Assembly: GCA_903896015.1 (NCBI GenBank)
Contig: CAITWF010000043.1
Span: 100,284 to 164,283, forward strand
Direction: 5' to 3'
From: an uncultured Opitutia bacterium
Lineage (GTDB): Bacteria; Verrucomicrobiota; Verrucomicrobiia; Opitutales; Opitutaceae
DNA length: 64,000 bases
A program made the translations under genes and the position numbers. The notes beneath the pieces were generated by a model, which saw only the letters and a list, made by a program, of their open reading frames with translations, was not told where the DNA came from and ran no database searches. Below, piece after piece: positions 1-64,000 of this stretch. Each line of letters starts with the position of its first letter. Positions within the stretch are counted from its first letter, which is position 1.

Positions 1-1490
1 CTCACGGCGTCGTAGGTGGTCTGCGCGTTGGCGAGGGTGTGGAGGAACGTCGCCCACACCGGCGCAGTCAGCAGCATGAAGATCACGCCGGCCCATCCGA
101 ATCCGACGAACTTAGCGAGCCGCACCCGCCACGGCGCGTCACTAGCGAGCAGCACGCACACGCCGGAGAAATTCATCGTGAGCAGCAGCATGTAAGCTTC
201 CTTCGCGGTGCCGCTGTTCATGAGCGCGGCGTTGGCGACGATGAGTCCGGCGGCCCAGAGTGCGGTGCCGCGTGCGTTTTGGGCCTGCGCGGCGCGCACC
301 CAGCAATAGAGCGCCCACGGGGCGTAGCAGAAACTGAAGATTGCCGGATGGTTGATCCGGTAGACGAAAAATCCGACGAACGGCACCGCCGCGCTTACGA
401 TCAATGCGGCCGGCAGGTGTCGCGTAAGCGCATACACGATCAGCCCGAGTGCGAACGCTCCGAGCCATTTCGCGACCAGGTATTTGAGGTCCCACGCCCA
501 CGAGGCGCCGTTGGCGACCACGACGAAAAAGTGCAGCGGATCGCCAAACATGGACTGGCCTTGGCCGAGCAGCGGCGAGCCGAGGGAGTTGTAGCGGTTC
601 CACACCGGCAACTCGCCCTGCATCAGCGCGCGGTGCTGCACGAACGAGTAGGGCACGTGCGCCCACATGATGGCTCCGACATCGGAGCCCATGTTGTTGA
701 CGAAACCGCGATCGGTCGCGCCGGGCAGCGTGGGCAGTCCATCGTAGAGCAGCGACGTGCCGAAGTTGGGCGACACATAACTCTTCCCCATGAAGATCAC
801 GGGATACGCGCTTGCGGCGACGGCGAGCGCGGCGCCGAGTGCGAGCGCACGGCGCGGTCGCGCGGCCAGCGCCTGAATCGCGGCGACGAACGCCGCGCGG
901 GCCCGCGGCAAAAATTCGAGCACGAGCAAACCCGCGAGCAGCGCGATCCACACACCCGCTGCGCGGGGCAGGAGCCCAGCGAAGAGTTCTGACACCGTCG
1001 CCTTGAGTTCGGTCGGTTGTGGGAATGGAATCCACAGCTGCGGATCATTCCCGCCGGGTGTGACGGCGATTTCGAGCCCGCCCGCTCTGATTTTTGCCGA
1101 CGCGATTTGGTTGGCGGGCTTCAACTCGGCGAGATCGATCGCACGCACCACGCGGCCGCTGAGCGCGGCGACGCGGATCGATTCGATCGTGAGTGTGCCG
1201 GGGCGATCGATCGGATCGAAGCGCAGTCCGTTGTAGCGGCCGGGCGGCAGGGTGAGGCGGTAAAGTTGCGGGGTGGCGCTGGCTGCGAGGGCGAGACGGG
1301 AGGAGTGGTATTCGCTCAAGCCCGATCCGTCATCATAGTAGACCTGCACGTAGCCTGCTTCGGAAGAAGCCACGCGCGCCTCGACGGCAAATAGGCCCCC
1401 GGTGTTGTGGGCGATCGGTAGAAACGGAATGACGACGACGGCACTGACGAGCGCGGCGACGAGCAGGGCCGGGAGCGTGAAAAACTTCAT
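1..1490 (-). CDS. YfhO-like polytopic membrane protein, C-terminus cut by window edge
   Basis: The frame opens with ATG at 1490 (MKFFTLPALLVAAL) and stays open to the window edge, giving about 496 residues without a stop. The first hydrophobic segment is followed by roughly 150 residues of beta-rich soluble sequence, then by many membrane segments. A loop reading NRYNSLGSPLLGQGQ then GDPLHF resembles the conserved extracytoplasmic loop of YfhO-family (GT-C-like) membrane proteins. Known YfhO members help glycosylate lipoteichoic acid; here a role in transferring sugars to an envelope polymer or protein is only inference. It is the last visible gene of a minus-strand run, 45 bases after the preceding gene, which is also a membrane protein. 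The start is good: methionine is directly followed by a signal-like hydrophobic stretch. Confidence 0.7.
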   Translation of the reverse strand, partial: MKFFTLPALLVAALVSAVVVIPFLPIAHNTGGLFAVEARVASSEAGYVQVYYDDGSGLSEYHSSRLALAASATPQLYRLTLPPGRYNGLRFDPIDRPGTLTIESIRVAALSGRVVRAIDLAELKPANQIASAKIRAGGLEIAVTPGGNDPQLWIPFPQPTELKATVSELFAGLLPRAAGVWIALLAGLLVLEFLPRARAAFVAAIQALAARPRRALALGAALAVAASAYPVIFMGKSYVSPNFGTSLLYDGLPTLPGATDRGFVNNMGSDVGAIMWAHVPYSFVQHRALMQGELPVWNRYNSLGSPLLGQGQSMFGDPLHFFVVVANGASWAWDLKYLVAKWLGAFALGLIVYALTRHLPAALIVSAAVPFVGFFVYRINHPAIFSFCYAPWALYCWVRAAQAQNARGTALWAAGLIVANAALMNSGTAKEAYMLLLTMNFSGVCVLLASDAPWRVRLAKFVGFGWAGVIFMLLTAPVWATFLHTLANAQTTYDAV

Positions 1491-1535
1491 GCGGGGCGCG
1501 CAGTGTCGGGGATTCGGGCGCGGTGCGACAAGGTT

Positions 1536-3446
1536 TTATCCCGAGGCGGGACGGCCGGTGCGGCGAAGGGTCAGCGCGGCGAATCCGAGCAGCGTCGTCG
1601 CGCCGACAGCGATCTCGAAAACGAGCCAGCCATTTTTCGCGCACTGCCACGCGAAGTAGGAAAGTGATCCCATTTCGACGGGCGCGCCGAACGCGAGCCA
1701 GTGCTGCGCGCTCTCATCGCGGGCGACGACGACGAAGGGCGCGCGTGGAGCCGGCACGTAAACCGCGCGCCACGCGTTGCCCGGAATTTTCGCCGGCTGA
1801 ATCGTGTTGAGAAACGCGTGCGTCGCGGCGTCGCGCAGCTCCAGGCTTACGTCGCCGCAGTCAACATCGCCGGCGACTTCAAACTTTAGCCACGCGCCGA
1901 GCGGTGACGTGAGCGGCTTACTCGTCCACATGCCGGTGGCGGCGGGGCCGCTCGCGTTGAAGGAGCCCCAACTCGGGATCGAGACGAGTGCGCCGATGTT
2001 CGACGAGAGTCCGCGGCGCGGCGCTGTGTCGAGTTGCAGCGGCGTGGCGAAATTTTTGACGAAGGCCGGGCTGCCTTTTTCCGTTTTAAGTGCAAGCGGC
2101 GCGCGGATGCTCACGGGCAGAAGGGCGGTGAGGCTGGGGTGATTGAGCCGTTCGATCAAACTCGCGGCGCCGGGGTAGGGGATGTCGGGAAAATCGAGTT
2201 GCGCGGGATCGCTGGTCGCGAGGTAGCCGCGCATGTGCGCCTCGGCCTTCACATAGAAGCGTCTCACGTCCGGCATCTCGACGGTGATCGCCAGGTGCCC
2301 GAGGTCGTAGACGCCCCACGCGAACACGCCGAGCCATGCTGCGCCGAAGGTGGCGCGCACAATTGTCATCCCGCGTGAGGTCACCGCACCCGCCAGCAGC
2401 CAGCCGAGCGCGAGCGTATTGGCCGCGGTGCCGAAGGCTAGCGTGTCCATATAGCGCGACGCCGGATAATCGCCGCCGACGCCGCGCGCGTAGGCGGTCG
2501 CGACAATTTGCGCGAGCACCCAGCCGCCGAGCGCGGCGATTGCCAGAGCCGCGCGGGATTCCACTTTCGTGAGAAGCACGCGCCAGGCGACGAACACCCA
2601 CGGCAGCCACAACACCGCTGCGAGCCAAGGATAGGCGCGCGGCGCAGGCCATTGCAGGCTGTGGAGAATTGAGAGGAAAAAATCCTGCGCGTTCTTCGCT
2701 TTCAACGCCTGATGGTAATCGACCTCGACGCGCGTGAACCAGCCGATCGCGGTCAAGACGAGAGCCAGCATCAGCGTCGGCCATGCGGCGCGAAACGGGA
2801 TCGCGTTTTTCAGCCAGCGAAATGCGACCACGCCAAACACGACGAGCGCTGCGAAAAATCCCGAGCCCATCGTGAGCAGCGCCACGCCCGCCGCGAGCGC
2901 GCCGGCCCACCAGCGTGCGTTCCCAGGCGGGGCACACGGCAGAAGCACCATCGCGGCGAACGAAAACAGCAGCAGCCAGTATTGCTGCGAGTGAAACCCG
3001 CCGAGGATATTTTGCCACGCGACCGGTGTGGCGAAGAGCGCTGCCAGTGCGGCGAAAAGGAAGGGGAAGAGGACGGTTCGGCGCTTCGATCCAGTCAACC
3101 ACCGCCAGCCCGCGATCCAAAACGCGACGGCGAGCGCGGCGTGCAGCGTGGCGTTGAACACACTCTCGAGGCGCGCATCCCACTGGCCGTTCGCGAGGGT
3201 GAGCACTAAATTTTGGAGTTTCGTGACGACGACGCGGTGTTCGTTGTGTGGCTGAAACAGGTGTGCCACGAAGTGATCTTGCTCGAACCACGGCGCGAGG
3301 AGGTTGAGCCCCTCAGCGTCCCACTGATCCCAGTTGGGGAGGTCGGAGCCGAACTGGTCGAATGCGGCCCAATGCGCGCCGACGACGATGAAAAACAGGC
3401 ACACCGGCCACGCGATCGGAAGGAGGCCGAGGAAAAATTTTCTCAT
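1536..3446 (-). CDS. Polytopic membrane protein of unknown function, probable GT-C-like
   Basis: This 636-residue protein starts at MRKFFLGLLPIAWP. The frame is open further upstream, but that extension is arginine-rich, unlike a protein, and would overlap the methyltransferase gene, so the inner ATG was chosen. The protein has an N-terminal membrane anchor, a loop (DQFGSDLPNWDQWDAEG) with several acidic residues facing outwards, about ten hydrophobic segments, and then a soluble beta-rich domain of about 150 residues. It ends in one last membrane segment and a short basic tail. Acidic residues in the first external loop of a many-pass protein recall GT-C glycosyltransferases, but I recognise no specific family. 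Neighbours on both sides are on the same strand and belong to the envelope-sugar cluster. Confidence 0.65.
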   Translation of the reverse strand: MRKFFLGLLPIAWPVCLFFIVVGAHWAAFDQFGSDLPNWDQWDAEGLNLLAPWFEQDHFVAHLFQPHNEHRVVVTKLQNLVLTLANGQWDARLESVFNATLHAALAVAFWIAGWRWLTGSKRRTVLFPFLFAALAALFATPVAWQNILGGFHSQQYWLLLFSFAAMVLLPCAPPGNARWWAGALAAGVALLTMGSGFFAALVVFGVVAFRWLKNAIPFRAAWPTLMLALVLTAIGWFTRVEVDYHQALKAKNAQDFFLSILHSLQWPAPRAYPWLAAVLWLPWVFVAWRVLLTKVESRAALAIAALGGWVLAQIVATAYARGVGGDYPASRYMDTLAFGTAANTLALGWLLAGAVTSRGMTIVRATFGAAWLGVFAWGVYDLGHLAITVEMPDVRRFYVKAEAHMRGYLATSDPAQLDFPDIPYPGAASLIERLNHPSLTALLPVSIRAPLALKTEKGSPAFVKNFATPLQLDTAPRRGLSSNIGALVSIPSWGSFNASGPAATGMWTSKPLTSPLGAWLKFEVAGDVDCGDVSLELRDAATHAFLNTIQPAKIPGNAWRAVYVPAPRAPFVVVARDESAQHWLAFGAPVEMGSLSYFAWQCAKNGWLVFEIAVGATTLLGFAALTLRRTGRPASG

Positions 3447-3468
3447 CGCGAGGCGGCGGGGCGGATGA

Positions 3469-4236
3469 TCACGGATCGAACGGCTTCGCGGTCGGCAAGA
3501 CCGCCGGCTGGCCTTGCGCGAGCCACGCCGCGGCGCGCTCGCGCCATGTCTTTTCAACGCGCACGACGGCGAGAACGCCGATCGGGTTGTTGGCCGGAAA
3601 ACGCTCCGCCTGATCGACAACTTGCCAGGGAAAGCGCGGGCGGAGTTGCTCGAAAAGCTCGACGAGATTCGACGGCTCGAAGACGTGAAAGTGAATGTTG
3701 ATCTCGTTGCCGGAGTTTACGGCGCCGTGATAGATTTTTTTCAGTTCGACTTTTTTGGCGGGCACGTCGGCGGCGGGCGTGGCTGGGCTGTAGGTCGACC
3801 AATCGACGCCGTCCACGAAGTCGTCGATGTGCGTGCCGTCGACGACGGTCGTGCCACGCGTGAAATCATCGAGCAGGTGAGCAACGGGCGTCAGTGCGCG
3901 GCCGTGGTCCCAGGTGTAGCGGCGATCGGGCACGAGGCAGTAGATGATGCCGCCGGGCCGCAGCACACGATACCACTCAGCGAGCGCCATCACGGGATTC
4001 GCGACGTGTTCGAGGACGTGCGAGGTGATGACGTAATCGAGCGCATGGTCGCGGAACGGCAGCTCGGTGGCGTCGCCGTAGTAGTCGGCGAGGCAGCGTT
4101 CGCCCGCATAGTCGCGAAACCGATCGACGTAGATCGGCTTGGGGTCGAGGCCGGGCACCGGCGATTTGAACGCGCCGATCTCGACGCCGATTTTTCTGGG
4201 CCCGATCCAGCGGGCGACTTTTTCCTCGTGGGTCAT
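3469..4236 (-). CDS. Class I SAM-dependent methyltransferase
   Basis: This 255-residue protein has the Methyltransf_11-type core. GVEIGAFKSPVPGLDP stands in the place of motif I, YGDATELPFRDHALDYVITS contains the typical acidic and hydrophobic strands, and HVLEHVANPVMALAEWYRVL then RPGGIIYCLVPD is the classic post-core strand and helix. Proteins of this kind in polysaccharide loci often methylate sugars or act on nucleotide-linked intermediates. The substrate cannot be read from the sequence. It lies between two membrane-protein genes on the same strand with gaps of about 20 bases, so it is probably co-transcribed with them. Confidence 0.85.
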   Translation of the reverse strand: MTHEEKVARWIGPRKIGVEIGAFKSPVPGLDPKPIYVDRFRDYAGERCLADYYGDATELPFRDHALDYVITSHVLEHVANPVMALAEWYRVLRPGGIIYCLVPDRRYTWDHGRALTPVAHLLDDFTRGTTVVDGTHIDDFVDGVDWSTYSPATPAADVPAKKVELKKIYHGAVNSGNEINIHFHVFEPSNLVELFEQLRPRFPWQVVDQAERFPANNPIGVLAVVRVEKTWRERAAAWLAQGQPAVLPTAKPFDP

Positions 4237-4257
4237 CAGAAGTGCGGGAAGCGAAGG

Positions 4258-5523
4258 CTACTTTTTCGCGGCTGGAAACGGAATTATCCACGGCGGCCCC
4301 GGGTTGATCGGCGCGTCGACGGCCTCGCCGGCGCGGATCTTCGCCGCGTAGTCCGCCCAGTGAAGATCGGTGAGCGGATGCTCGCGCAGACGCGGGAGGT
4401 TGATCGCCAGCGCCCACAGCGCGACGAGCCACGCGACGCGCGTGACCCAACGTCGGGCCGCGATCGTCGCGGCGAGTACGAGCCAGAGAACAATCAACTG
4501 CAGGGGAAAAAAATAGCGCGAGCCGAAGCCGGTGTGGCAAAGATCGGGCAGCGCGAATCTTACGCGATAGAGCGAGCCGACGAGCAGCAGGACGAACGCG
4601 GCGCCGAGCCAGCGACGCTCGGTGCGGAGACTAGCGCCGCGGAAGGCGAGCACCGCTACGACGCCGAGCGCGGCGAGGCCGAGGATATTTTCGATCAGCC
4701 GCGGGTAGTTGGCCGGCACGAACGCTCCGGCGAGGAGCGATGCCGTGATTCGCATGCCGGGTACGGCTAGGACGGCGTCGGGGGCGAAGGTGCCGGTGGG
4801 GTTGACGGTGGTGTCGCGCAGCACCTCGATCAGTTGCACGGCGCCGCAGGCGAGGACAATTGCGGCGAGAATAACGCTGGGTGCGGTGCGGCGTATCCAC
4901 GCCCGCCAAACGAATAATGGAGCGAGCATGATGCTGAATGGTCCGGTGAGGCCGAACAGCACCGCGGCGGTCGTGTCGTGGGCATGTTGCCGGGCGCTGC
5001 TGGCATCGGCCGAGATCAGAAGGAGCAGCAGGCCGCCGGCGAGCACCCACTGGAGGTTGACGAGGTTCAGGAGAATTTCAAAGGCGTCCGGGACGAGCAC
5101 GACGGCCAGCGCGCACGCGATATGGCGTGGCAGCGGGCAACGCGCGGACTGCGTGCGCGCGGCGACGTAGAGCGTGAACGCGAACGCGCTCCAAACAAAG
5201 ACCGCCGGCGCGCAGCGTGGATCGAAGAGGGTGGCAAGTTTGGCGACCAGGCGCGGGACCGTGTGCAGATAACCGGCGTAGGGCGTGATGAGGGTGTTGA
5301 GGCCATAGAGCCGACCCCACCAGTAAAACCAGCCGTCCTCAGCCCAGAATTGCGGGTTGAGAAACATGTCCGGCTTGCGTGCGAAGAGGATCGCGGCGCA
5401 GGCGAGGAGCGCCGTCCACGTCGGCGGCCGGAGGCAGCATGCCCACCGAGGAAGTCCCCGGCGGGCGGAATTAGCCGGTACGGATTCCTGATTCAACCAA
5501 TCGCGGAGTCCGGCCATGTTCAA
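4258..5523 (-). CDS. Polytopic membrane protein of unknown function
   Basis: This 421-residue protein has about ten to eleven hydrophobic segments. The first predicted external loop carries NPQFWAEDGWFYWWGRLYGL, with an acidic pair. This layout (a first loop with D/E after TM1, then alternating short loops) is common in GT-C glycosyltransferases and related bacterial envelope proteins. I cannot assign a named family. Only one base separates it from the giant glycosyltransferase gene upstream (start at 9652), so the two are very probably translated from one message. Confidence 0.65.
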   Translation of the reverse strand: MNMAGLRDWLNQESVPANSARRGLPRWACCLRPPTWTALLACAAILFARKPDMFLNPQFWAEDGWFYWWGRLYGLNTLITPYAGYLHTVPRLVAKLATLFDPRCAPAVFVWSAFAFTLYVAARTQSARCPLPRHIACALAVVLVPDAFEILLNLVNLQWVLAGGLLLLLISADASSARQHAHDTTAAVLFGLTGPFSIMLAPLFVWRAWIRRTAPSVILAAIVLACGAVQLIEVLRDTTVNPTGTFAPDAVLAVPGMRITASLLAGAFVPANYPRLIENILGLAALGVVAVLAFRGASLRTERRWLGAAFVLLLVGSLYRVRFALPDLCHTGFGSRYFFPLQLIVLWLVLAATIAARRWVTRVAWLVALWALAINLPRLREHPLTDLHWADYAAKIRAGEAVDAPINPGPPWIIPFPAAKK

Positions 5524-5524
5524 A

Positions 5525-8500
5525 TCACGCCGACCACGGGCGCGGCGGGGCGGCGAGCGTGAAGTCGGTGTGCTCGAGCGTGAGATTCGGATTGTAGGCG
5601 GGATCGTGCCGAATCTCGGCGGGCCAGCGCTTCAGCATGTATTCGACCTCGCTGCGGAAGCGTACGTGCTTTTCGGGCGTGTCCTCGGCGCCGCGGGTCA
5701 CCGACTCGTGGTGGTAGAGTTCGGCGAAGGGCGTCCACAGATTGCGGAAGCCGGCGGCGCGCACCTTCAGGCAGAAGTCAATGTCGTTGAACGCGACCGT
5801 CAAATTTTTTTCGTCGAGCCCGCCCACCTGTTCGTAGATCGAGCGGCGGACGATCAGGCAGGCGGCGGTGACGGCCGTAAAGTTTTGCACGAGTCGCGCG
5901 CGGTTGAACTTTCCCTCCGTGCCTCGCGGATAATCGCGGAACGCGTGGCCGGCGACGCCGCCGAGGCCGACGATGCATCCGGCGTGCTGGATGGTGTCGT
6001 TCGGGTAATAGAGCATCGCGCCAACGCAGCCGACGCCGGGGCGCAGCGCCTGTGCGGCCATCTCGTCGAGCCAGGCGGGCGTGATGACCTCGAGATCGTT
6101 GTTGAGGAGTCCGACGAGTTCCCCCCGTGCCTGATGGACAGCGAAATTGTTGATCGCGGAAAAATTGAACGGCGCGTCGTAACGCAGTACGCGGACGACA
6201 CGAGGGCGGGTAGATTCCTTGGCCGCGGCGATCTGGGTGTTGATGGCGGCGAGGAGCGGGTTGGTGTTTTTCGCGAACGAGTCGAGGTAGGCGAGCGCGG
6301 CGGGATCGTCGGAGCCGTTGTCGACGATCAGAATTTCGTAGTTCGGATAGGTTGTCTTCTCGAGGAGGCTGTCGACGCAGCGTTGGAGGAATTTCAGGCC
6401 GTTGCGCGTGGGGATGACGAGCGAGACGAGCGGCGCCTCGCCGGGCAGCGGATACTGCGCGCGCCAGTGATCACCGGGGACGTGGTGGAGCGTGATTTTT
6501 TCACCGCGGCGGGCAAAGGCGTCGGTGAGCGCGCGGCGCGCAGCCTCGAGCGGATAATTTTTCTCGCTCAACATGAGCGCGGTCGAACCGGCGATCGCGC
6601 GCCAGTGGTAGAGGATTTTCGGAATGTGGCGGATGCGCGACTGATCCTGAATGCGTTCGATCACGCGGAGCGCGAGATCCCAGTCCTGCGAGCCCTCGTA
6701 GCCGACGCGGAAGCCGCCAGCGTCCTTCACGAGCGCAGCGCGGTAGACTGTGAGGTGCGAAATGAAATTCTGCGCCGTGAAAAGATCGGGGAGCCAGTCG
6801 GGCTTGAAGTAGGGCTCATGGCGGTGGCCTTCCTCGTCGATCTTATCCTCGTCGCTGTAGATGAGGTCGGTGGCGGGCTGGACGTTGACGAGCGCGACGA
6901 CCTCGTGGAGGGCGTTGGGCGAGAGTTCGTCGTCGTGATCGAGGAGCGCCACGAATTCGCCGGTGGCGAGCGCGAGGGCGGAGTTGGACGCGGCGGAGAT
7001 GTGGCCGTTTTTCTCGCGGAAGGTGACCTTGAAGCGTGGATCGCTGGCGGCGATTTTTTCGAGCAGCGGGCGGACGTGCGGCGAGGGCGAGGCGTCGTCG
7101 GCGATGCAGAGTTCCCAGTTTTGGTAGACCTGAGCACGGACGGAATCGACGACCTTCACGAGCCACTTTTCCGGTGTGTTGTAGACCGGCATCACGATCG
7201 AGATGAGCGGCTTCGCTTTGAACCCCTTTTCCGCGGCGGTGAGCTCGGCAAGTGACTCGGGCGTGTGCTTGTCGAACGTCGCGGCCCAGCGTTCGTAGGA
7301 TGTCAGCTCGGGCACGCCGGCGTCGTCGCCGACGCGGATCGCGGTCGTGAAAAAGGGATGCCAGCCACCCTCGTCATCGCCGACTTCGAGGAGGATCTCG
7401 GTGTCGTTGGGTTCGAGCGGGACTTCGACCTTCCAGCCGCAGTATTCCGCCTGGGGCTTGTCGCGCATCGCGGCGAACACGTCGAGGCGCTTGAGCCCGT
7501 AAACGCCGGGGTAACGGCGGCCATTGACCGTGGCGCGCAGGTGCTTGAGCGCGGCGGACTCGTGCGCGAGGCACCAGCCGCGGACGAGCAGTTTTTTCGC
7601 CGGGAAACTCCACGTCTGCGGATAATCGACGCTGTGCGTGAGGGTGAGCGACGAGGGTTGGGAGAAACCGACAGGCGCCTCCTCGGGCGGAAGCGGGACT
7701 TCGATCATTGGCTCGGTGACACCGTGGCGTGAGTCGATTAATTTGCGGCGGAGAAAACGCAGCCACGCGGTGGCCTGCCAGGAGAACGATGCCGTCATGC
7801 GGCGGAGTTTGGCATCGCGGCGCGCGATCTCCTCGTCCTTCGCGTGGAGCGCGGCGCGATGGGCGCGGGCGGCGTCGTTCGCGCGCTGCGCGAGTGCGCG
7901 ACTTTCCTCGAGCTGTTGCTGGAGAAGCTTTTTGTAGTAACGCGCCTCGCGGTCGCTCTGGCGGAAATTGGTCTCGGAGAGATTCAGTCGCTGCAGCCAC
8001 TCGCTCTCGATGCGCTCAGCCTCGCGCTCCATCCGCGCAATCTCGGCCTCGAACGCTTGGATTTGCTGGCGCGCGGCGCGGAGCAGGCCCTCGGCCTGCT
8101 GGCGGAGAACTTCGCTGCGGGCAAACTTCGGCTCAAGTGCGGCGATGGTGCGCTCCAGGTGGGCGGAATGATTCGCAGTCGCGCGCTGCGCGTTCTCGAT
8201 GTTGGCGACGTGCTGGGCCGTGAGCCGGCGCGTGTCGGCGAGGATCGTTTCGAGGTTCGCGGCGTGTTCCTGCAGCGCACGTACGCGCTCGGTGAGTTGT
8301 GTGAGCTTGGCATCAGGCTGGCGGCGCCAGAGTTCGAGGGCGGACCCGAGCTGACGCGTGAGCAGCGCGAGGTGCTCAACATCCGAAAAGAGCGGGGACG
8401 ACGCGGCGCGGGCGCCCGCTTGTGCCGCGACGAGGTCCGTTTCGCTCGCAAGCGGATCGCGGGCGAGCGGCCAGTCGCCGCGCGCCGGTCGCGCGAGCGT

Positions 8501-9652
8501 GGCTTCGTAAAACGCGAGCAGCGCGCGGGAGTTGGCGGCGAAATCGAAATGCTTCCTGGCGAACGCGACGGCGTTTTTCCCGAGCGTGGCGCAGGTCTGC
8601 GGATCGACAAAAAGGCGCCGGCAAACGTCGGCGATTTCGTCGGGCGAACCGGTCTTTAGGAAAACGGCGTCGCGGCCGTCCTGCATGAGCGTGGCGATGT
8701 TGGTCGGCGGCAGGACGACGGCTTTGCCCATCGCAAGAAACTCGGGGAGCTTCGACGGCAGTCGGTAGTCGTTGAACGCGCCGGGCCCGCCTGGCTGCAC
8801 GAGCACGTCGGCGAGCGCGAGGAGTTTGGGGAGTTTCGCTTTTTCGACGAAGCCGAGATCGAGCACGAACTTCTTGTGATCGAAGGCGAGGCTGTCGTTG
8901 AACGTGGGCGAATTGAAGCCGGTGCGGATGAGGCGCGTGGGCGTGCCGCGCTGGTTGAGGAGCGCGACGGCGACGTAAAGTTCGCGCATCTCGGGCTCGT
9001 TGGCGAAGGTGTTGCTGCCGGTGAAGACCAGGACTTTTTCGTTTTCCCGCAGGCCCAGTTCGGCGCGGAGCGTGGCGTCGGCGGGCTGCGGTTTATACAG
9101 CGAAAAATCGACTCCGGGCGGGAGCAACTGAGTCGGCACACCGGGCGAAACGAACTCGCTCAACTTGTCCACGATGTGCGTGATGCCGTCGGCGACGCGC
9201 AGGAAACTTTCGTGGCGCAGTGGGTGGGGCAGGCCATCGACGAGCCAGCTTTCGAGGTCGTGCGCGTTGCTCGCGCGAAGGTCGGTGAACTTCTTTCCGG
9301 TGTAGGCTTCGAGGAGAAAACGTTCGTTGTCCTCGAGGTGAATCAGCACGCGCGCCGGCGTTTGCGCGGCACGCTGGTAGGCGACGACAAATTTCCGCAC
9401 GCCTTCCCGCGGGGTCCATGCGTGGATCAGGTCGGCGGGCTTGCCATCGGGAAACAGGCCGGGTTTCGCGAGCAGATCGTCGAACATCGCCGGTATGAAC
9501 AGCGGGTTCGCGATGTGGGCGACGGTGTCCTTGCCCCGTGGCACGGCGACGATGCACGCGTGGCCGGCGGCGCTGAGCGTGTTGGCGAAGCCACCGATGT
9601 GGTTCAGGCTGTTGGTGGTAAAATCGCCGTAGTTGACGAAGAGGATATTCAC
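5525..9652 (-). CDS. Giant multi-domain glycosyltransferase: GT4-like, coiled coil, beta domain, two GT2 domains
   Basis: This 1375-residue protein is a fusion of several modules. Residues 1-400 look like a GT-B (GT4) enzyme: MNILFVNYGDFTTNS at the N-terminus and ALADVLVQPGGPGAFN plus LPEFLAMGKAVVLP in the sugar-nucleotide domain. Residues about 424-640 are a charged, Gln/Glu/Arg-rich coiled coil. Residues about 667-777 look like a beta-sandwich. The first GT2 domain begins near residue 812 (PLISIVMPVYNTPEKW, acidic motif LLDHDDELSP); the second begins near 1074 (PLVSLVIPTRNGLKF, with LLNNDLEV). It probably adds several different sugars to one glycan. The coiled coil could serve as a scaffold or a length ruler, which is inference. 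A strong minus-strand terminator lies just upstream, so this gene probably has its own promoter. Confidence 0.85.
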   Translation of the reverse strand: MNILFVNYGDFTTNSLNHIGGFANTLSAAGHACIVAVPRGKDTVAHIANPLFIPAMFDDLLAKPGLFPDGKPADLIHAWTPREGVRKFVVAYQRAAQTPARVLIHLEDNERFLLEAYTGKKFTDLRASNAHDLESWLVDGLPHPLRHESFLRVADGITHIVDKLSEFVSPGVPTQLLPPGVDFSLYKPQPADATLRAELGLRENEKVLVFTGSNTFANEPEMRELYVAVALLNQRGTPTRLIRTGFNSPTFNDSLAFDHKKFVLDLGFVEKAKLPKLLALADVLVQPGGPGAFNDYRLPSKLPEFLAMGKAVVLPPTNIATLMQDGRDAVFLKTGSPDEIADVCRRLFVDPQTCATLGKNAVAFARKHFDFAANSRALLAFYEATLARPARGDWPLARDPLASETDLVAAQAGARAASSPLFSDVEHLALLTRQLGSALELWRRQPDAKLTQLTERVRALQEHAANLETILADTRRLTAQHVANIENAQRATANHSAHLERTIAALEPKFARSEVLRQQAEGLLRAARQQIQAFEAEIARMEREAERIESEWLQRLNLSETNFRQSDREARYYKKLLQQQLEESRALAQRANDAARAHRAALHAKDEEIARRDAKLRRMTASFSWQATAWLRFLRRKLIDSRHGVTEPMIEVPLPPEEAPVGFSQPSSLTLTHSVDYPQTWSFPAKKLLVRGWCLAHESAALKHLRATVNGRRYPGVYGLKRLDVFAAMRDKPQAEYCGWKVEVPLEPNDTEILLEVGDDEGGWHPFFTTAIRVGDDAGVPELTSYERWAATFDKHTPESLAELTAAEKGFKAKPLISIVMPVYNTPEKWLVKVVDSVRAQVYQNWELCIADDASPSPHVRPLLEKIAASDPRFKVTFREKNGHISAASNSALALATGEFVALLDHDDELSPNALHEVVALVNVQPATDLIYSDEDKIDEEGHRHEPYFKPDWLPDLFTAQNFISHLTVYRAALVKDAGGFRVGYEGSQDWDLALRVIERIQDQSRIRHIPKILYHWRAIAGSTALMLSEKNYPLEAARRALTDAFARRGEKITLHHVPGDHWRAQYPLPGEAPLVSLVIPTRNGLKFLQRCVDSLLEKTTYPNYEILIVDNGSDDPAALAYLDSFAKNTNPLLAAINTQIAAAKESTRPRVVRVLRYDAPFNFSAINNFAVHQARGELVGLLNNDLEVITPAWLDEMAAQALRPGVGCVGAMLYYPNDTIQHAGCIVGLGGVAGHAFRDYPRGTEGKFNRARLVQNFTAVTAACLIVRRSIYEQVGGLDEKNLTVAFNDIDFCLKVRAAGFRNLWTPFAELYHHESVTRGAEDTPEKHVRFRSEVEYMLKRWPAEIRHDPAYNPNLTLEHTDFTLAAPPRPWSA

Positions 9653-9670
9653 GCGTCGGGCGGGAGGTGC

Positions 9671-9712
9671 TTAAAAGAAAAAGGCAGACCTGCGACGCTG
9701 CGCGGGTCTGCC
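9671..9712 (-). terminator. Rho-independent terminator after the transaldolase gene
   Basis: Read on the minus strand, an 8-bp perfect stem (GGCAGACC / GGTCTGCC, at 9705-9712 and 9683-9690) closes a GC-rich loop. It is followed by a T-rich tract (TTTTTCTTTT) at 9682-9673. It sits 21 bases past the stop of the transaldolase gene and just before the giant glycosyltransferase, so it divides the minus-strand run into two transcription units. Confidence 0.85.
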
Positions 9713-9732
9713 GGGAAGGTAAATGCGGATTT

Positions 9733-10452
9733 TCAGAGCTTGAAGCCCGCGGCAGTGGAGTCGGCGAGGAACATCTTCACGGTGTCGAGCGAGACGTCCG
9801 CGAGGCTCAGGCCGATCATCTTGGCGGCCTTGGCGAGGATGTCGTGCGGCACGGTGATGATCGCGCAACCGGCCTCCTCGGCCTGGAAAAGATTGAGCAC
9901 TTCGCGCGTGCTGGCCCACAGCAACTCCGCCTTCGGCTGGCCTTCGAGCAACGCGCCGCTCGCGCGCATAATGGGCATCGGATCGACGCCGGTGTCGGCG
10001 ATGCGGCCGGCGAACACGGACACCACCGACGGGACGGCGGGGTTGAGGTTTTCCGCGACGCCGCGCACCTGATTGAGCGTGAGCAGAGCGGTGACGTTGA
10101 GCTTCACGCCTTCCTTGCCGAGTTCCTTGATCAACGGGAGCGTCGATTCGCCCTTGGAATTCGTGATCGGGATCTTCGTGTAGACGTTCTTCGCCCACGA
10201 GTTGATCTTCAGCGCCTGACGCTTCATGTCGACGATGTCGTCGGTGAAGACTTCGAGCGAGATCGGCTTCGCGGTGACGTGCTGGAGAATGTCCTTCGCG
10301 AACGCCTCATAGTCTTTGATCCCGGCCTTTTTCATGAGGCTCGGGTTGGTCGTCAGGCCCTTGATGTAGGGTTTGGCGTACAGATCGAGGATGCCGGCTT
10401 TGTCGGCGCCGTCGGCGTAGAGTTGAACCTTGAGGTCAGCGAGGGATTTCAT
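9733..10452 (-). CDS. tal: Small transaldolase / fructose-6-phosphate aldolase family protein
   Basis: This 239-residue protein matches the short TalC/FSA subfamily of transaldolases, which is cytoplasmic and forms Schiff bases. The sequence shows GLTTNPSLMKKAG near the N-terminus (the TTNPS strand), NVYTKIPITN carrying the catalytic lysine, and ELLWASTREVLNLFQAEEAG near the end. The start MKSLADLKVQLYADG was preferred to an in-frame ATG 18 bases upstream because the family begins there. Transaldolase can produce sedoheptulose 7-phosphate, which is the substrate of the neighbouring GmhA-like isomerase, so the gene may supply the heptose pathway (inference). A terminator follows it. Confidence 0.85.
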   Translation of the reverse strand: MKSLADLKVQLYADGADKAGILDLYAKPYIKGLTTNPSLMKKAGIKDYEAFAKDILQHVTAKPISLEVFTDDIVDMKRQALKINSWAKNVYTKIPITNSKGESTLPLIKELGKEGVKLNVTALLTLNQVRGVAENLNPAVPSVVSVFAGRIADTGVDPMPIMRASGALLEGQPKAELLWASTREVLNLFQAEEAGCAIITVPHDILAKAAKMIGLSLADVSLDTVKMFLADSTAAGFKL

Positions 10453-10483
10453 GGGGAAAAAGAGGCGCAAGGACGCTGCGTCG

Positions 10484-11032
10484 TCAACGCTGGGCGAGAA
10501 TTATTCGGGCCGCCTCGGCAAACGATGACACGGAAAACTCGGGCGGCGCCTGCAACTCCTCCGCGTAGCCGAAATCGATGAAAACCGTGCGCACGCCGGC
10601 GCGCTTCCCGCAATCCACATCGCGCCACCGATCGCCGATCATCCATGAGCGAGTGAGATCGAGGCCGAGATCGCGGGCGGCGTCGAGGAGCATGCCGGGC
10701 TCGGGTTTGCGGCGGCGGTTGTCCGGATGCGCGATGCCCTGACCGGGAGTGTAGCAGACTTCGACGCGTGCGATTTCTGGGATGAATTGTTGGAGCTTCG
10801 CGTGCATCGCCTCGACGATCGCCTGCGACTGCGTGCCGCGGCCGACGTCGGGCTGGTTGGTCGCGACGACGAGCACGAAACCGGCGGCGGCGAGTTGCGC
10901 GCACGCGACGTGCACGCAGTCGAACAACTCAAACTCCGCGACCGTCTGCGGCGGGTAGGGCTTGCCGTCGCGGATGATCTGGCGGTTCAGCGTGCCGTCG
11001 CGATCCAGAAAAACGGCGGGGCGGAGCGGCAT
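10484..11032 (-). CDS. gmhB: HAD phosphatase, GmhB-like (heptose 1,7-bisphosphate phosphatase)
   Basis: This 182-residue protein belongs to the HisB-N/GmhB branch of the HAD superfamily. It shows motif I FLDRDGTLN, the second conserved stretch ATNQPDVGRG, RRRKPEPGML with the motif III lysine, and the acidic motif IV MIGDRWRDVDCG. In the GDP-D-alpha-heptose pathway this enzyme removes the C7 phosphate from D-glycero-alpha-D-manno-heptose 1,7-bisphosphate. Canonical GmhB has a zinc loop of three Cys and one His just before RKP; here the region reads CYTPGQGIAHPDNRRRKP, so only one Cys and one His remain. The context (gmhA-like gene 22 bases upstream, transaldolase downstream) supports the heptose role. 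Confidence 0.75.
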   Translation of the reverse strand: MPLRPAVFLDRDGTLNRQIIRDGKPYPPQTVAEFELFDCVHVACAQLAAAGFVLVVATNQPDVGRGTQSQAIVEAMHAKLQQFIPEIARVEVCYTPGQGIAHPDNRRRKPEPGMLLDAARDLGLDLTRSWMIGDRWRDVDCGKRAGVRTVFIDFGYAEELQAPPEFSVSSFAEAARIILAQR

Positions 11033-11054
11033 GAGTCGATCGCGGATGCCGCGC

Positions 11055-11666
11055 TTACTTTTGCGCCGGCGCAGCGACGCTTTCCCATTTCGTCTGGTTC
11101 ACCTTGAGATCGGGGTGTGAGACGAAAAGGTGCCACACGACGGCCTGAAACGCCTCGCTATGCGGCGTGATGTTGCTCGGATTTACGGTCGGGACGATCA
11201 CGCACGCGTCGGCCACCTTGGCGGTGTAGCCGCCGTCCTTGCCGACGATGCCGATGACGCGTGCGCCAACCTGCTTGGCAAGTTGGAGCGCGGTCACGAG
11301 ATTTGGCGAAACGTTTTTCTCCAGATTGCCGCCGCCGACCGAAAAAATGAGCAACGCGTCGTTGCTGTTCAGCCGGGAACCGCGCAGCCACTCGACAAAC
11401 ACGCTGGCCCAGCCCTCGTCATTCGTGCGCGCGGTGAGTTCGGAGACATTGTCGGTCGGCGCGTAGCACTCGAGTCCGGCGATCTTGCGAAAATCGTTCA
11501 CCGCGTGCGAGGCGTTGGCCGCACTGCCACCGACACCGAGGATGAAGAGTCGGCCGCCGCGACTGCGCAACGCGACAAGCTCCTGGACGCATTTTTCGCA
11601 GTGCTCGGCATTCAGCTTCGCGACAATTTCAGCGGTTTCCTGGAGGTGTTGGACAGCGTAGGACAT
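11055..11666 (-). CDS. gmhA: SIS-domain phosphosugar isomerase, GmhA-like (sedoheptulose 7-phosphate isomerase)
   Basis: This 203-residue protein is a single SIS domain. LFILGVGGSAANASHAVNDF is the phosphosugar-binding loop typical of GmhA/DiaA proteins, and FSVGGGNLEKNV and GIVGKDGGYTAKVADACVIV complete the fold. GmhA converts sedoheptulose 7-phosphate to D-glycero-D-manno-heptose 7-phosphate in the cytoplasm. The start MSYAVQHLQET was chosen because homologues start with this helix; an in-frame ATG 51 bases upstream would add an unlikely extension. DiaA-like regulators share the fold, but the adjacent GmhB-like phosphatase and transaldolase, and the nearby hddA and hddC, favour the heptose function. 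Confidence 0.78.
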   Translation of the reverse strand: MSYAVQHLQETAEIVAKLNAEHCEKCVQELVALRSRGGRLFILGVGGSAANASHAVNDFRKIAGLECYAPTDNVSELTARTNDEGWASVFVEWLRGSRLNSNDALLIFSVGGGNLEKNVSPNLVTALQLAKQVGARVIGIVGKDGGYTAKVADACVIVPTVNPSNITPHSEAFQAVVWHLFVSHPDLKVNQTKWESVAAPAQK

Positions 11667-11756
11667 GGGGTTGAATCGGATTTTTAAACTTTGAAGGATT
11701 GAGCCGGTGACAATCAAGTTGGACGCGGTGATGACAATCTCATTATCTGCCGGCTA

Positions 11757-13160
11757 ATGTCGTCGATGAATTGGGTCCGTTCGATCGGGGAAAGGCTGCG
11801 GCCGGAGAACGTTTTTCTCGGACTGGCGCTGACCTTTGGCCTCGCGGTGATGATCGCAAACCCGCCGTTTCAGGCACCGGACGAGGGCGATCATTTCTAC
11901 CGGGCGTTTCAGATCAGCGAGGGCACGGTCGTTGGAGAAAAAGGCTTCGGCAACGCGGGCGGGGCGCTGCCGGTGATCGCGTTTCGCGTGGCCGATCCGG
12001 AGAACATTTCGTTTCATCCGGAGGTGAAGATGACCGCCGCGATTTGGCGGAAGAAGGCGGATCCAGCGTGGATCGACTGGAGCAAAGCGGAGCGCGCGTT
12101 TTGCGGGTTTCCGCATTCCGTCGTCTACCCGCCGACTAGCTACGTGCCGCAGGCCGCGGCGATTTTTATCGGCCGGCTGATCCATCTGGGTCTGCTGGGG
12201 TTGATGTATCTCGCGCGGCTGGTGGGCTTCGCTGCGTCGATCGCCCTCGGCTACGCGGCGCTGCGACGGCTGCCGGTTTTTCGCTGGAGCGCGCTGGTGC
12301 TTCTGCTATGTCCGATGAGTCTTTATCTCTTTGGATCGATGGCGTCTGACGGCGTGCTGATCACGGCGGCGTTTCTCCTGCTCGCCGTGAGCGCGCGGAT
12401 CACGCTCGACGAACCCCGCCGCGCGACGTGGCGCGAGCTGGCGCTCGTCGTGACACTCGGGGGCGTGCTGACGTTGGCGAAAGTCGTCTATCTGCCGCTC
12501 GCGTCGGTCGCTCTTTTACTCGTCACCCCTCGATTGGAAAGCGTGCAACGAAAACTGATCTTCGGCGCCGCGTGGGCGGCAGTTTGCCTGCTTCCGCTGG
12601 CGCTATGGGGCCGGGTGATCGCGGGGATCTACATTCCGGGTCGAAATGATATCCCGATCGATCCGGCGGCGCAGTGGCTCGTGGTGTCGAAGGCGCCCTT
12701 TGCGTTTCTCGGGCTCGTGGCGAAATCGATCTGGATTGAGGCGGCTGGAATTTACCGCTGGTTCGTGGGCACGCTTGGCTGGGGTGACACGCCGATGCCG
12801 GATTGGTTTTATTACCTGTTCGGTTGGGGTTTGCTCGCATGCCTGATTGCCGAGGCATCCGATGCGCACCGGATCAAGGGCTGGCAACGCCTCGCGCTGC
12901 TTGGTGCCGGGACCTCCGCCGTCGTGATGATCTTTGGGGCGCAATACGCGACGTGGAATGCGCCCGGCTCGCGCACCCCGATCGAGGGAATCGAGGGGCG
13001 CTATTTTCTGCCCTTGGCACCGCTTATCGTGCTGGCTTTTCCGCCACTGGGAAAACTTCGCGTGCCGCGGGTCGTCGCGCCGTGGCTCGGCACGGGTCTG
13101 ACGACGCTCGGGGCGCTCGTCTGCCTCGTGGCGGAGGTCGATCGCTATTATTTCGACTGA
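11757..13160 (+). CDS. DUF2142-family polytopic membrane protein
   Basis: This 467-residue plus-strand gene is inserted among minus-strand heptose genes. After TM1 the loop reads NPPFQAPDEGDHFYRAFQIS, the hallmark of DUF2142 membrane proteins, which look like GT-C glycosyltransferases (an acidic residue in the first external loop). About eleven to twelve membrane segments follow, with a loop containing RTPIEGIEGRYFLPL near the C-terminus, also seen in the family. Function is unknown; transfer of a lipid-linked sugar in the periplasm is plausible. Its 3' end overlaps the convergent hddC-like gene by 13 bases. Confidence 0.8.
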   Translation: MSSMNWVRSIGERLRPENVFLGLALTFGLAVMIANPPFQAPDEGDHFYRAFQISEGTVVGEKGFGNAGGALPVIAFRVADPENISFHPEVKMTAAIWRKKADPAWIDWSKAERAFCGFPHSVVYPPTSYVPQAAAIFIGRLIHLGLLGLMYLARLVGFAASIALGYAALRRLPVFRWSALVLLLCPMSLYLFGSMASDGVLITAAFLLLAVSARITLDEPRRATWRELALVVTLGGVLTLAKVVYLPLASVALLLVTPRLESVQRKLIFGAAWAAVCLLPLALWGRVIAGIYIPGRNDIPIDPAAQWLVVSKAPFAFLGLVAKSIWIEAAGIYRWFVGTLGWGDTPMPDWFYYLFGWGLLACLIAEASDAHRIKGWQRLALLGAGTSAVVMIFGAQYATWNAPGSRTPIEGIEGRYFLPLAPLIVLAFPPLGKLRVPRVVAPWLGTGLTTLGALVCLVAEVDRYYFD

Positions 13161-13870
13161 GCAGCGCGCAGCAGGGTGTCGAGTTCGTTCAGCCCCTCGT
13201 GCGAACCAATCTCGTAGAACCGCTCCTTCATCTCGTAGCCGGCGAGTTGGTTTTTCGCTACGAGTGATTTCTGCACCTCGGCGAGATCGACGACGGCGTC
13301 GCGCGCAAAACCGTCGAACGCCGCTGCGCGAAACATGCCGAGCCCGTAGTCGATGTGGTGCATCGCGGGCGTCTTGTGCTTCTTGTCGTAAACCTTGATC
13401 GTGTCGCCCGCGAACTCGACGTTGCTCGCGTCGTAACGACCGCGATTTTCGTAGACGGTCATCAGCCCCTGCTTGCCGCTGCGCTGGAAAAAATCGCCGA
13501 CCGCCCGGTAATTGATCGGCAGATAGCTGTCGCCGTAGAGCACGTAAAACGCGTTGCCCAGCTTCGGCAGCGCCGCGATCAGCGCACCGCCGGTGCCGAG
13601 CAGTTTCGGGCCGTCGAAGGCATACTCGATCTTCACGCCCCACTTCGAGCCGTCGCCGTATTGCTCAACGATCATTTCGCCGAGGTAACCGACGCAGAGA
13701 ACGATGTGCGTGAGCCCGTTTTTCTTCAGCAGCCGGAGTTGATGGGAGAAAAACGGTTCGCTGGCGACCTCGACAAGGAGCTTCGGGATTTTCTCCGTGA
13801 TCGGCCGCAGCCGCGTGGCCATGCCACCGGCCAAAAGCGCGACGGGTAGCTCAGATGATGCTGCGGCCAT
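13148..13870 (-). CDS. hddC: Sugar-phosphate nucleotidyltransferase, HddC-like (heptose 1-phosphate guanylyltransferase)
   Basis: This 240-residue protein opens with ALLAGGMATRLRPITEKIPK, the GxGxRL-type signature of the NTP_transferase family, followed by LLVEVASEPFF. FYVLYGDSYLPINYR holds the metal-binding Asp. The length and motifs suit HddC, which makes GDP-D-glycero-alpha-D-manno-heptose from the 1-phosphate. The next gene upstream on the same strand is an HddA-like kinase, the usual partner. A different NDP-sugar product cannot be excluded from sequence alone. Its stop lies inside the end of the convergent DUF2142 gene. Confidence 0.78.
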   Translation of the reverse strand: MAAASSELPVALLAGGMATRLRPITEKIPKLLVEVASEPFFSHQLRLLKKNGLTHIVLCVGYLGEMIVEQYGDGSKWGVKIEYAFDGPKLLGTGGALIAALPKLGNAFYVLYGDSYLPINYRAVGDFFQRSGKQGLMTVYENRGRYDASNVEFAGDTIKVYDKKHKTPAMHHIDYGLGMFRAAAFDGFARDAVVDLAEVQKSLVAKNQLAGYEMKERFYEIGSHEGLNELDTLLRAAQSK

Positions 13871-13881
13871 TGGGCGAGCGA

Positions 13882-14865
13882 TCAGTTCTGGGCGACGACC
13901 TTGCTGCCCTCGAAGTCGAAGCGGAAGCGGACTTCCTGGAGTCCCTTTTCGCGCATCGCGTGACGCAGCTTCTTTTTGTCGCCTGCGTAGAACATTAAAA
14001 ATCCGCCGCCGCCGGCGCCGATCAGTTTGCCGCCAAGTGCGCCGTTGGCCATCGCGTGGTCATACCACTCGTTGATCCGATCGTTGCTCATGCCGGAGCT
14101 GCGAGCCTTTTTGCGCTGCCAGTGGACGTCCATCAGGCGTGCGAACTCCTCCAGGTTGCCGCTCTCCAGCGTCGCGAGTGACTTGTAGCCGAGTTCCTTC
14201 GTGAAATGCATGTTGTCGAGCATCGCCTGGTCGTTGGCTTTCGACTTGTCGTTTTGATCCTTTAGGATCGCCGACGCGCTGCGCGAGTAGCCGGTGAAAA
14301 ACAGGAGGAGGTTGTCCTCAAGATTGAAGAGCGTCTCCTCGGAAATCGCGCACGGGCGATACGTGACGCTGCCGTCCTTGTTGAAGGAGAATGCCGTGAT
14401 GCCGCCGATCGCCGCGATGTATTGGTCCTGCTTACCGATCGGTTCGCCGAGCTTGTTGAGCTCAATGTCGCAGGCCTGCTCGGCAAGTTCGGCGGGCGAG
14501 ATGAGGTTTTTTTTCGAGGCGTGCAGCGCCTTGAGCAACGCGGTCGTGAAACTGCCCGACGAGCCCAGCCCAGTGCCTCCGGGGATATCGGCCATCGAGG
14601 CGAGTTCGAGATGCGGATCGGTGACACCGACGAGCTTCAGCGCCTCCCGAATGATCGGGTGCTCGATCTGATCGACGGAGGGCACGCGCTCGAGCTTCGA
14701 GTATTTGATGATGATCTCGGGCTGAAACGTCCGATGCTGCGTGATGTAGACGTATTTGTCGATCGCCGCGGCGACGAGGAAGCCGCCGTGCTCGCGATAA
14801 TACGACGGCAAGTCTGTGCCGCCGCCGCCGAGCGAAACACGTAGAGGGGAGCGCGTGATGATCAT
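13882..14865 (-). CDS. hddA: GHMP-family kinase, HddA-like (D-glycero-alpha-D-manno-heptose 7-phosphate kinase)
   Basis: This 327-residue protein is a GHMP kinase. It has RSPLRVSLGGGGTDLPSYY at the N-terminus, the ATP-binding loop GGTGLGSSGSF near residue 100, and GKLIGAGGGGFLMFY near the C-terminus. HddA phosphorylates C1 of heptose 7-phosphate before GmhB removes the C7 phosphate and HddC adds GMP. The ATG at 14865 (MIITRSPLRVSL) was chosen over one 90 bases upstream because the family starts right at this strand. It lies 11 bases upstream of hddC and downstream of a Gfo/Idh/MocA oxidoreductase on the same strand. Confidence 0.85.
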   Translation of the reverse strand: MIITRSPLRVSLGGGGTDLPSYYREHGGFLVAAAIDKYVYITQHRTFQPEIIIKYSKLERVPSVDQIEHPIIREALKLVGVTDPHLELASMADIPGGTGLGSSGSFTTALLKALHASKKNLISPAELAEQACDIELNKLGEPIGKQDQYIAAIGGITAFSFNKDGSVTYRPCAISEETLFNLEDNLLLFFTGYSRSASAILKDQNDKSKANDQAMLDNMHFTKELGYKSLATLESGNLEEFARLMDVHWQRKKARSSGMSNDRINEWYDHAMANGALGGKLIGAGGGGFLMFYAGDKKKLRHAMREKGLQEVRFRFDFEGSKVVAQN

Positions 14866-14962
14866 GGAAGAAAATTGAGAAACGCGGAAAATCGGAAAAT
14901 TGGAAAACGAAATCAATACTTCGCCCCGTGGCTTCCGCCTTGCCGTTGATGACAATCGAGCA

Positions 14963-15994
14963 TCACAAACCCGCCTTCGAAACCGGATAGCCGCTCGCGC
15001 AATAGATTATCTCGACGATTTCGAGCGTGCGGATCGCTTCGTTGAGTCCAGGCGAAGGTTCGCGGTTGAGTCGGATGTCCTCAACGAATGCTCGCGTCTC
15101 GACGGCCCACGAATCGTCCGCGCCGGGAAACTCGAAGACGGTCGTTTCCGGCGGGCCCATTTGCGGGAGCATTTTGTAGAATGTGAGCTTTTCCGGCCCG
15201 TAGCTGCCACCGAGCCCCTCGATCGAGAGCTTCGCGTCGCGGCCGTAGAGTTCGAGGGAGAACATGTTTTTCCATTCGGTGCAGCTTGCGTGCAGCCACG
15301 CGGTCTGGCCGGCGGTGGTGCGCAGCGAGAGGAAGGCGTTGTCGTCGACCTTCATGTCCCAGAACAGCGTCGAGGCGTGGCCTTCGACTTTCGTGAAGTC
15401 GCCGAGAAACCAGCCCGCGAGATCGATCAGGTGGACGCCCTGGTCGATCAGTTCGCCGCCGCCGGAGAGAGCGGGATTCGCGCGCCACTCGCGGTCGTAG
15501 CCTTTGCGGCCGCCATGGCCGTAACGCGCGCGGAGAAACATCATCGGACCCATTACGCCGGAGTCGACAAGCTCACGCGCCTTGAGCAGCGCGGGATGAT
15601 ACCGGTGATTGTAGCCGAAGCGGACGCGTGCGCCGGTCATGCGGGCGGCCTCGCGAATCGTGCGGAGTTGCGCGGCGTTGAGCGCGCCGGGCTTTTCGAC
15701 AATGACGTGTCTGCCGGCCTGCACGGCTGCCAGCGCGATCGGCGCGAGCGCGGCATTGAGCGTGGAAACGACCACGGCGTTGACGCGCGCATCGGCGAGG
15801 ACGGCCTTGAAATCGGTCGACGCGGCGCAACCCGGGACGAGTTTCGCGAGGTCGGCAGCGCGGGTCGCATCGAGATCGCATGCGTGGAGCAGGGCGGCGC
15901 CGGAGACTTGGGCGAGGGCGAGGGTGCGTTTGCGCCCGATCAGGCCGCAGCCGATGACGGCGAAATTGAGTTGCTCGAAGTTGGCGCGGTTCAT
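14963..15994 (-). CDS. Gfo/Idh/MocA-family NAD(P)-dependent oxidoreductase
   Basis: About 343 residues. The N-terminal Rossmann domain shows NFAVIGCGLIGRKRTLAL (GxGxxG), the conserved EKPGALN (EKP motif) near residue 93, and RVRFGYNHRYHP then GGELIDQGVHLIDL in the C-terminal domain, where a His in GVHLIDL is typical of the family's active site. Members oxidise or reduce sugars, often NDP-sugars, during polysaccharide synthesis. The substrate here is unknown; modification of the heptose made by the adjacent genes is one possibility (inference). The start MNRANFEQLN was preferred; a second in-frame ATG lies 21 bases upstream. Confidence 0.85.
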   Translation of the reverse strand: MNRANFEQLNFAVIGCGLIGRKRTLALAQVSGAALLHACDLDATRAADLAKLVPGCAASTDFKAVLADARVNAVVVSTLNAALAPIALAAVQAGRHVIVEKPGALNAAQLRTIREAARMTGARVRFGYNHRYHPALLKARELVDSGVMGPMMFLRARYGHGGRKGYDREWRANPALSGGGELIDQGVHLIDLAGWFLGDFTKVEGHASTLFWDMKVDDNAFLSLRTTAGQTAWLHASCTEWKNMFSLELYGRDAKLSIEGLGGSYGPEKLTFYKMLPQMGPPETTVFEFPGADDSWAVETRAFVEDIRLNREPSPGLNEAIRTLEIVEIIYCASGYPVSKAGL

Positions 15995-16062
15995 TCCGTG
16001 TCGAAAGAATGACAAGGCGAAGCCAAGCGACCGCGGGATGCAAGTGAGGTTTTGATCGCGGC

Positions 16063-18453
16063 ATGAAACTCCCCGAACGAATCCTTCTCGCGATCGTCGC
16101 GCTGGGCGTGCTGGTGTTCGACGTCTGGACGGTGCGTTCGAGCGGCGATCCGTGGCACTTTGGGAAGAAACAAAACGACTACTACAACCTGCTGATCGAC
16201 GGCTGGCTGGACGGGCAACTCGCGATGAAAGTCGATGTGCCCGAGGCGCTGCTGAAACTCCGCGATCCCTACGATCCGCAGCAGCGCCCGAGCGGGCTCG
16301 GGCTGCACGACGCCTCGTTTTACCACGGAAAATACTATCTCTATTTCGGCGCGGCGCCGGTCGTGACGCTGATGCTGCCGTTCCGATTGATCACACGGAT
16401 CGATTTGCCGCAGGCGGTCGCGGTGATCGTGTTTGTCTATGCCGGATTTTTGGCGAGCGCGTTGGTTTGGCTGCGGATTCGGCGAAGATATTTTCCAGAG
16501 TCGGGCGCGGGCGTGAGTGCGCTCTGCGTGCTGGCGCTTGGCTTTGCCGCGCTCGGACCAGTGCTGATGCGGCGGCCGCATGTGTGGGAGCTACCGATCG
16601 GCGCGGCGTATGGTTTCGCGATGCTCACGCTGCTGGCGATCTTCGAGAGCCTGCACGCGACAACGGTGCGTCGACGTGGGTGGTGGTTCGCGGGAGCGGG
16701 ATTGTTTCTCGGGCTCGCGGTGGCGTCGCGGCCGACGTATCTCGCGGCGCTGCCTTTGATGTTGGCGCCGGTGGTGGGGTGGTGTCTCGAGGAGAAACGC
16801 GCGCCGTGGCGCTTGGGATTTTGCGGGTTGGCGCCGCTCGCGGCGATGGGGGCGTTGCTCGCGCTGCATAATTTTCTGCGCTTCGAAGATCCATTGGAGT
16901 TCGGGCAGAGCTACCAGTTCAGCCTCGATTATGAGTCGAAGATGCCGCACTTCCGGCCGGGTTACGCCGGCTTTAACGCGTGGCGCTACTTTTTTTCCGC
17001 GGCGCAGTGGTCACGCTATTTTCCGTTCATCGCGCCGGCGGCGCTACCGCCGAAACCAGTGGGCGCGGGTGGCCACGACGATGTTTACGGCGTGCTCGCG
17101 AATTTGCCGTTCGCGTGGTTCGCGCTCGCGGTGCCGCTTGCGGCCTGGCGGCGATCCCCCGAGGAGCGCGGCCGGTTGCTCGCGTGGCTGGGTGCGGCGG
17201 CGGTGTTGTTCGTGGGGCTCACTGCGATGCTGCTGTGCTTCTTCGGATCGCTGGCCCGCTATCAACTGGATTTCACGCCGGCGCTGATGCTGCTGGCGGC
17301 GGTGGGTGTGCTGGCGGTGGAGCGTCGAGTGCGTGGCTGGTGGGCGGTTGCTCGCGGACTGTTGCATGTCCTTTGGGGAGGAGCGGCGATCACCTCTGTG
17401 ATTTTCGCGGCGCTCTTCAGTTGGCAACTCAACCGGTTGTTCGTGGAGCGGAATCCGGCGGGCTTTCGCGCGACGGCCCGAATCGCAAATCACATTCCCG
17501 CATGGATCGAAATGCTGACGGGCGATGCGCCGTCGGTGAGGGAGCTGGAATTTTGGCTGCCACGCAGCGCCGAGCCGCGCACGGCCACGCTATTGAGCGT
17601 CGGCGATCCGCCGGAAGTCGATCGCGTCTTCGTGCGCTCGCTCGAAGCGGGCAGCGTACAACTCGGATTTGCGCGCGTGGCGATGCCGGAGGTGGTGAGC
17701 GCGCCGATCCCATTTAATTTTTTGCAGGCGCATCGCGTGCGCGTGACGCTCGGCGCGATGCTGCCGCCCGAAACGCATCCGTGGTTTGCCGGAGCGCCGG
17801 ACGAACAAGCGCGGCTCGCGTCGCGACTCGTCCGGATCGAGCTCGACGGGAAAATGGTCGTGCAGGCCTACCGGCGCTTCGAGGCGACGAGTGGCGGACG
17901 CGTGCGCGTTGGGCCGAAAAGCCTGGGCGATGCGGAGCATCCGCGTTTCGAAGGTGAGTTTCTCGGCGAACGGCGGGTGCCGGTGAAACTCGCGGAGCTC
18001 GGTCTCCTGCCGCCCGCAAAATCGCTGGCCGGAGCTGATGGCGCGATCCGGTTGGCGATGAGATTTCCGCGCGAACGCCGCGCGGCCAGCGAGCCGCTGG
18101 TCGTTACCGGCGGCACCGGCCGCGGCGATCTCCTCGGCGTGGAATACCTCGATGGCGAGCGGGTGCGATTTGTCTTCGATCATTGGGGAAGTGCGTTGTT
18201 GCGCAGCGAACCGGTGCGCATCGACGATCAGATGCATGAGCTGGCCGTGAAAATGCCATGGCTGTCCGCGCCCGTAGGCGGACGCGTGGAGCAGCGCGGT
18301 GAGTTGGAGGTCGCGATCGATGGCGCGGTGATGTGGCGACAAAGCACGATGGGCTACCTCGCCGATCCGGAAGAAATCGCGGTGGGCGAAAATCCGATCG
18401 GTGGCAGTAACGTCGGGACGAAATTCCGCGGCGACGTGCGCACCCGAGAATGA
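16063..18453 (+). CDS. Polytopic membrane protein with C-terminal beta domain
   Basis: This 796-residue protein has an N-terminal membrane anchor, an external loop with GKYYLYFGAAPVVTLML, about eleven further membrane segments up to residue about 465, and then a long soluble C-terminal part. The last 130 residues include FVFDHWGSALL and DPEEIAVGENPIGGSNVG followed by FRGDV. The same kind of module appears at the N-terminus of the 710-residue protein at 21710-23842, so the two share parts in opposite order. The function is unknown; the membrane core resembles GT-C-like envelope proteins. It is followed by a gtrA-type gene that overlaps its stop codon by four bases (ATGA), implying coupled translation. 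Confidence 0.7.
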   Translation: MKLPERILLAIVALGVLVFDVWTVRSSGDPWHFGKKQNDYYNLLIDGWLDGQLAMKVDVPEALLKLRDPYDPQQRPSGLGLHDASFYHGKYYLYFGAAPVVTLMLPFRLITRIDLPQAVAVIVFVYAGFLASALVWLRIRRRYFPESGAGVSALCVLALGFAALGPVLMRRPHVWELPIGAAYGFAMLTLLAIFESLHATTVRRRGWWFAGAGLFLGLAVASRPTYLAALPLMLAPVVGWCLEEKRAPWRLGFCGLAPLAAMGALLALHNFLRFEDPLEFGQSYQFSLDYESKMPHFRPGYAGFNAWRYFFSAAQWSRYFPFIAPAALPPKPVGAGGHDDVYGVLANLPFAWFALAVPLAAWRRSPEERGRLLAWLGAAAVLFVGLTAMLLCFFGSLARYQLDFTPALMLLAAVGVLAVERRVRGWWAVARGLLHVLWGGAAITSVIFAALFSWQLNRLFVERNPAGFRATARIANHIPAWIEMLTGDAPSVRELEFWLPRSAEPRTATLLSVGDPPEVDRVFVRSLEAGSVQLGFARVAMPEVVSAPIPFNFLQAHRVRVTLGAMLPPETHPWFAGAPDEQARLASRLVRIELDGKMVVQAYRRFEATSGGRVRVGPKSLGDAEHPRFEGEFLGERRVPVKLAELGLLPPAKSLAGADGAIRLAMRFPRERRAASEPLVVTGGTGRGDLLGVEYLDGERVRFVFDHWGSALLRSEPVRIDDQMHELAVKMPWLSAPVGGRVEQRGELEVAIDGAVMWRQSTMGYLADPEEIAVGENPIGGSNVGTKFRGDVRTRE

Positions 18454-18905
18454 CGTTGCGGCGCGCGCGCTCCTTGCGTCCTGATTTCCCGATGCTGAGA
18501 GATTTGATGTCGTCCCCCGAAAGCCGCCGCCGCGTGGTTCGGTTTCTTGTCGTCGGCGGCGGATCGGCGGGGGTGCAGTTTGCGGCGCTGGCGCTGATTA
18601 AGGGGCGGATGAACGATCTGCTCGCATTTTCGATCTCGTGGGCGCTTTCCACAACGACGCACTACCTGGCCAACCGCTTCTGGGCGCTGCCGAGTGGGCG
18701 GCACGACGCTGGAAAACAATTTGGCGAATATCTTTTCACGATCGGCTTGAGCTGGGCAATCAACGCAGCGGCATTTCAACTCTGTCGGACCACGCTTGGC
18801 TTTGGCATGATGTGGTCGACGTTCTGGGCTATCCCGCCGTCGACGGTCGTCGTGTTTTTCCTGCTGAACTACCGCGTGTTTCGCGCGAGGCCGGAGAAAA
18901 GCTAA
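18450..18905 (+). CDS. GtrA-family membrane protein
   Basis: This 151-residue protein has four hydrophobic segments and the GtrA signature: RRVVRFLVVGGGSAGVQFAA at the start of TM1, THYLANRFWAL between TM2 and TM3, and FFLLNYRVFRA at the end. GtrA proteins are thought to help flip or transfer polyprenyl-phosphate-linked sugars in O-antigen and arabinogalactan modification. The start overlaps the preceding membrane-protein gene by ATGA. The first 15-20 residues look non-conserved, so translation could begin at a later Met (MLRDLMSSPESRR). The gene converges with an SDR gene and their stop codons overlap by four bases. Confidence 0.85.
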   Translation: MTLRRARSLRPDFPMLRDLMSSPESRRRVVRFLVVGGGSAGVQFAALALIKGRMNDLLAFSISWALSTTTHYLANRFWALPSGRHDAGKQFGEYLFTIGLSWAINAAAFQLCRTTLGFGMMWSTFWAIPPSTVVVFFLLNYRVFRARPEKS

Positions 18906-19732
18906 CTCCACTTTTTTCCGCGCTCTTCCGGCACGACGCGGCGGAGCGTGAAGATGTCGCTCGCGGCGAGTTCGGCCGTGTAAGCGGAAAGATTTTTCCA
19001 CGGATCCCACGGCGCGCTGATCAAACGTCCGCTGATGCCGTCGCTCGCGGGCGACAGGAGCCATTCGACGCAGTCGAGCGCCTTCGTGAGCACGGCGTCG
19101 CACGAGGTAGTTTTCTGCTTTTGCGCGGCGGCGAACTCCGCTTCGCCGACGACGGCCGGGCCAAGCGCAAGCACTTCGTCGGTGAGGCGCGTGTTGATTG
19201 CACCGGGCGCGAGAGCGTTGATGTCGAGGGCGCGCGACTTTTCCTCCTCCGCGATCGTTTCGACGAGGCGGACGACGCCAGTTTTCGCGACCCCGTAGGC
19301 GGAGAAATTGACGCGGGGCTTGGTGGATCCGCCGCCGGAAAAGCAGATGACCTTGGCGCGACGCGGTGCGCGCGCCAGTAGCGCATCGAAGGCGCGCAGG
19401 GTGAAAAACGTGCCGTCGAGATTTGCGCGAACGGTCTCGCTCCATTTTTCCGGATCGGTAGCGAGGGCGCGGCCGATTTCGCCTTGGAGACCGGCGCACG
19501 TAATGAGCCCGTCAACGTGCGGCCATTGCGAGGCGATTTCCGCGGCGGCGCGGGCGAGGTCGGACCAGGTGGCGACGTCGCAGCGGGAAGAGAAAAAGCG
19601 GCCGATATGCTGCGCGCCGAAGTCCGAATGATCGGAGCGGGCCAGTCCCCACACGCGGTGGCCTCCTGCCAGCAAGCGCGAAGCGAGCGCGCGGCCAATG
19701 CCGCTGCTGGAGCCGGTGAGGACGAGATTCAT
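18902..19732 (-). CDS. Short-chain dehydrogenase/reductase (SDR)
   Basis: This 276-residue protein is a classical SDR. It has NLVLTGSSSGIGRALASRLL at the N-terminus (TGxxxGIG cofactor motif), then CAGLQGEIG in place of the NNAG strand, and FSAYGVAKTGVVRLVE containing the catalytic YxxxK (Y-G-V-A-K). The C-terminal segment after LISAPWDPW is typical of SDRs that act on sugars or lipids. It is the last gene of the minus-strand run that begins near 31867. Its specific substrate is not visible. Its stop codon overlaps the stop of the convergent gtrA gene. Confidence 0.85.
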   Translation of the reverse strand: MNLVLTGSSSGIGRALASRLLAGGHRVWGLARSDHSDFGAQHIGRFFSSRCDVATWSDLARAAAEIASQWPHVDGLITCAGLQGEIGRALATDPEKWSETVRANLDGTFFTLRAFDALLARAPRRAKVICFSGGGSTKPRVNFSAYGVAKTGVVRLVETIAEEEKSRALDINALAPGAINTRLTDEVLALGPAVVGEAEFAAAQKQKTTSCDAVLTKALDCVEWLLSPASDGISGRLISAPWDPWKNLSAYTAELAASDIFTLRRVVPEERGKKWS

Positions 19733-19792
19733 GCGGAACGAGCGAACGGAAATTGGCGGCGGGCGTAAAGCTCGTTGCGCGTCGGCGACTGA

Positions 19793-20662
19793 TCAGATCG
19801 CGCGGCCGAGCGGGTGCGCGCTCAGGCCGTATCTTTTGTCGGCGAGGCGCGCGAGCGGCATCCACGGAAAGAGGCGTTGAAACGCGTTCGCGTCTTTCAC
19901 GCCGAGTTTTTTGAGAATCTTGAAACGCACGATGTCATCCCAGCCCGGCAGGATGCCGCGCGGGAACGGCTCAAAGCCGGTTTGCTCAAGCGCGTGGGCG
20001 AGCGAGCGCGACGTGAAATACGACACGTGAATCTCCGGGCTGACGTAATACCACGAGGGAAAATCGCGCGGCGCGGTGTCTGCGTTCGCCGTCGTGAGAA
20101 AGAGCAGTCCGCCGGGCTTGAGGAGCCGGCGCAGCGAGCGGAGGACGTCGAGGGGATCGACGCAGTGCTCGATCACTTCCACGGCGGTGACGATGTCGAA
20201 ACTGCCTTCGTGTTGTGTGAGTTCGGTGTCGTTGAGGATCGGCAGGCCGAGCGCGCGGGCCTTGTCGGCCCAGGCGCCGGTATCGTAGCCGAAGATACCG
20301 TAGCGACCCTGGCCGCGCACGTGGCGCACTAGGCCGCCATTGCCGCAGCCGTAGTCGAGCCACTTCGCGGGCGCGGGCCGTAGGTGCGCGATGGCGCGCG
20401 CGAGGCCGCGCCATTCGTAGCGGCGCACGGTGCGCGCGGGTTGCTCAAACTCGTAAACGTAATCGACCCACGGATCGGAGCCGCGGCCTTCGTAGTAGGC
20501 CTCGTCGTAAATCTGTGCGTAGTCGGTCCACGGCTCGGCGACGAAACCGAAACCGCACGCCGTGCAGCGGCGCAACGCGAACTCGCGGCGGGTGCGATGG
20601 CCACGTTTCACGCCCGCGGGTGCTGAGGCGGCGCGGCAGATCGGGCAGGCGAGTTCCGGCAT
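19793..20662 (-). CDS. Zinc-ribbon class I SAM methyltransferase
   Basis: This 289-residue protein starts with a zinc-ribbon-like CPICRAAS ... RRCTACGFGFV, giving two CxxC pairs. It continues with a Methyltransf_23-type core: KWLDYGCGNGGLVRHV (motif I), ILNDTELTQHEGSFDIVTAV, and EVIEHCVDPLDVLRSLRRLL. Such CxxC-headed methyltransferases are frequent in polysaccharide and deoxysugar loci, where some act on sugars bound to NDP carriers. It lies 15 bases downstream of an NDP-sugar epimerase gene on the same strand, consistent with work on a shared sugar. Confidence 0.85.
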   Translation of the reverse strand: MPELACPICRAASAPAGVKRGHRTRREFALRRCTACGFGFVAEPWTDYAQIYDEAYYEGRGSDPWVDYVYEFEQPARTVRRYEWRGLARAIAHLRPAPAKWLDYGCGNGGLVRHVRGQGRYGIFGYDTGAWADKARALGLPILNDTELTQHEGSFDIVTAVEVIEHCVDPLDVLRSLRRLLKPGGLLFLTTANADTAPRDFPSWYYVSPEIHVSYFTSRSLAHALEQTGFEPFPRGILPGWDDIVRFKILKKLGVKDANAFQRLFPWMPLARLADKRYGLSAHPLGRAI

Positions 20663-20677
20663 GAAAGCAAAACGCGC

Positions 20678-21667
20678 TCAGGGCGTGCGCGCGTCGTAAA
20701 CCCAGCGATTCGCCTCGAGCCAGCGCAGCGTTTTGATGATACCCTGCTCGATCGTCAGCTTAGGCTGCCAGCCGGTCGCCTGAATTTTTTTCGTGTCGAG
20801 AAAGATGAACGGGTTGTCGCCGATCCAGCCTTTGTTGCCGCCGGTGTAGTCGAGCCGCGGCTTGAGGCCGAGCGCCGCACAGATGAAGCCAATGCTGTCG
20901 TTGACCTGCACGTATTCCGGGGTGCCGAGGTTGTAGATCTGGGTGTGGTGCCTGGCGTCGCGCGCAGTGCCGCGGCGCGTGACGTGCAGCACGGCGTCGA
21001 CGCAGTCCTGCACGTAGAGGTAGCTCTTGCGCTGCGTGCCATCGCCGAGAACGCGGAGATAGTCAGGGTGTGCGACGAGTTGCTGGTAGAAATCAAACAC
21101 GTGCCCATGCGTGTAGCGTTCGCCGAGGATCGAGACGAAACGGAAAATGTAGGCCTCGTCGATCTGCGCGCCCTCGGCATAGGCGGCGAGGAGGCCCTCG
21201 CCAGCGGTCTTCGAGGCGCCATAGAGCGAGGTCTGAATCGGGAATACGTCGTTTTCCGGCGTGGGGCGATCAGGCGTGACCAGCGCTTCGCCGTAAACGG
21301 AGCCCGTCGAGGAAAATGCGATGCGTTTTACGCCGTTGGCGCGCATGGCTTCGAGGACGTTGAAGGTCGCGATCGTGTTTTGCTGAAGATCTTTTTCGGG
21401 GTGGGACCAGCCATCCTTGATGTCGGCGTTGGCTGCAAAATGAACCACAAAGTCGGCACCCTTCATCGCGGCCGTGAGCGCGGGGAGATCGAGGTTGTCG
21501 CCGCGGACAAGTTTAAAGCGCGGATGCTGCATCGCGCCGTCGAGAAAACGGAGCTGGCCGGTCGAGAGATTGTCCCAGCCCGTGACGCTCACGCCGTCGG
21601 CGAGGAGCCGGTCGATGAGGTTGGAACCGATGAAGCCGGCGGCGCCGGTGACGAAGACGTGTTGCAT
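20678..21667 (-). CDS. NAD-dependent epimerase/dehydratase (extended SDR)
   Basis: This 329-residue protein has VFVTGAAGFIGSNLIDRLL at the N-terminus, FSSTGSVYGEAL, and SLYGASKTAGEGLLAAYA with the YxxxK catalytic pair. These define the WcaG/GalE-like extended SDR family that modifies NDP-sugars. The exact reaction (4-epimerase, dehydratase or decarboxylase) cannot be told from these motifs. It is the fifth gene of a minus-strand operon of glycosyltransferases and membrane proteins. Confidence 0.87.
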   Translation of the reverse strand: MQHVFVTGAAGFIGSNLIDRLLADGVSVTGWDNLSTGQLRFLDGAMQHPRFKLVRGDNLDLPALTAAMKGADFVVHFAANADIKDGWSHPEKDLQQNTIATFNVLEAMRANGVKRIAFSSTGSVYGEALVTPDRPTPENDVFPIQTSLYGASKTAGEGLLAAYAEGAQIDEAYIFRFVSILGERYTHGHVFDFYQQLVAHPDYLRVLGDGTQRKSYLYVQDCVDAVLHVTRRGTARDARHHTQIYNLGTPEYVQVNDSIGFICAALGLKPRLDYTGGNKGWIGDNPFIFLDTKKIQATGWQPKLTIEQGIIKTLRWLEANRWVYDARTP

Positions 21668-21709
21668 GAAAACGAAGGCTGCTAGTCCGTCGGAGAGGCG
21701 CAGGGGATG

Positions 21710-23842
21710 TCAACGGCGTTGCGCCGTCCCGAAGAAATGATCCGCGCGGTCGCGGAGGTGCTGGTAGTTTTGCTTCACCTCGTCGGGCACGCCCCAGACG
21801 TAGTCGCCTTGGAAAAAGAGCGAGATGGCGCCGGTCACGAAGATCGCGACCGCCGCGAGCATGCTGATCAGCACGAGCGCAACGCGGCGAATCCATATAG
21901 CCTCTGCATCGAGCACGGCAAGGCCCCACGCGGCGGACGCGATCAATATCGGGCAAAAGTCACCCGTGTAGCGATGCGACGTCACGATCGCGGTGAGCAA
22001 CGCGATCGCCATCGGCGCGACTCCGAGCGTGAGCAACGCGAGCGACGTTCGGGCGGCGGGCGCGTAGAGCGACGCCCAGGCGCCGCCAATCACCGCGAGC
22101 GCAAAAAGCGCCGGCATGGCGAAGGGCAGCGCGAGCGTCGGCTCCGCCAGATCGATTTTCGCGCCCGGGTAGCCGGCGCCCTGGCTGGCGCCGAGGAATA
22201 AATAGGGAAAATTCGGCTCAAGCCGGAAATCCGGCCGCACGAAATACACGTCGAAATTGTGGGGCACGTTGACGACGTGAAAATTCTTTCCGTCGAAGCG
22301 CGCGAGGCGTTCGGGCGTGTATTGGACGCTGAAGCGGAGCGGCGAGCCGTCGAACGTGCCGAATTTGAGATAGCTGAGACCGTTGAAGGAGAGGATCGCC
22401 AGCGCCGCGAGCGCGCCGATTGCGAGTGGGCGGCGCACGGCGGTTTGGTTTTTCACGCCGAGCCGGGCGCGGTGCAGCGCCACGACACCGACAAGACAGA
22501 GCGCGAACAATCCCGAGGACGGTCGCGCGTGAATCGCGAGCGCGCCGCACGCGAGCGCACCGATCCAGTTGCGACTCGTGGGCGCCGCAAACCACCGCAG
22601 CGAAAACCAGATCGTCCAGAGCGTGAACATCGCGCCGCACAGCACGGCCTCGTGATAGATATAGGCGCGGCTGCCCAGAAACAGCAGCGTGCTGCCGAGG
22701 CCGGTGCTCGCGAGAAACACCACCGTGGCCCAGCGCGACGGCCATTTTCCTTCGCCGCATAACGTGCCCGCCGCATGGCACAACAGCGCGTAGGCGGCGA
22801 CCAGCGCCGCGACAAAATTGCCGAGCAGGAAAATCCGGATGAGTTTTCCGAAAGCGATCCCGCTGGCGACGAGCGGCAGCCGGAGGAGCGCCGGGGTGAT
22901 GCCGAAGTAACCGTAGATTTTCCCGCCGACCACAAATGCCTCGCCGCTGAGGGCCTCACCCGGAACGTCGAGGTGGCCGCGGAGCAAACTCGCCGCTTGA
23001 TGATCATAGAAGGTGCCGAACGAGTCTTCGACGAGAAAGCGGAACGTCCCGCCCGTTACGAGCGCGGCGAACACCGCGCCGCACACCAAAATTGAAGCCG
23101 CGGCCCAAACGTGCGGCGCGGTGTCATGACCGTGGATCACTCGCGGTGCGACTCGACCCGGCGGATGCGCGGCGATCCAGTTTGTCGCAGCGAAGATCAA
23201 AAATCCCGCCGCGATCGAAACGAGCAACGCCACGACCAGGAACCCAAAGCGCGTGTGCACGAGCTCCCGCACTTGGCCGTGCAGGCTCAGGAACGGTGCG
23301 GGCCGGCCGCGCAACTTAACGCCGTCGGCGGCGGAGAGCTGGCCGCGAAAGTGTGCGTCGGCCGTCGTGCCACCGATCGGATTTTCGGCGAAGTAGAGCT
23401 CGTCGGGTGCGCGGCGGTGAAAATACGCGTGCGTATTGAGCAGTTCGCGGCCGTCGAGCACGATCCGGAGCAGGCGCTGCTCGTGAGACTTCGATTCACG
23501 CACGGTCGCGAGCGTCGGTAGATCGAGCTCAAGCGTGTGCGTTATCCCCGGCTCGACCGCGAACGATTGCGACAACGGGCCGCCCATGCCCCACACATCG
23601 TAAACGAAGACGGCGTGTTCGGCATCGGTGAAGCGCACCGCCAGAAAATCGGCGTTGCTGAACGAGCCCGTCGTCACGATCGGTTCGCAGACGCCTTTGA
23701 TCGGTGCGGGAAAAACGACTTTGAAAATCTGGTGCGACGGCAGATCAGGGTAAAGTTGCGGCAAGTTCGGGCCGATCAGCGCGACGAGAGTCGCGAGTCC
23801 ACCAACCCAGCCGAGAATCTTCGCCGTGAGTCGGACGTTCAC
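21710..23842 (-). CDS. Polytopic membrane protein with N-terminal beta domain
   Basis: This 710-residue protein has TM1 at residues about 8-26, then an external beta-rich domain up to about residue 200 (with FVYDVWGMGGPLS and DELYFAENPIGGTTAD), then about eleven to twelve membrane segments. The membrane core contains GKIYGYFGITPALLRLPL, which resembles GKYYLYFGAAPVVTLMLP in the 796-residue protein at 16063-18453. In that protein the beta domain lies at the opposite end. Its role is unknown. It lies 10 bases downstream of a polyprenyl-phosphate-type GT2 gene, so a lipid-linked sugar donor is a reasonable guess for its substrate. Confidence 0.7.
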   Translation of the reverse strand: MNVRLTAKILGWVGGLATLVALIGPNLPQLYPDLPSHQIFKVVFPAPIKGVCEPIVTTGSFSNADFLAVRFTDAEHAVFVYDVWGMGGPLSQSFAVEPGITHTLELDLPTLATVRESKSHEQRLLRIVLDGRELLNTHAYFHRRAPDELYFAENPIGGTTADAHFRGQLSAADGVKLRGRPAPFLSLHGQVRELVHTRFGFLVVALLVSIAAGFLIFAATNWIAAHPPGRVAPRVIHGHDTAPHVWAAASILVCGAVFAALVTGGTFRFLVEDSFGTFYDHQAASLLRGHLDVPGEALSGEAFVVGGKIYGYFGITPALLRLPLVASGIAFGKLIRIFLLGNFVAALVAAYALLCHAAGTLCGEGKWPSRWATVVFLASTGLGSTLLFLGSRAYIYHEAVLCGAMFTLWTIWFSLRWFAAPTSRNWIGALACGALAIHARPSSGLFALCLVGVVALHRARLGVKNQTAVRRPLAIGALAALAILSFNGLSYLKFGTFDGSPLRFSVQYTPERLARFDGKNFHVVNVPHNFDVYFVRPDFRLEPNFPYLFLGASQGAGYPGAKIDLAEPTLALPFAMPALFALAVIGGAWASLYAPAARTSLALLTLGVAPMAIALLTAIVTSHRYTGDFCPILIASAAWGLAVLDAEAIWIRRVALVLISMLAAVAIFVTGAISLFFQGDYVWGVPDEVKQNYQHLRDRADHFFGTAQRR

Positions 23843-23852
23843 GGGATGTGAC

Positions 23853-24791
23853 TCAGCGTCGGGGAGAAAACCCTTCCGCGCGGTCGACGATGAACTTCGG
23901 GCGGGCGCGGACTTCCTCGTAGATGCGGCCGATGTATTCGCCGAGGATGCCGACGCTGATCAACTGAATGCCACCGAGGAACGCGATGAGGATGACGAGC
24001 GTCGGATTGCCCCACGCGATCGGCCAGCCCATGAGTTTGTAGAACAGATAAATCGCCATCAACAGAAACGAAAACGCCGAGACGATGAAGCCGAGCCAGG
24101 TGCTGAGCGACAGCGCGTAGGTTGAGAAGCAAAAGATCCCGTTGAATCCGATACGCAGCGAACCGAAGAAGCGGTTGTAGTTCGTCTCACCCGCGAAGCG
24201 TGACGGCCGATCGAAGGGAATGATAGCCTGCTTGAATCCGACCACCGCGACCATGCCGCGGAGGAAGCCGTGCGATTCCTTCAGCTTCACGACTTCCTGT
24301 ACCACGCGGCGCGCCATCAGGCGGAAGTCGCCAGTGTTCGGCGGGATTCTCACATCGGCGATTTTGTTGATCACCTTGTAGCCGGTCGAGGCGACGAATT
24401 TCTTGATCCACGGTTCGCCGGTGCGCTGGCGGCGTTGCGGGAGAACGACATCACAACCCTCACGCCACTTCGCGACCATTTCCTGCACGAGTTCGGGCGG
24501 GTCCTGGAGGTCGACGTCCATCACGATGACGGCGTCGCCGCTGGAGTATTCGAGGCCGGCGAGGGTGGCCATCGGCTGGCCGAAGCGGCGGGAAAACTTG
24601 AGCAACTTGATCCGCGGATCGGTGACGCGGGCCTCGAGGATCACCTCCTCCGTGCGATCGGGCGAGGGATCGAGGGAGAAGATGATTTCGTAGTCTTCCG
24701 TCACGCCCGCGAGAATCGGGCGCAGGCGGCGCAGAAACTCGGGGATATTTTTTTCCTCCTTGTAGACAGGGACGACGAGGCTGAGGAGCAT
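23853..24791 (-). CDS. GT2 glycosyltransferase, GtrB/DPM1-like with two C-terminal membrane segments
   Basis: This 312-residue protein has the GT2 fold (SLVVPVYKEEKNIPEFLRRL), the donor-binding motif VIVMDVDLQDPPEL, and two hydrophobic segments near residues 230-295, ending in GEYIGRIYEEVRARPKF. This is the architecture of GtrB/ArnC/DPM1 enzymes, which move a sugar from NDP-sugar to undecaprenyl phosphate at the inner face of the membrane. The lipid-linked sugar would then be used by GT-C-like membrane proteins, several of which surround it, and by the GtrA protein (inference). Confidence 0.9.
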   Translation of the reverse strand: MLLSLVVPVYKEEKNIPEFLRRLRPILAGVTEDYEIIFSLDPSPDRTEEVILEARVTDPRIKLLKFSRRFGQPMATLAGLEYSSGDAVIVMDVDLQDPPELVQEMVAKWREGCDVVLPQRRQRTGEPWIKKFVASTGYKVINKIADVRIPPNTGDFRLMARRVVQEVVKLKESHGFLRGMVAVVGFKQAIIPFDRPSRFAGETNYNRFFGSLRIGFNGIFCFSTYALSLSTWLGFIVSAFSFLLMAIYLFYKLMGWPIAWGNPTLVILIAFLGGIQLISVGILGEYIGRIYEEVRARPKFIVDRAEGFSPRR

Positions 24792-24848
24792 GGAAGTTTC
24801 GCTAGATGGATTGCTGCGTCACGAGGCGCCTCGCAATGACAAACGGGG

Positions 24849-27524
24849 TCAGAGGCGAATGCCGAGATCGGCCAGGCGGGAGTAGAGCGCGCCGTCGACC
24901 CGCGTGCGGTGCGCGTAGTGTTCGATTTGGCGGTGATCGATGTTGGCGGCGCCGCCGTGGAGCGCGCTGCGGATGCGCGTCATTTCCTCGTGGCCGAGCG
25001 TGTGGATTTGCTGGCTGGTTTTTTGCGCGGCATGGACGCGAAACGCGCCGAGGAAGTAAGGCAATCGGACGAGTTTCATGTCCGCCTGCTGGAAGCGCAC
25101 GATCAGATCCCAGTCGAGGGCGAACTGGAAGGTCGGGTCGAGGCCGCCGACGCGATCCCAAGCCCGTTTGCGCCAGAAGAGGGTTTCCTGCGGCACGTAG
25201 TCGATCCATTCGAGGGCGGCGTTGTCGTGCGGCGGCATGATCCAGCGGCCGATGTCGCGATCGAGGTCGTCGATGATGATCCGGTGGCCATAGACCACAT
25301 CGACGTCAGGATGCTCGACAAAATATTTTGCCACTGAGTGGAGCGTGCGCGGCGCGAGAAGGTCGTCGGAGTTGAGCCAGGCCATGAGATCGTCGGGGCC
25401 GAGGCGGCCCGCGAGGTGCTTGAAGCCTTTCCGGATCGCGTCGGCCTGGCCGGCGTCGCGTGCGGATTCCCAGTGGTGGAGCCGCGCGGATTCGCCCTTG
25501 ATGACATCGACGCTGCCATCGGTCGAGCCACCGTCCTGCACCACGTAGAGGAGGTGCGGGTAATTTTGCCGAAGCACGCTCGTCATCGTGCTGCCGAGAA
25601 AATGTTTTTGGTTGAACGACGGCGTGACGAGGCCGATGCGCGGCAGGCGGACGGCGGGAAGCTGGCGGCGCGGCAGACGCGGGTCCCATTTTAAGTGGCG
25701 CGGTTCGTAGTGCTTGAGGATGCCGATCTGCATCCAGTAACCGTCGAGAAGCTTTTTCTCGAACCATGTACGGAGCGGTGTCGAAACGTTTGCCCGCCAC
25801 CACGCGCCGCTGGCGATCCCGAGGCGGCGGAGGTGCGCAGTGGGCTCGGTGGATTCGGCGGTGAGCTTGCGGATGAGCGACTCGCGTTCGGCGCAGACAC
25901 GCTGGAGGAGTTGCAGCATCCGCTCCTTTTCATGGAGTTGGGCGAGGAGATATTTCGCCTGATCGAGCTTCGTAAGACCGTCGAGGTGGCGCTTGAGGGT
26001 GGCTTCGCGCTCGGTGAGGGAGCGGCGAAGCGCGACGATTTCGGCATCGCGCGCGGAGAGCGTGGCGCGGAGTTCGGCGAGCCCGGGATCGTGGACGGGC
26101 GGGAGTGGCGGAGCGGGCGCGGCAATTTTTTTTGCAAGGTCGGCCTGGAGCGCCTTCACGTTGCCATCGAGGATGAAGATGACGCGTTCGCGTTCGTCGC
26201 AGACGGCTTTGAGCGCGGTAATCTCGTTTTCCTTTTCGAAGATGGCGGCTTCTTTTTCGAGGATGGCGACGTCCTTTTCCTCGAGCTTGCGCTGGCGGAT
26301 GGCGTGCTCGACACCCATCGCGCGATAGCGCGCGGCGGCGCGGCCCATGAGATCACGAACTTCGGGCGCGAGGTGCTCGACGGGTTGGACGGAGAAGGCG
26401 TTCTTACCGGTGGCGTTCAGCGTGGCGTCGAGCGCGGCAGTGGCGTCGGCGACGGTGATGCCGGCGAGACAGGGCGCGTTTTCGAAAAGGCAGTCCCAGC
26501 CACACCCGAAGCACGGCAGCGGTTGCACGAGCGCGACGCCGGTGCGTGCGGCGGGCGTGAAGCGCGGCCACGTGCCGCCGCCGAACAAGGCCACCACGGG
26601 AGCGCCAACCGCGGCAGCGAGATGCATCGCGCCGGTGTCGTTGCCGAAATAAAGCGCAGAATCGGCGAGTAGCGCGGCGAGCAGCGGGAGCTCGCCTTCG
26701 TGGCCCAGCCAGAGAACGGGAGACGCGGAGACGGGGAGAGTGGGGGACGAGGAGACGGTGGAGACGATCGATTCGAGGTGGGCGCGCTCGGATTCGTGAC
26801 CGACGAGGAGCGTGCGCAAGCCGTGGCGCGCGTGCAGGTGGGCGATTGCGGCGGTAAATTTTTCGGCGGGCCAAGTTTTGATTTTAACATTGGCAAAGCC
26901 GGCGGCAGCGCAGGCGACGAAGCGGCCGGGTGCGAGCGTGTGGGCAGCGAGAATTTTTTTCGCGGTGGCGCGCGTGGCGGCGTCAGGCGCGAGCGTGGGC
27001 GGAGTGCGGGCAACGGCGGTGCCGATCATCGCGTCGGCGAGGCGAAGGTTGCGCTGCCAGTCGGGTTCGTCGGTGCGGAGCGCGATCGTTTCGCGGAAGA
27101 CGTCGGCGGCTCGGAGGCCGAAGTGGATGTGGAGCTGCGCGGCGAAGAACGTGTCGTCGTTGGCGGGGCCGAGGGAGATGCAGCGCGCGGCGGGTGCTGC
27201 GGCGGCGAGCGCGACATCTAGCCAATGGCGGCGCGAGCTCGCGGCGGCGATCACTTCGGGCTGGAGCGCGGCGATTTCCTGACGGACGCGGGTGAGTTCG
27301 GCGTTGTTGGCGTCGGGGCCATGGGCGAACGGATCGAGGGTCGTGGTGAGCCAGTCGACATCGGGCGCGATCAGCGGCGCGAGTTCGGCGTAGGCGCGGC
27401 GGATGACGACGGTGAGACGCGTCTGCGGCCACGCGGCGCGGAGAGAGCGAAGCGTCGGCGCGAAGAGCACGAGGTCGCCGAGTGTGTCGATTTTAAGAAG
27501 GAGCGCGGAGCGGGGCGCGGTCAT
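24849..27524 (-). CDS. Fusion glycosyltransferase: GT9 (heptosyltransferase-like), coiled coil, GT2
   Basis: This 891-residue protein has an N-terminal GT9 domain (residues 1-375) with LLLKIDTLGDLVLFAPTLRS and the nucleotide-binding stretch ALYFGNDTGAMHLAAAVGAP typical of ADP-heptose:LPS heptosyltransferases. Residues about 400-560 are a Glu/Lys/Leu-rich coiled coil. The GT2 domain begins near residue 628 (RIGLVTPSFNQKHFLGS) with acidic motif WLNSDDLLAP. GT9 enzymes usually use ADP-heptose; in this heptose-rich locus that fits well, though GDP-heptose would be a different anomer. Stop and start codons overlap by four bases with the 1097-residue membrane-protein gene upstream. Confidence 0.87.
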   Translation of the reverse strand: MTAPRSALLLKIDTLGDLVLFAPTLRSLRAAWPQTRLTVVIRRAYAELAPLIAPDVDWLTTTLDPFAHGPDANNAELTRVRQEIAALQPEVIAAASSRRHWLDVALAAAAPAARCISLGPANDDTFFAAQLHIHFGLRAADVFRETIALRTDEPDWQRNLRLADAMIGTAVARTPPTLAPDAATRATAKKILAAHTLAPGRFVACAAAGFANVKIKTWPAEKFTAAIAHLHARHGLRTLLVGHESERAHLESIVSTVSSSPTLPVSASPVLWLGHEGELPLLAALLADSALYFGNDTGAMHLAAAVGAPVVALFGGGTWPRFTPAARTGVALVQPLPCFGCGWDCLFENAPCLAGITVADATAALDATLNATGKNAFSVQPVEHLAPEVRDLMGRAAARYRAMGVEHAIRQRKLEEKDVAILEKEAAIFEKENEITALKAVCDERERVIFILDGNVKALQADLAKKIAAPAPPLPPVHDPGLAELRATLSARDAEIVALRRSLTEREATLKRHLDGLTKLDQAKYLLAQLHEKERMLQLLQRVCAERESLIRKLTAESTEPTAHLRRLGIASGAWWRANVSTPLRTWFEKKLLDGYWMQIGILKHYEPRHLKWDPRLPRRQLPAVRLPRIGLVTPSFNQKHFLGSTMTSVLRQNYPHLLYVVQDGGSTDGSVDVIKGESARLHHWESARDAGQADAIRKGFKHLAGRLGPDDLMAWLNSDDLLAPRTLHSVAKYFVEHPDVDVVYGHRIIIDDLDRDIGRWIMPPHDNAALEWIDYVPQETLFWRKRAWDRVGGLDPTFQFALDWDLIVRFQQADMKLVRLPYFLGAFRVHAAQKTSQQIHTLGHEEMTRIRSALHGGAANIDHRQIEHYAHRTRVDGALYSRLADLGIRL

Positions 27525-30500
27525 GCGTCGGGCGGTTTGGGAGCCGGCGTAAGATCGGCTTGGAGGAGGCGGGCGGCGCGGCGGCGAGTGTCGGGCGCGG
27601 GGAGCGGATAGTCGGCGGGCAGCGCGAGATGCACAGTGCGCGGGTTCACGGAGGCGGGCACGCGGATGCGGACATTGGCGTATTCGCCGGGATTGAGCGA
27701 AGGCGCGCTGCGTGGACCGTCGTCATTAATTTGAGTTTGCAGGGCCGCGATCTCCGCACCGGTCCAGTTGGGATATTCGATCCGGAGCGCGAGATATTCA
27801 GCGATGGGGCTGGCGGGGAGAACGATCGTGGTCGTGCGCGCCATCCAGCCGTCTTGATCGATGCCGGTCGAGGCGAAGCGCAGCGCGCCGGGCGTGCCGA
27901 AGTCGAACGTGCGCGTCGGCAGCGCGGGCAGCACTTCGAGCGATTCGAGTTTGCCACCGGTGGGACGATCGTCGCCACCGGGGAGGCGCGTCGTGGCAGT
28001 AAATGAAACAGCGACGCGCGTCGTGTGCGTGGTAGCGGAGAGCGAGGAAGGTGAGAGCGCGGGCACGGGGAGCAGCCAGTCGAACGTGCCGGTGGCAGCG
28101 GGCAATTCAAGCTCGGTGCCGTCGACGGAAATTTTCATGGTGCCGCGACCGAGCGGCGAACCGGGCAACTCGGGGACGAAACCACGCAGGCGCACGACAC
28201 CGCCCGGCGCGGTTGCACCGAGGACGAAGGTGCTCTGCGGCGAGAGCCAGCCGTCTTCATAGGCGCCGGAAAACTCGAGCGTCTCCGCCTCGGAAAGCTC
28301 ATCGGGAAAATGGGCTAGGCGGAGCGGACGGGAAAGTTTTTCGTATTCGGCGGCGCTGACGGCGGATATATCGCGGCCCCAGCCGAGCACGCGGCGGTAG
28401 TCGAGCGGGATGCCGGAATTATAGAGACGTTTCAGACCGGTGCGGCGATCGAGGATGACGTCGGGTGTTTCCCAAAAATCGACGGCGACATAGGCGACGC
28501 CTTCGTGGACGAGCGGGTGCAGCGGGCCGACAAAGAGGTTGAACGCGCCGTGGCCGATCGCGGGGATCGGCACGTCGCTCGCGCCTCGTACGACCGGGCC
28601 GACGAGTTTGTTCTCCCAATTTTTGCTCGGCTGGCGCCAGCCGGTGCGGCCGGTGAGGAGCGTGCGCGTGGCGGCGATGCGGATGTAGATTTCTTCGCTT
28701 GGATGCTCGACGCGGAAAAGCATGAAGTGGCCGATGCCGTTGAAGTCGCGACCGGGCGCGAACTGATCGGGTTCCTGCTGGAAAAACGAGATGAAGCCGC
28801 GGTTGCCGAGGTAGTAGTGGTTGCCGAGGCCGGAGTGGACGAAGACGAGGCGGTTGCGCACCTCGGCGGCAGGCTGCAACTCGAACAGCCGGCGGACGGG
28901 GGCGCCGGGGTCACGGGCGAATTTATTGAAGAGCGAGAGCTGGTTCGCGACGTCCAGGTAGAAGTCGGTCGGGCGCGTGAGTACGGGTTGCGAAAACTCG
29001 GTGCGCCAGAGCGTCGAGGTGGTCACCCATTTTTCATTGCGCTCGAGCATGAGTGGGCGCGCCTGCGCCATGTCGGCGTAGTGCGGCTGAAAGGTTACGG
29101 GCGTCGGAGGATTTCGGAAATCGATGCGTGTGTTGGGCGTAAAATAATCGCGCGAGGCAAACGCGAGCTGGTGGCCGCGCATCTCGGAGCCGGCGAATTT
29201 GGCGGCGACGACGTTTTCGATCGTGGCGGTGATTTGGGCGTCGGGATTGGTGGGAGGCGTGATCGCGAGGCCGAGGCGGGAGGCGTAGCGGAGCTCGGTC
29301 ATGCCGCCCGAGCTGGTGCCTTCTGCGGCGCGGGCGTAGTGCAAGGCGCTGGGCGCGGTCGTGAGCGCGAAGAGCAACACGAGCAGCGCGGGACGGCGAA
29401 ATTTCAACGCGAGCCCGGCGAGCGCGATCGCCAGCGCGGGCTGCAGCCACATGGCGAGTTTGTAGAGGTTGAAGTCACTGGCGGAAAAATAGAATTTCAC
29501 CGCGACGGCAGCCTGTACGAGGAGAAGCAGAGCCGCGACGTTCAACCGCCATGATTCGCGCAGCGCGCGTCCCACGACTACGACGGCGAACAGCATGCCT
29601 GCCATGATCGAGAGCGAGAGAACCGGCTCGGCGAAGTCCTTTGCGATCGGCATCCAGCCGAAAAGATTCGAGAATCCCGTGGGCAGGAGGAAATACGGGA
29701 AGAGCGAGAGGAGGAGATTGGCCGAGTGCAGTGCGGAGGTGAGCTGCATGATGAGCACGGAGACGAAGGAGATGAGATTGTGCCGCAGCAGCAGCACGAC
29801 GCCGAGGAGCGTATAGGCGGTGAGTGAGACGACGAGAGTGGGCGTGATACGGCGACGCACCAAGGCGAGCGCGCAGAAGCCGAGATAGGTGACGACGGTG
29901 AAAGGCGTCGTCTCCGGGTAATACAAACACAGTCCCGTGCCCGCGATCGCGCAGAGCACGGCGTGGCGCAGCACATCGGTGCGACTGGTGCGCGCGGACC
30001 AGAGACGCGCCATGAGTGCGAGCACGACGAGTTGGAGGGCGATGCCGCCGACCTGGGCGATAAGTTGGTAGAGAGTCCCTAGTAGGAACAGCGGTGACGC
30101 CGCGAGCACCCATGTGGCGATGAGTGCGCGTCGGCGGTGGCGGCCGAGTTGAAGCGCCAGCCCGGCGGCGGAAAAGAGTTGCACGAGCGACAGCGCGAGG
30201 ATCGCGGGCATGAAGCCCTGCGTGGCTTTCAATCCGCCAAAGCGCGACACCCAAGCGACCGTGTGCTCGGCGCCGAACCGCATCATGTCGGCGACGTGCA
30301 TGAAAAAATAATAGCTCGTGTAGTCGCGACCGGAAAGCTCCGCCATCGTCGGCACCGCGTAGAAGTCGTGGTCAGCGAAACGTTCGGCGGCGAGGCAGTA
30401 GTTCGCCATGTCGTCGTTGCCGTAGCTGATCCAGTTGAAGCCGGTCGAGAGCGCGGGCCAGCCCGTCCACAGCAGCGAGAACAACGCCGCACCGAAAAAC

Positions 30501-30814
30501 GGGACGAGTGCGCGCGGCGACCACACCGGCCTCCGCCACAGGAGCACGCCGATCGCGAGGACGACCCACGCTGCCGGCATCACGCGCGCAAACGCTCCGA
30601 TCGGCCAGCCAGCCTGGTTGCCGACCATGAGTGTAATCAAAATGATCGACAGGCCGAGACCGGGGGCGAGCAGCCACGCGCGCAAGACGCCGAAACGCGG
30701 CGAGACGAGCGCGAGCACCGCGCGTCCCACGAGCGTCCAAAGGAGGAAAACCGAAAACGAAAACGCGAGCGCCAACATGAAGGAAATAACAACCTTCACA
30801 CGGATTCCCGCCAT
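27521..30814 (-). CDS. Large polytopic membrane protein with long periplasmic C-terminus
   Basis: This 1097-residue protein has about twelve to thirteen membrane segments in the first 520 residues and then about 570 residues of soluble, beta-rich sequence with few charged clusters. A loop after the first few TMs reads NWISYGNDDMANYCLAAERF with two adjacent acids, as in GT-C enzymes. I do not recognise a named family. The C-terminal half contains two similar-looking beta regions and may bind carbohydrate (inference). The gene overlaps the next one downstream (GT9-GT2 fusion) by ATGA and follows the pyruvyl-transferase-like gene by 15 bases. Confidence 0.7.
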   Translation of the reverse strand: MAGIRVKVVISFMLALAFSFSVFLLWTLVGRAVLALVSPRFGVLRAWLLAPGLGLSIILITLMVGNQAGWPIGAFARVMPAAWVVLAIGVLLWRRPVWSPRALVPFFGAALFSLLWTGWPALSTGFNWISYGNDDMANYCLAAERFADHDFYAVPTMAELSGRDYTSYYFFMHVADMMRFGAEHTVAWVSRFGGLKATQGFMPAILALSLVQLFSAAGLALQLGRHRRRALIATWVLAASPLFLLGTLYQLIAQVGGIALQLVVLALMARLWSARTSRTDVLRHAVLCAIAGTGLCLYYPETTPFTVVTYLGFCALALVRRRITPTLVVSLTAYTLLGVVLLLRHNLISFVSVLIMQLTSALHSANLLLSLFPYFLLPTGFSNLFGWMPIAKDFAEPVLSLSIMAGMLFAVVVVGRALRESWRLNVAALLLLVQAAVAVKFYFSASDFNLYKLAMWLQPALAIALAGLALKFRRPALLVLLFALTTAPSALHYARAAEGTSSGGMTELRYASRLGLAITPPTNPDAQITATIENVVAAKFAGSEMRGHQLAFASRDYFTPNTRIDFRNPPTPVTFQPHYADMAQARPLMLERNEKWVTTSTLWRTEFSQPVLTRPTDFYLDVANQLSLFNKFARDPGAPVRRLFELQPAAEVRNRLVFVHSGLGNHYYLGNRGFISFFQQEPDQFAPGRDFNGIGHFMLFRVEHPSEEIYIRIAATRTLLTGRTGWRQPSKNWENKLVGPVVRGASDVPIPAIGHGAFNLFVGPLHPLVHEGVAYVAVDFWETPDVILDRRTGLKRLYNSGIPLDYRRVLGWGRDISAVSAAEYEKLSRPLRLAHFPDELSEAETLEFSGAYEDGWLSPQSTFVLGATAPGGVVRLRGFVPELPGSPLGRGTMKISVDGTELELPAATGTFDWLLPVPALSPSSLSATTHTTRVAVSFTATTRLPGGDDRPTGGKLESLEVLPALPTRTFDFGTPGALRFASTGIDQDGWMARTTTIVLPASPIAEYLALRIEYPNWTGAEIAALQTQINDDGPRSAPSLNPGEYANVRIRVPASVNPRTVHLALPADYPLPAPDTRRRAARLLQADLTPAPKPPDA

Positions 30815-30829
30815 CCGGCGAGTCGCTTT

Positions 30830-31867
30830 TTACAAAGCGCTGCGCACGAAATCCTCGCACGCCGCAAACGCGAGGTCGGCGGAGGCGAGAGGCGGATGCG
30901 CCGGAGTCGCGGCCTCGAAGGCACGCGCAACGGTCGCTTGATTGGCTGAGGGCGAAAGCAACGGCGCGCTGAGCTCGCGCGCGGCCGCGCGGAGTTTTTC
31001 GTTCGTGGAGATCACGACGATTTTTGAGTGCGCCCATGCACCTGCGAGCGCCGCGTGGTAACGTGAGGTGACGAGCCACTCGCCACTCGGCCAGCGCAAG
31101 ACCGCCTCATTGAGCGGCGCGCCCGGGTAGTCTGGGATGACGAGGCGCCAGCGTTCGCGCTCAGCGTCGGGGAGGGCGGCGTGCAAGGCGCGCTCGGCGC
31201 CCGGCAACTCACGTGATTCCTGCGCAAGCCAGACGCGCTCAGTGGCGGGCAGTGCGTTTACGGCACGCAGGAATTCTGCCTGCCCGGCCCATGCGGCGTA
31301 GTCGAAATTGGCTACGACGGTCAGCCGGCCGGCGGCGGCGGCCGGCGGCGGCACGTCGCGGAAAAATACGTGCGCGAGATCGGCGGCGCTTTCGAGCCGG
31401 GCCGGCGGAACGGGCAGGGCGGCAAGAAATTTCGCCGAAGCGGGGTCGCGGGTCCAAATCCCGGCCGCATGCGCGCAGAGATGCCGCACGTCGGCGAGCG
31501 CGAGTTCGGCGGCTGTCTGCACCCCCACGCCGAGGAAGAACATCGGTTTGCCCGCTTTGGCGCAGAGTGCCGCTTCGCGCACCAGATGATCGACGAACCA
31601 GCGGCTTTGCGCGCTTTGAAACGGTGAACCGCCGAGGCCAAGCCAGACATCGCAGGAGGTGATGCAGCGTTCCCGGTGCGCGTCGTCGTAGGGCAGCCAT
31701 TCGATTTCGCAAAAGCGGCGACGGAGCGGCTCGAGCGCGAACGGCACGCAGCACGTCAAGGTCGCTCGCGGCGAGAGGCGCCGCATCGCGGCGAGAAACC
31801 CGGCGACCATGAAGTCGTCGCCGAGGTTGCCCGCGCCGTAGAAGTGGTGCCCGAGATGAATCCGCAC
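30830..31867 (-). CDS. Polysaccharide pyruvyl transferase family protein
   Basis: This 345-residue protein begins HLGHHFYGAGNLGDDFMVAG, the characteristic GNxGD-type strand of the PS_pyruv_trans family (CsaB/WcaK). It continues with a conserved LGLGGSPFQSAQ loop and SRYHAALAGAWAHSKIVVIS, where SRYHA is the second family hallmark. Members add pyruvate ketals to polysaccharide sugars, although many are uncharacterised and some may be GT-B-like transferases. It is the first gene of the eight-gene minus-strand run that ends at 18902. The gap to the tpsB gene upstream is 25 bases, so read-through from the adhesin locus is possible. Confidence 0.82.
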   Translation of the reverse strand: MRIHLGHHFYGAGNLGDDFMVAGFLAAMRRLSPRATLTCCVPFALEPLRRRFCEIEWLPYDDAHRERCITSCDVWLGLGGSPFQSAQSRWFVDHLVREAALCAKAGKPMFFLGVGVQTAAELALADVRHLCAHAAGIWTRDPASAKFLAALPVPPARLESAADLAHVFFRDVPPPAAAAGRLTVVANFDYAAWAGQAEFLRAVNALPATERVWLAQESRELPGAERALHAALPDAERERWRLVIPDYPGAPLNEAVLRWPSGEWLVTSRYHAALAGAWAHSKIVVISTNEKLRAAARELSAPLLSPSANQATVARAFEAATPAHPPLASADLAFAACEDFVRSAL

Positions 31868-31892
31868 GCCGAGCGATCTCGCCGATCGCCGC

Positions 31893-33581
31893 TCAGTAGG
31901 CGAGCGTGACTTTCAAGTGACCGCGACCGTGGATGTCCTCGGCCTGGGCGACCGGCAAATGAGTGATTTGCCAGCCGTAGTCGAAGCTGGCGGAAAAATT
32001 ACTCGCCCAGTTTATGCGCACGCCGACGCCCGTGCTGGCGAGGGGTTTGAATGCCGGATCATAGGTGAATGTATGCTTGTTCCGGACATTTGCCGCGTCG
32101 TAAAACGCGAGAAAGCGGGTTTCCAGCGGCACTAAGTCCTTGCCGAGGACGTGAACTGGCTGGCGCAGAGCGGGCAACAGTAGGTCGTTGTTTAAAACAA
32201 AGCCCTCATCGGCGGCGAAAACATTCTCGTTGAACCCACGAACGGTGGATGAACCGCCCACCGTGAGCGCCTCGCTGGAGAGCAGGTTGCGGTCGGACAC
32301 TTGGAGGTTGGCGCGAGAATTGAGTTCCCAGCCTCGATCCAGTGTCAGCAGTCGTTGAAAATAGACGCCGCCGTAGGAGTAGGCGGATTTGGTGCCCGCC
32401 CGCGCCGCGACGAAAGCAGTGTCTGAATTCCGCGAATTGATGTGGCCGGGACTGAAATTCGCGGTGGCGCCAAACGCCCAAGCGCCTCGTTTGTCGCGCA
32501 GCACTTTGCTCGCGCCCGTGGTCAGCTCAAATATGTCGGTCTTCGAATTCTGTACGCTGGTGCCGCCGAATTGGAGGTCATTGTTGCTCTCTTTGAAATT
32601 CAAGGCAGCATACCATTCAGCCGGATTATCCCCGCCGCGCAGCGGGATGGTGTAGCGTAATTCGCCACTGATGTTCTCGGCGTCCTGATTAAAGAAGCCG
32701 CCAAGGAGATCGGGACGGGCCCGCATGTAGGTGGCGTTAAATTGGAGGTAGTGGCGCCAGGGCAGTGGTGCCCGGTAGCTGAGCAGGTGACCTTGGAAAT
32801 ATTGGCCGTGATTGGTAGTGATATATTGGTAGGTTACTTGGTGATCGAGGCCCCAGAGATTGGCGTAAGTGAGCGCGGCGGAGTAGTGATTGCGGCCGAG
32901 GACGTCGTTCCCCGCGTCGTCCACCGTGGCGATCAGGCGGAGGGGCACGCGCTCTTGCACGCCGATGATGAGGTCTGCCTGGCCGCTGTTCGGCACGGGA
33001 TCAATCCTGACCTGAATCCGCCGGAAGGGATTGTTGTTGTTCGTCCAGCCGATCGCTTGATCGAGGTCGGCAAACTGAATGATCTCGCCTTTGGCGACAT
33101 GGAGGCTGCCCCGCAGGAGGGATTCGCTGAACCAGTGGTTGCCGAGAAATTTGATTTCGCGAAATTTTCCCAGCCCTACCGAGAGTCGCAACGTGCCGTC
33201 GGCGATATTCTGCGGCGTGGGAATGGTGACACCCTCAATGATCGGAAACCCGTGCTGTCGCACATAGATTTCCACAACCTGAGCAATCGCGCTCAGCATC
33301 TGGGGCTCGATGGGCCGGTCTTTGGCTCCGTCGAGCCGGGCTTCCAGTTCAGAGGCGTTGAGAGCGCTGAGCACGCCTGAAAAAACGACCAGCCTGGAGT
33401 TGGCGACGGGCGAGAGCTTCAGGGCGGCTTCGGGCGTGGTCGCGATCAGTATCTGCTTCAACAAATGTTTCTTGGACGGAGCGGCCTCGGCCTTCAGGCT
33501 CCCCAACGGTTCCTCCGCTGGTAGCAGTGGTGCGAGCCCGACCATTAAAAGGACAAGGGAGATTTTTTTCAGAAATATCAT
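31893..33581 (-). CDS. TpsB/FhaC-like two-partner secretion outer-membrane transporter
   Basis: The frame from ATG 33581 gives 562 residues; upstream ATGs at 33620 and 33668 are also in frame. The chosen start begins a clean signal peptide (MIFLKKISLVLLMVGLAPLL, cleavage near PAEE). POTRA-like domains follow (QHGFPIIEGVTIPTPQNI; FREIKFLGNHWFSESLLRG), then the ShlB/FhaC beta-barrel. The barrel contains the GGSSTVRGFNENVFAADEGF stretch, whose VRGF corresponds to the VRGY/F motif in the L6 loop of Omp85 transporters, and it ends in an aromatic-terminated strand (LKVTLAY). It should export the TpsA protein at 36878-41122. Normally the pair are adjacent; here a 2.6-kb gene and a divergent intergenic region lie between them. 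Confidence 0.9.
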   Translation of the reverse strand: MIFLKKISLVLLMVGLAPLLPAEEPLGSLKAEAAPSKKHLLKQILIATTPEAALKLSPVANSRLVVFSGVLSALNASELEARLDGAKDRPIEPQMLSAIAQVVEIYVRQHGFPIIEGVTIPTPQNIADGTLRLSVGLGKFREIKFLGNHWFSESLLRGSLHVAKGEIIQFADLDQAIGWTNNNNPFRRIQVRIDPVPNSGQADLIIGVQERVPLRLIATVDDAGNDVLGRNHYSAALTYANLWGLDHQVTYQYITTNHGQYFQGHLLSYRAPLPWRHYLQFNATYMRARPDLLGGFFNQDAENISGELRYTIPLRGGDNPAEWYAALNFKESNNDLQFGGTSVQNSKTDIFELTTGASKVLRDKRGAWAFGATANFSPGHINSRNSDTAFVAARAGTKSAYSYGGVYFQRLLTLDRGWELNSRANLQVSDRNLLSSEALTVGGSSTVRGFNENVFAADEGFVLNNDLLLPALRQPVHVLGKDLVPLETRFLAFYDAANVRNKHTFTYDPAFKPLASTGVGVRINWASNFSASFDYGWQITHLPVAQAEDIHGRGHLKVTLAY

Positions 33582-33730
33582 TAGCCTGGTGCGAGACCGG
33601 TCTAGGAGGGAATTGTTCATTGCCGGGGCGGCGTCACGGCGAAAAGGACTGATCGATGTGGGTTCCAAGCGTCGGCGATTGCCCGTAGACCGAATAATCG
33701 CGCCGTTGTTGGCTGGCCGGCCCCGTGCGA

Positions 33731-36337
33731 CTACTGTCGCAGGGCTAAGTGCTGCTGCAGTGCGCCCAAACGCTGCTGCGAGGCTTGAAACGCATCGTTC
33801 TTTCCGCGGAGGCGCGCGTTTTGGATTGCCCGATCCTCAGCGTCGACAGCTTCGGGAAACTTGCCGAGTTCGGCATACGCCGCCGCGAGCGAATTGAGGT
33901 AGGTGGGCGAGTTTGCATCTGCTTGCAACGCTTCTTGGGCCAAGTGTAGCGCTTCGTTGCCGTCTCGCAGCCGGTCTTCCTTGCTCGTAGCCAAGACCCA
34001 CGACAGGTAGCAGGCGACATCGGGAGTGCGCTGATCTTCGAGGGAGGCGCGATAGACCCGAACCGCGAGTTCCTGCTGTCCCTGCGTATACAGTGAACTC
34101 CCGGTCGAAACGTAAAGTGACGTGCGCTCGGGCGCCGGTGCCATCGAAATGCCCTTCAGCAATGTGTCGGTTGCGGCCTGCCAATTGTGCCTGGAGAGCA
34201 GCAATTCACCTTTGCGCAGCCACGGCTGGTAGTTTTGCGGAGCTTTTTGGAGCAGGAGATCGAGCGTCTGGTCGCCGGCTTCGATGGCACCGCCAGCTAT
34301 CTGCGCAAGCGCGACGTGATAAAGCGCTTCGGCGATGTTTTGAGCGAAGTTTACCTTGAACAACATGACCGTCATATTGAGGGTCGTGAGATCGTCCGGC
34401 ACCTTGTAGGGCAGCATCTCGAGCCACTGGGGCACTACTTTGTCCACGAACAGTCGGTAGCCAAAGCACTTTCTAATTTCGTCTGCCGTGGCCCCGCGAT
34501 GAAGCAATTCGTAATACTGCTGGATGAAGTTTTCCGCCGAGATGATCGCGATGTGAGTGACGTGATTTTTGCGGATGAGCGCCGCCGCCTCGTCCTCGGA
34601 CTTGGCACTGAAGATGGTTGCCGCGGCTCTCAGTCCCTCGTCGTTCTCCCAATACAGGGTGCCGAGAGTCTTGAATCGGCCGTAGTAGCCGATGCTGGTA
34701 GAGGCATTTGGACTGGAGAGAAGCGTGATCTCGCCTTCTGGTTGTGACGACCGGAGCGACAAGGCGATATCCCGGGCCAGAGCATTTCCTGCATCGCCCG
34801 GACCGACGTGGCGCCCCTTGACGTCAGATTCGGAGTTTATAACCCTCAATATACCCGACGGAACATAAAGCAGTCCGATCGCAGCCACCGCTATCAGCCA
34901 GCGCGACCAACGTCCGAACGACGCCATCCAGTAGCCGAGCACGACCAAAGCGAGGCAGACTTGGACACCGCTCGCGTTCAGCAGCCAGCGCGACTGCCAC
35001 CATGCCATCATATTGAAGAGCAAGGTGGCGAGAGTCGCAAACCAGAGCAGGATCGAACTCTCTCTGCCACGATAGGTCAGGGTGGCGATCGCCGCGATAA
35101 GAGGCAGGTTTTCGACGATCAAAATCTGATAGACCAGTTTACCGTTGAATCCCTGGATCGTCCGCCAAATCGGAAGAAATTCCTGAATGTAGTCGCGGTG
35201 CAGGTTCGCCAAAAAGGGATCGAGCACGATGAATACCTTAGTCCCACCGAGCGCGATCGTGGCGGGCGAAGCGATGACGGCAAGAATCGGCCAAATCAAA
35301 TTTGGGGTAGGTTTCCACCGCTCACTGGATGCTCCCAGCCAACGCTCGGAAAATTGCGCGATCAATTCGCCCGCACCCAGCCAAGCGAGGGCGTGAAGCG
35401 GATGATTGGCCTCCAGCCGGAAGCCGAGGTGATTGGGAAAGTATTCAATAAGATAGAAAAAAGTGCTGGCGATTGCGCCGACCCGACCCCACAGGCGCCA
35501 AACACCAGGATCGAAGCTGGCCCCATCCCTTTGGGCTTTCCGGCCTTGGATTACGACCGTCGCCAGCCCGGCGAATCCCACCAGGCCGATTGGGGGAATC
35601 ATGGAGGCCGCCGTAATCCACATGCCCGTCGCACCGCAAATGGCAGAAAAAACGGCTGCGGTTCGCGCGGACTCCGGCGATTCCGGCAGCACGCCCATGC
35701 CCTTTGCGGTGGATTTTTGCCACCAGCCCCCGCCCATGAAAACAGCCCCCAGCGCTAGTCCCATGACCGCGGCGGTCATCAGGCCATGGTGGTCGACATA
35801 GCTTGGGAAAAATCCTTCGAAAATTCGATCGTGACAGCTCATCGCAGTGATGATCACCACCCCGGCGATCGCGCCGGCTCGGGACGTGGCCCAAATCGAG
35901 AAAATCAAGATCAGGACGAAAAGGACGACTGGGTTGAGCCAAACGGTGGCTCTCTCAACCGAGTTCGTGACCGGTAGACCCGTGAAAAGGTGGTGGACCC
36001 ATCCGGCACCCGCAATGGTCCAAGCCCAAGCGGAATTCCAATGCACCTCGCGCCCATTGGGGGCGTTGTCGATGGTAGTAAAACGCAAGCGCGACTCGTG
36101 GCCTTCGAGGAGGGATAAAGCGTGACGAACCCATGTTTGAGCGTCCGCCGCAAACGCGGGATAAGCCTCCTTGAGCGGTGTGGCAGAAACCTGAGCTCCT
36201 CTCAACCCGAGTTGATCGACCAAGTCGAGGTATTGGCGCATCAGTCGCGCCTGGCTGGCTAGGAGAAACGCTGCAAACGACAGGGCAAATACCAAGATTA
36301 TCCATCGGGCTCGGTAGCTTTCTTTGCTCAATTGCAT
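33731..36337 (-). CDS. STT3-like oligosaccharyltransferase membrane protein with C-terminal TPRs
   Basis: This 868-residue protein has about twelve to thirteen membrane segments and then a soluble part. Several features match STT3/AglB/PglB enzymes. After TM1 a loop has D65-AQTWV-R71-H72 with IDNAPNGREVHWNSAWAW downstream, comparable to the D/R/H external loop that binds metal and lipid-linked glycan. R171 then FFPSYVDHHGLM (D182, H183, H184) resembles the second metal site, DHH in AglB. SIGYYGRFKTLGTLYW occupies the place after WWDYG, but the WWDYG motif itself is not conserved. From about residue 690, four or so TPR units run to the end. It lies between the tpsB and tpsA genes, co-directional with tpsB, so glycosylation of the adhesin is a reasonable hypothesis. 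Confidence 0.7.
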   Translation of the reverse strand: MQLSKESYRARWIILVFALSFAAFLLASQARLMRQYLDLVDQLGLRGAQVSATPLKEAYPAFAADAQTWVRHALSLLEGHESRLRFTTIDNAPNGREVHWNSAWAWTIAGAGWVHHLFTGLPVTNSVERATVWLNPVVLFVLILIFSIWATSRAGAIAGVVIITAMSCHDRIFEGFFPSYVDHHGLMTAAVMGLALGAVFMGGGWWQKSTAKGMGVLPESPESARTAAVFSAICGATGMWITAASMIPPIGLVGFAGLATVVIQGRKAQRDGASFDPGVWRLWGRVGAIASTFFYLIEYFPNHLGFRLEANHPLHALAWLGAGELIAQFSERWLGASSERWKPTPNLIWPILAVIASPATIALGGTKVFIVLDPFLANLHRDYIQEFLPIWRTIQGFNGKLVYQILIVENLPLIAAIATLTYRGRESSILLWFATLATLLFNMMAWWQSRWLLNASGVQVCLALVVLGYWMASFGRWSRWLIAVAAIGLLYVPSGILRVINSESDVKGRHVGPGDAGNALARDIALSLRSSQPEGEITLLSSPNASTSIGYYGRFKTLGTLYWENDEGLRAAATIFSAKSEDEAAALIRKNHVTHIAIISAENFIQQYYELLHRGATADEIRKCFGYRLFVDKVVPQWLEMLPYKVPDDLTTLNMTVMLFKVNFAQNIAEALYHVALAQIAGGAIEAGDQTLDLLLQKAPQNYQPWLRKGELLLSRHNWQAATDTLLKGISMAPAPERTSLYVSTGSSLYTQGQQELAVRVYRASLEDQRTPDVACYLSWVLATSKEDRLRDGNEALHLAQEALQADANSPTYLNSLAAAYAELGKFPEAVDAEDRAIQNARLRGKNDAFQASQQRLGALQQHLALRQ

Positions 36338-36877
36338 AAAATGGTATATCGGAAACAGTCAGGGGCGGCGTGGCAAGCTCCGAGGTTTTATACTTGGCGC
36401 CGATGGTCGGTTGTTGGACGAAACCGGGTTCAACGGCTAATTAGTGAGTGTAGAAAGTCAGGACACGATACGCGAAGGTTGGTTCAATTCGGCCCAAGCA
36501 AGGTTCAAGCAACCTCCAAGGGCTCTACCCCGAAATGGCCATTGGCTTGCAATATTACCACGTTACCGGGCCTCTGTGTAGAACTAGACTGCGATCGATT
36601 TCCCTGAATGGATGGCTAGGCGACCATCACCATGACTCCTTCCTTAGCAGGTCCAGTCGGGGTGACTCTGCGCATCATGAGACTTAAATCGTATCTGGCA
36701 TAAATGTTCGCATCCGCAATAATCTCAGATTTCGATCCGTCCTTGCGAGTAGCCTCGTCGTCGTTTTTTGCAAACAGTCAACCATGCTTAAATTTCTGCT
36801 TGCACCGCCGCCATTCACCCTCTCTGCTTCCCTACGTTAGGCGTAATATAGTCATCAACCGCTTACTTGATTCATAC
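36338..36877. other. 540-base divergent intergenic region upstream of tpsA
   Basis: No convincing gene lies between the start of the STT3-like gene (36337, minus) and the ATG of tpsA (36878, plus). Base composition is more AT-rich than the flanks, as expected for a divergent regulatory region. A TAATAT hexamer at 36844-36849 could be a -10 element for tpsA, but I see no matching -35 at 16-18 bases. No clear Shine-Dalgarno precedes the tpsA ATG. I see no repeat or riboswitch in it. Confidence 0.5.
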
Positions 36878-39800
36878 ATGAAAAAAGCACCATCCATTAA
36901 GTTGTCCCTTCGCAAATTGCTCGTTGCGATGCTGGCAGTTGGCCCCCTCGCCATTCTGCCAAGTCCAGTTTGGGCCGCTCTGCCCACTACCTCTTCCTTT
37001 ACCGTAACCAACGGTTCCGGCGTGACGGTGACCCCGTCAGGCTCAACCGCCATTATCACCGCGCCGAATGATCGTACGGTCCTCGTGTGGGGCTCGGGCA
37101 ACTTCAATATTCCGAGCACGGATACATGGACATTCTCCATTCCCTCCGGTGGTGCGATTCTTAACAAGGTCGGCTACACGACCACCGGAACGCTGGCGGC
37201 GGCGGACACGGCCACCATCGGTGGTATCCTCTCGTCCAACGGCAAAGTCTTCGTCTTGGCGAACGGCAACATCGTTGTAAACGGTGGCGCGCAACTCAAC
37301 GCCACGGGCGGTGTCGTGCTTTCCACCCTCACGGAATCTTCGGATTTCACCTTCACCACGACTGGAAACCTCGGCGCACTTAATTCCGCTGGTGCTTCCG
37401 CTGCCGGCCAAGGTAATATCACGCTCGGTAACAACACGACGAATGTTTCCGTCACCGGCAATCTCTCGGTCTGGTCGGGAAACACCATCACGATCAACAC
37501 GCTTACGGTATCGGGTGACCTGCTCCTTCAGGACACGCTCGCCGGCACTGCGTTGACCGCTGCTGGTAACATCAGCGTGCCGAACGGTAATTTGACCATT
37601 ACGACAAACGGCACGGGCGGTATCGCCTCGTCGAATGTCGTCACCGTCCCGAATGGCACGACGACGATCACCACGGGCAACGGCTTCGTGAATCTCGGCA
37701 ACACCAGCAACGACTTCAAGACCTTGATTTTGGCTGTTGGCAACGGCACTGGCGGCAACGTCACAGTCAACGACGCGAACAACCTCGTCCTTGGTGGCGG
37801 CTCCGTCGGTCAAGATCTCGTCGTAAACACCGTGAACAATCTCACCACCAGCGGTGCGGTTGCGGTTCTCGGCAACACAACTCTTGCCACTTCCGGCGCG
37901 GGCAACATCACGTTTGCTTCTGGTAGCAGCTCCGGCAACACCATCGCTGCCTCCACCAATAGTGGTCCCCTCACGATCAACACGGCCGGCAATCTGACGA
38001 TTGGCGCAATCACCGCTGGCGGCACGGGTGCCGCATCCATCACGACGGCAAACGTCGCGACCATCAACGGCACGATCACCGCCGCCGGTAACAACACAAC
38101 CGTCGCTGGCGCGAGCATCAACTCTACCGCAACTGGCGTCGTTAACACCGTGTCGGCTATCTTCAATTCTTCCGCTGGCGGTATCGTACTACCCGCGGTC
38201 AGCACGAGCAGTGCTGCAACCGGTGTCCTCGCGACGGCCACGGGCGGCTCGATCACTCAAAACGCTTCAACCATCCTCACGACGACGAATCTCAGCAACT
38301 CGACGTTCAGTGCTGCTGGAAACAACGTCACGATCGGGAATAACAACGTCCTCAATAACGCAACGTTGACCCTCACCGGAAACAACATCAGCGTGGGTAA
38401 TAGCAAGAACGTCGTCATCGGAAGCACCAACGCTACCGGTAATTTGACGATCAACACGTCGTACTCCGGCACGGCTGGCACGGGCGCGGTTACGCTCGGC
38501 GCTGGCGCGGGAACTGCCGCAGGCCTCATCGCGGTAGGTGGCGTGGAAACGATTACCACCAACGGTGCAGTTGTTACCGATGACAGTTATGTCACGCAGC
38601 GCATCTTCGGCAACGTCAGCATCAACACCACAGCAGGCACGGCCACTGGCGCGTCGGTTACACTAAATGCCGCTGCGGCCAATCCGGCTGGAACGTCGGT
38701 CGCAACCTTCGGTGGCATCACTGTTGTTGCGGGAACAGCCGGCAACGTTACAATCTCTGAGACGGGCGGTATGAACCTCCAGGGCGTCACGGGTAACCAG
38801 CTTTCCTTCCGCACCACGGGTTCGAACGACATTTTGATTAATGGCGCTATCACCTCGGGTTCGGGCACCGTCACCTTTAACGCCGCTAGCGGTAACATCT
38901 CGATCAACAACACCGTTACGACCGGTGCGGGTGCCACGACCTTCAATACCGCTTCTAGCGGTGGAAGCATCGCTGAAACTTCCGGCGGTAACCTAAACAT
39001 TGGTTCGGGTGGCTCGGTCTTCAACTTGACGAATACAACGGGCACGCTGAACCTCAGCAACACGTCGAATTCTCTCGGTGGTACTACGCAGCTGATCAAC
39101 GGCGGAAATATCACGGTCGTTGCGAGCTCGAATATCGTCCTCGCTTCCTCCACCAACTCGACGAGCAGCAACGTCTCGCTCACCACGGTTGGCGCTACGA
39201 ACAATCAAATCATCATCAACTCGGGAAATATCGCGACCGTTTCCGCAGTTTCCGCCGGTAACGTCGTCCTCGCGGGTGGCACCTACAAGAACGTCACGGT
39301 TAACGCCTCTGAAACCGGCGCAGCTGCTATTACCCAGACCGGTAACATTTCCGTGAACGGCACGCTTACGCTGATCGCTCCGAACGGTAACGTTGCCATG
39401 GCTGGCACGGCAGCAATCACAAGCAACATTACTGGTAGCGTGGTCTTCGGCGGTGTCGGCAACGCGACGGTTTCCTCGACCCGCAATCTGACCGCCTCGG
39501 GATCGGTTTCCGGTAATGCGGTTCTCACGGCCGGTTCTTCGACCGCTGCTAACGCCACAGCGAGCTTCGCCAACACGTGGACGCTCACCTTGGGCAATCT
39601 CACGGCGGGCAACCTCGTTGCGGAAGCCTCCAACGGCTTCGCCGCCCCGACGGTTGGTGGCACAGTGGCGACCACAGCTACCGCGGCTACCGGCGGCAAC
39701 TCCGGTTCGATCGTCCAGTCGTCCGGCAGCATTCTCCACGTCGAGAATACCGCTGACTTCATCACGCTCAACGGCAACATTGTTATCGCTAACAATGCCA

Positions 39801-41122
39801 ACAGCGCTGGTCGCGTGAACTTCCAGACCGGTGGTGGCACGCTTACCGCTCCTGCCCAAGGCTCCTCCAGTGTCACCTACGTCGAAGATTCCGGTGTTAA
39901 ACTCGGCAACCTCTTCACCAACGGTGCGGCCTCTATCTCAAGCCGCTTTAGCGGCGTGGTGGAAGATGCAACTGGCACGGCGACCTCGATGAACGTCACG
40001 GGCTCCAGCAGCTCGCTGTCGATCTCAGCTCCGAATGGCTCCATCAGCCTCGGTAACCTCACCACGGGCGCGGCGACGGTCGGTAACTCGACTAACGTTA
40101 GCCTCACTGCGTCGGGTTCTGCCGCGTTTATCACGACGACGGGCAATATTGCTCTTGGTAACACGGCTGCGAATTCCCTTTTCGTCAGCGCGGGTAATCG
40201 CATCACCCAAACGGGTGCCGCGAATATCTTCGGCTCTGCCAACTTCGTGGCGGCCGGCAATATCACGCTGAACAACACCTCGAATAACTTCGGTCCGGTC
40301 TTGGTTAACGCCACGGGCGCCGGAGTTGATATCACGGTCGTTGAATCCGGCACGCTGAACCTCCGCACCGTCACCGTTCAGGGCAGCTCGACGGGCAACT
40401 TCTCCGCGACCTCCGTCAACGGCGACATTATCAGCACCGGCTTCGGTGGTGTTAAGCCGGGTGGCAATTTCACTGGCTCGACCCCGAACTACGGCAATGG
40501 CACGGTCACCCTCGCGGCCACCAACGGTAACATCTCCGTCGGTGATGCGACGACTGACTTCCCGACCACTGGTGGCATTATCTTCAATGCGAAGAATGTC
40601 AGCCTCTCGGTCTTGGGCCAGGCCAACCTGACCTTGGGCTCCAACACGACGGCTTCCAGCGCGGGCAATCTTACGATCACGTCTGCAACGGGTAACGTCC
40701 TGAACGCTGGCAACCTCTCGGTCACCGGCGCCGCATCCATTCAGACCGGCACGGGCAACATTACCCTGAACCAATCCGGCAATCAGTTCGGCACCCTGAA
40801 GTTTGTGGGTAACCAAGTTAGCGTTTCGCAGACGGGTGACCTCAAGCTCGTCACGGGTTCGTCCGCTCTTGGCGCCGCACAATTCGCCTCCACGGGTAAC
40901 GTGAGCATCGTCAACAGTGGTGGCCTTGTTTCCTTCGGCAACGTGGTCTCCATCGTCGCCAACGGTAACATTACCCTGCCGAAGCTCATCCAAGCCGCTG
41001 GCACTGTGACGGTCAATGCTGCCGGCACCAAGGACCTCAGCGCGCTGAGCGTCTCGGGTGACTTGAACAGCAAGACCCCGGTTAATTTGGGCACCGGCGC
41101 TTACAACGCGCCGCAGCCTTGA
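36878..41122 (+). CDS. TpsA-like exoprotein / filamentous haemagglutinin-type adhesin
   Basis: From ATG 36878 the protein has 1414 residues. A Lys/Arg-rich start and hydrophobic core (LRKLLVAMLAVGPLAILPSP, then VWA-ALP) form a signal peptide, so this start was chosen over an in-frame ATG at 36704. Residues about 35-260 form the TPS domain: SGNFNIPSTDTWTFSIPSGG, AILNKVGY, SSNGKVFVLANGNIVVNGGA and LNATGGVVLSTL match the haemagglutination-activity domain recognised by TpsB. The rest is a long beta-helix repeat rich in Gly, Asn, Ser and Thr (units such as GNITL, GNLTI), with few charged residues and no cysteine seen. There are dozens of N-x-S/T sequons. No C-terminal membrane anchor is visible. 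Codon use is less GC-rich than its neighbours. Confidence 0.88.
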   Translation: MKKAPSIKLSLRKLLVAMLAVGPLAILPSPVWAALPTTSSFTVTNGSGVTVTPSGSTAIITAPNDRTVLVWGSGNFNIPSTDTWTFSIPSGGAILNKVGYTTTGTLAAADTATIGGILSSNGKVFVLANGNIVVNGGAQLNATGGVVLSTLTESSDFTFTTTGNLGALNSAGASAAGQGNITLGNNTTNVSVTGNLSVWSGNTITINTLTVSGDLLLQDTLAGTALTAAGNISVPNGNLTITTNGTGGIASSNVVTVPNGTTTITTGNGFVNLGNTSNDFKTLILAVGNGTGGNVTVNDANNLVLGGGSVGQDLVVNTVNNLTTSGAVAVLGNTTLATSGAGNITFASGSSSGNTIAASTNSGPLTINTAGNLTIGAITAGGTGAASITTANVATINGTITAAGNNTTVAGASINSTATGVVNTVSAIFNSSAGGIVLPAVSTSSAATGVLATATGGSITQNASTILTTTNLSNSTFSAAGNNVTIGNNNVLNNATLTLTGNNISVGNSKNVVIGSTNATGNLTINTSYSGTAGTGAVTLGAGAGTAAGLIAVGGVETITTNGAVVTDDSYVTQRIFGNVSINTTAGTATGASVTLNAAAANPAGTSVATFGGITVVAGTAGNVTISETGGMNLQGVTGNQLSFRTTGSNDILINGAITSGSGTVTFNAASGNISINNTVTTGAGATTFNTASSGGSIAETSGGNLNIGSGGSVFNLTNTTGTLNLSNTSNSLGGTTQLINGGNITVVASSNIVLASSTNSTSSNVSLTTVGATNNQIIINSGNIATVSAVSAGNVVLAGGTYKNVTVNASETGAAAITQTGNISVNGTLTLIAPNGNVAMAGTAAITSNITGSVVFGGVGNATVSSTRNLTASGSVSGNAVLTAGSSTAANATASFANTWTLTLGNLTAGNLVAEASNGFAAPTVGGTVATTATAATGGNSGSIVQSSGSILHVENTADFITLNGNIVIANNANSAGRVNFQTGGGTLTAPAQGSSSVTYVEDSGVKLGNLFTNGAASISSRFSGVVEDATGTATSMNVTGSSSSLSISAPNGSISLGNLTTGAATVGNSTNVSLTASGSAAFITTTGNIALGNTAANSLFVSAGNRITQTGAANIFGSANFVAAGNITLNNTSNNFGPVLVNATGAGVDITVVESGTLNLRTVTVQGSSTGNFSATSVNGDIISTGFGGVKPGGNFTGSTPNYGNGTVTLAATNGNISVGDATTDFPTTGGIIFNAKNVSLSVLGQANLTLGSNTTASSAGNLTITSATGNVLNAGNLSVTGAASIQTGTGNITLNQSGNQFGTLKFVGNQVSVSQTGDLKLVTGSSALGAAQFASTGNVSIVNSGGLVSFGNVVSIVANGNITLPKLIQAAGTVTVNAAGTKDLSALSVSGDLNSKTPVNLGTGAYNAPQP

Positions 41123-41151
41123 TAGTTGTTGACTGAACATTACGCCGCGAA

Positions 41152-41182
41152 GGGCGACCAGGAAACTGGTCGCCCTTTTTTT
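41152..41182 (+). terminator. Rho-independent terminator of tpsA
   Basis: A perfect 9-bp stem (GGGCGACCA at 41152-41160 with TGGTCGCCC at 41167-41175) closes a GGAAAC loop and is followed by seven T residues at 41176-41182. It lies 30 bases after the tpsA stop and ends that transcription unit before the wzt-like gene. Confidence 0.95.
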
Positions 41183-41234
41183 ATTTGTATGTCGCGAGCG
41201 GCGCTTTAAGCAGCCTTTCGCTCAAAGCACCTCA

Positions 41235-42566
41235 ATGCTTCATCTTTCGACGGAAAACAGTCATGCGGGCAAGGCAGTCGCCGCCATCGAAGTCACGAAC
41301 GTGACCAAGGTTTACCGTCAGAACCTTTCCTTGTTACAGATTCTGAGGTCTGAGCTATCGCCTGCGACGCTTCGCGACGCAGCCCCAACCAACCTCAATT
41401 CCGCAGCCGCGGTTCGCGATGTTTCCTTTGTGGTGCCTAAAGGGCAGGCCTTTGGCATCATTGGGCGCAATGGCGCTGGCAAGAGCACCCTCTTGCAGAT
41501 TATCGCGGGAACGTTGACCGCGACGCGTGGCACGTGCCACGTCCGAGGGCGGGTCACGGCTCTTTTGGAATTGGGCTCTGGCTTCAATCCGGAATTTACC
41601 GGCCGGGAAAACGTCTTTCTCGCCGGCGCGATCTTGGGAATTTCGCGACCGGAGATGGAGCAGAAGTTTGCGGACATCGAGCGGTTCGCCGAAATTGGTG
41701 CGTATATCGAGCAGCCGGTTAAAACCTATTCGACTGGTATGCTAATGCGTGTGGCCTTTGCCGTGGCGATTTCCGTCGAACCCGACGTGCTCATCATCGA
41801 TGAGGCCCTTAGCGTGGGCGATATTCTGTTTCAGCAGAAGTGCAGTCGGCGCATGCATGAACTCGTGGCCCGTGGGGTCACTTTGCTGGTTGTGACACAC
41901 GACGTTTCCTTTGTGCTCAACATGTGCCAGCGGGCGCTTTGGCTTGATCAGGGCCGCGTCCGCTTTCTCGGGGACGCCGGGGCTTGTGTGCGCGAATACG
42001 TTGCAGCCATGGCTGCGGTCGCGGGCAATCCCTCCGCACCTTCGGACGATTTCAGCGGACTTTCTACGGTCGCCTTGCCTGCCGTCCCTGAACTTTCTCT
42101 CGCCGGAAGCGAACGCCTGGGCGACGGTGGCATCCGGATTGCGCGGGCGTGGCTGCTCCATGCGGATGGTGGGGCAAGTGCGGCCTTCCGCGTGGGCGAC
42201 TGGGCGACCGTGACGATGCTCGTCCGGGCTGAACGCGGCGCGAAAAACGCGAGTGCCGGCTGCGAGGTGCGCAACCGGCATGGCCAGGTCGTCTTCGCGA
42301 CGGGACTGCGCGTAGCTCGCCGGCTCATTGCTGAAATCCCGCCCGGTCACGACTGCGTCGTTTCGATCCGCTTCCAACTCGAGTTGCAGCCCGGCCAATA
42401 CACGCTCGACGTTGGCTGCGGTGCAGGAACGGAAGCCGACAACACGTGGGATCGCGTGCTCAACGCCGCGGTGCTCGAAATATCCAATCCGCCCGATCAG
42501 GAAATCGTGCACGGTCTCGTGCGCCTGCCCTACGAAATCAGCGTCGCACGCGCAACCGGTCGCTAA
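41235..42566 (+). CDS. wzt: Polysaccharide ABC exporter ATPase, Wzt-like with C-terminal carbohydrate-binding domain
   Basis: This 443-residue protein has an ABC ATPase domain (residues 1-250) with Walker A GIIGRNGAGKSTLLQIIAGT and a Walker B strand PDVLIIDEALSVGD. The signature region reads KTYSTGMLMRVAFAVA, as in O-antigen/teichoic-acid exporters (TagH/RfbE type). Residues about 280-430 match the Wzt C-terminal beta-sandwich, which in some systems recognises the non-reducing end of the glycan before export. The partner permease is the next gene, on the opposite strand and convergent. This system would export an undecaprenyl-linked polymer made by the surrounding glycosyltransferases. Confidence 0.92.
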   Translation: MLHLSTENSHAGKAVAAIEVTNVTKVYRQNLSLLQILRSELSPATLRDAAPTNLNSAAAVRDVSFVVPKGQAFGIIGRNGAGKSTLLQIIAGTLTATRGTCHVRGRVTALLELGSGFNPEFTGRENVFLAGAILGISRPEMEQKFADIERFAEIGAYIEQPVKTYSTGMLMRVAFAVAISVEPDVLIIDEALSVGDILFQQKCSRRMHELVARGVTLLVVTHDVSFVLNMCQRALWLDQGRVRFLGDAGACVREYVAAMAAVAGNPSAPSDDFSGLSTVALPAVPELSLAGSERLGDGGIRIARAWLLHADGGASAAFRVGDWATVTMLVRAERGAKNASAGCEVRNRHGQVVFATGLRVARRLIAEIPPGHDCVVSIRFQLELQPGQYTLDVGCGAGTEADNTWDRVLNAAVLEISNPPDQEIVHGLVRLPYEISVARATGR

Positions 42567-43405
42567 ATTGCTTCGGCAAAAGAGCGGCGCAGCAGCCCGA
42601 AGAACAGATGTCCCGCGAGCAGGACACCGACCGCGACCGCATACACGTAGCCGAGCTTAAGCCAGTCGACCGCGTGATGTCCGAAGAGCACTTGCCGTGA
42701 GACCTCGAACAGTTGCAGGAGCGGATTGAAGCGCAGGAACGCGTAAATCGAGGCCGGGATTAACCGGGTGGGATACATTACGGCGCTGCCGAACATCACC
42801 GCGGTCGAAACGAAGCCAATCACCTGACTGATATCCCGAACGAATACTCCGAGTGCCGCGAGCGCCCATGCGGCTCCGAGCGCGAGGCCGATCAAGGGGA
42901 GCACGAGCAGTGGCAGCCATAGCAGGCTCCACGACAGTCCCGATGAGCAAAATGCGCTCCCGACGACTACGAGCGACAGACTTACCGCAAGATGAAACGT
43001 GGTGTCACCGATCTTCGCGACCGGCAGGATCTCGAGAGGAAACACGACCTTTTTCACGAAGTTGGGGTTGCTGACAATCAGTGACGGCGCCCAGGCGAGC
43101 GTTTCCGCCAGCACGTGAAACATGCTCAGGCCGAGGAACAGCGCCAGCGTGTAGTCATAGGTTGTCTCGTCCGGCACTATGCCAAACTTGCTCCGAAACA
43201 GCAGCCGAAACACGAACGAGTAGAGCAGCAGCATCGAGAGTGGGTTCAACAATGCCCACCCGATCCCAAGCCGGCTGCCCTTGTGGCGGATATGAATTTC
43301 GCGCAGCGTAAATTGCCAGAGCAGATCGCGGTGGTGCCACAGGTTGGTGGCGATGCACCACGGGTTGAGCAGCGACAGCGGAGAGTTGGACGTAGAGTCG
43401 CGCAC
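42563..43405 (-). CDS. wzm: Polysaccharide ABC exporter permease, Wzm-like
   Basis: This 280-residue protein has six hydrophobic segments and the ABC2-type permease pattern of Wzm/TagG. The soluble N-terminal amphipathic part reads LLWQFTLREIHIRHKGSRLG and continues into IGWALLNPLSMLLLYSFVF, the family signature. It should pair with the Wzt-like ATPase at 41235. The stop codons of the two convergent genes overlap within CTAA at 42563-42566 (TAA on plus, TAG on minus). Upstream on the same strand lies the GH130-like gene, 9 bases away. Confidence 0.92.
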   Translation of the reverse strand: MRDSTSNSPLSLLNPWCIATNLWHHRDLLWQFTLREIHIRHKGSRLGIGWALLNPLSMLLLYSFVFRLLFRSKFGIVPDETTYDYTLALFLGLSMFHVLAETLAWAPSLIVSNPNFVKKVVFPLEILPVAKIGDTTFHLAVSLSLVVVGSAFCSSGLSWSLLWLPLLVLPLIGLALGAAWALAALGVFVRDISQVIGFVSTAVMFGSAVMYPTRLIPASIYAFLRFNPLLQLFEVSRQVLFGHHAVDWLKLGYVYAVAVGVLLAGHLFFGLLRRSFAEAI

Positions 43406-43414
43406 GGAAGGGTC

Positions 43415-44428
43415 TTAACGCCGCGATCCGCGGGCCTGTAAAGCGCAATCGCCCCGGGTCTCCAAGGGTCGCACGCCACCCGCAACTTCGTCGTTCGATA
43501 GGAGGGCGATCGCGCAGCGTTCGTCGTTGATCCCAAAGCTCACGATCCACCGACCGGAATCGTGGGCTGCTCCACAGGGGTAAGCGACCTGACCGACGGC
43601 CGGATTGAGCTTCGGATAGCAGCGCGAAAACTCTCCCGGCTTAAGCAGCGGAAGCGCATCCGCCGGCGCGTCGGTCGGCGCAAAAGGCGGCTCGGCCGCG
43701 AAACGATAGACTGCGGCCGCGTAGCAGTAGTCGCCGTCGCGACCCGCGACCGAATGACAGAATGACCAGTAACGACCTTCGTAGCGCTGGGGTGGTGCGC
43801 CACCTCGCAACGTGCCGTGCGCCGCCGCGTAGGTGTCATTGCCCCAGGCGGTCGTCGCAAAATCCTCGAACAAAATTCCGTCCTCGCCAGCGAGTGAGAA
43901 GGTGAGCACCCGGTGCGGCGTAGCCGAGTAGACGGCGTGCAAGCCCACCTGCTCAAATAGCGTCCAGTTCTTTTCCAGCGGCTGCCGCTCGCCGCGCAAA
44001 ATCATTTCCCGTGCGTGCCCGATCGGTTTGAGCGTGGTCGCCTCCAACTCCTGTAAGAATTGATGATTTTGCGGCTCGTGCCAGCCGGAGTTCCAGTAAA
44101 CGAACAACCGGCCCTGCAGCCGATAGAGCCGGGGGTCCGCGAACCATGTCCTCGCTTGTAGCCGATAGTCGCGGCCGCTAGCAAACCGCACTTGATCGCT
44201 CAGCGGCACCAGCGATCCGGGAACGATGTGGAACGCATCATCGAGCCGGCAAACGCCGATCCGCCGCAAGCCGTCCATGCCGACGACCCTGTAAGCGAGG
44301 ATCCACTGGCTGCCGTCGCGCAAAATCCCGGGATTGAAGGCCCCCACAGGTCCGGCCAACGAAAAATGCCGCCAGGCTTCGGGCAGCAGATCTTCAGTCT
44401 TAAGCAAGATGACTTCGGACATGAGCAA
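43415..44428 (-). CDS. GH130/GH43-like five-bladed beta-propeller protein
   Basis: This 337-residue cytoplasmic protein has no signal peptide. It has repeated beta-propeller elements: GAFNPGILRDGSQWILAYRV, TWFADPRLYRLQGRLFVYWN, HAVYSATPHRVLTFSL and GRYWSFCHSVAGRDGDYCYA. FNPGI and ADPRLY carry Asp/Asn positions seen in GH130 phosphorylases and related glycosidases. A phosphorylase or transferase acting on mannosides is possible, but the catalytic residue could not be fixed by eye. An alternative start, MSEVILLKTEDLL, lies two codons into the frame. It sits between the wzm-like gene and a DegT aminotransferase in an export locus, so it may act in polymer assembly rather than breakdown. Confidence 0.65.
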   Translation of the reverse strand: MLMSEVILLKTEDLLPEAWRHFSLAGPVGAFNPGILRDGSQWILAYRVVGMDGLRRIGVCRLDDAFHIVPGSLVPLSDQVRFASGRDYRLQARTWFADPRLYRLQGRLFVYWNSGWHEPQNHQFLQELEATTLKPIGHAREMILRGERQPLEKNWTLFEQVGLHAVYSATPHRVLTFSLAGEDGILFEDFATTAWGNDTYAAAHGTLRGGAPPQRYEGRYWSFCHSVAGRDGDYCYAAAVYRFAAEPPFAPTDAPADALPLLKPGEFSRCYPKLNPAVGQVAYPCGAAHDSGRWIVSFGINDERCAIALLSNDEVAGGVRPLETRGDCALQARGSRR

Positions 44429-44434
44429 AGGAGT

Positions 44435-45556
44435 TTATCCGCGCGCGAAAAACTCCCGCACGCTCTCGCACACCTCGCCGATCTGCGCGGGCGTGTGGTG
44501 CGGACCGATCGGGAGACTGAGGACCTCGGCGGCGTATTTTTCTGCGAGCGGAAAATCTCCACGTTTCCAGCCGGCCGGCGCATACGCACGTGAGAGGTGC
44601 GGCGGAGTGGGGTAGTGGATCTGCGTGCCGATGCCATGGGCTGCCAGATGGGCCTTCAACGCTTCGCGCCGCGCGGTCCGTACCACAAAGAGGTGCCACA
44701 CATGATTGGCGCCCGGCTGCTCACCGGGCAACGCGAGATCGCCCACGCCGCGCAGCCGCTCCGAGTAAATACGCGCGAGTGCCCCTCGCCGCGCGTTCCA
44801 CGCCGGAAGATGGGGCAGCTTTACGCGCAGAAACGCCGCCTGCAACTCACTCAAGCGCGAATTCAGCCCGATCACTTCGTTCTGGTAGCGCACCATCGAG
44901 CCGTAGTTTCGAAGGTGAAGGACCTGTTCGGCGAGTCCGGCGTCGTTCGTGGTTACGGCTCCGGCATCAGCGAGCGCGCCAAGATTCTTGCTCGGATAAA
45001 AACTCACACCTGCCGCGTGGCCCAGTGCACCCGCGGCCCGACTGTGCCAGCGCGCGCCGTGCGATTGCGCCGCATCCTCCAGCACGAAGAGTCCGTGCTT
45101 TGCCGCGACCGTGTTGATTGCGGTAAAATCGGCCGGCTGACCGTAGAGGTTGATCGGCAGAATCGCTTTTGTGCGCGAGGAGAGCAGCGCCGCGATCCGC
45201 TCGGGATCGAGATTGTAGCTCGTCGGATCGGGTTCGCAAGGGATCGGACGCGCGCCGGAGTGCGTGACGGCGAGCCATGTGGCGATGTAGCCGTGCGATG
45301 GCACGATCACTTCGTCGCCCGCGCCGATGCCGCGCGCCATCAGAATCATTTGCATCGCTTCGAGGCCGTTGGCGACGCCTACGCAATGTTTCACGCCGAT
45401 GCTCGCGGCATATTCGGCCTCGAAGGCTTCGAGCTCCTTTCCGAGCAGCACCCAGCCCGACTCCATGACGCGCCGGTAAGCCGCGTCGAGTTCGGCGCGC
45501 AGCTCCTCGTAGGCCGGCTTGAGATCGAGGATCGGGATTTTGATCGCAGTGCTCAC
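44435..45556 (-). CDS. DegT/DnrJ/EryC1/StrS-family sugar aminotransferase
   Basis: This 373-residue protein is a PLP-dependent aminotransferase for NDP-keto-sugars. The sequence shows GVANGLEAMQMILMA, EDAAQSHGARW, and GVSFYPSKNLGALADAGAV with the Schiff-base lysine in PSKNLG, plus RLSELQAAFLRVKL. The close match to the FdtB/QdtB type (SFYPSKNLGALGDAG) suggests a 3-amino-3,6-dideoxyhexose, but the isomerase and reductase that make its substrate are not seen in this window. It overlaps the methyltransferase-GT2 fusion gene upstream by four bases. Confidence 0.92.
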   Translation of the reverse strand: MSTAIKIPILDLKPAYEELRAELDAAYRRVMESGWVLLGKELEAFEAEYAASIGVKHCVGVANGLEAMQMILMARGIGAGDEVIVPSHGYIATWLAVTHSGARPIPCEPDPTSYNLDPERIAALLSSRTKAILPINLYGQPADFTAINTVAAKHGLFVLEDAAQSHGARWHSRAAGALGHAAGVSFYPSKNLGALADAGAVTTNDAGLAEQVLHLRNYGSMVRYQNEVIGLNSRLSELQAAFLRVKLPHLPAWNARRGALARIYSERLRGVGDLALPGEQPGANHVWHLFVVRTARREALKAHLAAHGIGTQIHYPTPPHLSRAYAPAGWKRGDFPLAEKYAAEVLSLPIGPHHTPAQIGEVCESVREFFARG

Positions 45557-46977
45557 ACGAATTTCAGTTTGCGCGCAGCAAACAGCACCATCTGCAGCAA
45601 CAGCCAGCCGTGTTTCCAGCGCTGGATGTTGGTTGTGCCGTAGGTGCGCTCGCGGTAGCGGATTGGCACGTCGGCGATCTTGAGATTGAGCTTCGCGGCG
45701 CCGAACAGGAGATCAAAATCGCCAAACGGATCGAAGTCGCCGAAGTACGCGCGATTGGCGGCGACTGATTCGTAGTGGGCGCGCGAGAGCACCTTGGTGC
45801 CGCAGAGCGTGTCCTTCACCGGCTGGCCGAGCAGCCAGGTGAAGATGAGACCGAAGGTTTTGTTCGCGCAGAGGTTGAGGAACTGCATTGCCTTTTCGTC
45901 CATCGGATAGACGAGGCGCACGCCGTTGGCGAACTCTGCCCGGCCGCTCGCGAGCACGGCGTAGAATTTTGGCAGGTCCTCGGGCGGCATCGTGAGGTCG
46001 GCGTCGAGGATCATCAGGATGTCGCCGGTCGCGACGGCGAAGCCCGCGCGGACTGCGTCTCCTTTGCCCTTGCCGGTCTGCTGGAGGATTTTGATTTTTC
46101 GATCCGGATTCTCGGCGGCGACTTTCTGAATCTGCGCCCAGGTGTCGTCCTTTGAGTGCCCCTCGACGAAAATGAGCTCGGTGCCCGCACCCATGTGCGG
46201 GGTGCGGGCGACGGCGGCGGCGATGTTGCCGGCTTCGTTGCGCGCGGGAATCACGACCGAAACGGTTCTTGCGCGATCGGCTGACGCGCGCGCCGGCCGG
46301 GCCACGATAAATACCGTGAGGCAAAACCACCCGAGCAGCGGCGCGAGCCAACGGTTCGCCAGCCAGTCGAGCCCGAGCGCGCGGAACGGCACGAGGATCC
46401 GGCCGTGGCGGCAGACGGGGCTCCAGCCGCCGAGGTCGAGCAGGTTGAGCACGTCGGAAGACGCGAGCCAGCTGTTCTGCGGCTGGGCGGCTTTGAGCCC
46501 GAGCGCGTGCGCGAGCGAGAGCAGCGGACGCCAGAGCGAGTTTTGAAAATTGATCAATAGACGGGTGTCGTCGTGTGCGACCCCGCGCAGTTGTTCGAAC
46601 AGTCGCTGCACGTCGGCCGCGAGGTTGAGCGTATCGGAAATGATGATGACATCGAAGCGGCGTCCGCCGAGATCGAGCTGTTCGCCGGCTTGCGCGAAAA
46701 ACTCCGCCTCCGGCAGCCGGGCACGCGCCACGGCGAGTTGGGGCTCGGACAGATCGACGCCGGTCTTTTTTTTTGCCCGGAGCTGCGCGAGCAATTCGCC
46801 GGACCCGCAACCGATCTCAAGTACACTCGCGCCGGCGGGAATCAGGAGATTGTAGTAGTGCGCCAGCAGGCGGCGGTAGGCGCGCGCCCCGCTTTGCGCG
46901 ACGGTCGGCGCAGCGTCGTAAAACGCGCGGACGCGATCGAGGTGATCGCGGGCGAGGGAGGAGAGTTCGGACGACAT
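45553..46977 (-). CDS. Methyltransferase-GT2 glycosyltransferase fusion
   Basis: The start MSSELSSLARDHLDRVRAFY (ATG at 46977) gives 474 residues; an in-frame ATG at 47064 adds an unlikely proline-rich extension. Residues 1-200 form a class I methyltransferase (GASVLEIGCGSGELLAQL motif I, DVIIISDTLN). From residue 237 a GT2 domain follows (VSVVIPARNEAGNIAAAV, acidic motif MILDADLTMPPEDL) with a C-terminal amphipathic tail, like polyprenol-phosphate glycosyltransferases. Joining the two activities suggests that the sugar is methylated before or after transfer (inference). The gene is divergent from the TolC-like gene. Confidence 0.85.
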   Translation of the reverse strand: MSSELSSLARDHLDRVRAFYDAAPTVAQSGARAYRRLLAHYYNLLIPAGASVLEIGCGSGELLAQLRAKKKTGVDLSEPQLAVARARLPEAEFFAQAGEQLDLGGRRFDVIIISDTLNLAADVQRLFEQLRGVAHDDTRLLINFQNSLWRPLLSLAHALGLKAAQPQNSWLASSDVLNLLDLGGWSPVCRHGRILVPFRALGLDWLANRWLAPLLGWFCLTVFIVARPARASADRARTVSVVIPARNEAGNIAAAVARTPHMGAGTELIFVEGHSKDDTWAQIQKVAAENPDRKIKILQQTGKGKGDAVRAGFAVATGDILMILDADLTMPPEDLPKFYAVLASGRAEFANGVRLVYPMDEKAMQFLNLCANKTFGLIFTWLLGQPVKDTLCGTKVLSRAHYESVAANRAYFGDFDPFGDFDLLFGAAKLNLKIADVPIRYRERTYGTTNIQRWKHGWLLLQMVLFAARKLKFV

Positions 46978-47106
46978 TTGGGTGGAACGAAGCGGCGCGT
47001 CAGTGGGACAGAAAGGTGGCGCGGACACGCCGCCGGGCTCAAGACTTATGGGTTGCAATCGCACTCGAAATCCCGCGGTTTGACCGTTCTAATTTTCGCC
47101 CTCTTC

Positions 47107-48513
47107 ATGCTGTCGATGGTTTATCACACTCTGCGCCGCTACCGCTGGGCGCTGGCAGCGCTTGCGAGCGCGGGGCTGTGGGCCGCCGCCCGGGGTCAGG
47201 CTCCGGAAACCGCGGGGACGCTGCCGGAGGATTATTTTCCCGCGTTGAAGATGCTCCTCGATGGCGCGATGAAACAGTCGCCCCAAATTATCCTGAAGGA
47301 GATTGAGACGGCACAATGGGAGGCGCGCGTTTACGTTCAGGACGCGCAGCGTTATCCAAGCCTGCACGGCGACATGAACTACGCGGAAAACCAGACCGCG
47401 ATCTCCAGCAACTCCAGCACTCGCAGCCGGGACAACGGCCTTTTCTACGATTTCTCGCTCAACCAGCCGCTCTTTCAGTGGGGCGCGATGAAAAATCAGA
47501 GCGAAATTGCGCGCATTTACGTGTCGATCGCTGAGAAGCGCTATGCCGAGATGCGCCGCTCACTCGCCGTATCGATCCGGCAACAATATCTCATGCTGAT
47601 CGCCAGGAAGCTCTACCTGCGCTCACAACGACTCACGCTGAAGAGCCAGCAGGCCGATCTTGATCTCACGCAGGATCGATTCCAACACGGCACGGCGGCG
47701 GAGGGCGAAGTCAGCGGCAAAAAGCTCGCACTCGAAGACACCAGCCTGCGCGTTGCCCGCGACGAGACGGAGTTTGTGGGGATGCGGAAGGCGTTTGCGC
47801 GGCTCGTCGGTCTCGCGGATTTTTCCGAAGAGGAGTTGCCGCTGGAAATTCCCAAGCCGGTCTACTCGGCGGAAAACACCAGCCGGATGCTCGCCTCGCT
47901 GTTGCGCGAGGGCGGCAAGAGCACCTTTGAGGCGCAGATTGCGCAGTTGGGCATCAAGCAGGCGGATTTGGACTACCGCATCGCGAAGGTTCGGCTCCTG
48001 CCGAAGTTCAACGCCGGTATCGACCACGCGGTGCGCAACAACACCACGGCCTCGACGAACACGGTCTCGCAGCAGGGCATCGTGCAGGACTCGATCGCCG
48101 TCTCGGGTAACTGGAATATTTTCGATGGTTTCGCGACGAAGGGTGCCAAGCTCGAAGCGCTTGCGACGAAACGGCTGCGCGAACGCGAACTTCAGATCGC
48201 GTCGGAAACGGCGATCGATTCCGCGCAGCGCCTTGAGCGCGAGCTCGCACTCGACGCCCGGGAAATTGATCTAACAGACGTGCGTCGCACGCTCGCCGCC
48301 GCTGGCATCGATCGTGTGAAAGAGGAAATCAAGCTCGGCAACCAGAAGCCCACTGCGGTCGAGGATGCGACCGTGAGTCTTTACGTCGCCGACTTTAATC
48401 GCTCCAACGCCCGCGCGAAATTTCTGTGGCACTGGAGCGATTTCGTCTCCCTTGCGGCCACCGATCCTGTCGTGAACAATCTCCCCTCCCATTATGGCCG
48501 CGAAAAACGATAA
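47107..48513 (+). CDS. TolC-like outer-membrane efflux protein
   Basis: About 468 residues from ATG 47107. The N-terminus (YHTLRRYRWALAALASAGLW) is a signal peptide with probable cleavage after ARG-QA. The rest has the alternating Asn/Leu-rich coiled helices and short beta-strands of OEP proteins (LYLRSQRLTLKSQQADLDLT; ALEDTSLRVARDETEF). The frame extends upstream to 46573, but that part overlaps the opposite-strand gene and has no protein-like signal. TolC forms the outer-membrane tunnel for the adaptor and ABC proteins encoded directly downstream. Its stop overlaps the adaptor gene by 20 bases. Confidence 0.88.
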   Translation: MLSMVYHTLRRYRWALAALASAGLWAAARGQAPETAGTLPEDYFPALKMLLDGAMKQSPQIILKEIETAQWEARVYVQDAQRYPSLHGDMNYAENQTAISSNSSTRSRDNGLFYDFSLNQPLFQWGAMKNQSEIARIYVSIAEKRYAEMRRSLAVSIRQQYLMLIARKLYLRSQRLTLKSQQADLDLTQDRFQHGTAAEGEVSGKKLALEDTSLRVARDETEFVGMRKAFARLVGLADFSEEELPLEIPKPVYSAENTSRMLASLLREGGKSTFEAQIAQLGIKQADLDYRIAKVRLLPKFNAGIDHAVRNNTTASTNTVSQQGIVQDSIAVSGNWNIFDGFATKGAKLEALATKRLRERELQIASETAIDSAQRLERELALDAREIDLTDVRRTLAAAGIDRVKEEIKLGNQKPTAVEDATVSLYVADFNRSNARAKFLWHWSDFVSLAATDPVVNNLPSHYGREKR

Positions 48514-49651
48514 GGGTAACGTCGCTCTCAAACTCCTCGTCGCGTTGGTCATCGTGGTCGCGGCTGCATGGCTCGTGCTCGGTCAGTTTCGTGCGACCGC
48601 CGTCGTGGCGGCCGTCGAACGCGGCGACGCGGTCGACATCGTCACGGGCAGCGTCGTCGTGCACGCCGAGGGGAATGTGAAGGAGCTTAAGAGCGAGGCC
48701 GCCGGCCGCGTCGAATGGTGCGAGGCGCTGGCCACGGGCGCGGTGTTCAAGAAGGGCGACGAATTGGTGCGGCTCGACTCGTCCGACCTTCGGCGGGAGA
48801 TCGAGCAGGCGGAGACGGATTTCAAGACCGCGACCGAGCGGAGAGAGATTCAGCTGCGCGACGATCCGCGGCTGAAAGTGGCGCAGCGCACGTTCGACAA
48901 CGCCAAGCGCGCGCACGATCGGCATGAGATTTCCGATGTGGATTTTGACAGCGCGCAGCACGCCTTCGACAAGGCGAAGACCGATCTTGAGCTGGAATCG
49001 TTCGACAGCACTCAGGCGAAGGCAGCGTTCGATAACAAGCAGGCCGAAAGCAAACGCCTCCTTGCAAAGATGACAATCCGCGCGCCGGTCGATGGCATCG
49101 TGCGCGACTCGGCGGTTTATCCCGGCGCCATTATTTCTCAGGGCACCACGGTCGCGACCTACTATTCCAAGGAGCGCTTCATCGAGGCGAAAGTGAGCGA
49201 GGACAGCGCGAGCAAACTCGGGGTCGGCCAGCGCGCGAAGGTGCGCCTGCTCAACCTCGGCAACACCGAATACGACGCGACCGTCACGAAGATTCTGCCG
49301 TTCGCCGACGCGGAAACCCAGCGCTACACCGCCTACCTTGAAATTGATCCGAAGGTGCTGGCACCGGAGAAACTCATTCCCTTCGGCACGGGGGAGGTGA
49401 CCATCACGGTGGCTGAAAACAAGAATTCGCAGCTCGTGCCGCGGCGGGCGCTGTTTTCCGGCATCGATGGCTACTACGTCTTTGTCGTGAAGGATGGGCG
49501 CGTGGAGAAACGCAAGGTCGACGTCGGCTTGCTCGGCTTGAACAAGGCCGAGGTGAAAAAATTTCTCTCCGCCGGCGAGACCGTGATCGTTTCGGACCTT
49601 GAACAGTTCCGCGGCGGTCAGCGCGTCCGCGCTGAGCCGGTAACGAACTGA
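48494..49651 (+). CDS. HlyD/RND-type periplasmic adaptor (membrane fusion protein)
   Basis: This 385-residue protein has an N-terminal TM (LLVALVIVVAAAWLVLGQFR), a long coiled hairpin between residues about 95 and 190, a lipoyl-type half-motif (MTIRAPVDGIVRDSAVYPGA), and beta-barrel and membrane-proximal domains (FIEAKVSEDSASKLGVGQRA). It links the inner-membrane ABC transporter to the TolC-like tunnel. The overlap with tolC and the short gap to the permease gene indicate a single operon. Confidence 0.9.
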   Translation: MAAKNDKGNVALKLLVALVIVVAAAWLVLGQFRATAVVAAVERGDAVDIVTGSVVVHAEGNVKELKSEAAGRVEWCEALATGAVFKKGDELVRLDSSDLRREIEQAETDFKTATERREIQLRDDPRLKVAQRTFDNAKRAHDRHEISDVDFDSAQHAFDKAKTDLELESFDSTQAKAAFDNKQAESKRLLAKMTIRAPVDGIVRDSAVYPGAIISQGTTVATYYSKERFIEAKVSEDSASKLGVGQRAKVRLLNLGNTEYDATVTKILPFADAETQRYTAYLEIDPKVLAPEKLIPFGTGEVTITVAENKNSQLVPRRALFSGIDGYYVFVVKDGRVEKRKVDVGLLGLNKAEVKKFLSAGETVIVSDLEQFRGGQRVRAEPVTN

Positions 49652-49675
49652 GGCCGCGCTCCCATCGCGCTTCCG

Positions 49676-50917
49676 ATGTCGCCGAACCTCCGCATTGCCT
49701 TCCGCTTCCTGACGGCGAAGAAGCGCGCCATGCTGATGAGCCTGTCGTGCACCGTGCTCGGCGTGGGGCTCTTCATTGTCTCACAGGCGACGACCAGCGG
49801 TTTCGAGGGCTTTTTCATTCATACGATTCTCGGCACCGACGGCGCGATGCGCATCGAGGACAAGATTCAGGACACGATGCGGAGTATGGGCGTGAGCGGT
49901 GGCGCGGGCTTTCAGGTGAGTGCGAAGGAAGGCGTGAAATACGTCGAAGGCGTCGAGCAGCCGAGGGAGATTGTCGAGGCGCTGCGGGAATTTTCCGGCG
50001 TGAGCGGCGTTTCGATCGCGCTGAAGGGCGCGGTGCAGTTGAGCAGCTCATTCAAGAACGAGGACGCGCAGGTTTTTGGCGTCGATCTGCGGCAGCACTT
50101 GCGGGTGTCGGATCTCGGCAAGCAGATCGCGGCGGGCACCCTCGAGGATTTTCAGAAATCGCCGACCGCGGCGTTGCTCGGGCGGGTGCTTGCGGAGCGG
50201 TTGCAGCTGGCGGTCGGCGATTCGTTTGTAATCAACTCCCATGGCGAGTCCCGCCGTTACCACGTGGCTGCGATTTACGAAACGGGCGTACGCGAGATCG
50301 ACAAGACGCGCGTATATCTCGATCTCGTCGAGGCGCGGTCGCTGTTGAAAAAGGCGACCGGGGCTTCGTTCATCCAAATCAACCTCGCTGATCCAAACCA
50401 GGCACCCGCGCTTGCGGCCCGAATGGAAGGGATGCTGGGCCATAGCGTGCGGCCGTGGCAGGAGCGCGAAAAGGACTGGCTCGCGGTGTTTCGCGCGCTG
50501 AAGATCATGTCGGGCATCACCGTCACCGTGTTCACCCTCATCGCGAGCCTCGCGATGTTCAACACGCTCGCCATGATCGTCCTCGAGAAGACCAAGGACA
50601 TCGCGATCCTGCGCTCGATGGGCTACGAGCGGCGCGACATTACGCAAATTTTCCTCTGGCAGGCGGGCATCGTGCTCGCGATCGGCGCGGCGCTCGGTGC
50701 GCTGTTTGGCTGGGTCGTCACGTGGGTGGTCGAGCAGGTGCCGCTGCCGATCAACAGCCTGTTCAAGACGGAACACTTCATCGTGTCGCGCGACCCGTGG
50801 CACTACGTTCAGGCCATCGGCACCGCAGTCGTCATGGTGATGGTCGCTAGCCTGGTGCCGGCGCGGCGCGCGGCGCGGCTGGAACCCGGCGATATCGTTC
50901 GTGGCACGGCACAATGA
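49676..50917 (+). CDS. FtsX/LolC-E-like ABC transporter permease
   Basis: This 413-residue protein has TM1 near the N-terminus, a roughly 230-residue periplasmic domain, and three C-terminal membrane segments forming the FtsX domain (VFTLIASLAMFNTLAMIVLE, KTKDIAILRSMGYERRDITQ). Length and layout match LolC/LolE more than MacB, since the ATPase is a separate protein. With TolC and HlyD partners it more likely forms a tripartite exporter than a lipoprotein-release complex (inference). It overlaps the ATPase gene by four bases. Confidence 0.88.
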   Translation: MSPNLRIAFRFLTAKKRAMLMSLSCTVLGVGLFIVSQATTSGFEGFFIHTILGTDGAMRIEDKIQDTMRSMGVSGGAGFQVSAKEGVKYVEGVEQPREIVEALREFSGVSGVSIALKGAVQLSSSFKNEDAQVFGVDLRQHLRVSDLGKQIAAGTLEDFQKSPTAALLGRVLAERLQLAVGDSFVINSHGESRRYHVAAIYETGVREIDKTRVYLDLVEARSLLKKATGASFIQINLADPNQAPALAARMEGMLGHSVRPWQEREKDWLAVFRALKIMSGITVTVFTLIASLAMFNTLAMIVLEKTKDIAILRSMGYERRDITQIFLWQAGIVLAIGAALGALFGWVVTWVVEQVPLPINSLFKTEHFIVSRDPWHYVQAIGTAVVMVMVASLVPARRAARLEPGDIVRGTAQ

Positions 50918-51624
50918 AATCGCCCTCAGCAAACTCTCCCGTGCCCCACGGACAACACGCGCTGCGCTGCGAGGGCTTGCAGCGCTACCTCGGCCAGGGT
51001 GAGGGCAGGGTGCACGTGCTCAAGGGCGTCTCCTTCGAGGCGCAGCGCGGCCAGGTTTACGCGATCGTTGGACCGTCGGGCTGTGGTAAGAGCACGCTGC
51101 TCTACCTGCTCGGCCTGCTCGATCAACCCGACGGCGGCTCGATCGAAATTAATGGCCAGCGCATGTCGAACAGTGACGATTTTGCTCGCACGGCGGCGCG
51201 CGGGGCGCACATCGGTTTTGTGTTTCAGTTTCACTTTCTGATGCTGGAGTTCAGCGCGCTCGACAACGTCATGATGCCGATGCGCAAGCTGGGGAAGCTG
51301 ACGTCCGCCGAGATGACGGAGCGGGCGCACGCGTTGCTCGACTCGGTCGGACTCGGCGCGAAGACCCACCGTCTGGGCACGCAGCTCTCCGGTGGCGAAC
51401 AGCAGCGCGTCGCGGTCGCCCGCGCGCTCGCCAATCAGCCCTCCATTATCCTTGCGGACGAGCCGACGGGAAATCTTGACGTGAAAAATTCCGGGATGGT
51501 CTTCGATCTGCTGACGCGGCTGGCAAAAGAAAATGGCCAAGCTGTCGTCCTCGTTACCCACAATCCGGAGATCGCCCAGCGCTGTGATGTCACGCGCCCG
51601 ATGCGGGACGGACTTTTCACCTGA
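50914..51624 (+). CDS. LolD/MacB-type ABC transporter ATPase
   Basis: This 236-residue protein is a complete ABC ATPase: Walker A IVGPSGCGKSTLLYLLG, Q-loop region HIGFVFQFHFLM, signature QLSGGEQQRVAVARALANQP, Walker B SIILADEPTGNLD, and the switch His in VLVTHNPEIAQRC. The family powers FtsX-type permeases. The start MKSPSANSP overlaps the permease stop (ATGA). It is the last gene of the tolC operon. Confidence 0.93.
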   Translation: MKSPSANSPVPHGQHALRCEGLQRYLGQGEGRVHVLKGVSFEAQRGQVYAIVGPSGCGKSTLLYLLGLLDQPDGGSIEINGQRMSNSDDFARTAARGAHIGFVFQFHFLMLEFSALDNVMMPMRKLGKLTSAEMTERAHALLDSVGLGAKTHRLGTQLSGGEQQRVAVARALANQPSIILADEPTGNLDVKNSGMVFDLLTRLAKENGQAVVLVTHNPEIAQRCDVTRPMRDGLFT

Positions 51625-51777
51625 GTTTTTCGCCGTTGTGCCGATAAGCGCGGACCGCGCCGACCGACGGACCGGCTAATTCCTCACCTTAAAAAAAATC
51701 AGTCGGAAATTTTGGTTTACAAGCGAAACAGCGCACCCTTCTTTCCCAGAGCGTTTCTCATCACTTCAACCCGTCCC

Positions 51778-51957
51778 GTGAGCCACGACCCGTCTCGAAA
51801 ACAGTTTTTTGCCAAACTACTTGGGCTAACCGCCCTGGTCGGTTTCCTGCCGAAAATGCTGGCGAAGTCCTCCGTGGCCGCCTCGGCCCCCGGGGTGGCG
51901 CCGTTGACCGTCCGACCGGAATCCCGCGCGGTGGCGCGTCGCGCCGAGGCGCTCTGA
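51778..51957 (+). CDS. Small 59-residue protein of unknown function, upstream of actA
   Basis: A GTG at 51778 gives VSHDPSRKQFFAKLLGLTAL followed by VGFLPKML; an upstream TTG at 51712 is also possible. Charged residues followed by a hydrophobic stretch could form a single membrane helix or a Tat-like signal (SRKQFFAK), but no mature domain follows. It is on the same strand as actA, ending 22 bases before it. I recognise no family. The stretch from 51625 to 51777 before it shows nothing else that I can identify. Confidence 0.4.
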   Translation: MSHDPSRKQFFAKLLGLTALVGFLPKMLAKSSVAASAPGVAPLTVRPESRAVARRAEAL

Positions 51958-51979
51958 CCGCCGCACGGACCCTCCGACC

Positions 51980-52639
51980 ATGTCGAAAATCTTCCCGAAG
52001 TCGGCGAACAAGCTCCCGCTCCAAATCGTGATCTACTTGGGCGTGCTCGCGGGCATCGCCACGGCCGGAGTCACTTACTACATGACACCGAAATACACGC
52101 GCGTCGGCTACGCGCCGGTGCAGCCGGTGCCGTTTAGCCACGCGAAGCACGTGCAGGAAGTCGGCCTCGACTGCCGCTACTGCCACTCGAACGTCGACAA
52201 GTCCTATCACTCGAACGTCCCAACGTCGCAGACGTGCATGAACTGCCACAATCAGATCAAGACGACGAGCCCGCTACTCAAGCCGATCCGCGACAGCTAC
52301 GCGACGGGCGAGGCCGTGCCGTGGGTCTGGATCCACCAGACTCCCGACTACGCCTACTTCAACCACTCGATTCACGTGAACCGCGGCGTCAGCTGCGTCG
52401 AGTGCCACGGCAAGGTTAACGAGATGGATGTCGTCACCCACATGCAGCCGCTCTCGATGGGCTTCTGCATTGAATGCCACCGGAACCCCGAGGCGCGCAT
52501 CCGCAATCCGAAAGACGTCTTCAATCTCGATTCCAAGCGCCTAGCCGAGCAGGGCGACGCCGGCGTGAAGCAGGCCGCCACGTTTGTGCACGATTGGAAA
52601 GTGAAACCTCCCCAGAGCTGCTCCGGCTGCCATCGATGA
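51980..52639 (+). CDS. actA: Alternative complex III subunit ActA, pentahaem cytochrome c
   Basis: This 219-residue protein has a single N-terminal TM (IVIYLGVLAGIATAGVTYYM) and five CxxCH haem c motifs: CRYCH 65-69, CMNCH 86-90, CVECH 139-143, CIECH 163-167 and CSGCH at the very end. This is the standard ActA of alternative complex III, which passes electrons from the ActB iron-sulphur clusters to the monohaem subunit. It faces the periplasm. The stop overlaps the actB start (ATGA). Confidence 0.95.
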   Translation: MSKIFPKSANKLPLQIVIYLGVLAGIATAGVTYYMTPKYTRVGYAPVQPVPFSHAKHVQEVGLDCRYCHSNVDKSYHSNVPTSQTCMNCHNQIKTTSPLLKPIRDSYATGEAVPWVWIHQTPDYAYFNHSIHVNRGVSCVECHGKVNEMDVVTHMQPLSMGFCIECHRNPEARIRNPKDVFNLDSKRLAEQGDAGVKQAATFVHDWKVKPPQSCSGCHR

Positions 52640-55600
52640 AACGCAAAGTTGAACATCCCGCACCGTCGGAACGCTCGTTGAACGGCCCGAAATATTGGCG
52701 CAGCCTCGACGAACTCGCGGCCACGCCCGGCTTCCAGGCGCAGGTGGAGCGCGAATTCCCGCATGGCGCCGCTGAAATGAACGGCGTCGATCGCCGCCAG
52801 TTCATGAAAATCATGGCGGCGTCGTTTGCCCTCGGTGGCATCGGCCTCGCAGGCTGCCGCCGCCCCGAGCAAAATATTCTTCCCTTCGGTAAATCCGTCG
52901 AAGGCATCATCCCCGGGCTCCCGCAGTATTACGCGACGGCGATGCCGCTGCGCAAATCCGCGATCCCGCTCCTCGCTGAGACCCACCAGGGCCGCCCTAC
53001 CAAACTCGAAGGCAACCCGACTTACGCCCCGCACGGCGGCGCCAGCTCGCTTCTCGCGCAGGCTTCGATCCTCGATCTTTACGATCCGGATCGCGCCACT
53101 GCTCACACCAAAGGTGGGGCTGTCCTTGATGCGGCGGTGGTCAATACGCTTCTCGCCAGCATTTCGCAGTCATATTCTGGCAACTCCGGTGCGGGCCTCG
53201 CGTTTCTCGCCGAGGAGTCCTCTTCGCCGACGCGCGCGCGCCTTGTCAAGAATCTCCGCCGCAAGTTCCCGAAGGCCGTCTGGGCCGAATACGAGCCCGT
53301 CACCGACGAGCCCCCGCTGGCCACCGCTCAGGCGTGCTTCGGCGCGAATGTGAAACCGGTCTACCAGTTCGCGAAGGCGAAGCGGATCGTTTCGCTTGAT
53401 TGCGATTTTCTCAGCTCAGAGGCCGGCAATCTCTACTACGCGCGCGAGTTTGCGAAGGGCCGCAAGGTCAAGTCGAAGGACGATGCGGACAAGATGAACC
53501 GCCTCTACGTGGCGGAGAGCAACTTCACCCTCACCGGTAGCATGGCGGATCACCGCCTCCGGATCGCGAGCAGCCACATCATCAATCTCGCCGCCGCTCT
53601 GGCGAGCAAGGTCACCGGCGATAACCGCCTCGCGGCTCTCGCGAAGGAATCCGACGTCAAGCCCGAGTGGATCGCCGAGTGCGCCGCCGACCTGCTTGAG
53701 CACAAGGGCACTTCGCTCGTCGTCGCGGGTGCGCACCAATCCGCACAAGTACACGCGATCGCCTACGCGCTCAACGCGTTTCTCGGCAACCTCGGCGAGA
53801 CTATCGACTTCGTTGAAGTCGCGCCCTCGACCGCCGCCTCCATCTCCGATCTCGCCGCTGCGATCAAGAGCGGCTCAGTCAAGACGCTCGTCGTCCTCGG
53901 CGGCAATCCCGCCTATAATGCGCCCGCCGATCTCGACTGGGCGGCGTTGCAGAAGTCGGTCGGCGACGTCGTCCGTTTCGGCTACTATGCCGACGAAACC
54001 TCTGCCCTAGCCGGAACGCATCTCGCCGCCGCGCACTATCTCGAATCGTGGGGCGACGCCCGCACGACCGATGGCACGATCGTGCCCGTGCAGCCGATGA
54101 TTCTCCCGCTCTTCGGCGGTCTGACCGAGAACGAAGTCCTCGCGCGCATCGCCGGCGAAACGAAGACCGATCCCTACGCGATCGTCGTTGAAACGATCAT
54201 CGGCATCGCGGGCGGTGACTCCGAGAAGGCGATGCGCCAGTTCCTGCACGACGGGCTGCTCACTGGAAGCGCCTACAGCAAGGTTTTGGTGGAATTCGAT
54301 CTGCGCGGCGCGGCCGGGCTGTTCCGCACGATGCCGGCGAAGCCCGAGGTTTCCGCGAAGAGCCTCGAAGTTCGCTTTGTCACCGATCACAAGATGGACG
54401 ACGGTCGCTTTGCCAACAACGGTTGGCTGCAAGAGTGCCCGGATCCGATGACTAAGATCTCTTGGGACAACGCGATCCTCGTCAGCCCGAAACTAGGCAA
54501 GGAACTCGGCATCTCGCCGCACGGCTCGAAGCTCCAAATTGCTCGCGTCGAGGAAAACGAATTCTCGATCGGCAAGGAAAATTCCCACGTATTCGAGTTG
54601 ACCGTCGGCGGAAAAAAAATCCGCGGTCCGCTGCACATCCAGCCCGGTCTCGCGAATTACACGGTCGTCGTCCCGCTCGGTTACGGACGCACGGTTACCG
54701 GCCACGTCGGCACTGGTGCCGGTTTCAACGCTTATCCCGCCCGCACCACTGCCGCGATGCACATCGCCACGGGTGCGACGCTCACGGACACCGGCACCCG
54801 CGCGCTTCTGGCCAACGTGCAGGAACACTGGTCCATGGAAGGTCGCGACATCGTGCGCGAGGCCAACGTCGACGAGTTTAAGGAGAATCCGAATTTCGTC
54901 GCCGCGATCGGCCTCGAGGCGCACAGCCCGTCGATTCTCGGTGAAGACGGGGAGAAAATGAAGATTGGTGAACGCTCCGCGGAGGTTCCGCGCGGTGGCT
55001 CGCTCTACGCGACACCCAGCGAGAAGAACGGCGGCTTCGACGGCCACCACCAGTGGGGCATGTCGATCGATCTCAATACGTGCATCGGCTGCAACGCGTG
55101 CGTCGTCGCCTGTCAGGCTGAAAACAACGTCCCGATTGTGGGCAAAGACCAGGTGCTCCGTGGCCGCGAGATGCACTGGATCCGCCTCGATCGCTACTAC
55201 TCTGACGGCAACATCGACGCCGCGGCATTTGGTGGCGAAGGCAACCGCACGCTTCCTGAAGATCCGCAGGTTTCGCTCCAGCCTGTCGCCTGCATGCAGT
55301 GCGAACTCGCCCCATGCGAGACCGTGTGCCCCGTCAACGCGACGGTCCACGACGACGAAGGCATCAACACGATGGCCTACAACCGCTGCATCGGCACCCG
55401 TTACTGCGCGAACAATTGTCCTTATAAGGTCCGCCGCTTTAATTTCTTCGACTGGAATCAGCGTCACCTCGACAGCCTTTACCTCAGCCAACTCGGCCCG
55501 AAAGGCATGCCCGAACTCGTAAAGATGGTGAAGAACCCCGAGGTCACCGTGCGCATGCGCGGTGTGATGGAGAAGTGCACTTATTGCGTCCAGCGCATCC

Positions 55601-56058
55601 AGAACGGCAAGATTCAGCACAAGGTCAAAGTGATGCAGGGTCGCAACGGCGCCGCGGGGGACATCCCACTTGAGGATATCCAAGTTCCCGACGGCACCAT
55701 CAAGACCGCCTGTCAGCAAGTGTGCCCCGTCGAAGCGATCGTGTTTGGCAACTTGCTCGACGAGAAAAGCGCCGTCTCGAAAGCGAAGGCGCGCGAGCAC
55801 GACTATTCGCTGCTCGGCTATCTCAACATCCGCCCGCGCACCACTTACCTCGGCAAACTCCGCAACCCGAACCCGAAGATGCCCGACTACGCGGCGCTGC
55901 CGCTCAGCCGCATCGAGAACGCCAAGAAGAATCATCCGGCCGGTCTCGAGGAACGCCACGGAGCAGGGGAGCACGCGCCCGTTCACAGCGAGGAAAAGAA
56001 AAAGGAAGGCGCTCACACCTTGCTCAATGCCGCGAAAAATCTCGGAGGACTTAGCTAA
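52636..56058 (+). CDS. actB: Alternative complex III subunit ActB, molybdopterin-oxidoreductase-like iron-sulphur protein
   Basis: The start ATG 52636, overlapping the actA stop, gives 1140 residues. The N-terminus has a Tat motif (DRRQFMK, 52-58) and lipobox (GLAGC, Cys74), suggesting a Tat-exported lipoprotein. The first two thirds resemble a molybdopterin-type oxidoreductase that lacks cofactor in characterised ActB proteins. The C-terminal third is ferredoxin-like with four cysteine groups: [42 protein letters not shown] (the 3Fe-4S type, Thr in place of a Cys) and CTYCVQRI with CQQVCPVEA. This is the usual fused ActB1-B2 arrangement. It receives electrons from menaquinol oxidised at ActC. 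Confidence 0.95.
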
Positions 56059-57485
56059 TGGCCCACGCTGAACACACCGCTCCGCGCGCCGCGATCCTGG
56101 CGGAAGTCAAACCGGCGGTCTTCCCGCGCGCCGCGCTGGTCGAGCACGGTCGCAGCTTTTCTTGGATCACGGACAAGATTTGCGGCATCATCGAAGGCAA
56201 AACGCCCGCGTGGTGGTGGTATTGCTTCGTCGTCGCGTGTCTCGTCGCGTCGTTCACCGTCGCTGGCATCACCTACCTGATCGCCACGGGCGTCGGCGTC
56301 TGGGGCCACGCCAACCCGGTCAACTGGGCGTGGGACATCGTCAACTTCGTGTTTTGGATTGGTATCGGTCACGCCGGCACCCTGATCTCCGCGATCTTGT
56401 GTTTGCTCCGACAGAAGTGGCGCACGTCGATCAACCGCGCCGCCGAGGCCATGACGATCTTCGCGGTCGTCTGCGCTGCAATCTTCCCGGTCTTCCACGT
56501 CGGTCGCGTGTGGTATGCCTGGTATCTCTTCCCGATTCCGAATTCCAACGTCATCTGGCAGAACTTCCGTTCGCCGCTCGAGTGGGACGTGTTCGCGGTC
56601 TCGACCTACGGCACGGTCTCGGTGCTCTTCTGGTATATTGGTCTGATCCCCGACCTCGCGGTGCTCCGTGATCGCTTCTACGCCACAGGTAACAAGCTTC
56701 GCTCCTTCCTCTACGGCCTTTTCGCGATGGGCTGGCGTGGATCGAACCGTCACTGGAGCAACTATGAGATGGCCTACATGATCCTCGCCGGCATCTCGAC
56801 TCCGCTCGTGCTCTCGGTGCACACGATCGTTTCGTTCGACTTCGCCGTTTCGCTGCTCCCGGGCTGGCACACGACGATCTTCCCGCCCTATTTTGTCGCG
56901 GGCGCGATCTTCTCGGGTTTCGGCATGGTGCTCACGCTCATGCTCCCGTTGCGAGCCGTCTACAAGATGGAGGACCTGATCACGCAGTATCACATCGACT
57001 GCATGTGTAAGATCACGTTGGCGACCGGCACGATCGTTGGCTACGCCTACGGCATCGAGTTCTTCATCGCCTGGTATGGCGCGAATCCGTATGAAGGCTT
57101 CGCGTTTATTAATCGCGCGTTTGGCCACTACGCCTGGGCCTATTGGATCATGATTTCATGCAACGTGATCACCCCTCAGTTCTTCTGGTTCAAGGCCGTC
57201 CGCGAAAACACGACGCTCGTCTGGGTGCTCTCGATCTTCGTCAACGTCGGCATGTGGTTCGAGCGCTTCGTGATCATTGTGACCTCGCTCGCCCGCGACT
57301 TCCTGCCGTCAAGCTGGGGCTACTACTCGCCGAGCATCGTCGAAATCTTCACGTTCTTCGGGACGTTCGGCGTGTTCTCCGTGCTGTTCCTCCTCTTCAT
57401 TCGTTTCCTGCCGATCATGCCGATGGCCGAACTCAAGGCGGTCACCCCGCAGGCCGACGCCCATGGCGGCGGCGATCACCATTAA
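56058..57485 (+). CDS. actC: Alternative complex III subunit ActC, NrfD-like quinol-binding membrane protein
   Basis: This 475-residue protein has ten hydrophobic segments and the NrfD/PsrC pattern: [20 protein letters not shown] early and [20 protein letters not shown] at the middle loop. In ACIII this subunit binds and oxidises the quinol at the periplasmic side and contributes to proton movement. It shares one base with the actB stop and is followed by actD after 12 bases. Confidence 0.95.
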
Positions 57486-57497
57486 TTTTTTCCGCGC

Positions 57498-58031
57498 ATG
57501 GCAGCCCAACCTTACGGCTTAATCGCCACCTTCGACAAAACGCCCGACGTGTATCACGCCGCGGAGTTGGTGCGCGACGCTGGCTATCGCAACTGGGACG
57601 TAATCACGCCGTTCCCCGTCCACGGTCTCGACAAGGCGATGGGCCTCAAGCGCTCGATCGTGCCGCGCATCTCGCTCGTTGGCGGACTCACTGGTTTCAC
57701 GACCGGCATGACCATGATTTGGTGGACGGGCGCCTACGACTACAAGCTGGTCGTTGGCGGCAAGCCGTTTTTCAGCCCGATGTTCGCTTTTCCCGTCAGT
57801 TACGAACTCACGATTTTGTTCACCGCGTTCGCGACGATCATCGGAATGTTCGTCGTCAACGGCCTGCCGATGCACTACCATCCCGTGCTGAAATACGATC
57901 AGATCCGCCGCGGCATGGACGATCAGTTTTTCGTCGTCATCGAAGCGCGCGACCCGCGCTTCAACGCCGCCAACACCCGCGCGCTTCTTGAGAAGGCCGG
58001 CGGCAAAAACATCACGGAGATCGAGGCCTGA
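57498..58031 (+). CDS. actD: Alternative complex III subunit ActD (DUF3341)
   Basis: This 177-residue protein has a soluble N-terminal part (YGLIATFDKTPDVYHAAELV) and two membrane segments (SLVGGLTGFTTGMTMIWWTG and a second at about 95-120), the known DUF3341 architecture of ActD. It is a structural subunit at the cytoplasmic side of ACIII. The next gene, actE, starts four bases after its stop. Confidence 0.92.
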   Translation: MAAQPYGLIATFDKTPDVYHAAELVRDAGYRNWDVITPFPVHGLDKAMGLKRSIVPRISLVGGLTGFTTGMTMIWWTGAYDYKLVVGGKPFFSPMFAFPVSYELTILFTAFATIIGMFVVNGLPMHYHPVLKYDQIRRGMDDQFFVVIEARDPRFNAANTRALLEKAGGKNITEIEA

Positions 58032-58034
58032 GCC

Positions 58035-58676
58035 ATGCGTAACGTCTACCTCGCCACCGCGCTTATCTGCGTGCTCATCTTCTCAATCTTTGGATTGCGG
58101 GGCACGAAGTTTACCTCGCCTCCGATCGATGTGTTTCCGGAATGGGCGTTTCCCGGCATGAAGCGCCAGCCGAAATTCCGTCCGCAGGCGGCCAGCCAAT
58201 TCTTCGCGGATGGCCGGGCCGATCGCGTGCCGGTGGAGCACACTGTCCGCGCTGATACCCCGGTGCGTAACGACGATCATCTCTACTACGGCAAGGATGC
58301 GACCGGCGCGTTTGCCCACGGCTTCCCGGCATCGCTCACTGTCGACAAGGCCTTTATCGAGCGTGGCCGCGACCGCTACACGATTTATTGCCAGCCCTGC
58401 CACGGCGCGGTGGGCGATGGCAATGGTATCACGAAAAAATATGGCATGGGCGCGACACCCACCTATCACGACGCTCGCCTCCGGCAAATTGCGGAAGGCG
58501 AAATCTACAACACGATCACCAACGGCAAAAACAACATGCTGCCCTACGCGGACAAGGTTGAGCCCGCCGATCGTTGGGCGGTGATCGCCTACGTGCGGGC
58601 GCTCCAGCGCGCGCAGCAGGGCACTGTCGCTGACGTCACCGACGCGGCTGGCAAACAAACTCTCGGTCTCAAATGA
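58035..58676 (+). CDS. actE: Alternative complex III subunit ActE, monohaem cytochrome c
   Basis: This 213-residue protein has an N-terminal anchor (VYLATALICVLIFSIFGLRG), a single haem motif YCQPCHGAVGDG, and the Met ligand in NNMLPYADKVEP. Many ActE proteins are lipoproteins; here a plain TM or uncleaved signal is seen instead of a clear lipobox Cys. It accepts electrons from ActA and passes them to a downstream acceptor. It overlaps actF by four bases. Confidence 0.93.
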   Translation: MRNVYLATALICVLIFSIFGLRGTKFTSPPIDVFPEWAFPGMKRQPKFRPQAASQFFADGRADRVPVEHTVRADTPVRNDDHLYYGKDATGAFAHGFPASLTVDKAFIERGRDRYTIYCQPCHGAVGDGNGITKKYGMGATPTYHDARLRQIAEGEIYNTITNGKNNMLPYADKVEPADRWAVIAYVRALQRAQQGTVADVTDAAGKQTLGLK

Positions 58677-59953
58677 GTTCCCACGCTGCCACCGCTCCTG
58701 CGGCTCTCCCTTCCGCCGACTCGACCGCTTCGACCGCGAGCAAGGCGCTGTCGATCGGCGTCGCCGGCATCGTGCTTACGGCGCTCGGAATTTTCGTATC
58801 GGGCGCGAAGACGATCGCGTTTTCCTGGCTCGTCGGCGTCACCTATTGGACCGCGATCGCGATCGGCATGTTGTTGCTCGTGATGATTCACCATATCGTT
58901 GATGCGGGTTGGTCGACGGTCATCCGCCGTCAATACGAGCACGGCCTCTCGGCTTTCCTGTGGCTCGCAATTCTCTTTTCGCCGCTCGTGATCGCTTCGC
59001 TTTTTGCCGACAAGCACGACCTGATCTGGCCGTGGATGGAACCCACGCACGAGCTGCACGGCGGTCACACCGTCGCGCAGGATCCTCTCTATCTGAAGAA
59101 GTCCGGCTTCCTCAACCTGAAGGCCTTCGTGATTGGCACGTTTGCCTTCTACGGCATTTGGATGTGGCTCTCCTCGCGGCTCCGCAAGGCGTCGTTCTCA
59201 CAGGACGTCGACGGCGACATCAAGTGGACGCGCATGAACCGCGTCACGTCCGCGATGGGCCTGCCGCTCACCGCGCTCTCGCTCACCGCCGCCGCGATCT
59301 TCTGGGTGAAGTCGCTCGAGTATCACTGGTTCTCCACGATGTACGGTGTGTGGTTCTTCGCGAACTGCGTGCGTGGCGCGCTCTCCGTCGGCATCGTCAT
59401 CATGCTCTGGCTGCTCCAGCGCGGCGACTATCAGGGTGGCGTGTATAACAAGAACCAACTCCATTGCATTAGCACGCTGGCCTTCGCGTTTACCGTCTTC
59501 TGGGCCTACGTCACCTTCTCGCAATACTTCCTGATCTGGAATGCGAACGTGCCCGAGGAGACCTTCTGGTATAACCTCCGCGAATTGAACCATGACGGCT
59601 CCACGAACCAATGGTGGTATATTGGCCTCGTGATTCTGTTCGGCCACTTCGTCGTGCCGTTCCTCTTGATGCTTTCGTATCGCTTCAAAACGACGCCGCA
59701 CATCATCCGCCGCATCGCACTCTGGATTCTCGCGATCATCCTGATCGACCTTTGTTACAACATTCTGCCCGGCATGAAGGACGAGCATGGCGATTCGCTG
59801 CCGTTCCTCTCGCTGCGACTGCTCTGGGTGCTGACTTCAGTGGTGGGAGTCGGCGGCGTCTGCGCTTGGGCCTACCTCAAGAGTTTCCCGACGACCAAGC
59901 TCATCCCGATACGCGACCCGCGCATCGGCGAGTGCCTGACCCATCATGAGTGA
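58673..59953 (+). CDS. actF: Alternative complex III subunit ActF, NrfD-like membrane protein
   Basis: This 426-residue protein has about ten membrane segments. It shows MLLLVMIHHIVDAGWSTVIR and a conserved tract QYFLIWNANVPEETFWY, both typical of ActF, the second NrfD-like subunit. It lacks the quinol-site function of ActC in solved complexes and probably forms part of the proton path. The overlap with the next small gene is eight bases (ending CATGAGTGA). Confidence 0.93.
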   Translation: MSSHAATAPAALPSADSTASTASKALSIGVAGIVLTALGIFVSGAKTIAFSWLVGVTYWTAIAIGMLLLVMIHHIVDAGWSTVIRRQYEHGLSAFLWLAILFSPLVIASLFADKHDLIWPWMEPTHELHGGHTVAQDPLYLKKSGFLNLKAFVIGTFAFYGIWMWLSSRLRKASFSQDVDGDIKWTRMNRVTSAMGLPLTALSLTAAAIFWVKSLEYHWFSTMYGVWFFANCVRGALSVGIVIMLWLLQRGDYQGGVYNKNQLHCISTLAFAFTVFWAYVTFSQYFLIWNANVPEETFWYNLRELNHDGSTNQWWYIGLVILFGHFVVPFLLMLSYRFKTTPHIIRRIALWILAIILIDLCYNILPGMKDEHGDSLPFLSLRLLWVLTSVVGVGGVCAWAYLKSFPTTKLIPIRDPRIGECLTHHE

Positions 59954-60278
59954 CATGACCGCCCAATCTCCCCGGCCCGTCTCGTTGGTGACGATTACGT
60001 TCGTGTTCGTGCTGTTCGCGGCGTTCGCGTTTGTCGTCTCACACTATTACGCGCCGAGCGCGACTTCGCCGCAAAATCAGCAGGCGGACAATCTCCCCAA
60101 GGATCTCGCATGGAAAGCGACACCCGCTGACCGCAAAAAGGCGCTCGGCGACCTGCGTGACGCGCAAACCAAGCAGGCCGCGACCTACGCGTGGGTCGAT
60201 CAGAAAGCTGGCGTCGTGCAGCTCCCGATCGAGCGTGCCATGGAACTCACCGTCGAGCGCTACGGCGCCAAGAAATAA
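59946..60278 (+). CDS. Small single-TM protein in the ACIII operon, function unknown
   Basis: This 110-residue protein has one N-terminal membrane helix (LVTITFVFVLFAAFAFVVSH), then about 65 residues of soluble sequence that face the periplasm if the N-terminus is inside. The tail ends in IERAMELTVERYGAKK, which looks like the SCO/cytochrome-oxidase-associated helix (also found beside ActF/CtaC-type genes). I do not recognise a named family. It overlaps actF and lies seven bases before the CcoN-like gene, so it probably belongs to the same complex or links it to the oxidase-like module. Confidence 0.8.
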   Translation: MSDMTAQSPRPVSLVTITFVFVLFAAFAFVVSHYYAPSATSPQNQQADNLPKDLAWKATPADRKKALGDLRDAQTKQAATYAWVDQKAGVVQLPIERAMELTVERYGAKK

Positions 60279-60284
60279 TTTTTC

Positions 60285-61715
60285 GTGATGACCACTGCCC
60301 CCACCAATGCTTCGGCTGAAGTCACCGCCATCGACGCGGCGGCGCGCTGGCCGCTGCTGCTGTTGATCGCTTCCGCGATTTCGTGGCTCGTGCTGAGCGG
60401 CGTGCTCGCGCTGATCGCCTCGATTCAACTCGTGCAGCCGGCGTTTCTCGCGGATTGCTCGGTGTTCACGCACGGTCGGACGGTCGCGATGCAGGAATCA
60501 ATTTTCGTCTACGGTTGGGCCGCGAATGCCGGCCTGGCGATCGCGCTCTGGATTCTCGGCCGCCTCGGCGGTTCACTGCTGCGCGCGACCAACTGGGTTG
60601 TCGCCGGAACAGTGGCATGGAACTTGGCTGTCGCGCTCGGCGTGATCGGCATCGCCATCGGTGATGCGACCTCGATCGTGTTGCTCGAGCTCCCGCGTTA
60701 CGTGCAATTGATCATGGTCGTCGCCTACGGCGCGATCGCGGTATCTGGCGTGCTGGCGTGGATCGGCCGCCGCACGGAAGGCACATACGCCGCGCAGTGG
60801 TATGCGGTCGCGGCGCTGTTTCTTTTCCCGTGGTTGTTCTCCGCTGCGCAAATGATGCTGCTGTGGGCACCGCTCCGCGGCACGCTCCAGGCGGTCGCTG
60901 CCGGCTGGTTTTCGCAGGGCGTCTGGACGCTCTGGCTCGCTCCGCTCGCGCTTGCCGCAGCCTATTACGTCGTGCCGAAGGTCACCGGCCGCGTGCTTCC
61001 CAGCTACGAATTTGCACCGCACAGTTTTTGGTGCTTGCTCGTCGTCGGTGGCTTCACCGGTGGACGCCACTTGGTCGGAGGCCCGGTGCCCGCGTGGATT
61101 GCGAGCCTCGCCATTGTTTCCTGCGTGCTGCTCCTCTTCCACTATTTCATTGTCTTCATCAATCTTCGCGGCGGGCTAGGGCGCGGCAGCACGGCGGCGC
61201 GCCTCGTGTCGGTCGGCCTGCTCGCATATGCGCTGGGCGGCTTGGTCGACGCAATTACGGCGTTTCGCGGCGTGGCGTTGGTCACGCAGTTCACGTTCAT
61301 TGATGTGGCCCAGCAGCAACTCGCGCTCTATGGCGGGTTCTCCCTTATCCTCCTCGGTGCGATCTATTTTGCGGTGCCGCGTTTGACGGGCCGCAGCTGG
61401 GTTTCAGGTGCGTTGGTCAGTGGTCATGCAGCGTTGCTGCTCGCCGGGGTCGCGGTCCTGGTTGCGAGCTTGAGTGCCGCGGGTTGGGCGCAAGGCCACG
61501 ATCTGCTCAACGCCAAGACCTCATTTGCGACCATCGCGGAGCACACGCGCACGTGGCTCCTGCTCGGCACCGCTGCGCAGGGTGTGCTCCTCTTCGGCAA
61601 TCTCCTCCTGCTCGTGAATTTCCTCCAGACGGCGTGGGCAACCTGCTGCCCGACTGCGCCGTCCGCTGAAAATCCCTTCCGCCAGCCTTCGTCAATGGAG
61701 GCGACCGCGTCATGA
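60285..61715 (+). CDS. CcoN-like (haem-copper oxidase subunit I) homologue lacking metal-ligand residues
   Basis: This 476-residue protein has about twelve membrane segments and aligns by eye with cbb3 oxidase subunit CcoN over its middle part: YYVVPKVTGRVLPSYEF (compare MYYFVPK..RPVYSYR), SFWCLLVVGGFTGGRH, and FIDVAQQQLALYGG. In Pseudomonas CcoN numbering, His60 aligns with A68, His207 with Q211, His257 with R261 (His258 is kept as H262), His347 with Q343 and His349 with Q345. The cross-linked Tyr251 aligns with G255. Without these residues it cannot bind haem b, haem b3 or CuB in the usual way. A histidine at H63 is five residues away from the His60 position. It overlaps the CcoO-like gene by four bases. 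Confidence 0.82.
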   Translation: MMTTAPTNASAEVTAIDAAARWPLLLLIASAISWLVLSGVLALIASIQLVQPAFLADCSVFTHGRTVAMQESIFVYGWAANAGLAIALWILGRLGGSLLRATNWVVAGTVAWNLAVALGVIGIAIGDATSIVLLELPRYVQLIMVVAYGAIAVSGVLAWIGRRTEGTYAAQWYAVAALFLFPWLFSAAQMMLLWAPLRGTLQAVAAGWFSQGVWTLWLAPLALAAAYYVVPKVTGRVLPSYEFAPHSFWCLLVVGGFTGGRHLVGGPVPAWIASLAIVSCVLLLFHYFIVFINLRGGLGRGSTAARLVSVGLLAYALGGLVDAITAFRGVALVTQFTFIDVAQQQLALYGGFSLILLGAIYFAVPRLTGRSWVSGALVSGHAALLLAGVAVLVASLSAAGWAQGHDLLNAKTSFATIAEHTRTWLLLGTAAQGVLLFGNLLLLVNFLQTAWATCCPTAPSAENPFRQPSSMEATAS

Positions 61716-62374
61716 AAAACGGCCCCCTCTTTTTCTTCGGCCTCTTCGCCGCGCTCACGCTCTCGTGGGCGGGCACGGTGTTGCTTTCGCATCACCAGTT
61801 GGGTGGACTTGCCCCGTTTTACGACGAGAACGAGAGTGCCGCGTTTCCGCTGCGCCAGCCCGGCGTCGCGGCGCGCGGTCAGCTTGTGTATGCCGATCTC
61901 GGTTGTGCCTCGTGCCATACACAACAGGTGCGCCGCCCGGAATTCGGCGCCGATCAGGCGCATGGCTGGGGAGAGCGCCAGAGCGTGGCGCGCGACTACA
62001 TTTTCCAAGCCCGCCCGCAGCTTGGTGCGTTGCGGGTCGGTCCCGATCTCGCGAACCTCGGCGGGCGAAAGCCGGCCTATGATTCCGACGATTTGATCTC
62101 GCTGCTCTACACCGGTGTCATCCCGGGCGCCAAGGCGGTTACGCATCCGTACTACAAGTTCCTCTTCGATGAACGCCCGGTCGTCGGTGAGAAATCCGCC
62201 GTTGCGCTCAAGCTTACTGGCGCGCTTGCCGCCTCGGCTGGCTCCCAGATCGTCCCGACTGAACGGGCCCAAAGTCTCGTCGCGTTTCTTCTCAGCTTGA
62301 ACAACAGCTACGATTATCCCGAGGCGCGTCCTTTCGTCGAAAAGACCGAGAAGAAGGAAGGAGAAAAGAAATGA
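61712..62374 (+). CDS. CcoO-like (FixO) membrane-anchored cytochrome c with altered axial ligand
   Basis: This 220-residue protein has an N-terminal TM (GPLFFFGLFAALTLSWAGTV), one haem motif in GQLVYADLGCASCHTQQVRR, and RVGPDLANLGGRK, all matching CcoO of cbb3 oxidases. In CcoO the Met axial ligand lies in MPAYPWL; here the aligned stretch is HPYYKFL with His145 at the Met position. The initiator is the only methionine in the protein, so His/Met ligation is impossible and His/His is likely. It is translationally coupled to the CcoN-like gene before it and the cytochrome c gene after it (four-base overlaps). Confidence 0.9.
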   Translation: MKNGPLFFFGLFAALTLSWAGTVLLSHHQLGGLAPFYDENESAAFPLRQPGVAARGQLVYADLGCASCHTQQVRRPEFGADQAHGWGERQSVARDYIFQARPQLGALRVGPDLANLGGRKPAYDSDDLISLLYTGVIPGAKAVTHPYYKFLFDERPVVGEKSAVALKLTGALAASAGSQIVPTERAQSLVAFLLSLNNSYDYPEARPFVEKTEKKEGEKK

Positions 62375-63042
62375 GCCAGCCGTCCAATTCCGATCCGCGC
62401 CTTGAGCAGGCGGCCGCCACCGATGAGAGCCTGCTGGCCTCCCACGAAAAGCTGTTGGGCAAAAAGCCTGACGATCAGGCCAACTACCGCCTGCTGCCGC
62501 TCAACCTACTCTTCGTATTTTCCGGCCTGATCTTTTTCGCCGGCACCTACCTGAATCTCTACTCCGGTCACTTCGATCCGAAGATCTATAATGAGCATGC
62601 TCTGCCGCGACCCGCAGGTGCGGAAGAGGTTGTCAAAGTTGACCCCCGTGAGCTCGGTAAAAAGCTTTTCAACAACGCAGCGTGCAATACCTGCCACCAA
62701 GTCACCGGTCTCGGCCAACCGGGTGTCTATCCTCCGCTTGCAGGCTCTGAATGGGTCGTCGGGTCGGAAGAGCGTGTGATTCGTATCTTGCTCCACGGAC
62801 TCCAGGGCAAAGTCACCGTCAAGGGCACGGAATACAGTGCCGCCGCCATGCCTGCCTTTGGCAAAGTTGCCGGCTCTGGCTATAACTGGAGTGACGATAA
62901 GATTGCCGCCGTGCTGACCTACGTTCGATCTGAATGGGGTAACAGTGCCGGCCCGATCACCACCGAAAAAGTCGCCGAAATTCACGCCAAAGAAGGCGAT
63001 CACAAGGCTTGGGCTGCTGACGAGCTGACGAAACTCCCGTAA
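62371..63042 (+). CDS. Membrane-anchored monohaem cytochrome c
   Basis: This 223-residue protein has a cytoplasmic N-terminal part, one TM (LNLLFVFSGLIFFAGTYLNL) and a periplasmic class I cytochrome c domain with CNTCHQVTGLGQPG and the Met ligand in AAMPAFGKVAG. Its place after CcoN- and CcoO-like genes is that of CcoP, but it has one haem, not two. It is the last gene of the operon and may carry electrons from the ACIII module to a soluble or oxidase acceptor (inference). A hairpin follows at 63071. Confidence 0.9.
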   Translation: MSQPSNSDPRLEQAAATDESLLASHEKLLGKKPDDQANYRLLPLNLLFVFSGLIFFAGTYLNLYSGHFDPKIYNEHALPRPAGAEEVVKVDPRELGKKLFNNAACNTCHQVTGLGQPGVYPPLAGSEWVVGSEERVIRILLHGLQGKVTVKGTEYSAAAMPAFGKVAGSGYNWSDDKIAAVLTYVRSEWGNSAGPITTEKVAEIHAKEGDHKAWAADELTKLP

Positions 63043-63070
63043 GCTGGAGTCGGTTTTTCACCCGATGGTG

Positions 63071-63128
63071 GCGGGCGCGGCAAAAAAATCCTTGCTGTCG
63101 CCCGCGCGAGCCGAGAATTTTTCTTTTC
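63071..63128 (+). terminator. Probable terminator of the act operon
   Basis: GCGGGCG at 63071-63077 pairs with CGCCCGC at 63099-63105, with further GCAA/TTGC pairing inside, and a T-rich tract (TTTTTCTTTT) lies at 63118-63127, about 12 bases after the stem. It stands between the last cytochrome gene and the tRNA. The distance to the T-tract is longer than in ideal terminators. Confidence 0.55.
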
Positions 63129-63134
63129 ATCCAC

Positions 63135-63220
<86 letters not shown>

Positions 63221-63224
63221 TCTT

Positions 63225-63246
63225 GCTCCCCAGTCACTTGGGGAGC
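63225..63246 (+). terminator. Hairpin after tRNA-Tyr, probable terminator
   Basis: A perfect 8-bp stem (GCTCCCCA 63225-63232 with TGGGGAGC 63239-63246) with a six-base loop lies five bases after the tRNA CCA. It is followed by TTCCTTT, a weak T-tract. It is likely to end the tRNA transcript. Confidence 0.65.
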
Positions 63247-63318
63247 TTCCTTTGGGTAACAAGGGGAAGGCAGTTTCTCGATCGTATCGGTTTCGTATCG
63301 GTCTTTGCCGGGGCGCGC
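63247..63318. other. Short non-coding stretch with a direct repeat after tRNA-Tyr
   Basis: TCGTATCGG occurs twice, at 63282-63290 and 63293-63301, two bases apart. A GC-rich inverted repeat follows near 63313-63329. No gene is seen here. Sequence next to a tRNA 3' end is a common integration site for mobile elements, but I cannot find a repeat of the tRNA end within the window. Confidence 0.4.
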
Positions 63319-63531
63319 TTAACGCGCGCAACGTTCCCGTGCCGGTAAACCCGCAAGGAACCGCTCCCAGAGTTGGGGATCATCGCCGGCTGCTACCGCG
63401 GTGATTTCCCAGCCGCGGCTCTCCACCGCTTCCCAGAGATCCGGGTGTGAGCCGAGCCACCGGAACCGCGCGTCGAACTTCTCGGCGTAGTCCCGGATAA
63501 ATTTGGCTTCGTTATCCGCGTGGCCGGTGCC
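63319..63531 (-). pseudogene. C-terminal gene fragment of unknown family
   Basis: An open frame of 70 codons reads as convincing protein (for example EAKFIRDYAEKFDARFRWLG) and ends at TAA 63321-63319. There is no ATG, and a stop lies directly before the first codon (63534-63532), so only the 3' part of a gene remains. The break coincides with the junction to the IS110-like fragment next to it. I do not recognise the family. Confidence 0.45.
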
Positions 63532-63559
63532 TTATGTGTCGGAGACTGAAGTAATCCGG

Positions 63560-63820
63560 CTTTGAGTGTCAGGCTGAGGAGTGCCTGTCCGGTGCGGAGG
63601 GTCGGAACACTGGTAAACCGGTGGCAGGCGGCGGAATGCACGGGAAAAACGTCCAGCCACGCGCGCAACGAGTATTCCACCAGCAAATGGAGCAGCCCTT
63701 TGTTCCCGGACTCGAGCGCGAGGGCCACGCGGCCCGCGCCACACTGGTCGTGCAGTTGCTCGAGCCAGCCATGCAACGCCTCCGGGTTCGCGCAACGACA
63801 ATTATAACTCCCCAGCACAT
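63560..63820 (-). pseudogene. IS110-family transposase fragment
   Basis: The frame from 63818 reads NPEALHGWLEQLH, then VALALESGNKGLLHLLVEYS and LDVFPVHSAACHRFTSV. This order resembles the N-terminal DEDD-type domain of IS110 transposases (NTPEG..LLAWL, then VALE...LLYALLEY, then VYPVNP..). It lacks the first strand with the initial Asp and stops matching after about 75 residues, so it is a decayed remnant. The call is by pattern only. Confidence 0.45.
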
Positions 63821-63907
63821 TGCCTCATAATCCGCGGTTACTGAGTGAGCCGTTATTAACCTAAATTCCTCAGTTGAGTGGTGAGTTTCTGAGAAGAATT
63901 GGGCGGT

Positions 63908-64000
63908 TTAAGCGGGAAGCGGCGCCACCGGTTTCAACTGCGGCGCAGTTGTGCGAATCCACTCGTGCAGGCGCAGATATCCGTCGCGTAATTGTTCAGC
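63908..64000 (-). CDS. C-terminal end of a gene running off the window
   Basis: Read on the minus strand from the edge, 30 codons (RDGYLRLHEWIRTTAPQLKP region) end in TAA at 63910-63908. The composition is protein-like, but the piece is too short to identify. It may be another transposase or recombinase end, given the mobile-element debris beside it (inference). Confidence 0.3.
   Translation of the reverse strand, partial: AEQLRDGYLRLHEWIRTTAPQLKPVAPLPA

Follow-up and report, generated by a model that had tools for sequence, protein, structure and literature searches.

Why does an alternative complex III (ACIII) operon of an uncultured Opitutia bacterium encode a cbb3-type oxidase subunit I that lacks the residues by which such a subunit holds its haems and its copper? 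The gene lies near the end of the window, by which we mean the whole stretch of 64,000 nucleotides that was analysed. ACIII gene clusters have been described before, and Refojo 2010 is said to be the source on them. According to the earlier note on this DNA, an ACIII operon here encodes a ligand-less CcoN homologue together with a CcoO-like partner, and the profile matches and the alignment bore this description out. As shown in Table 1, co-directional and overlapping genes follow straight after ActA-F, which makes the CcoN-like gene a component of the operon. At 58673, 59946, 61712 and 62371 an ATG lies inside the preceding stop region, and the gene order is the same in relatives. The ActB-like reading frame as listed opens at 52474, and its start at 52636 was placed by the overlap with the ActA stop. 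The Pfam search gave nothing above cut-off for ActF, and neither Pfam nor NCBIfam gave a family above cut-off for the 110-residue protein. The operon ends about 960 bases short of the contig end. The genes upstream of it (46573-51624) resemble, by eye, those for an efflux protein of the outer membrane, a membrane fusion protein and an ABC-type permease and ATPase.

Table 1. Genes of the ACIII operon and ligand-column residues of the CcoN-like protein, in coordinates of the window. Ligand positions are given in the numbering that we assume for P. stutzeri CcoN.
Feature	Coordinates	Strand	Basis
ActA-like multihaem cytochrome c (ACIII)	51980..52639	+	ACIII operon position; CXXCH motifs in the translation; homologue in the same place in most relatives' operons
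ActB-like Fe-S / molybdopterin-type protein (ACIII)	52636..56058	+	translation; homologue in relatives
ActC, NrfD-like membrane subunit	56058..57485	+	PF03916, 84 bits
ActD	57498..58031	+	PF11821, 216.5 bits; sole ActD locus of the genome
ActE, monohaem cytochrome c	58035..58676	+	PF13442, 46 bits; one CXXCH
ActF, membrane subunit	58673..59953	+	position; homologue in relatives
Small single-helix protein, 110 aa	59946..60278	+	overlaps the end of actF; homologue in many intact and broken operons
CcoN-like subunit I without haem/copper ligands, 476 aa	60285..61715	+	profile, structure and relatives' alignment matches
Q70	60492..60494	+	CAG read directly; haem b ligand position H60
Q211	60915..60917	+	alignment; CuB ligand position H207
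G255	61047..61049	+	alignment; cross-linked tyrosine position Y251
R261 and H262	61065..61070	+	alignment; CuB positions H257 and H258; H262 is the kept ligand
Q343 and Q345	61311..61319 (residues 343-345, CAG CAG CAA)	+	haem b3 position H347 and haem b position H349
CcoO-like monohaem cytochrome c	61712..62374	+	PF02433, 32.4 bits; CXXCH present, His in the axial Met column
CcoP-like membrane-anchored monohaem cytochrome c, axial Met present	62371..63042	+	PF00034, 44.5 bits

The CcoN-like frame opens with a GTG followed directly by an ATG at 60288, and its length and frame were as noted earlier. The protein matched Pfam COX1 with 103 bits over residues 25-429. Against the NCBIfam ccoN model it scored 73.8 bits, under the membership cut-off of 583; the intact relatives G046, G190 and G041 (236-254 bits) also fell below the cut-off, so the ccoN score alone does not discriminate. 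Comparison with solved structures gave five matches, all of them entries for cbb3 subunit I or cytochrome-c oxidases of the cbb3 kind, and the protein was found to have the CcoN fold. The structural and sequence match to NorB (3o0r, 4xyd) was clearly lower than that to CcoN. The haem and FeB ligands of the NorB type are absent as well, the shared histidine positions being lost.

The ligand columns were read against the genome's own genuine CcoN (L002, HHYHHHH) and against relatives. For P. stutzeri CcoN we take these positions to be H60, H207, Y251, H257, H258, H347 and H349. Only one of the six histidines that bind haem b, haem b3 and CuB is kept in the window protein, and glycine stands in place of the cross-linking tyrosine of helix VII. 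Compared with a C-type (cbb3) CcoN such as that of P. stutzeri (3mk7), the protein is therefore without five of six histidine ligands and the tyrosine. The earlier note had put A68 at the first haem b position, and the alignment to genuine CcoN corrected this residue to Q70. Its remaining assignments (Q211, G255, R261, the kept H262, Q343 and Q345) were confirmed by the alignment, and the three codons it gave for residues 343-345 were read directly in the DNA.

Conserved flanking residues fix the register of the alignment at each of the four sites. A slip in distant rows was considered; the flanks at all four sites were checked by eye, and the rows were left unchanged. A shift of a ligand to H63 or H246, named beforehand as an outcome that would overturn the reading, was rejected, as neither residue is conserved in the aligned rows and the intact forms carry F in 97% and L in 84% of rows, respectively. 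H381 is conserved, but genuine CcoN also has a non-ligand histidine in that column. The identical pattern QQGRHQQ in a same-genus relative with 82% identity argues that the ligand loss is not due to chance. Judged by these columns, the protein is a cbb3-type subunit I that no longer has the ligands of haem b, haem b3 and copper. Since the ligand set was looked for and is not there, we advise against annotating it as a cbb3 oxidase.

Matches were present in 50 of 57 near relatives and in 126 of 383 genomes of the phylum, and regions were fetched for all but eight of the latter (G104, G108, G125, G139, G174, G266, G346 and G372). A 451-residue part of an intact relative served as the second protein query. 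In this set, 139 CcoN homologues have ActC or ActF close by, and all seven positions are readable in 135; the ACIII-linked rows of G032, G036, G045 and G333 have gaps at ligand columns and were dropped from the counts. The full set HHYHHHH is found in 39 of the 135, and the other 96 are broken. Apart from the 39 rows with six histidines, 4 rows keep three of them, 6 keep two, 59 keep one and 27 keep none; no row among the 135 keeps four or five, so the ligand set is nearly all or nothing. Homologues with ligands had also been named in the earlier note as a possible refutation. They do exist, and the loss in the window protein stands nonetheless; the 39 full sets show descent of the family from an active oxidase and recurrent loss of the ligands. 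A scan of the contigs of the window genome found one locus only. Genome G014 holds a second intact HHYHHHH copy (L069, G014:C1:3327781-3329130), with another COX1 gene about 5 kb off and no ACIII genes within the fetched region. In G230, G242 and G401 (L159, L160 and L162), ActD is found elsewhere in the genome, and ActE and ActF are still accompanied by the CcoN/O/P-like genes.

Could the broken forms still be redox enzymes that bind haems or metal through other residues? In G067 and G210 (L153 and L157) the pattern is HNSQRYH: the CuB and b3 positions are gone and both haem b positions are retained, which may leave a low-spin haem b in place, and this form may be a cytochrome b intermediate. 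The window protein, however, has Gln at four of the six positions and Arg at one, no other conserved histidine falls at a ligand column, and at most one of six histidines is left in 86 of the 96 broken rows. We regard a redox enzyme as hardly credible for the window protein.

The replacements at the ligand columns vary by group. The pattern QQGRHQQ occurs in 10 rows including the window, HSAQKFI in 8, ANTSRRW in 4 and SESSHFV in 3, and there are FNAAEVL and many singletons. The constancy of QQGRHQQ in its ten rows, and the polar Gln, Arg and Lys at many ligand positions, might point to a proton or ion path, in which the emptied core would be a proton-conducting or proton-pumping module driven by ACIII. 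Yet replacements that differ by lineage, such as FNAAEVL, ANTSRRW and HSAQKFI, do not suggest one shared conduction path, and such a module appears improbable.

How often the ligands were lost depends on the tree. In the gene's own tree, with ligand columns masked, 3 state changes were required, both for 142 rows under LG+G4 and for 67 rows under a mixture model. The tree of 131 rows built from concatenated ActB+ActC+ActF, which excludes four of the 135 rows without usable ActC and in which G233 is a poor row, required at least 18 changes, all forced by well supported branches. The single ACIII genes gave 15-18 changes, and CcoO+CcoP gave 11. When five mixed clades of the ACIII tree were set against the HCO data, three were not rejected (p 0.20-0.22) and two were (p 0.003 and 0.00004). 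If regain is forbidden, two gene trees give 5 and 3 changes and the ACIII tree gives 24; these counts were not used because Gln to His is a single base change. A single clean count was abandoned, since the gene tree gives 3 changes and the ACIII tree 18. The cleanest case is G216, which is broken (AAGVNQQ) inside an intact clade on both trees. These trees suggest repeated loss, with three events as the minimum and a larger number probable, besides some gene exchange between operons or long-branch error.

The same data may be read as few losses with exchange, two or three broken lineages having replaced the intact CcoN in other ACIII operons by recombination. The low count on the gene tree under both models and the rejection of two of the five mixed clades agree with this history. 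The counts for the ACIII genes, concatenated as well as singly, and for CcoO+CcoP do not, nor do the three clades that were not rejected, and long-branch joins were flagged by the tree tool. We consider few losses with exchange possible, its chances falling appreciably short of even; they stand apart from those of the other alternatives, because they concern history and not function.

The earlier note had held that the gene is not a random pseudogene, and this agreed with its open frame, its retained c-haem partners and a dN/dS of 0.132 against the same-genus copy. Among the broken forms dN/dS was 0.047-0.242 in all 11 pairs, compared to 0.012-0.074 in four pairs of intact forms, a fifth pair being saturated. 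The median HCO/ACIII distance ratio was 2.0 in broken and 0.72 in intact forms, in pairs that are not independent. At the 95% level, 136 columns are conserved in 38 intact rows; 28 of them fall below 40% in broken rows, and all six ligand columns are among these 28. The columns conserved among broken forms mainly hold residues of loops and of helix packing (W, G, P, Y). An in-frame stop lies inside two matches (G356 and G383). Given the dN/dS values, the distance ratio, the relaxed columns and the two in-frame stops, the broken forms are, by our reading of the alignment, conserved, with a constraint that has changed, has loosened and no longer centres on the former active site.

The presence of the gene follows ActD within the class. 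A CcoN-like gene was found in all 64 genomes with ActD in the window's order and in 45 of 47 genomes with strong ActD in the rest of the class; for the two others, G063 and G374, two different queries found none. It was found in none of 13 weak-ActD genomes (family f23, genus g76; E 1e-9 to 1e-19) and in 1 of 28 ActD genomes of other classes, and ActD was therefore dropped as a general sign of the gene. Slow decay of a dispensable relict would account for the faster evolution relative to intact forms and for the in-frame stops in two matches. However, the frames are open and full-length in the great majority, dN/dS is well below 1, the partners are kept along with the gene, and broken forms are common to whole families and present throughout the ActD genomes of the order. 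Decay is thus very unlikely.

The partners of the CcoN-like protein retain their haem motifs. The CcoO-like protein of the window (FixO, 32.4 bits) has one CXXCH, and this motif is kept in 96 of 96 CcoO-like and 95 of 96 CcoP-like proteins of broken rows. Classical CcoP has two CXXCH. The CcoP-like partner here has one, as also in the intact forms, and is not a dihaem CcoP. The axial methionine of the CcoO-like protein is present in 39 of 39 intact rows versus 58 of 96 broken rows; in the latter the column also holds Cys (22), His (5, including the window), Lys (5) and others in smaller numbers. The axial methionine of the CcoP-like protein is present in 93 of 96 broken rows. The switch in the CcoO-like protein tracks the loss of the active site and is likely a ligand switch, to judge by the aligned columns.

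The window genome contains two other COX1 genes: one of the aa3/caa3 type with the usual histidine motifs, and the CcoNO fusion. At least one further COX1 gene was carried by all 86 of the broken-form genomes inventoried (86 of 96). Among the 39 intact-form genomes, four (G041, G046, G190 and G361) have the ACIII-linked COX1 only (Fisher p 0.008; two of the four, G046 and G190, share a genus, G041 has a completeness of 80%, and the G361 row is distant). In at least 23 broken-form operons, a genuine COX1 gene lies 1.6-2.5 kb downstream on the same strand, measured between profile matches. Among the matches listed for the 34 genomes checked, COX1 lies within 3 kb in 24 (23 broken and one intact, G301) and not in the other 10. 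All 23 broken-form operons belong to families of the class outside the window's order; the real oxidases of the window's family do not adjoin the operon, so this adjacency is borrowed from the other families.

The protein may be a structural brace only, which stabilises ACIII in the membrane while the two c-type cytochromes serve other partners and no relay takes place. Helix-packing and loop residues as the main conserved columns of the broken forms and the relaxed axial methionine of the CcoO-like protein would both suit a brace. The near-complete retention of CXXCH in both partners and the genuine oxidase genes that follow directly in at least 23 operons speak against it, and we consider it unlikely.

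We instead propose that the CcoN-like protein is a cofactor-free membrane scaffold that would hold the CcoO/CcoP-like c-haem subunits against ACIII, from which electrons would pass to a separate genuine oxidase. What was observed in its favour is the fold, the lost ligands, the c-haem motifs, purifying selection, recurrence, intact sister operons, and downstream oxidases elsewhere. The ancestor would have been an active ACIII-cbb3 oxidase with a second, non-catalytic job in ACIII docking and relay; where another oxidase was present, catalysis would have been lost and the docking job retained. Electrons would then run from menaquinol through ACIII and the CcoO/CcoP-like c-haems to the separate terminal oxidase. 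The scaffold predicts a complex without haem b whose c-haems are reduced by ACIII, and the predicted acceptor is a caa3- or cbb3-type oxidase encoded elsewhere in the window genome. Several observations weigh against a scaffold with a relay: the oxidases of the window's family do not adjoin the operon, broken forms evolve faster than intact ones, two matches have an in-frame stop, and ACIII in other classes manages without a CcoN-like protein. The CcoO-like axial methionine is relaxed (His in the window copy), so the relay may go via the CcoP-like protein alone or be weak. On this evidence we put the relay scaffold at about an even chance. Among the roles that the earlier note had proposed, a docking platform appears to fit best, because a genuine oxidase gene directly follows in at least 23 broken-form operons. 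A proton or quinone channel, also named there, gains no support from the data and is not contradicted by them.

The ACIII-aa3 supercomplex of Flavobacterium johnsoniae, as described in the accessible text of PMC8552683 and PMC8361435, resembles this arrangement in that ACIII feeds an oxidase held beside it. In that supercomplex ACIII is joined to a catalytic aa3 oxidase via subunit III of the oxidase; here the gene of a ligand-free CcoN-like protein stands between the ACIII genes and the oxidase genes. According to the accessible part of PMC8498564, a C-type oxidase with ACIII occurs only in Opitutaceae and verrucomicrobial methanotrophs, and a cbb3-type oxidase adjoins ACIII in all but one isolated verrucomicrobial methanotroph. 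These ACIII-linked C-type oxidases occupy the same operon place as the window gene. That text treats them as working oxidases, whereas subunit I is ligand-free in the window and in the genome matching Kam1.

The genome that matches Methylacidiphilum kamchatkense Kam1 is G196. Its ACIII operon leads into a broken gene (SESSHFV), after which come two small genes and then a genuine COX1. The ccoN model, which also misses intact ACIII-linked forms, found no gene over its cut-off in G196, G417, G096, G309 and G413. In the accessible text of PMC6688271, the ACIII-linked genes of Kam1 are called a cbb3 oxidase, whose high affinity is taken to agree with the growth observed at low oxygen. From the operon place we infer that the gene meant there and in the accessible text of PMC8498564 is the broken gene. 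Methanotroph-type genomes also show a second ActD-family match in open frames of about 700-1000 residues (G417:C1:470535, G196:C1:470671, G096:C1:580798 and others), perhaps an ActD-like domain fused to something larger. A literature search of titles and abstract openings, with most subscription journals outside its scope, returned no earlier report of an oxidase subunit I without ligands.

Taken across the class, subunit I may have been disarmed repeatedly, perhaps at least 18 times, its shell being kept as a lasting part of the respiratory chain, a cofactor-free scaffold that relays electrons from complex III to a second oxidase; we put this wider proposal a little below an even chance. A 'cbb3' gene is the usual marker of high-affinity oxygen respiration, and a large, coherent group is so named without the required residues. 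If the wider proposal is true, the 'cbb3 oxidase' invoked for the high oxygen affinity of these methanotrophs would not be an oxidase. If the CcoN-like protein is indeed a scaffold, a CcoN homologue would work as an assembly and relay part, and the intact and broken versions in sister genera would be a natural experiment on the non-catalytic needs of a supercomplex.
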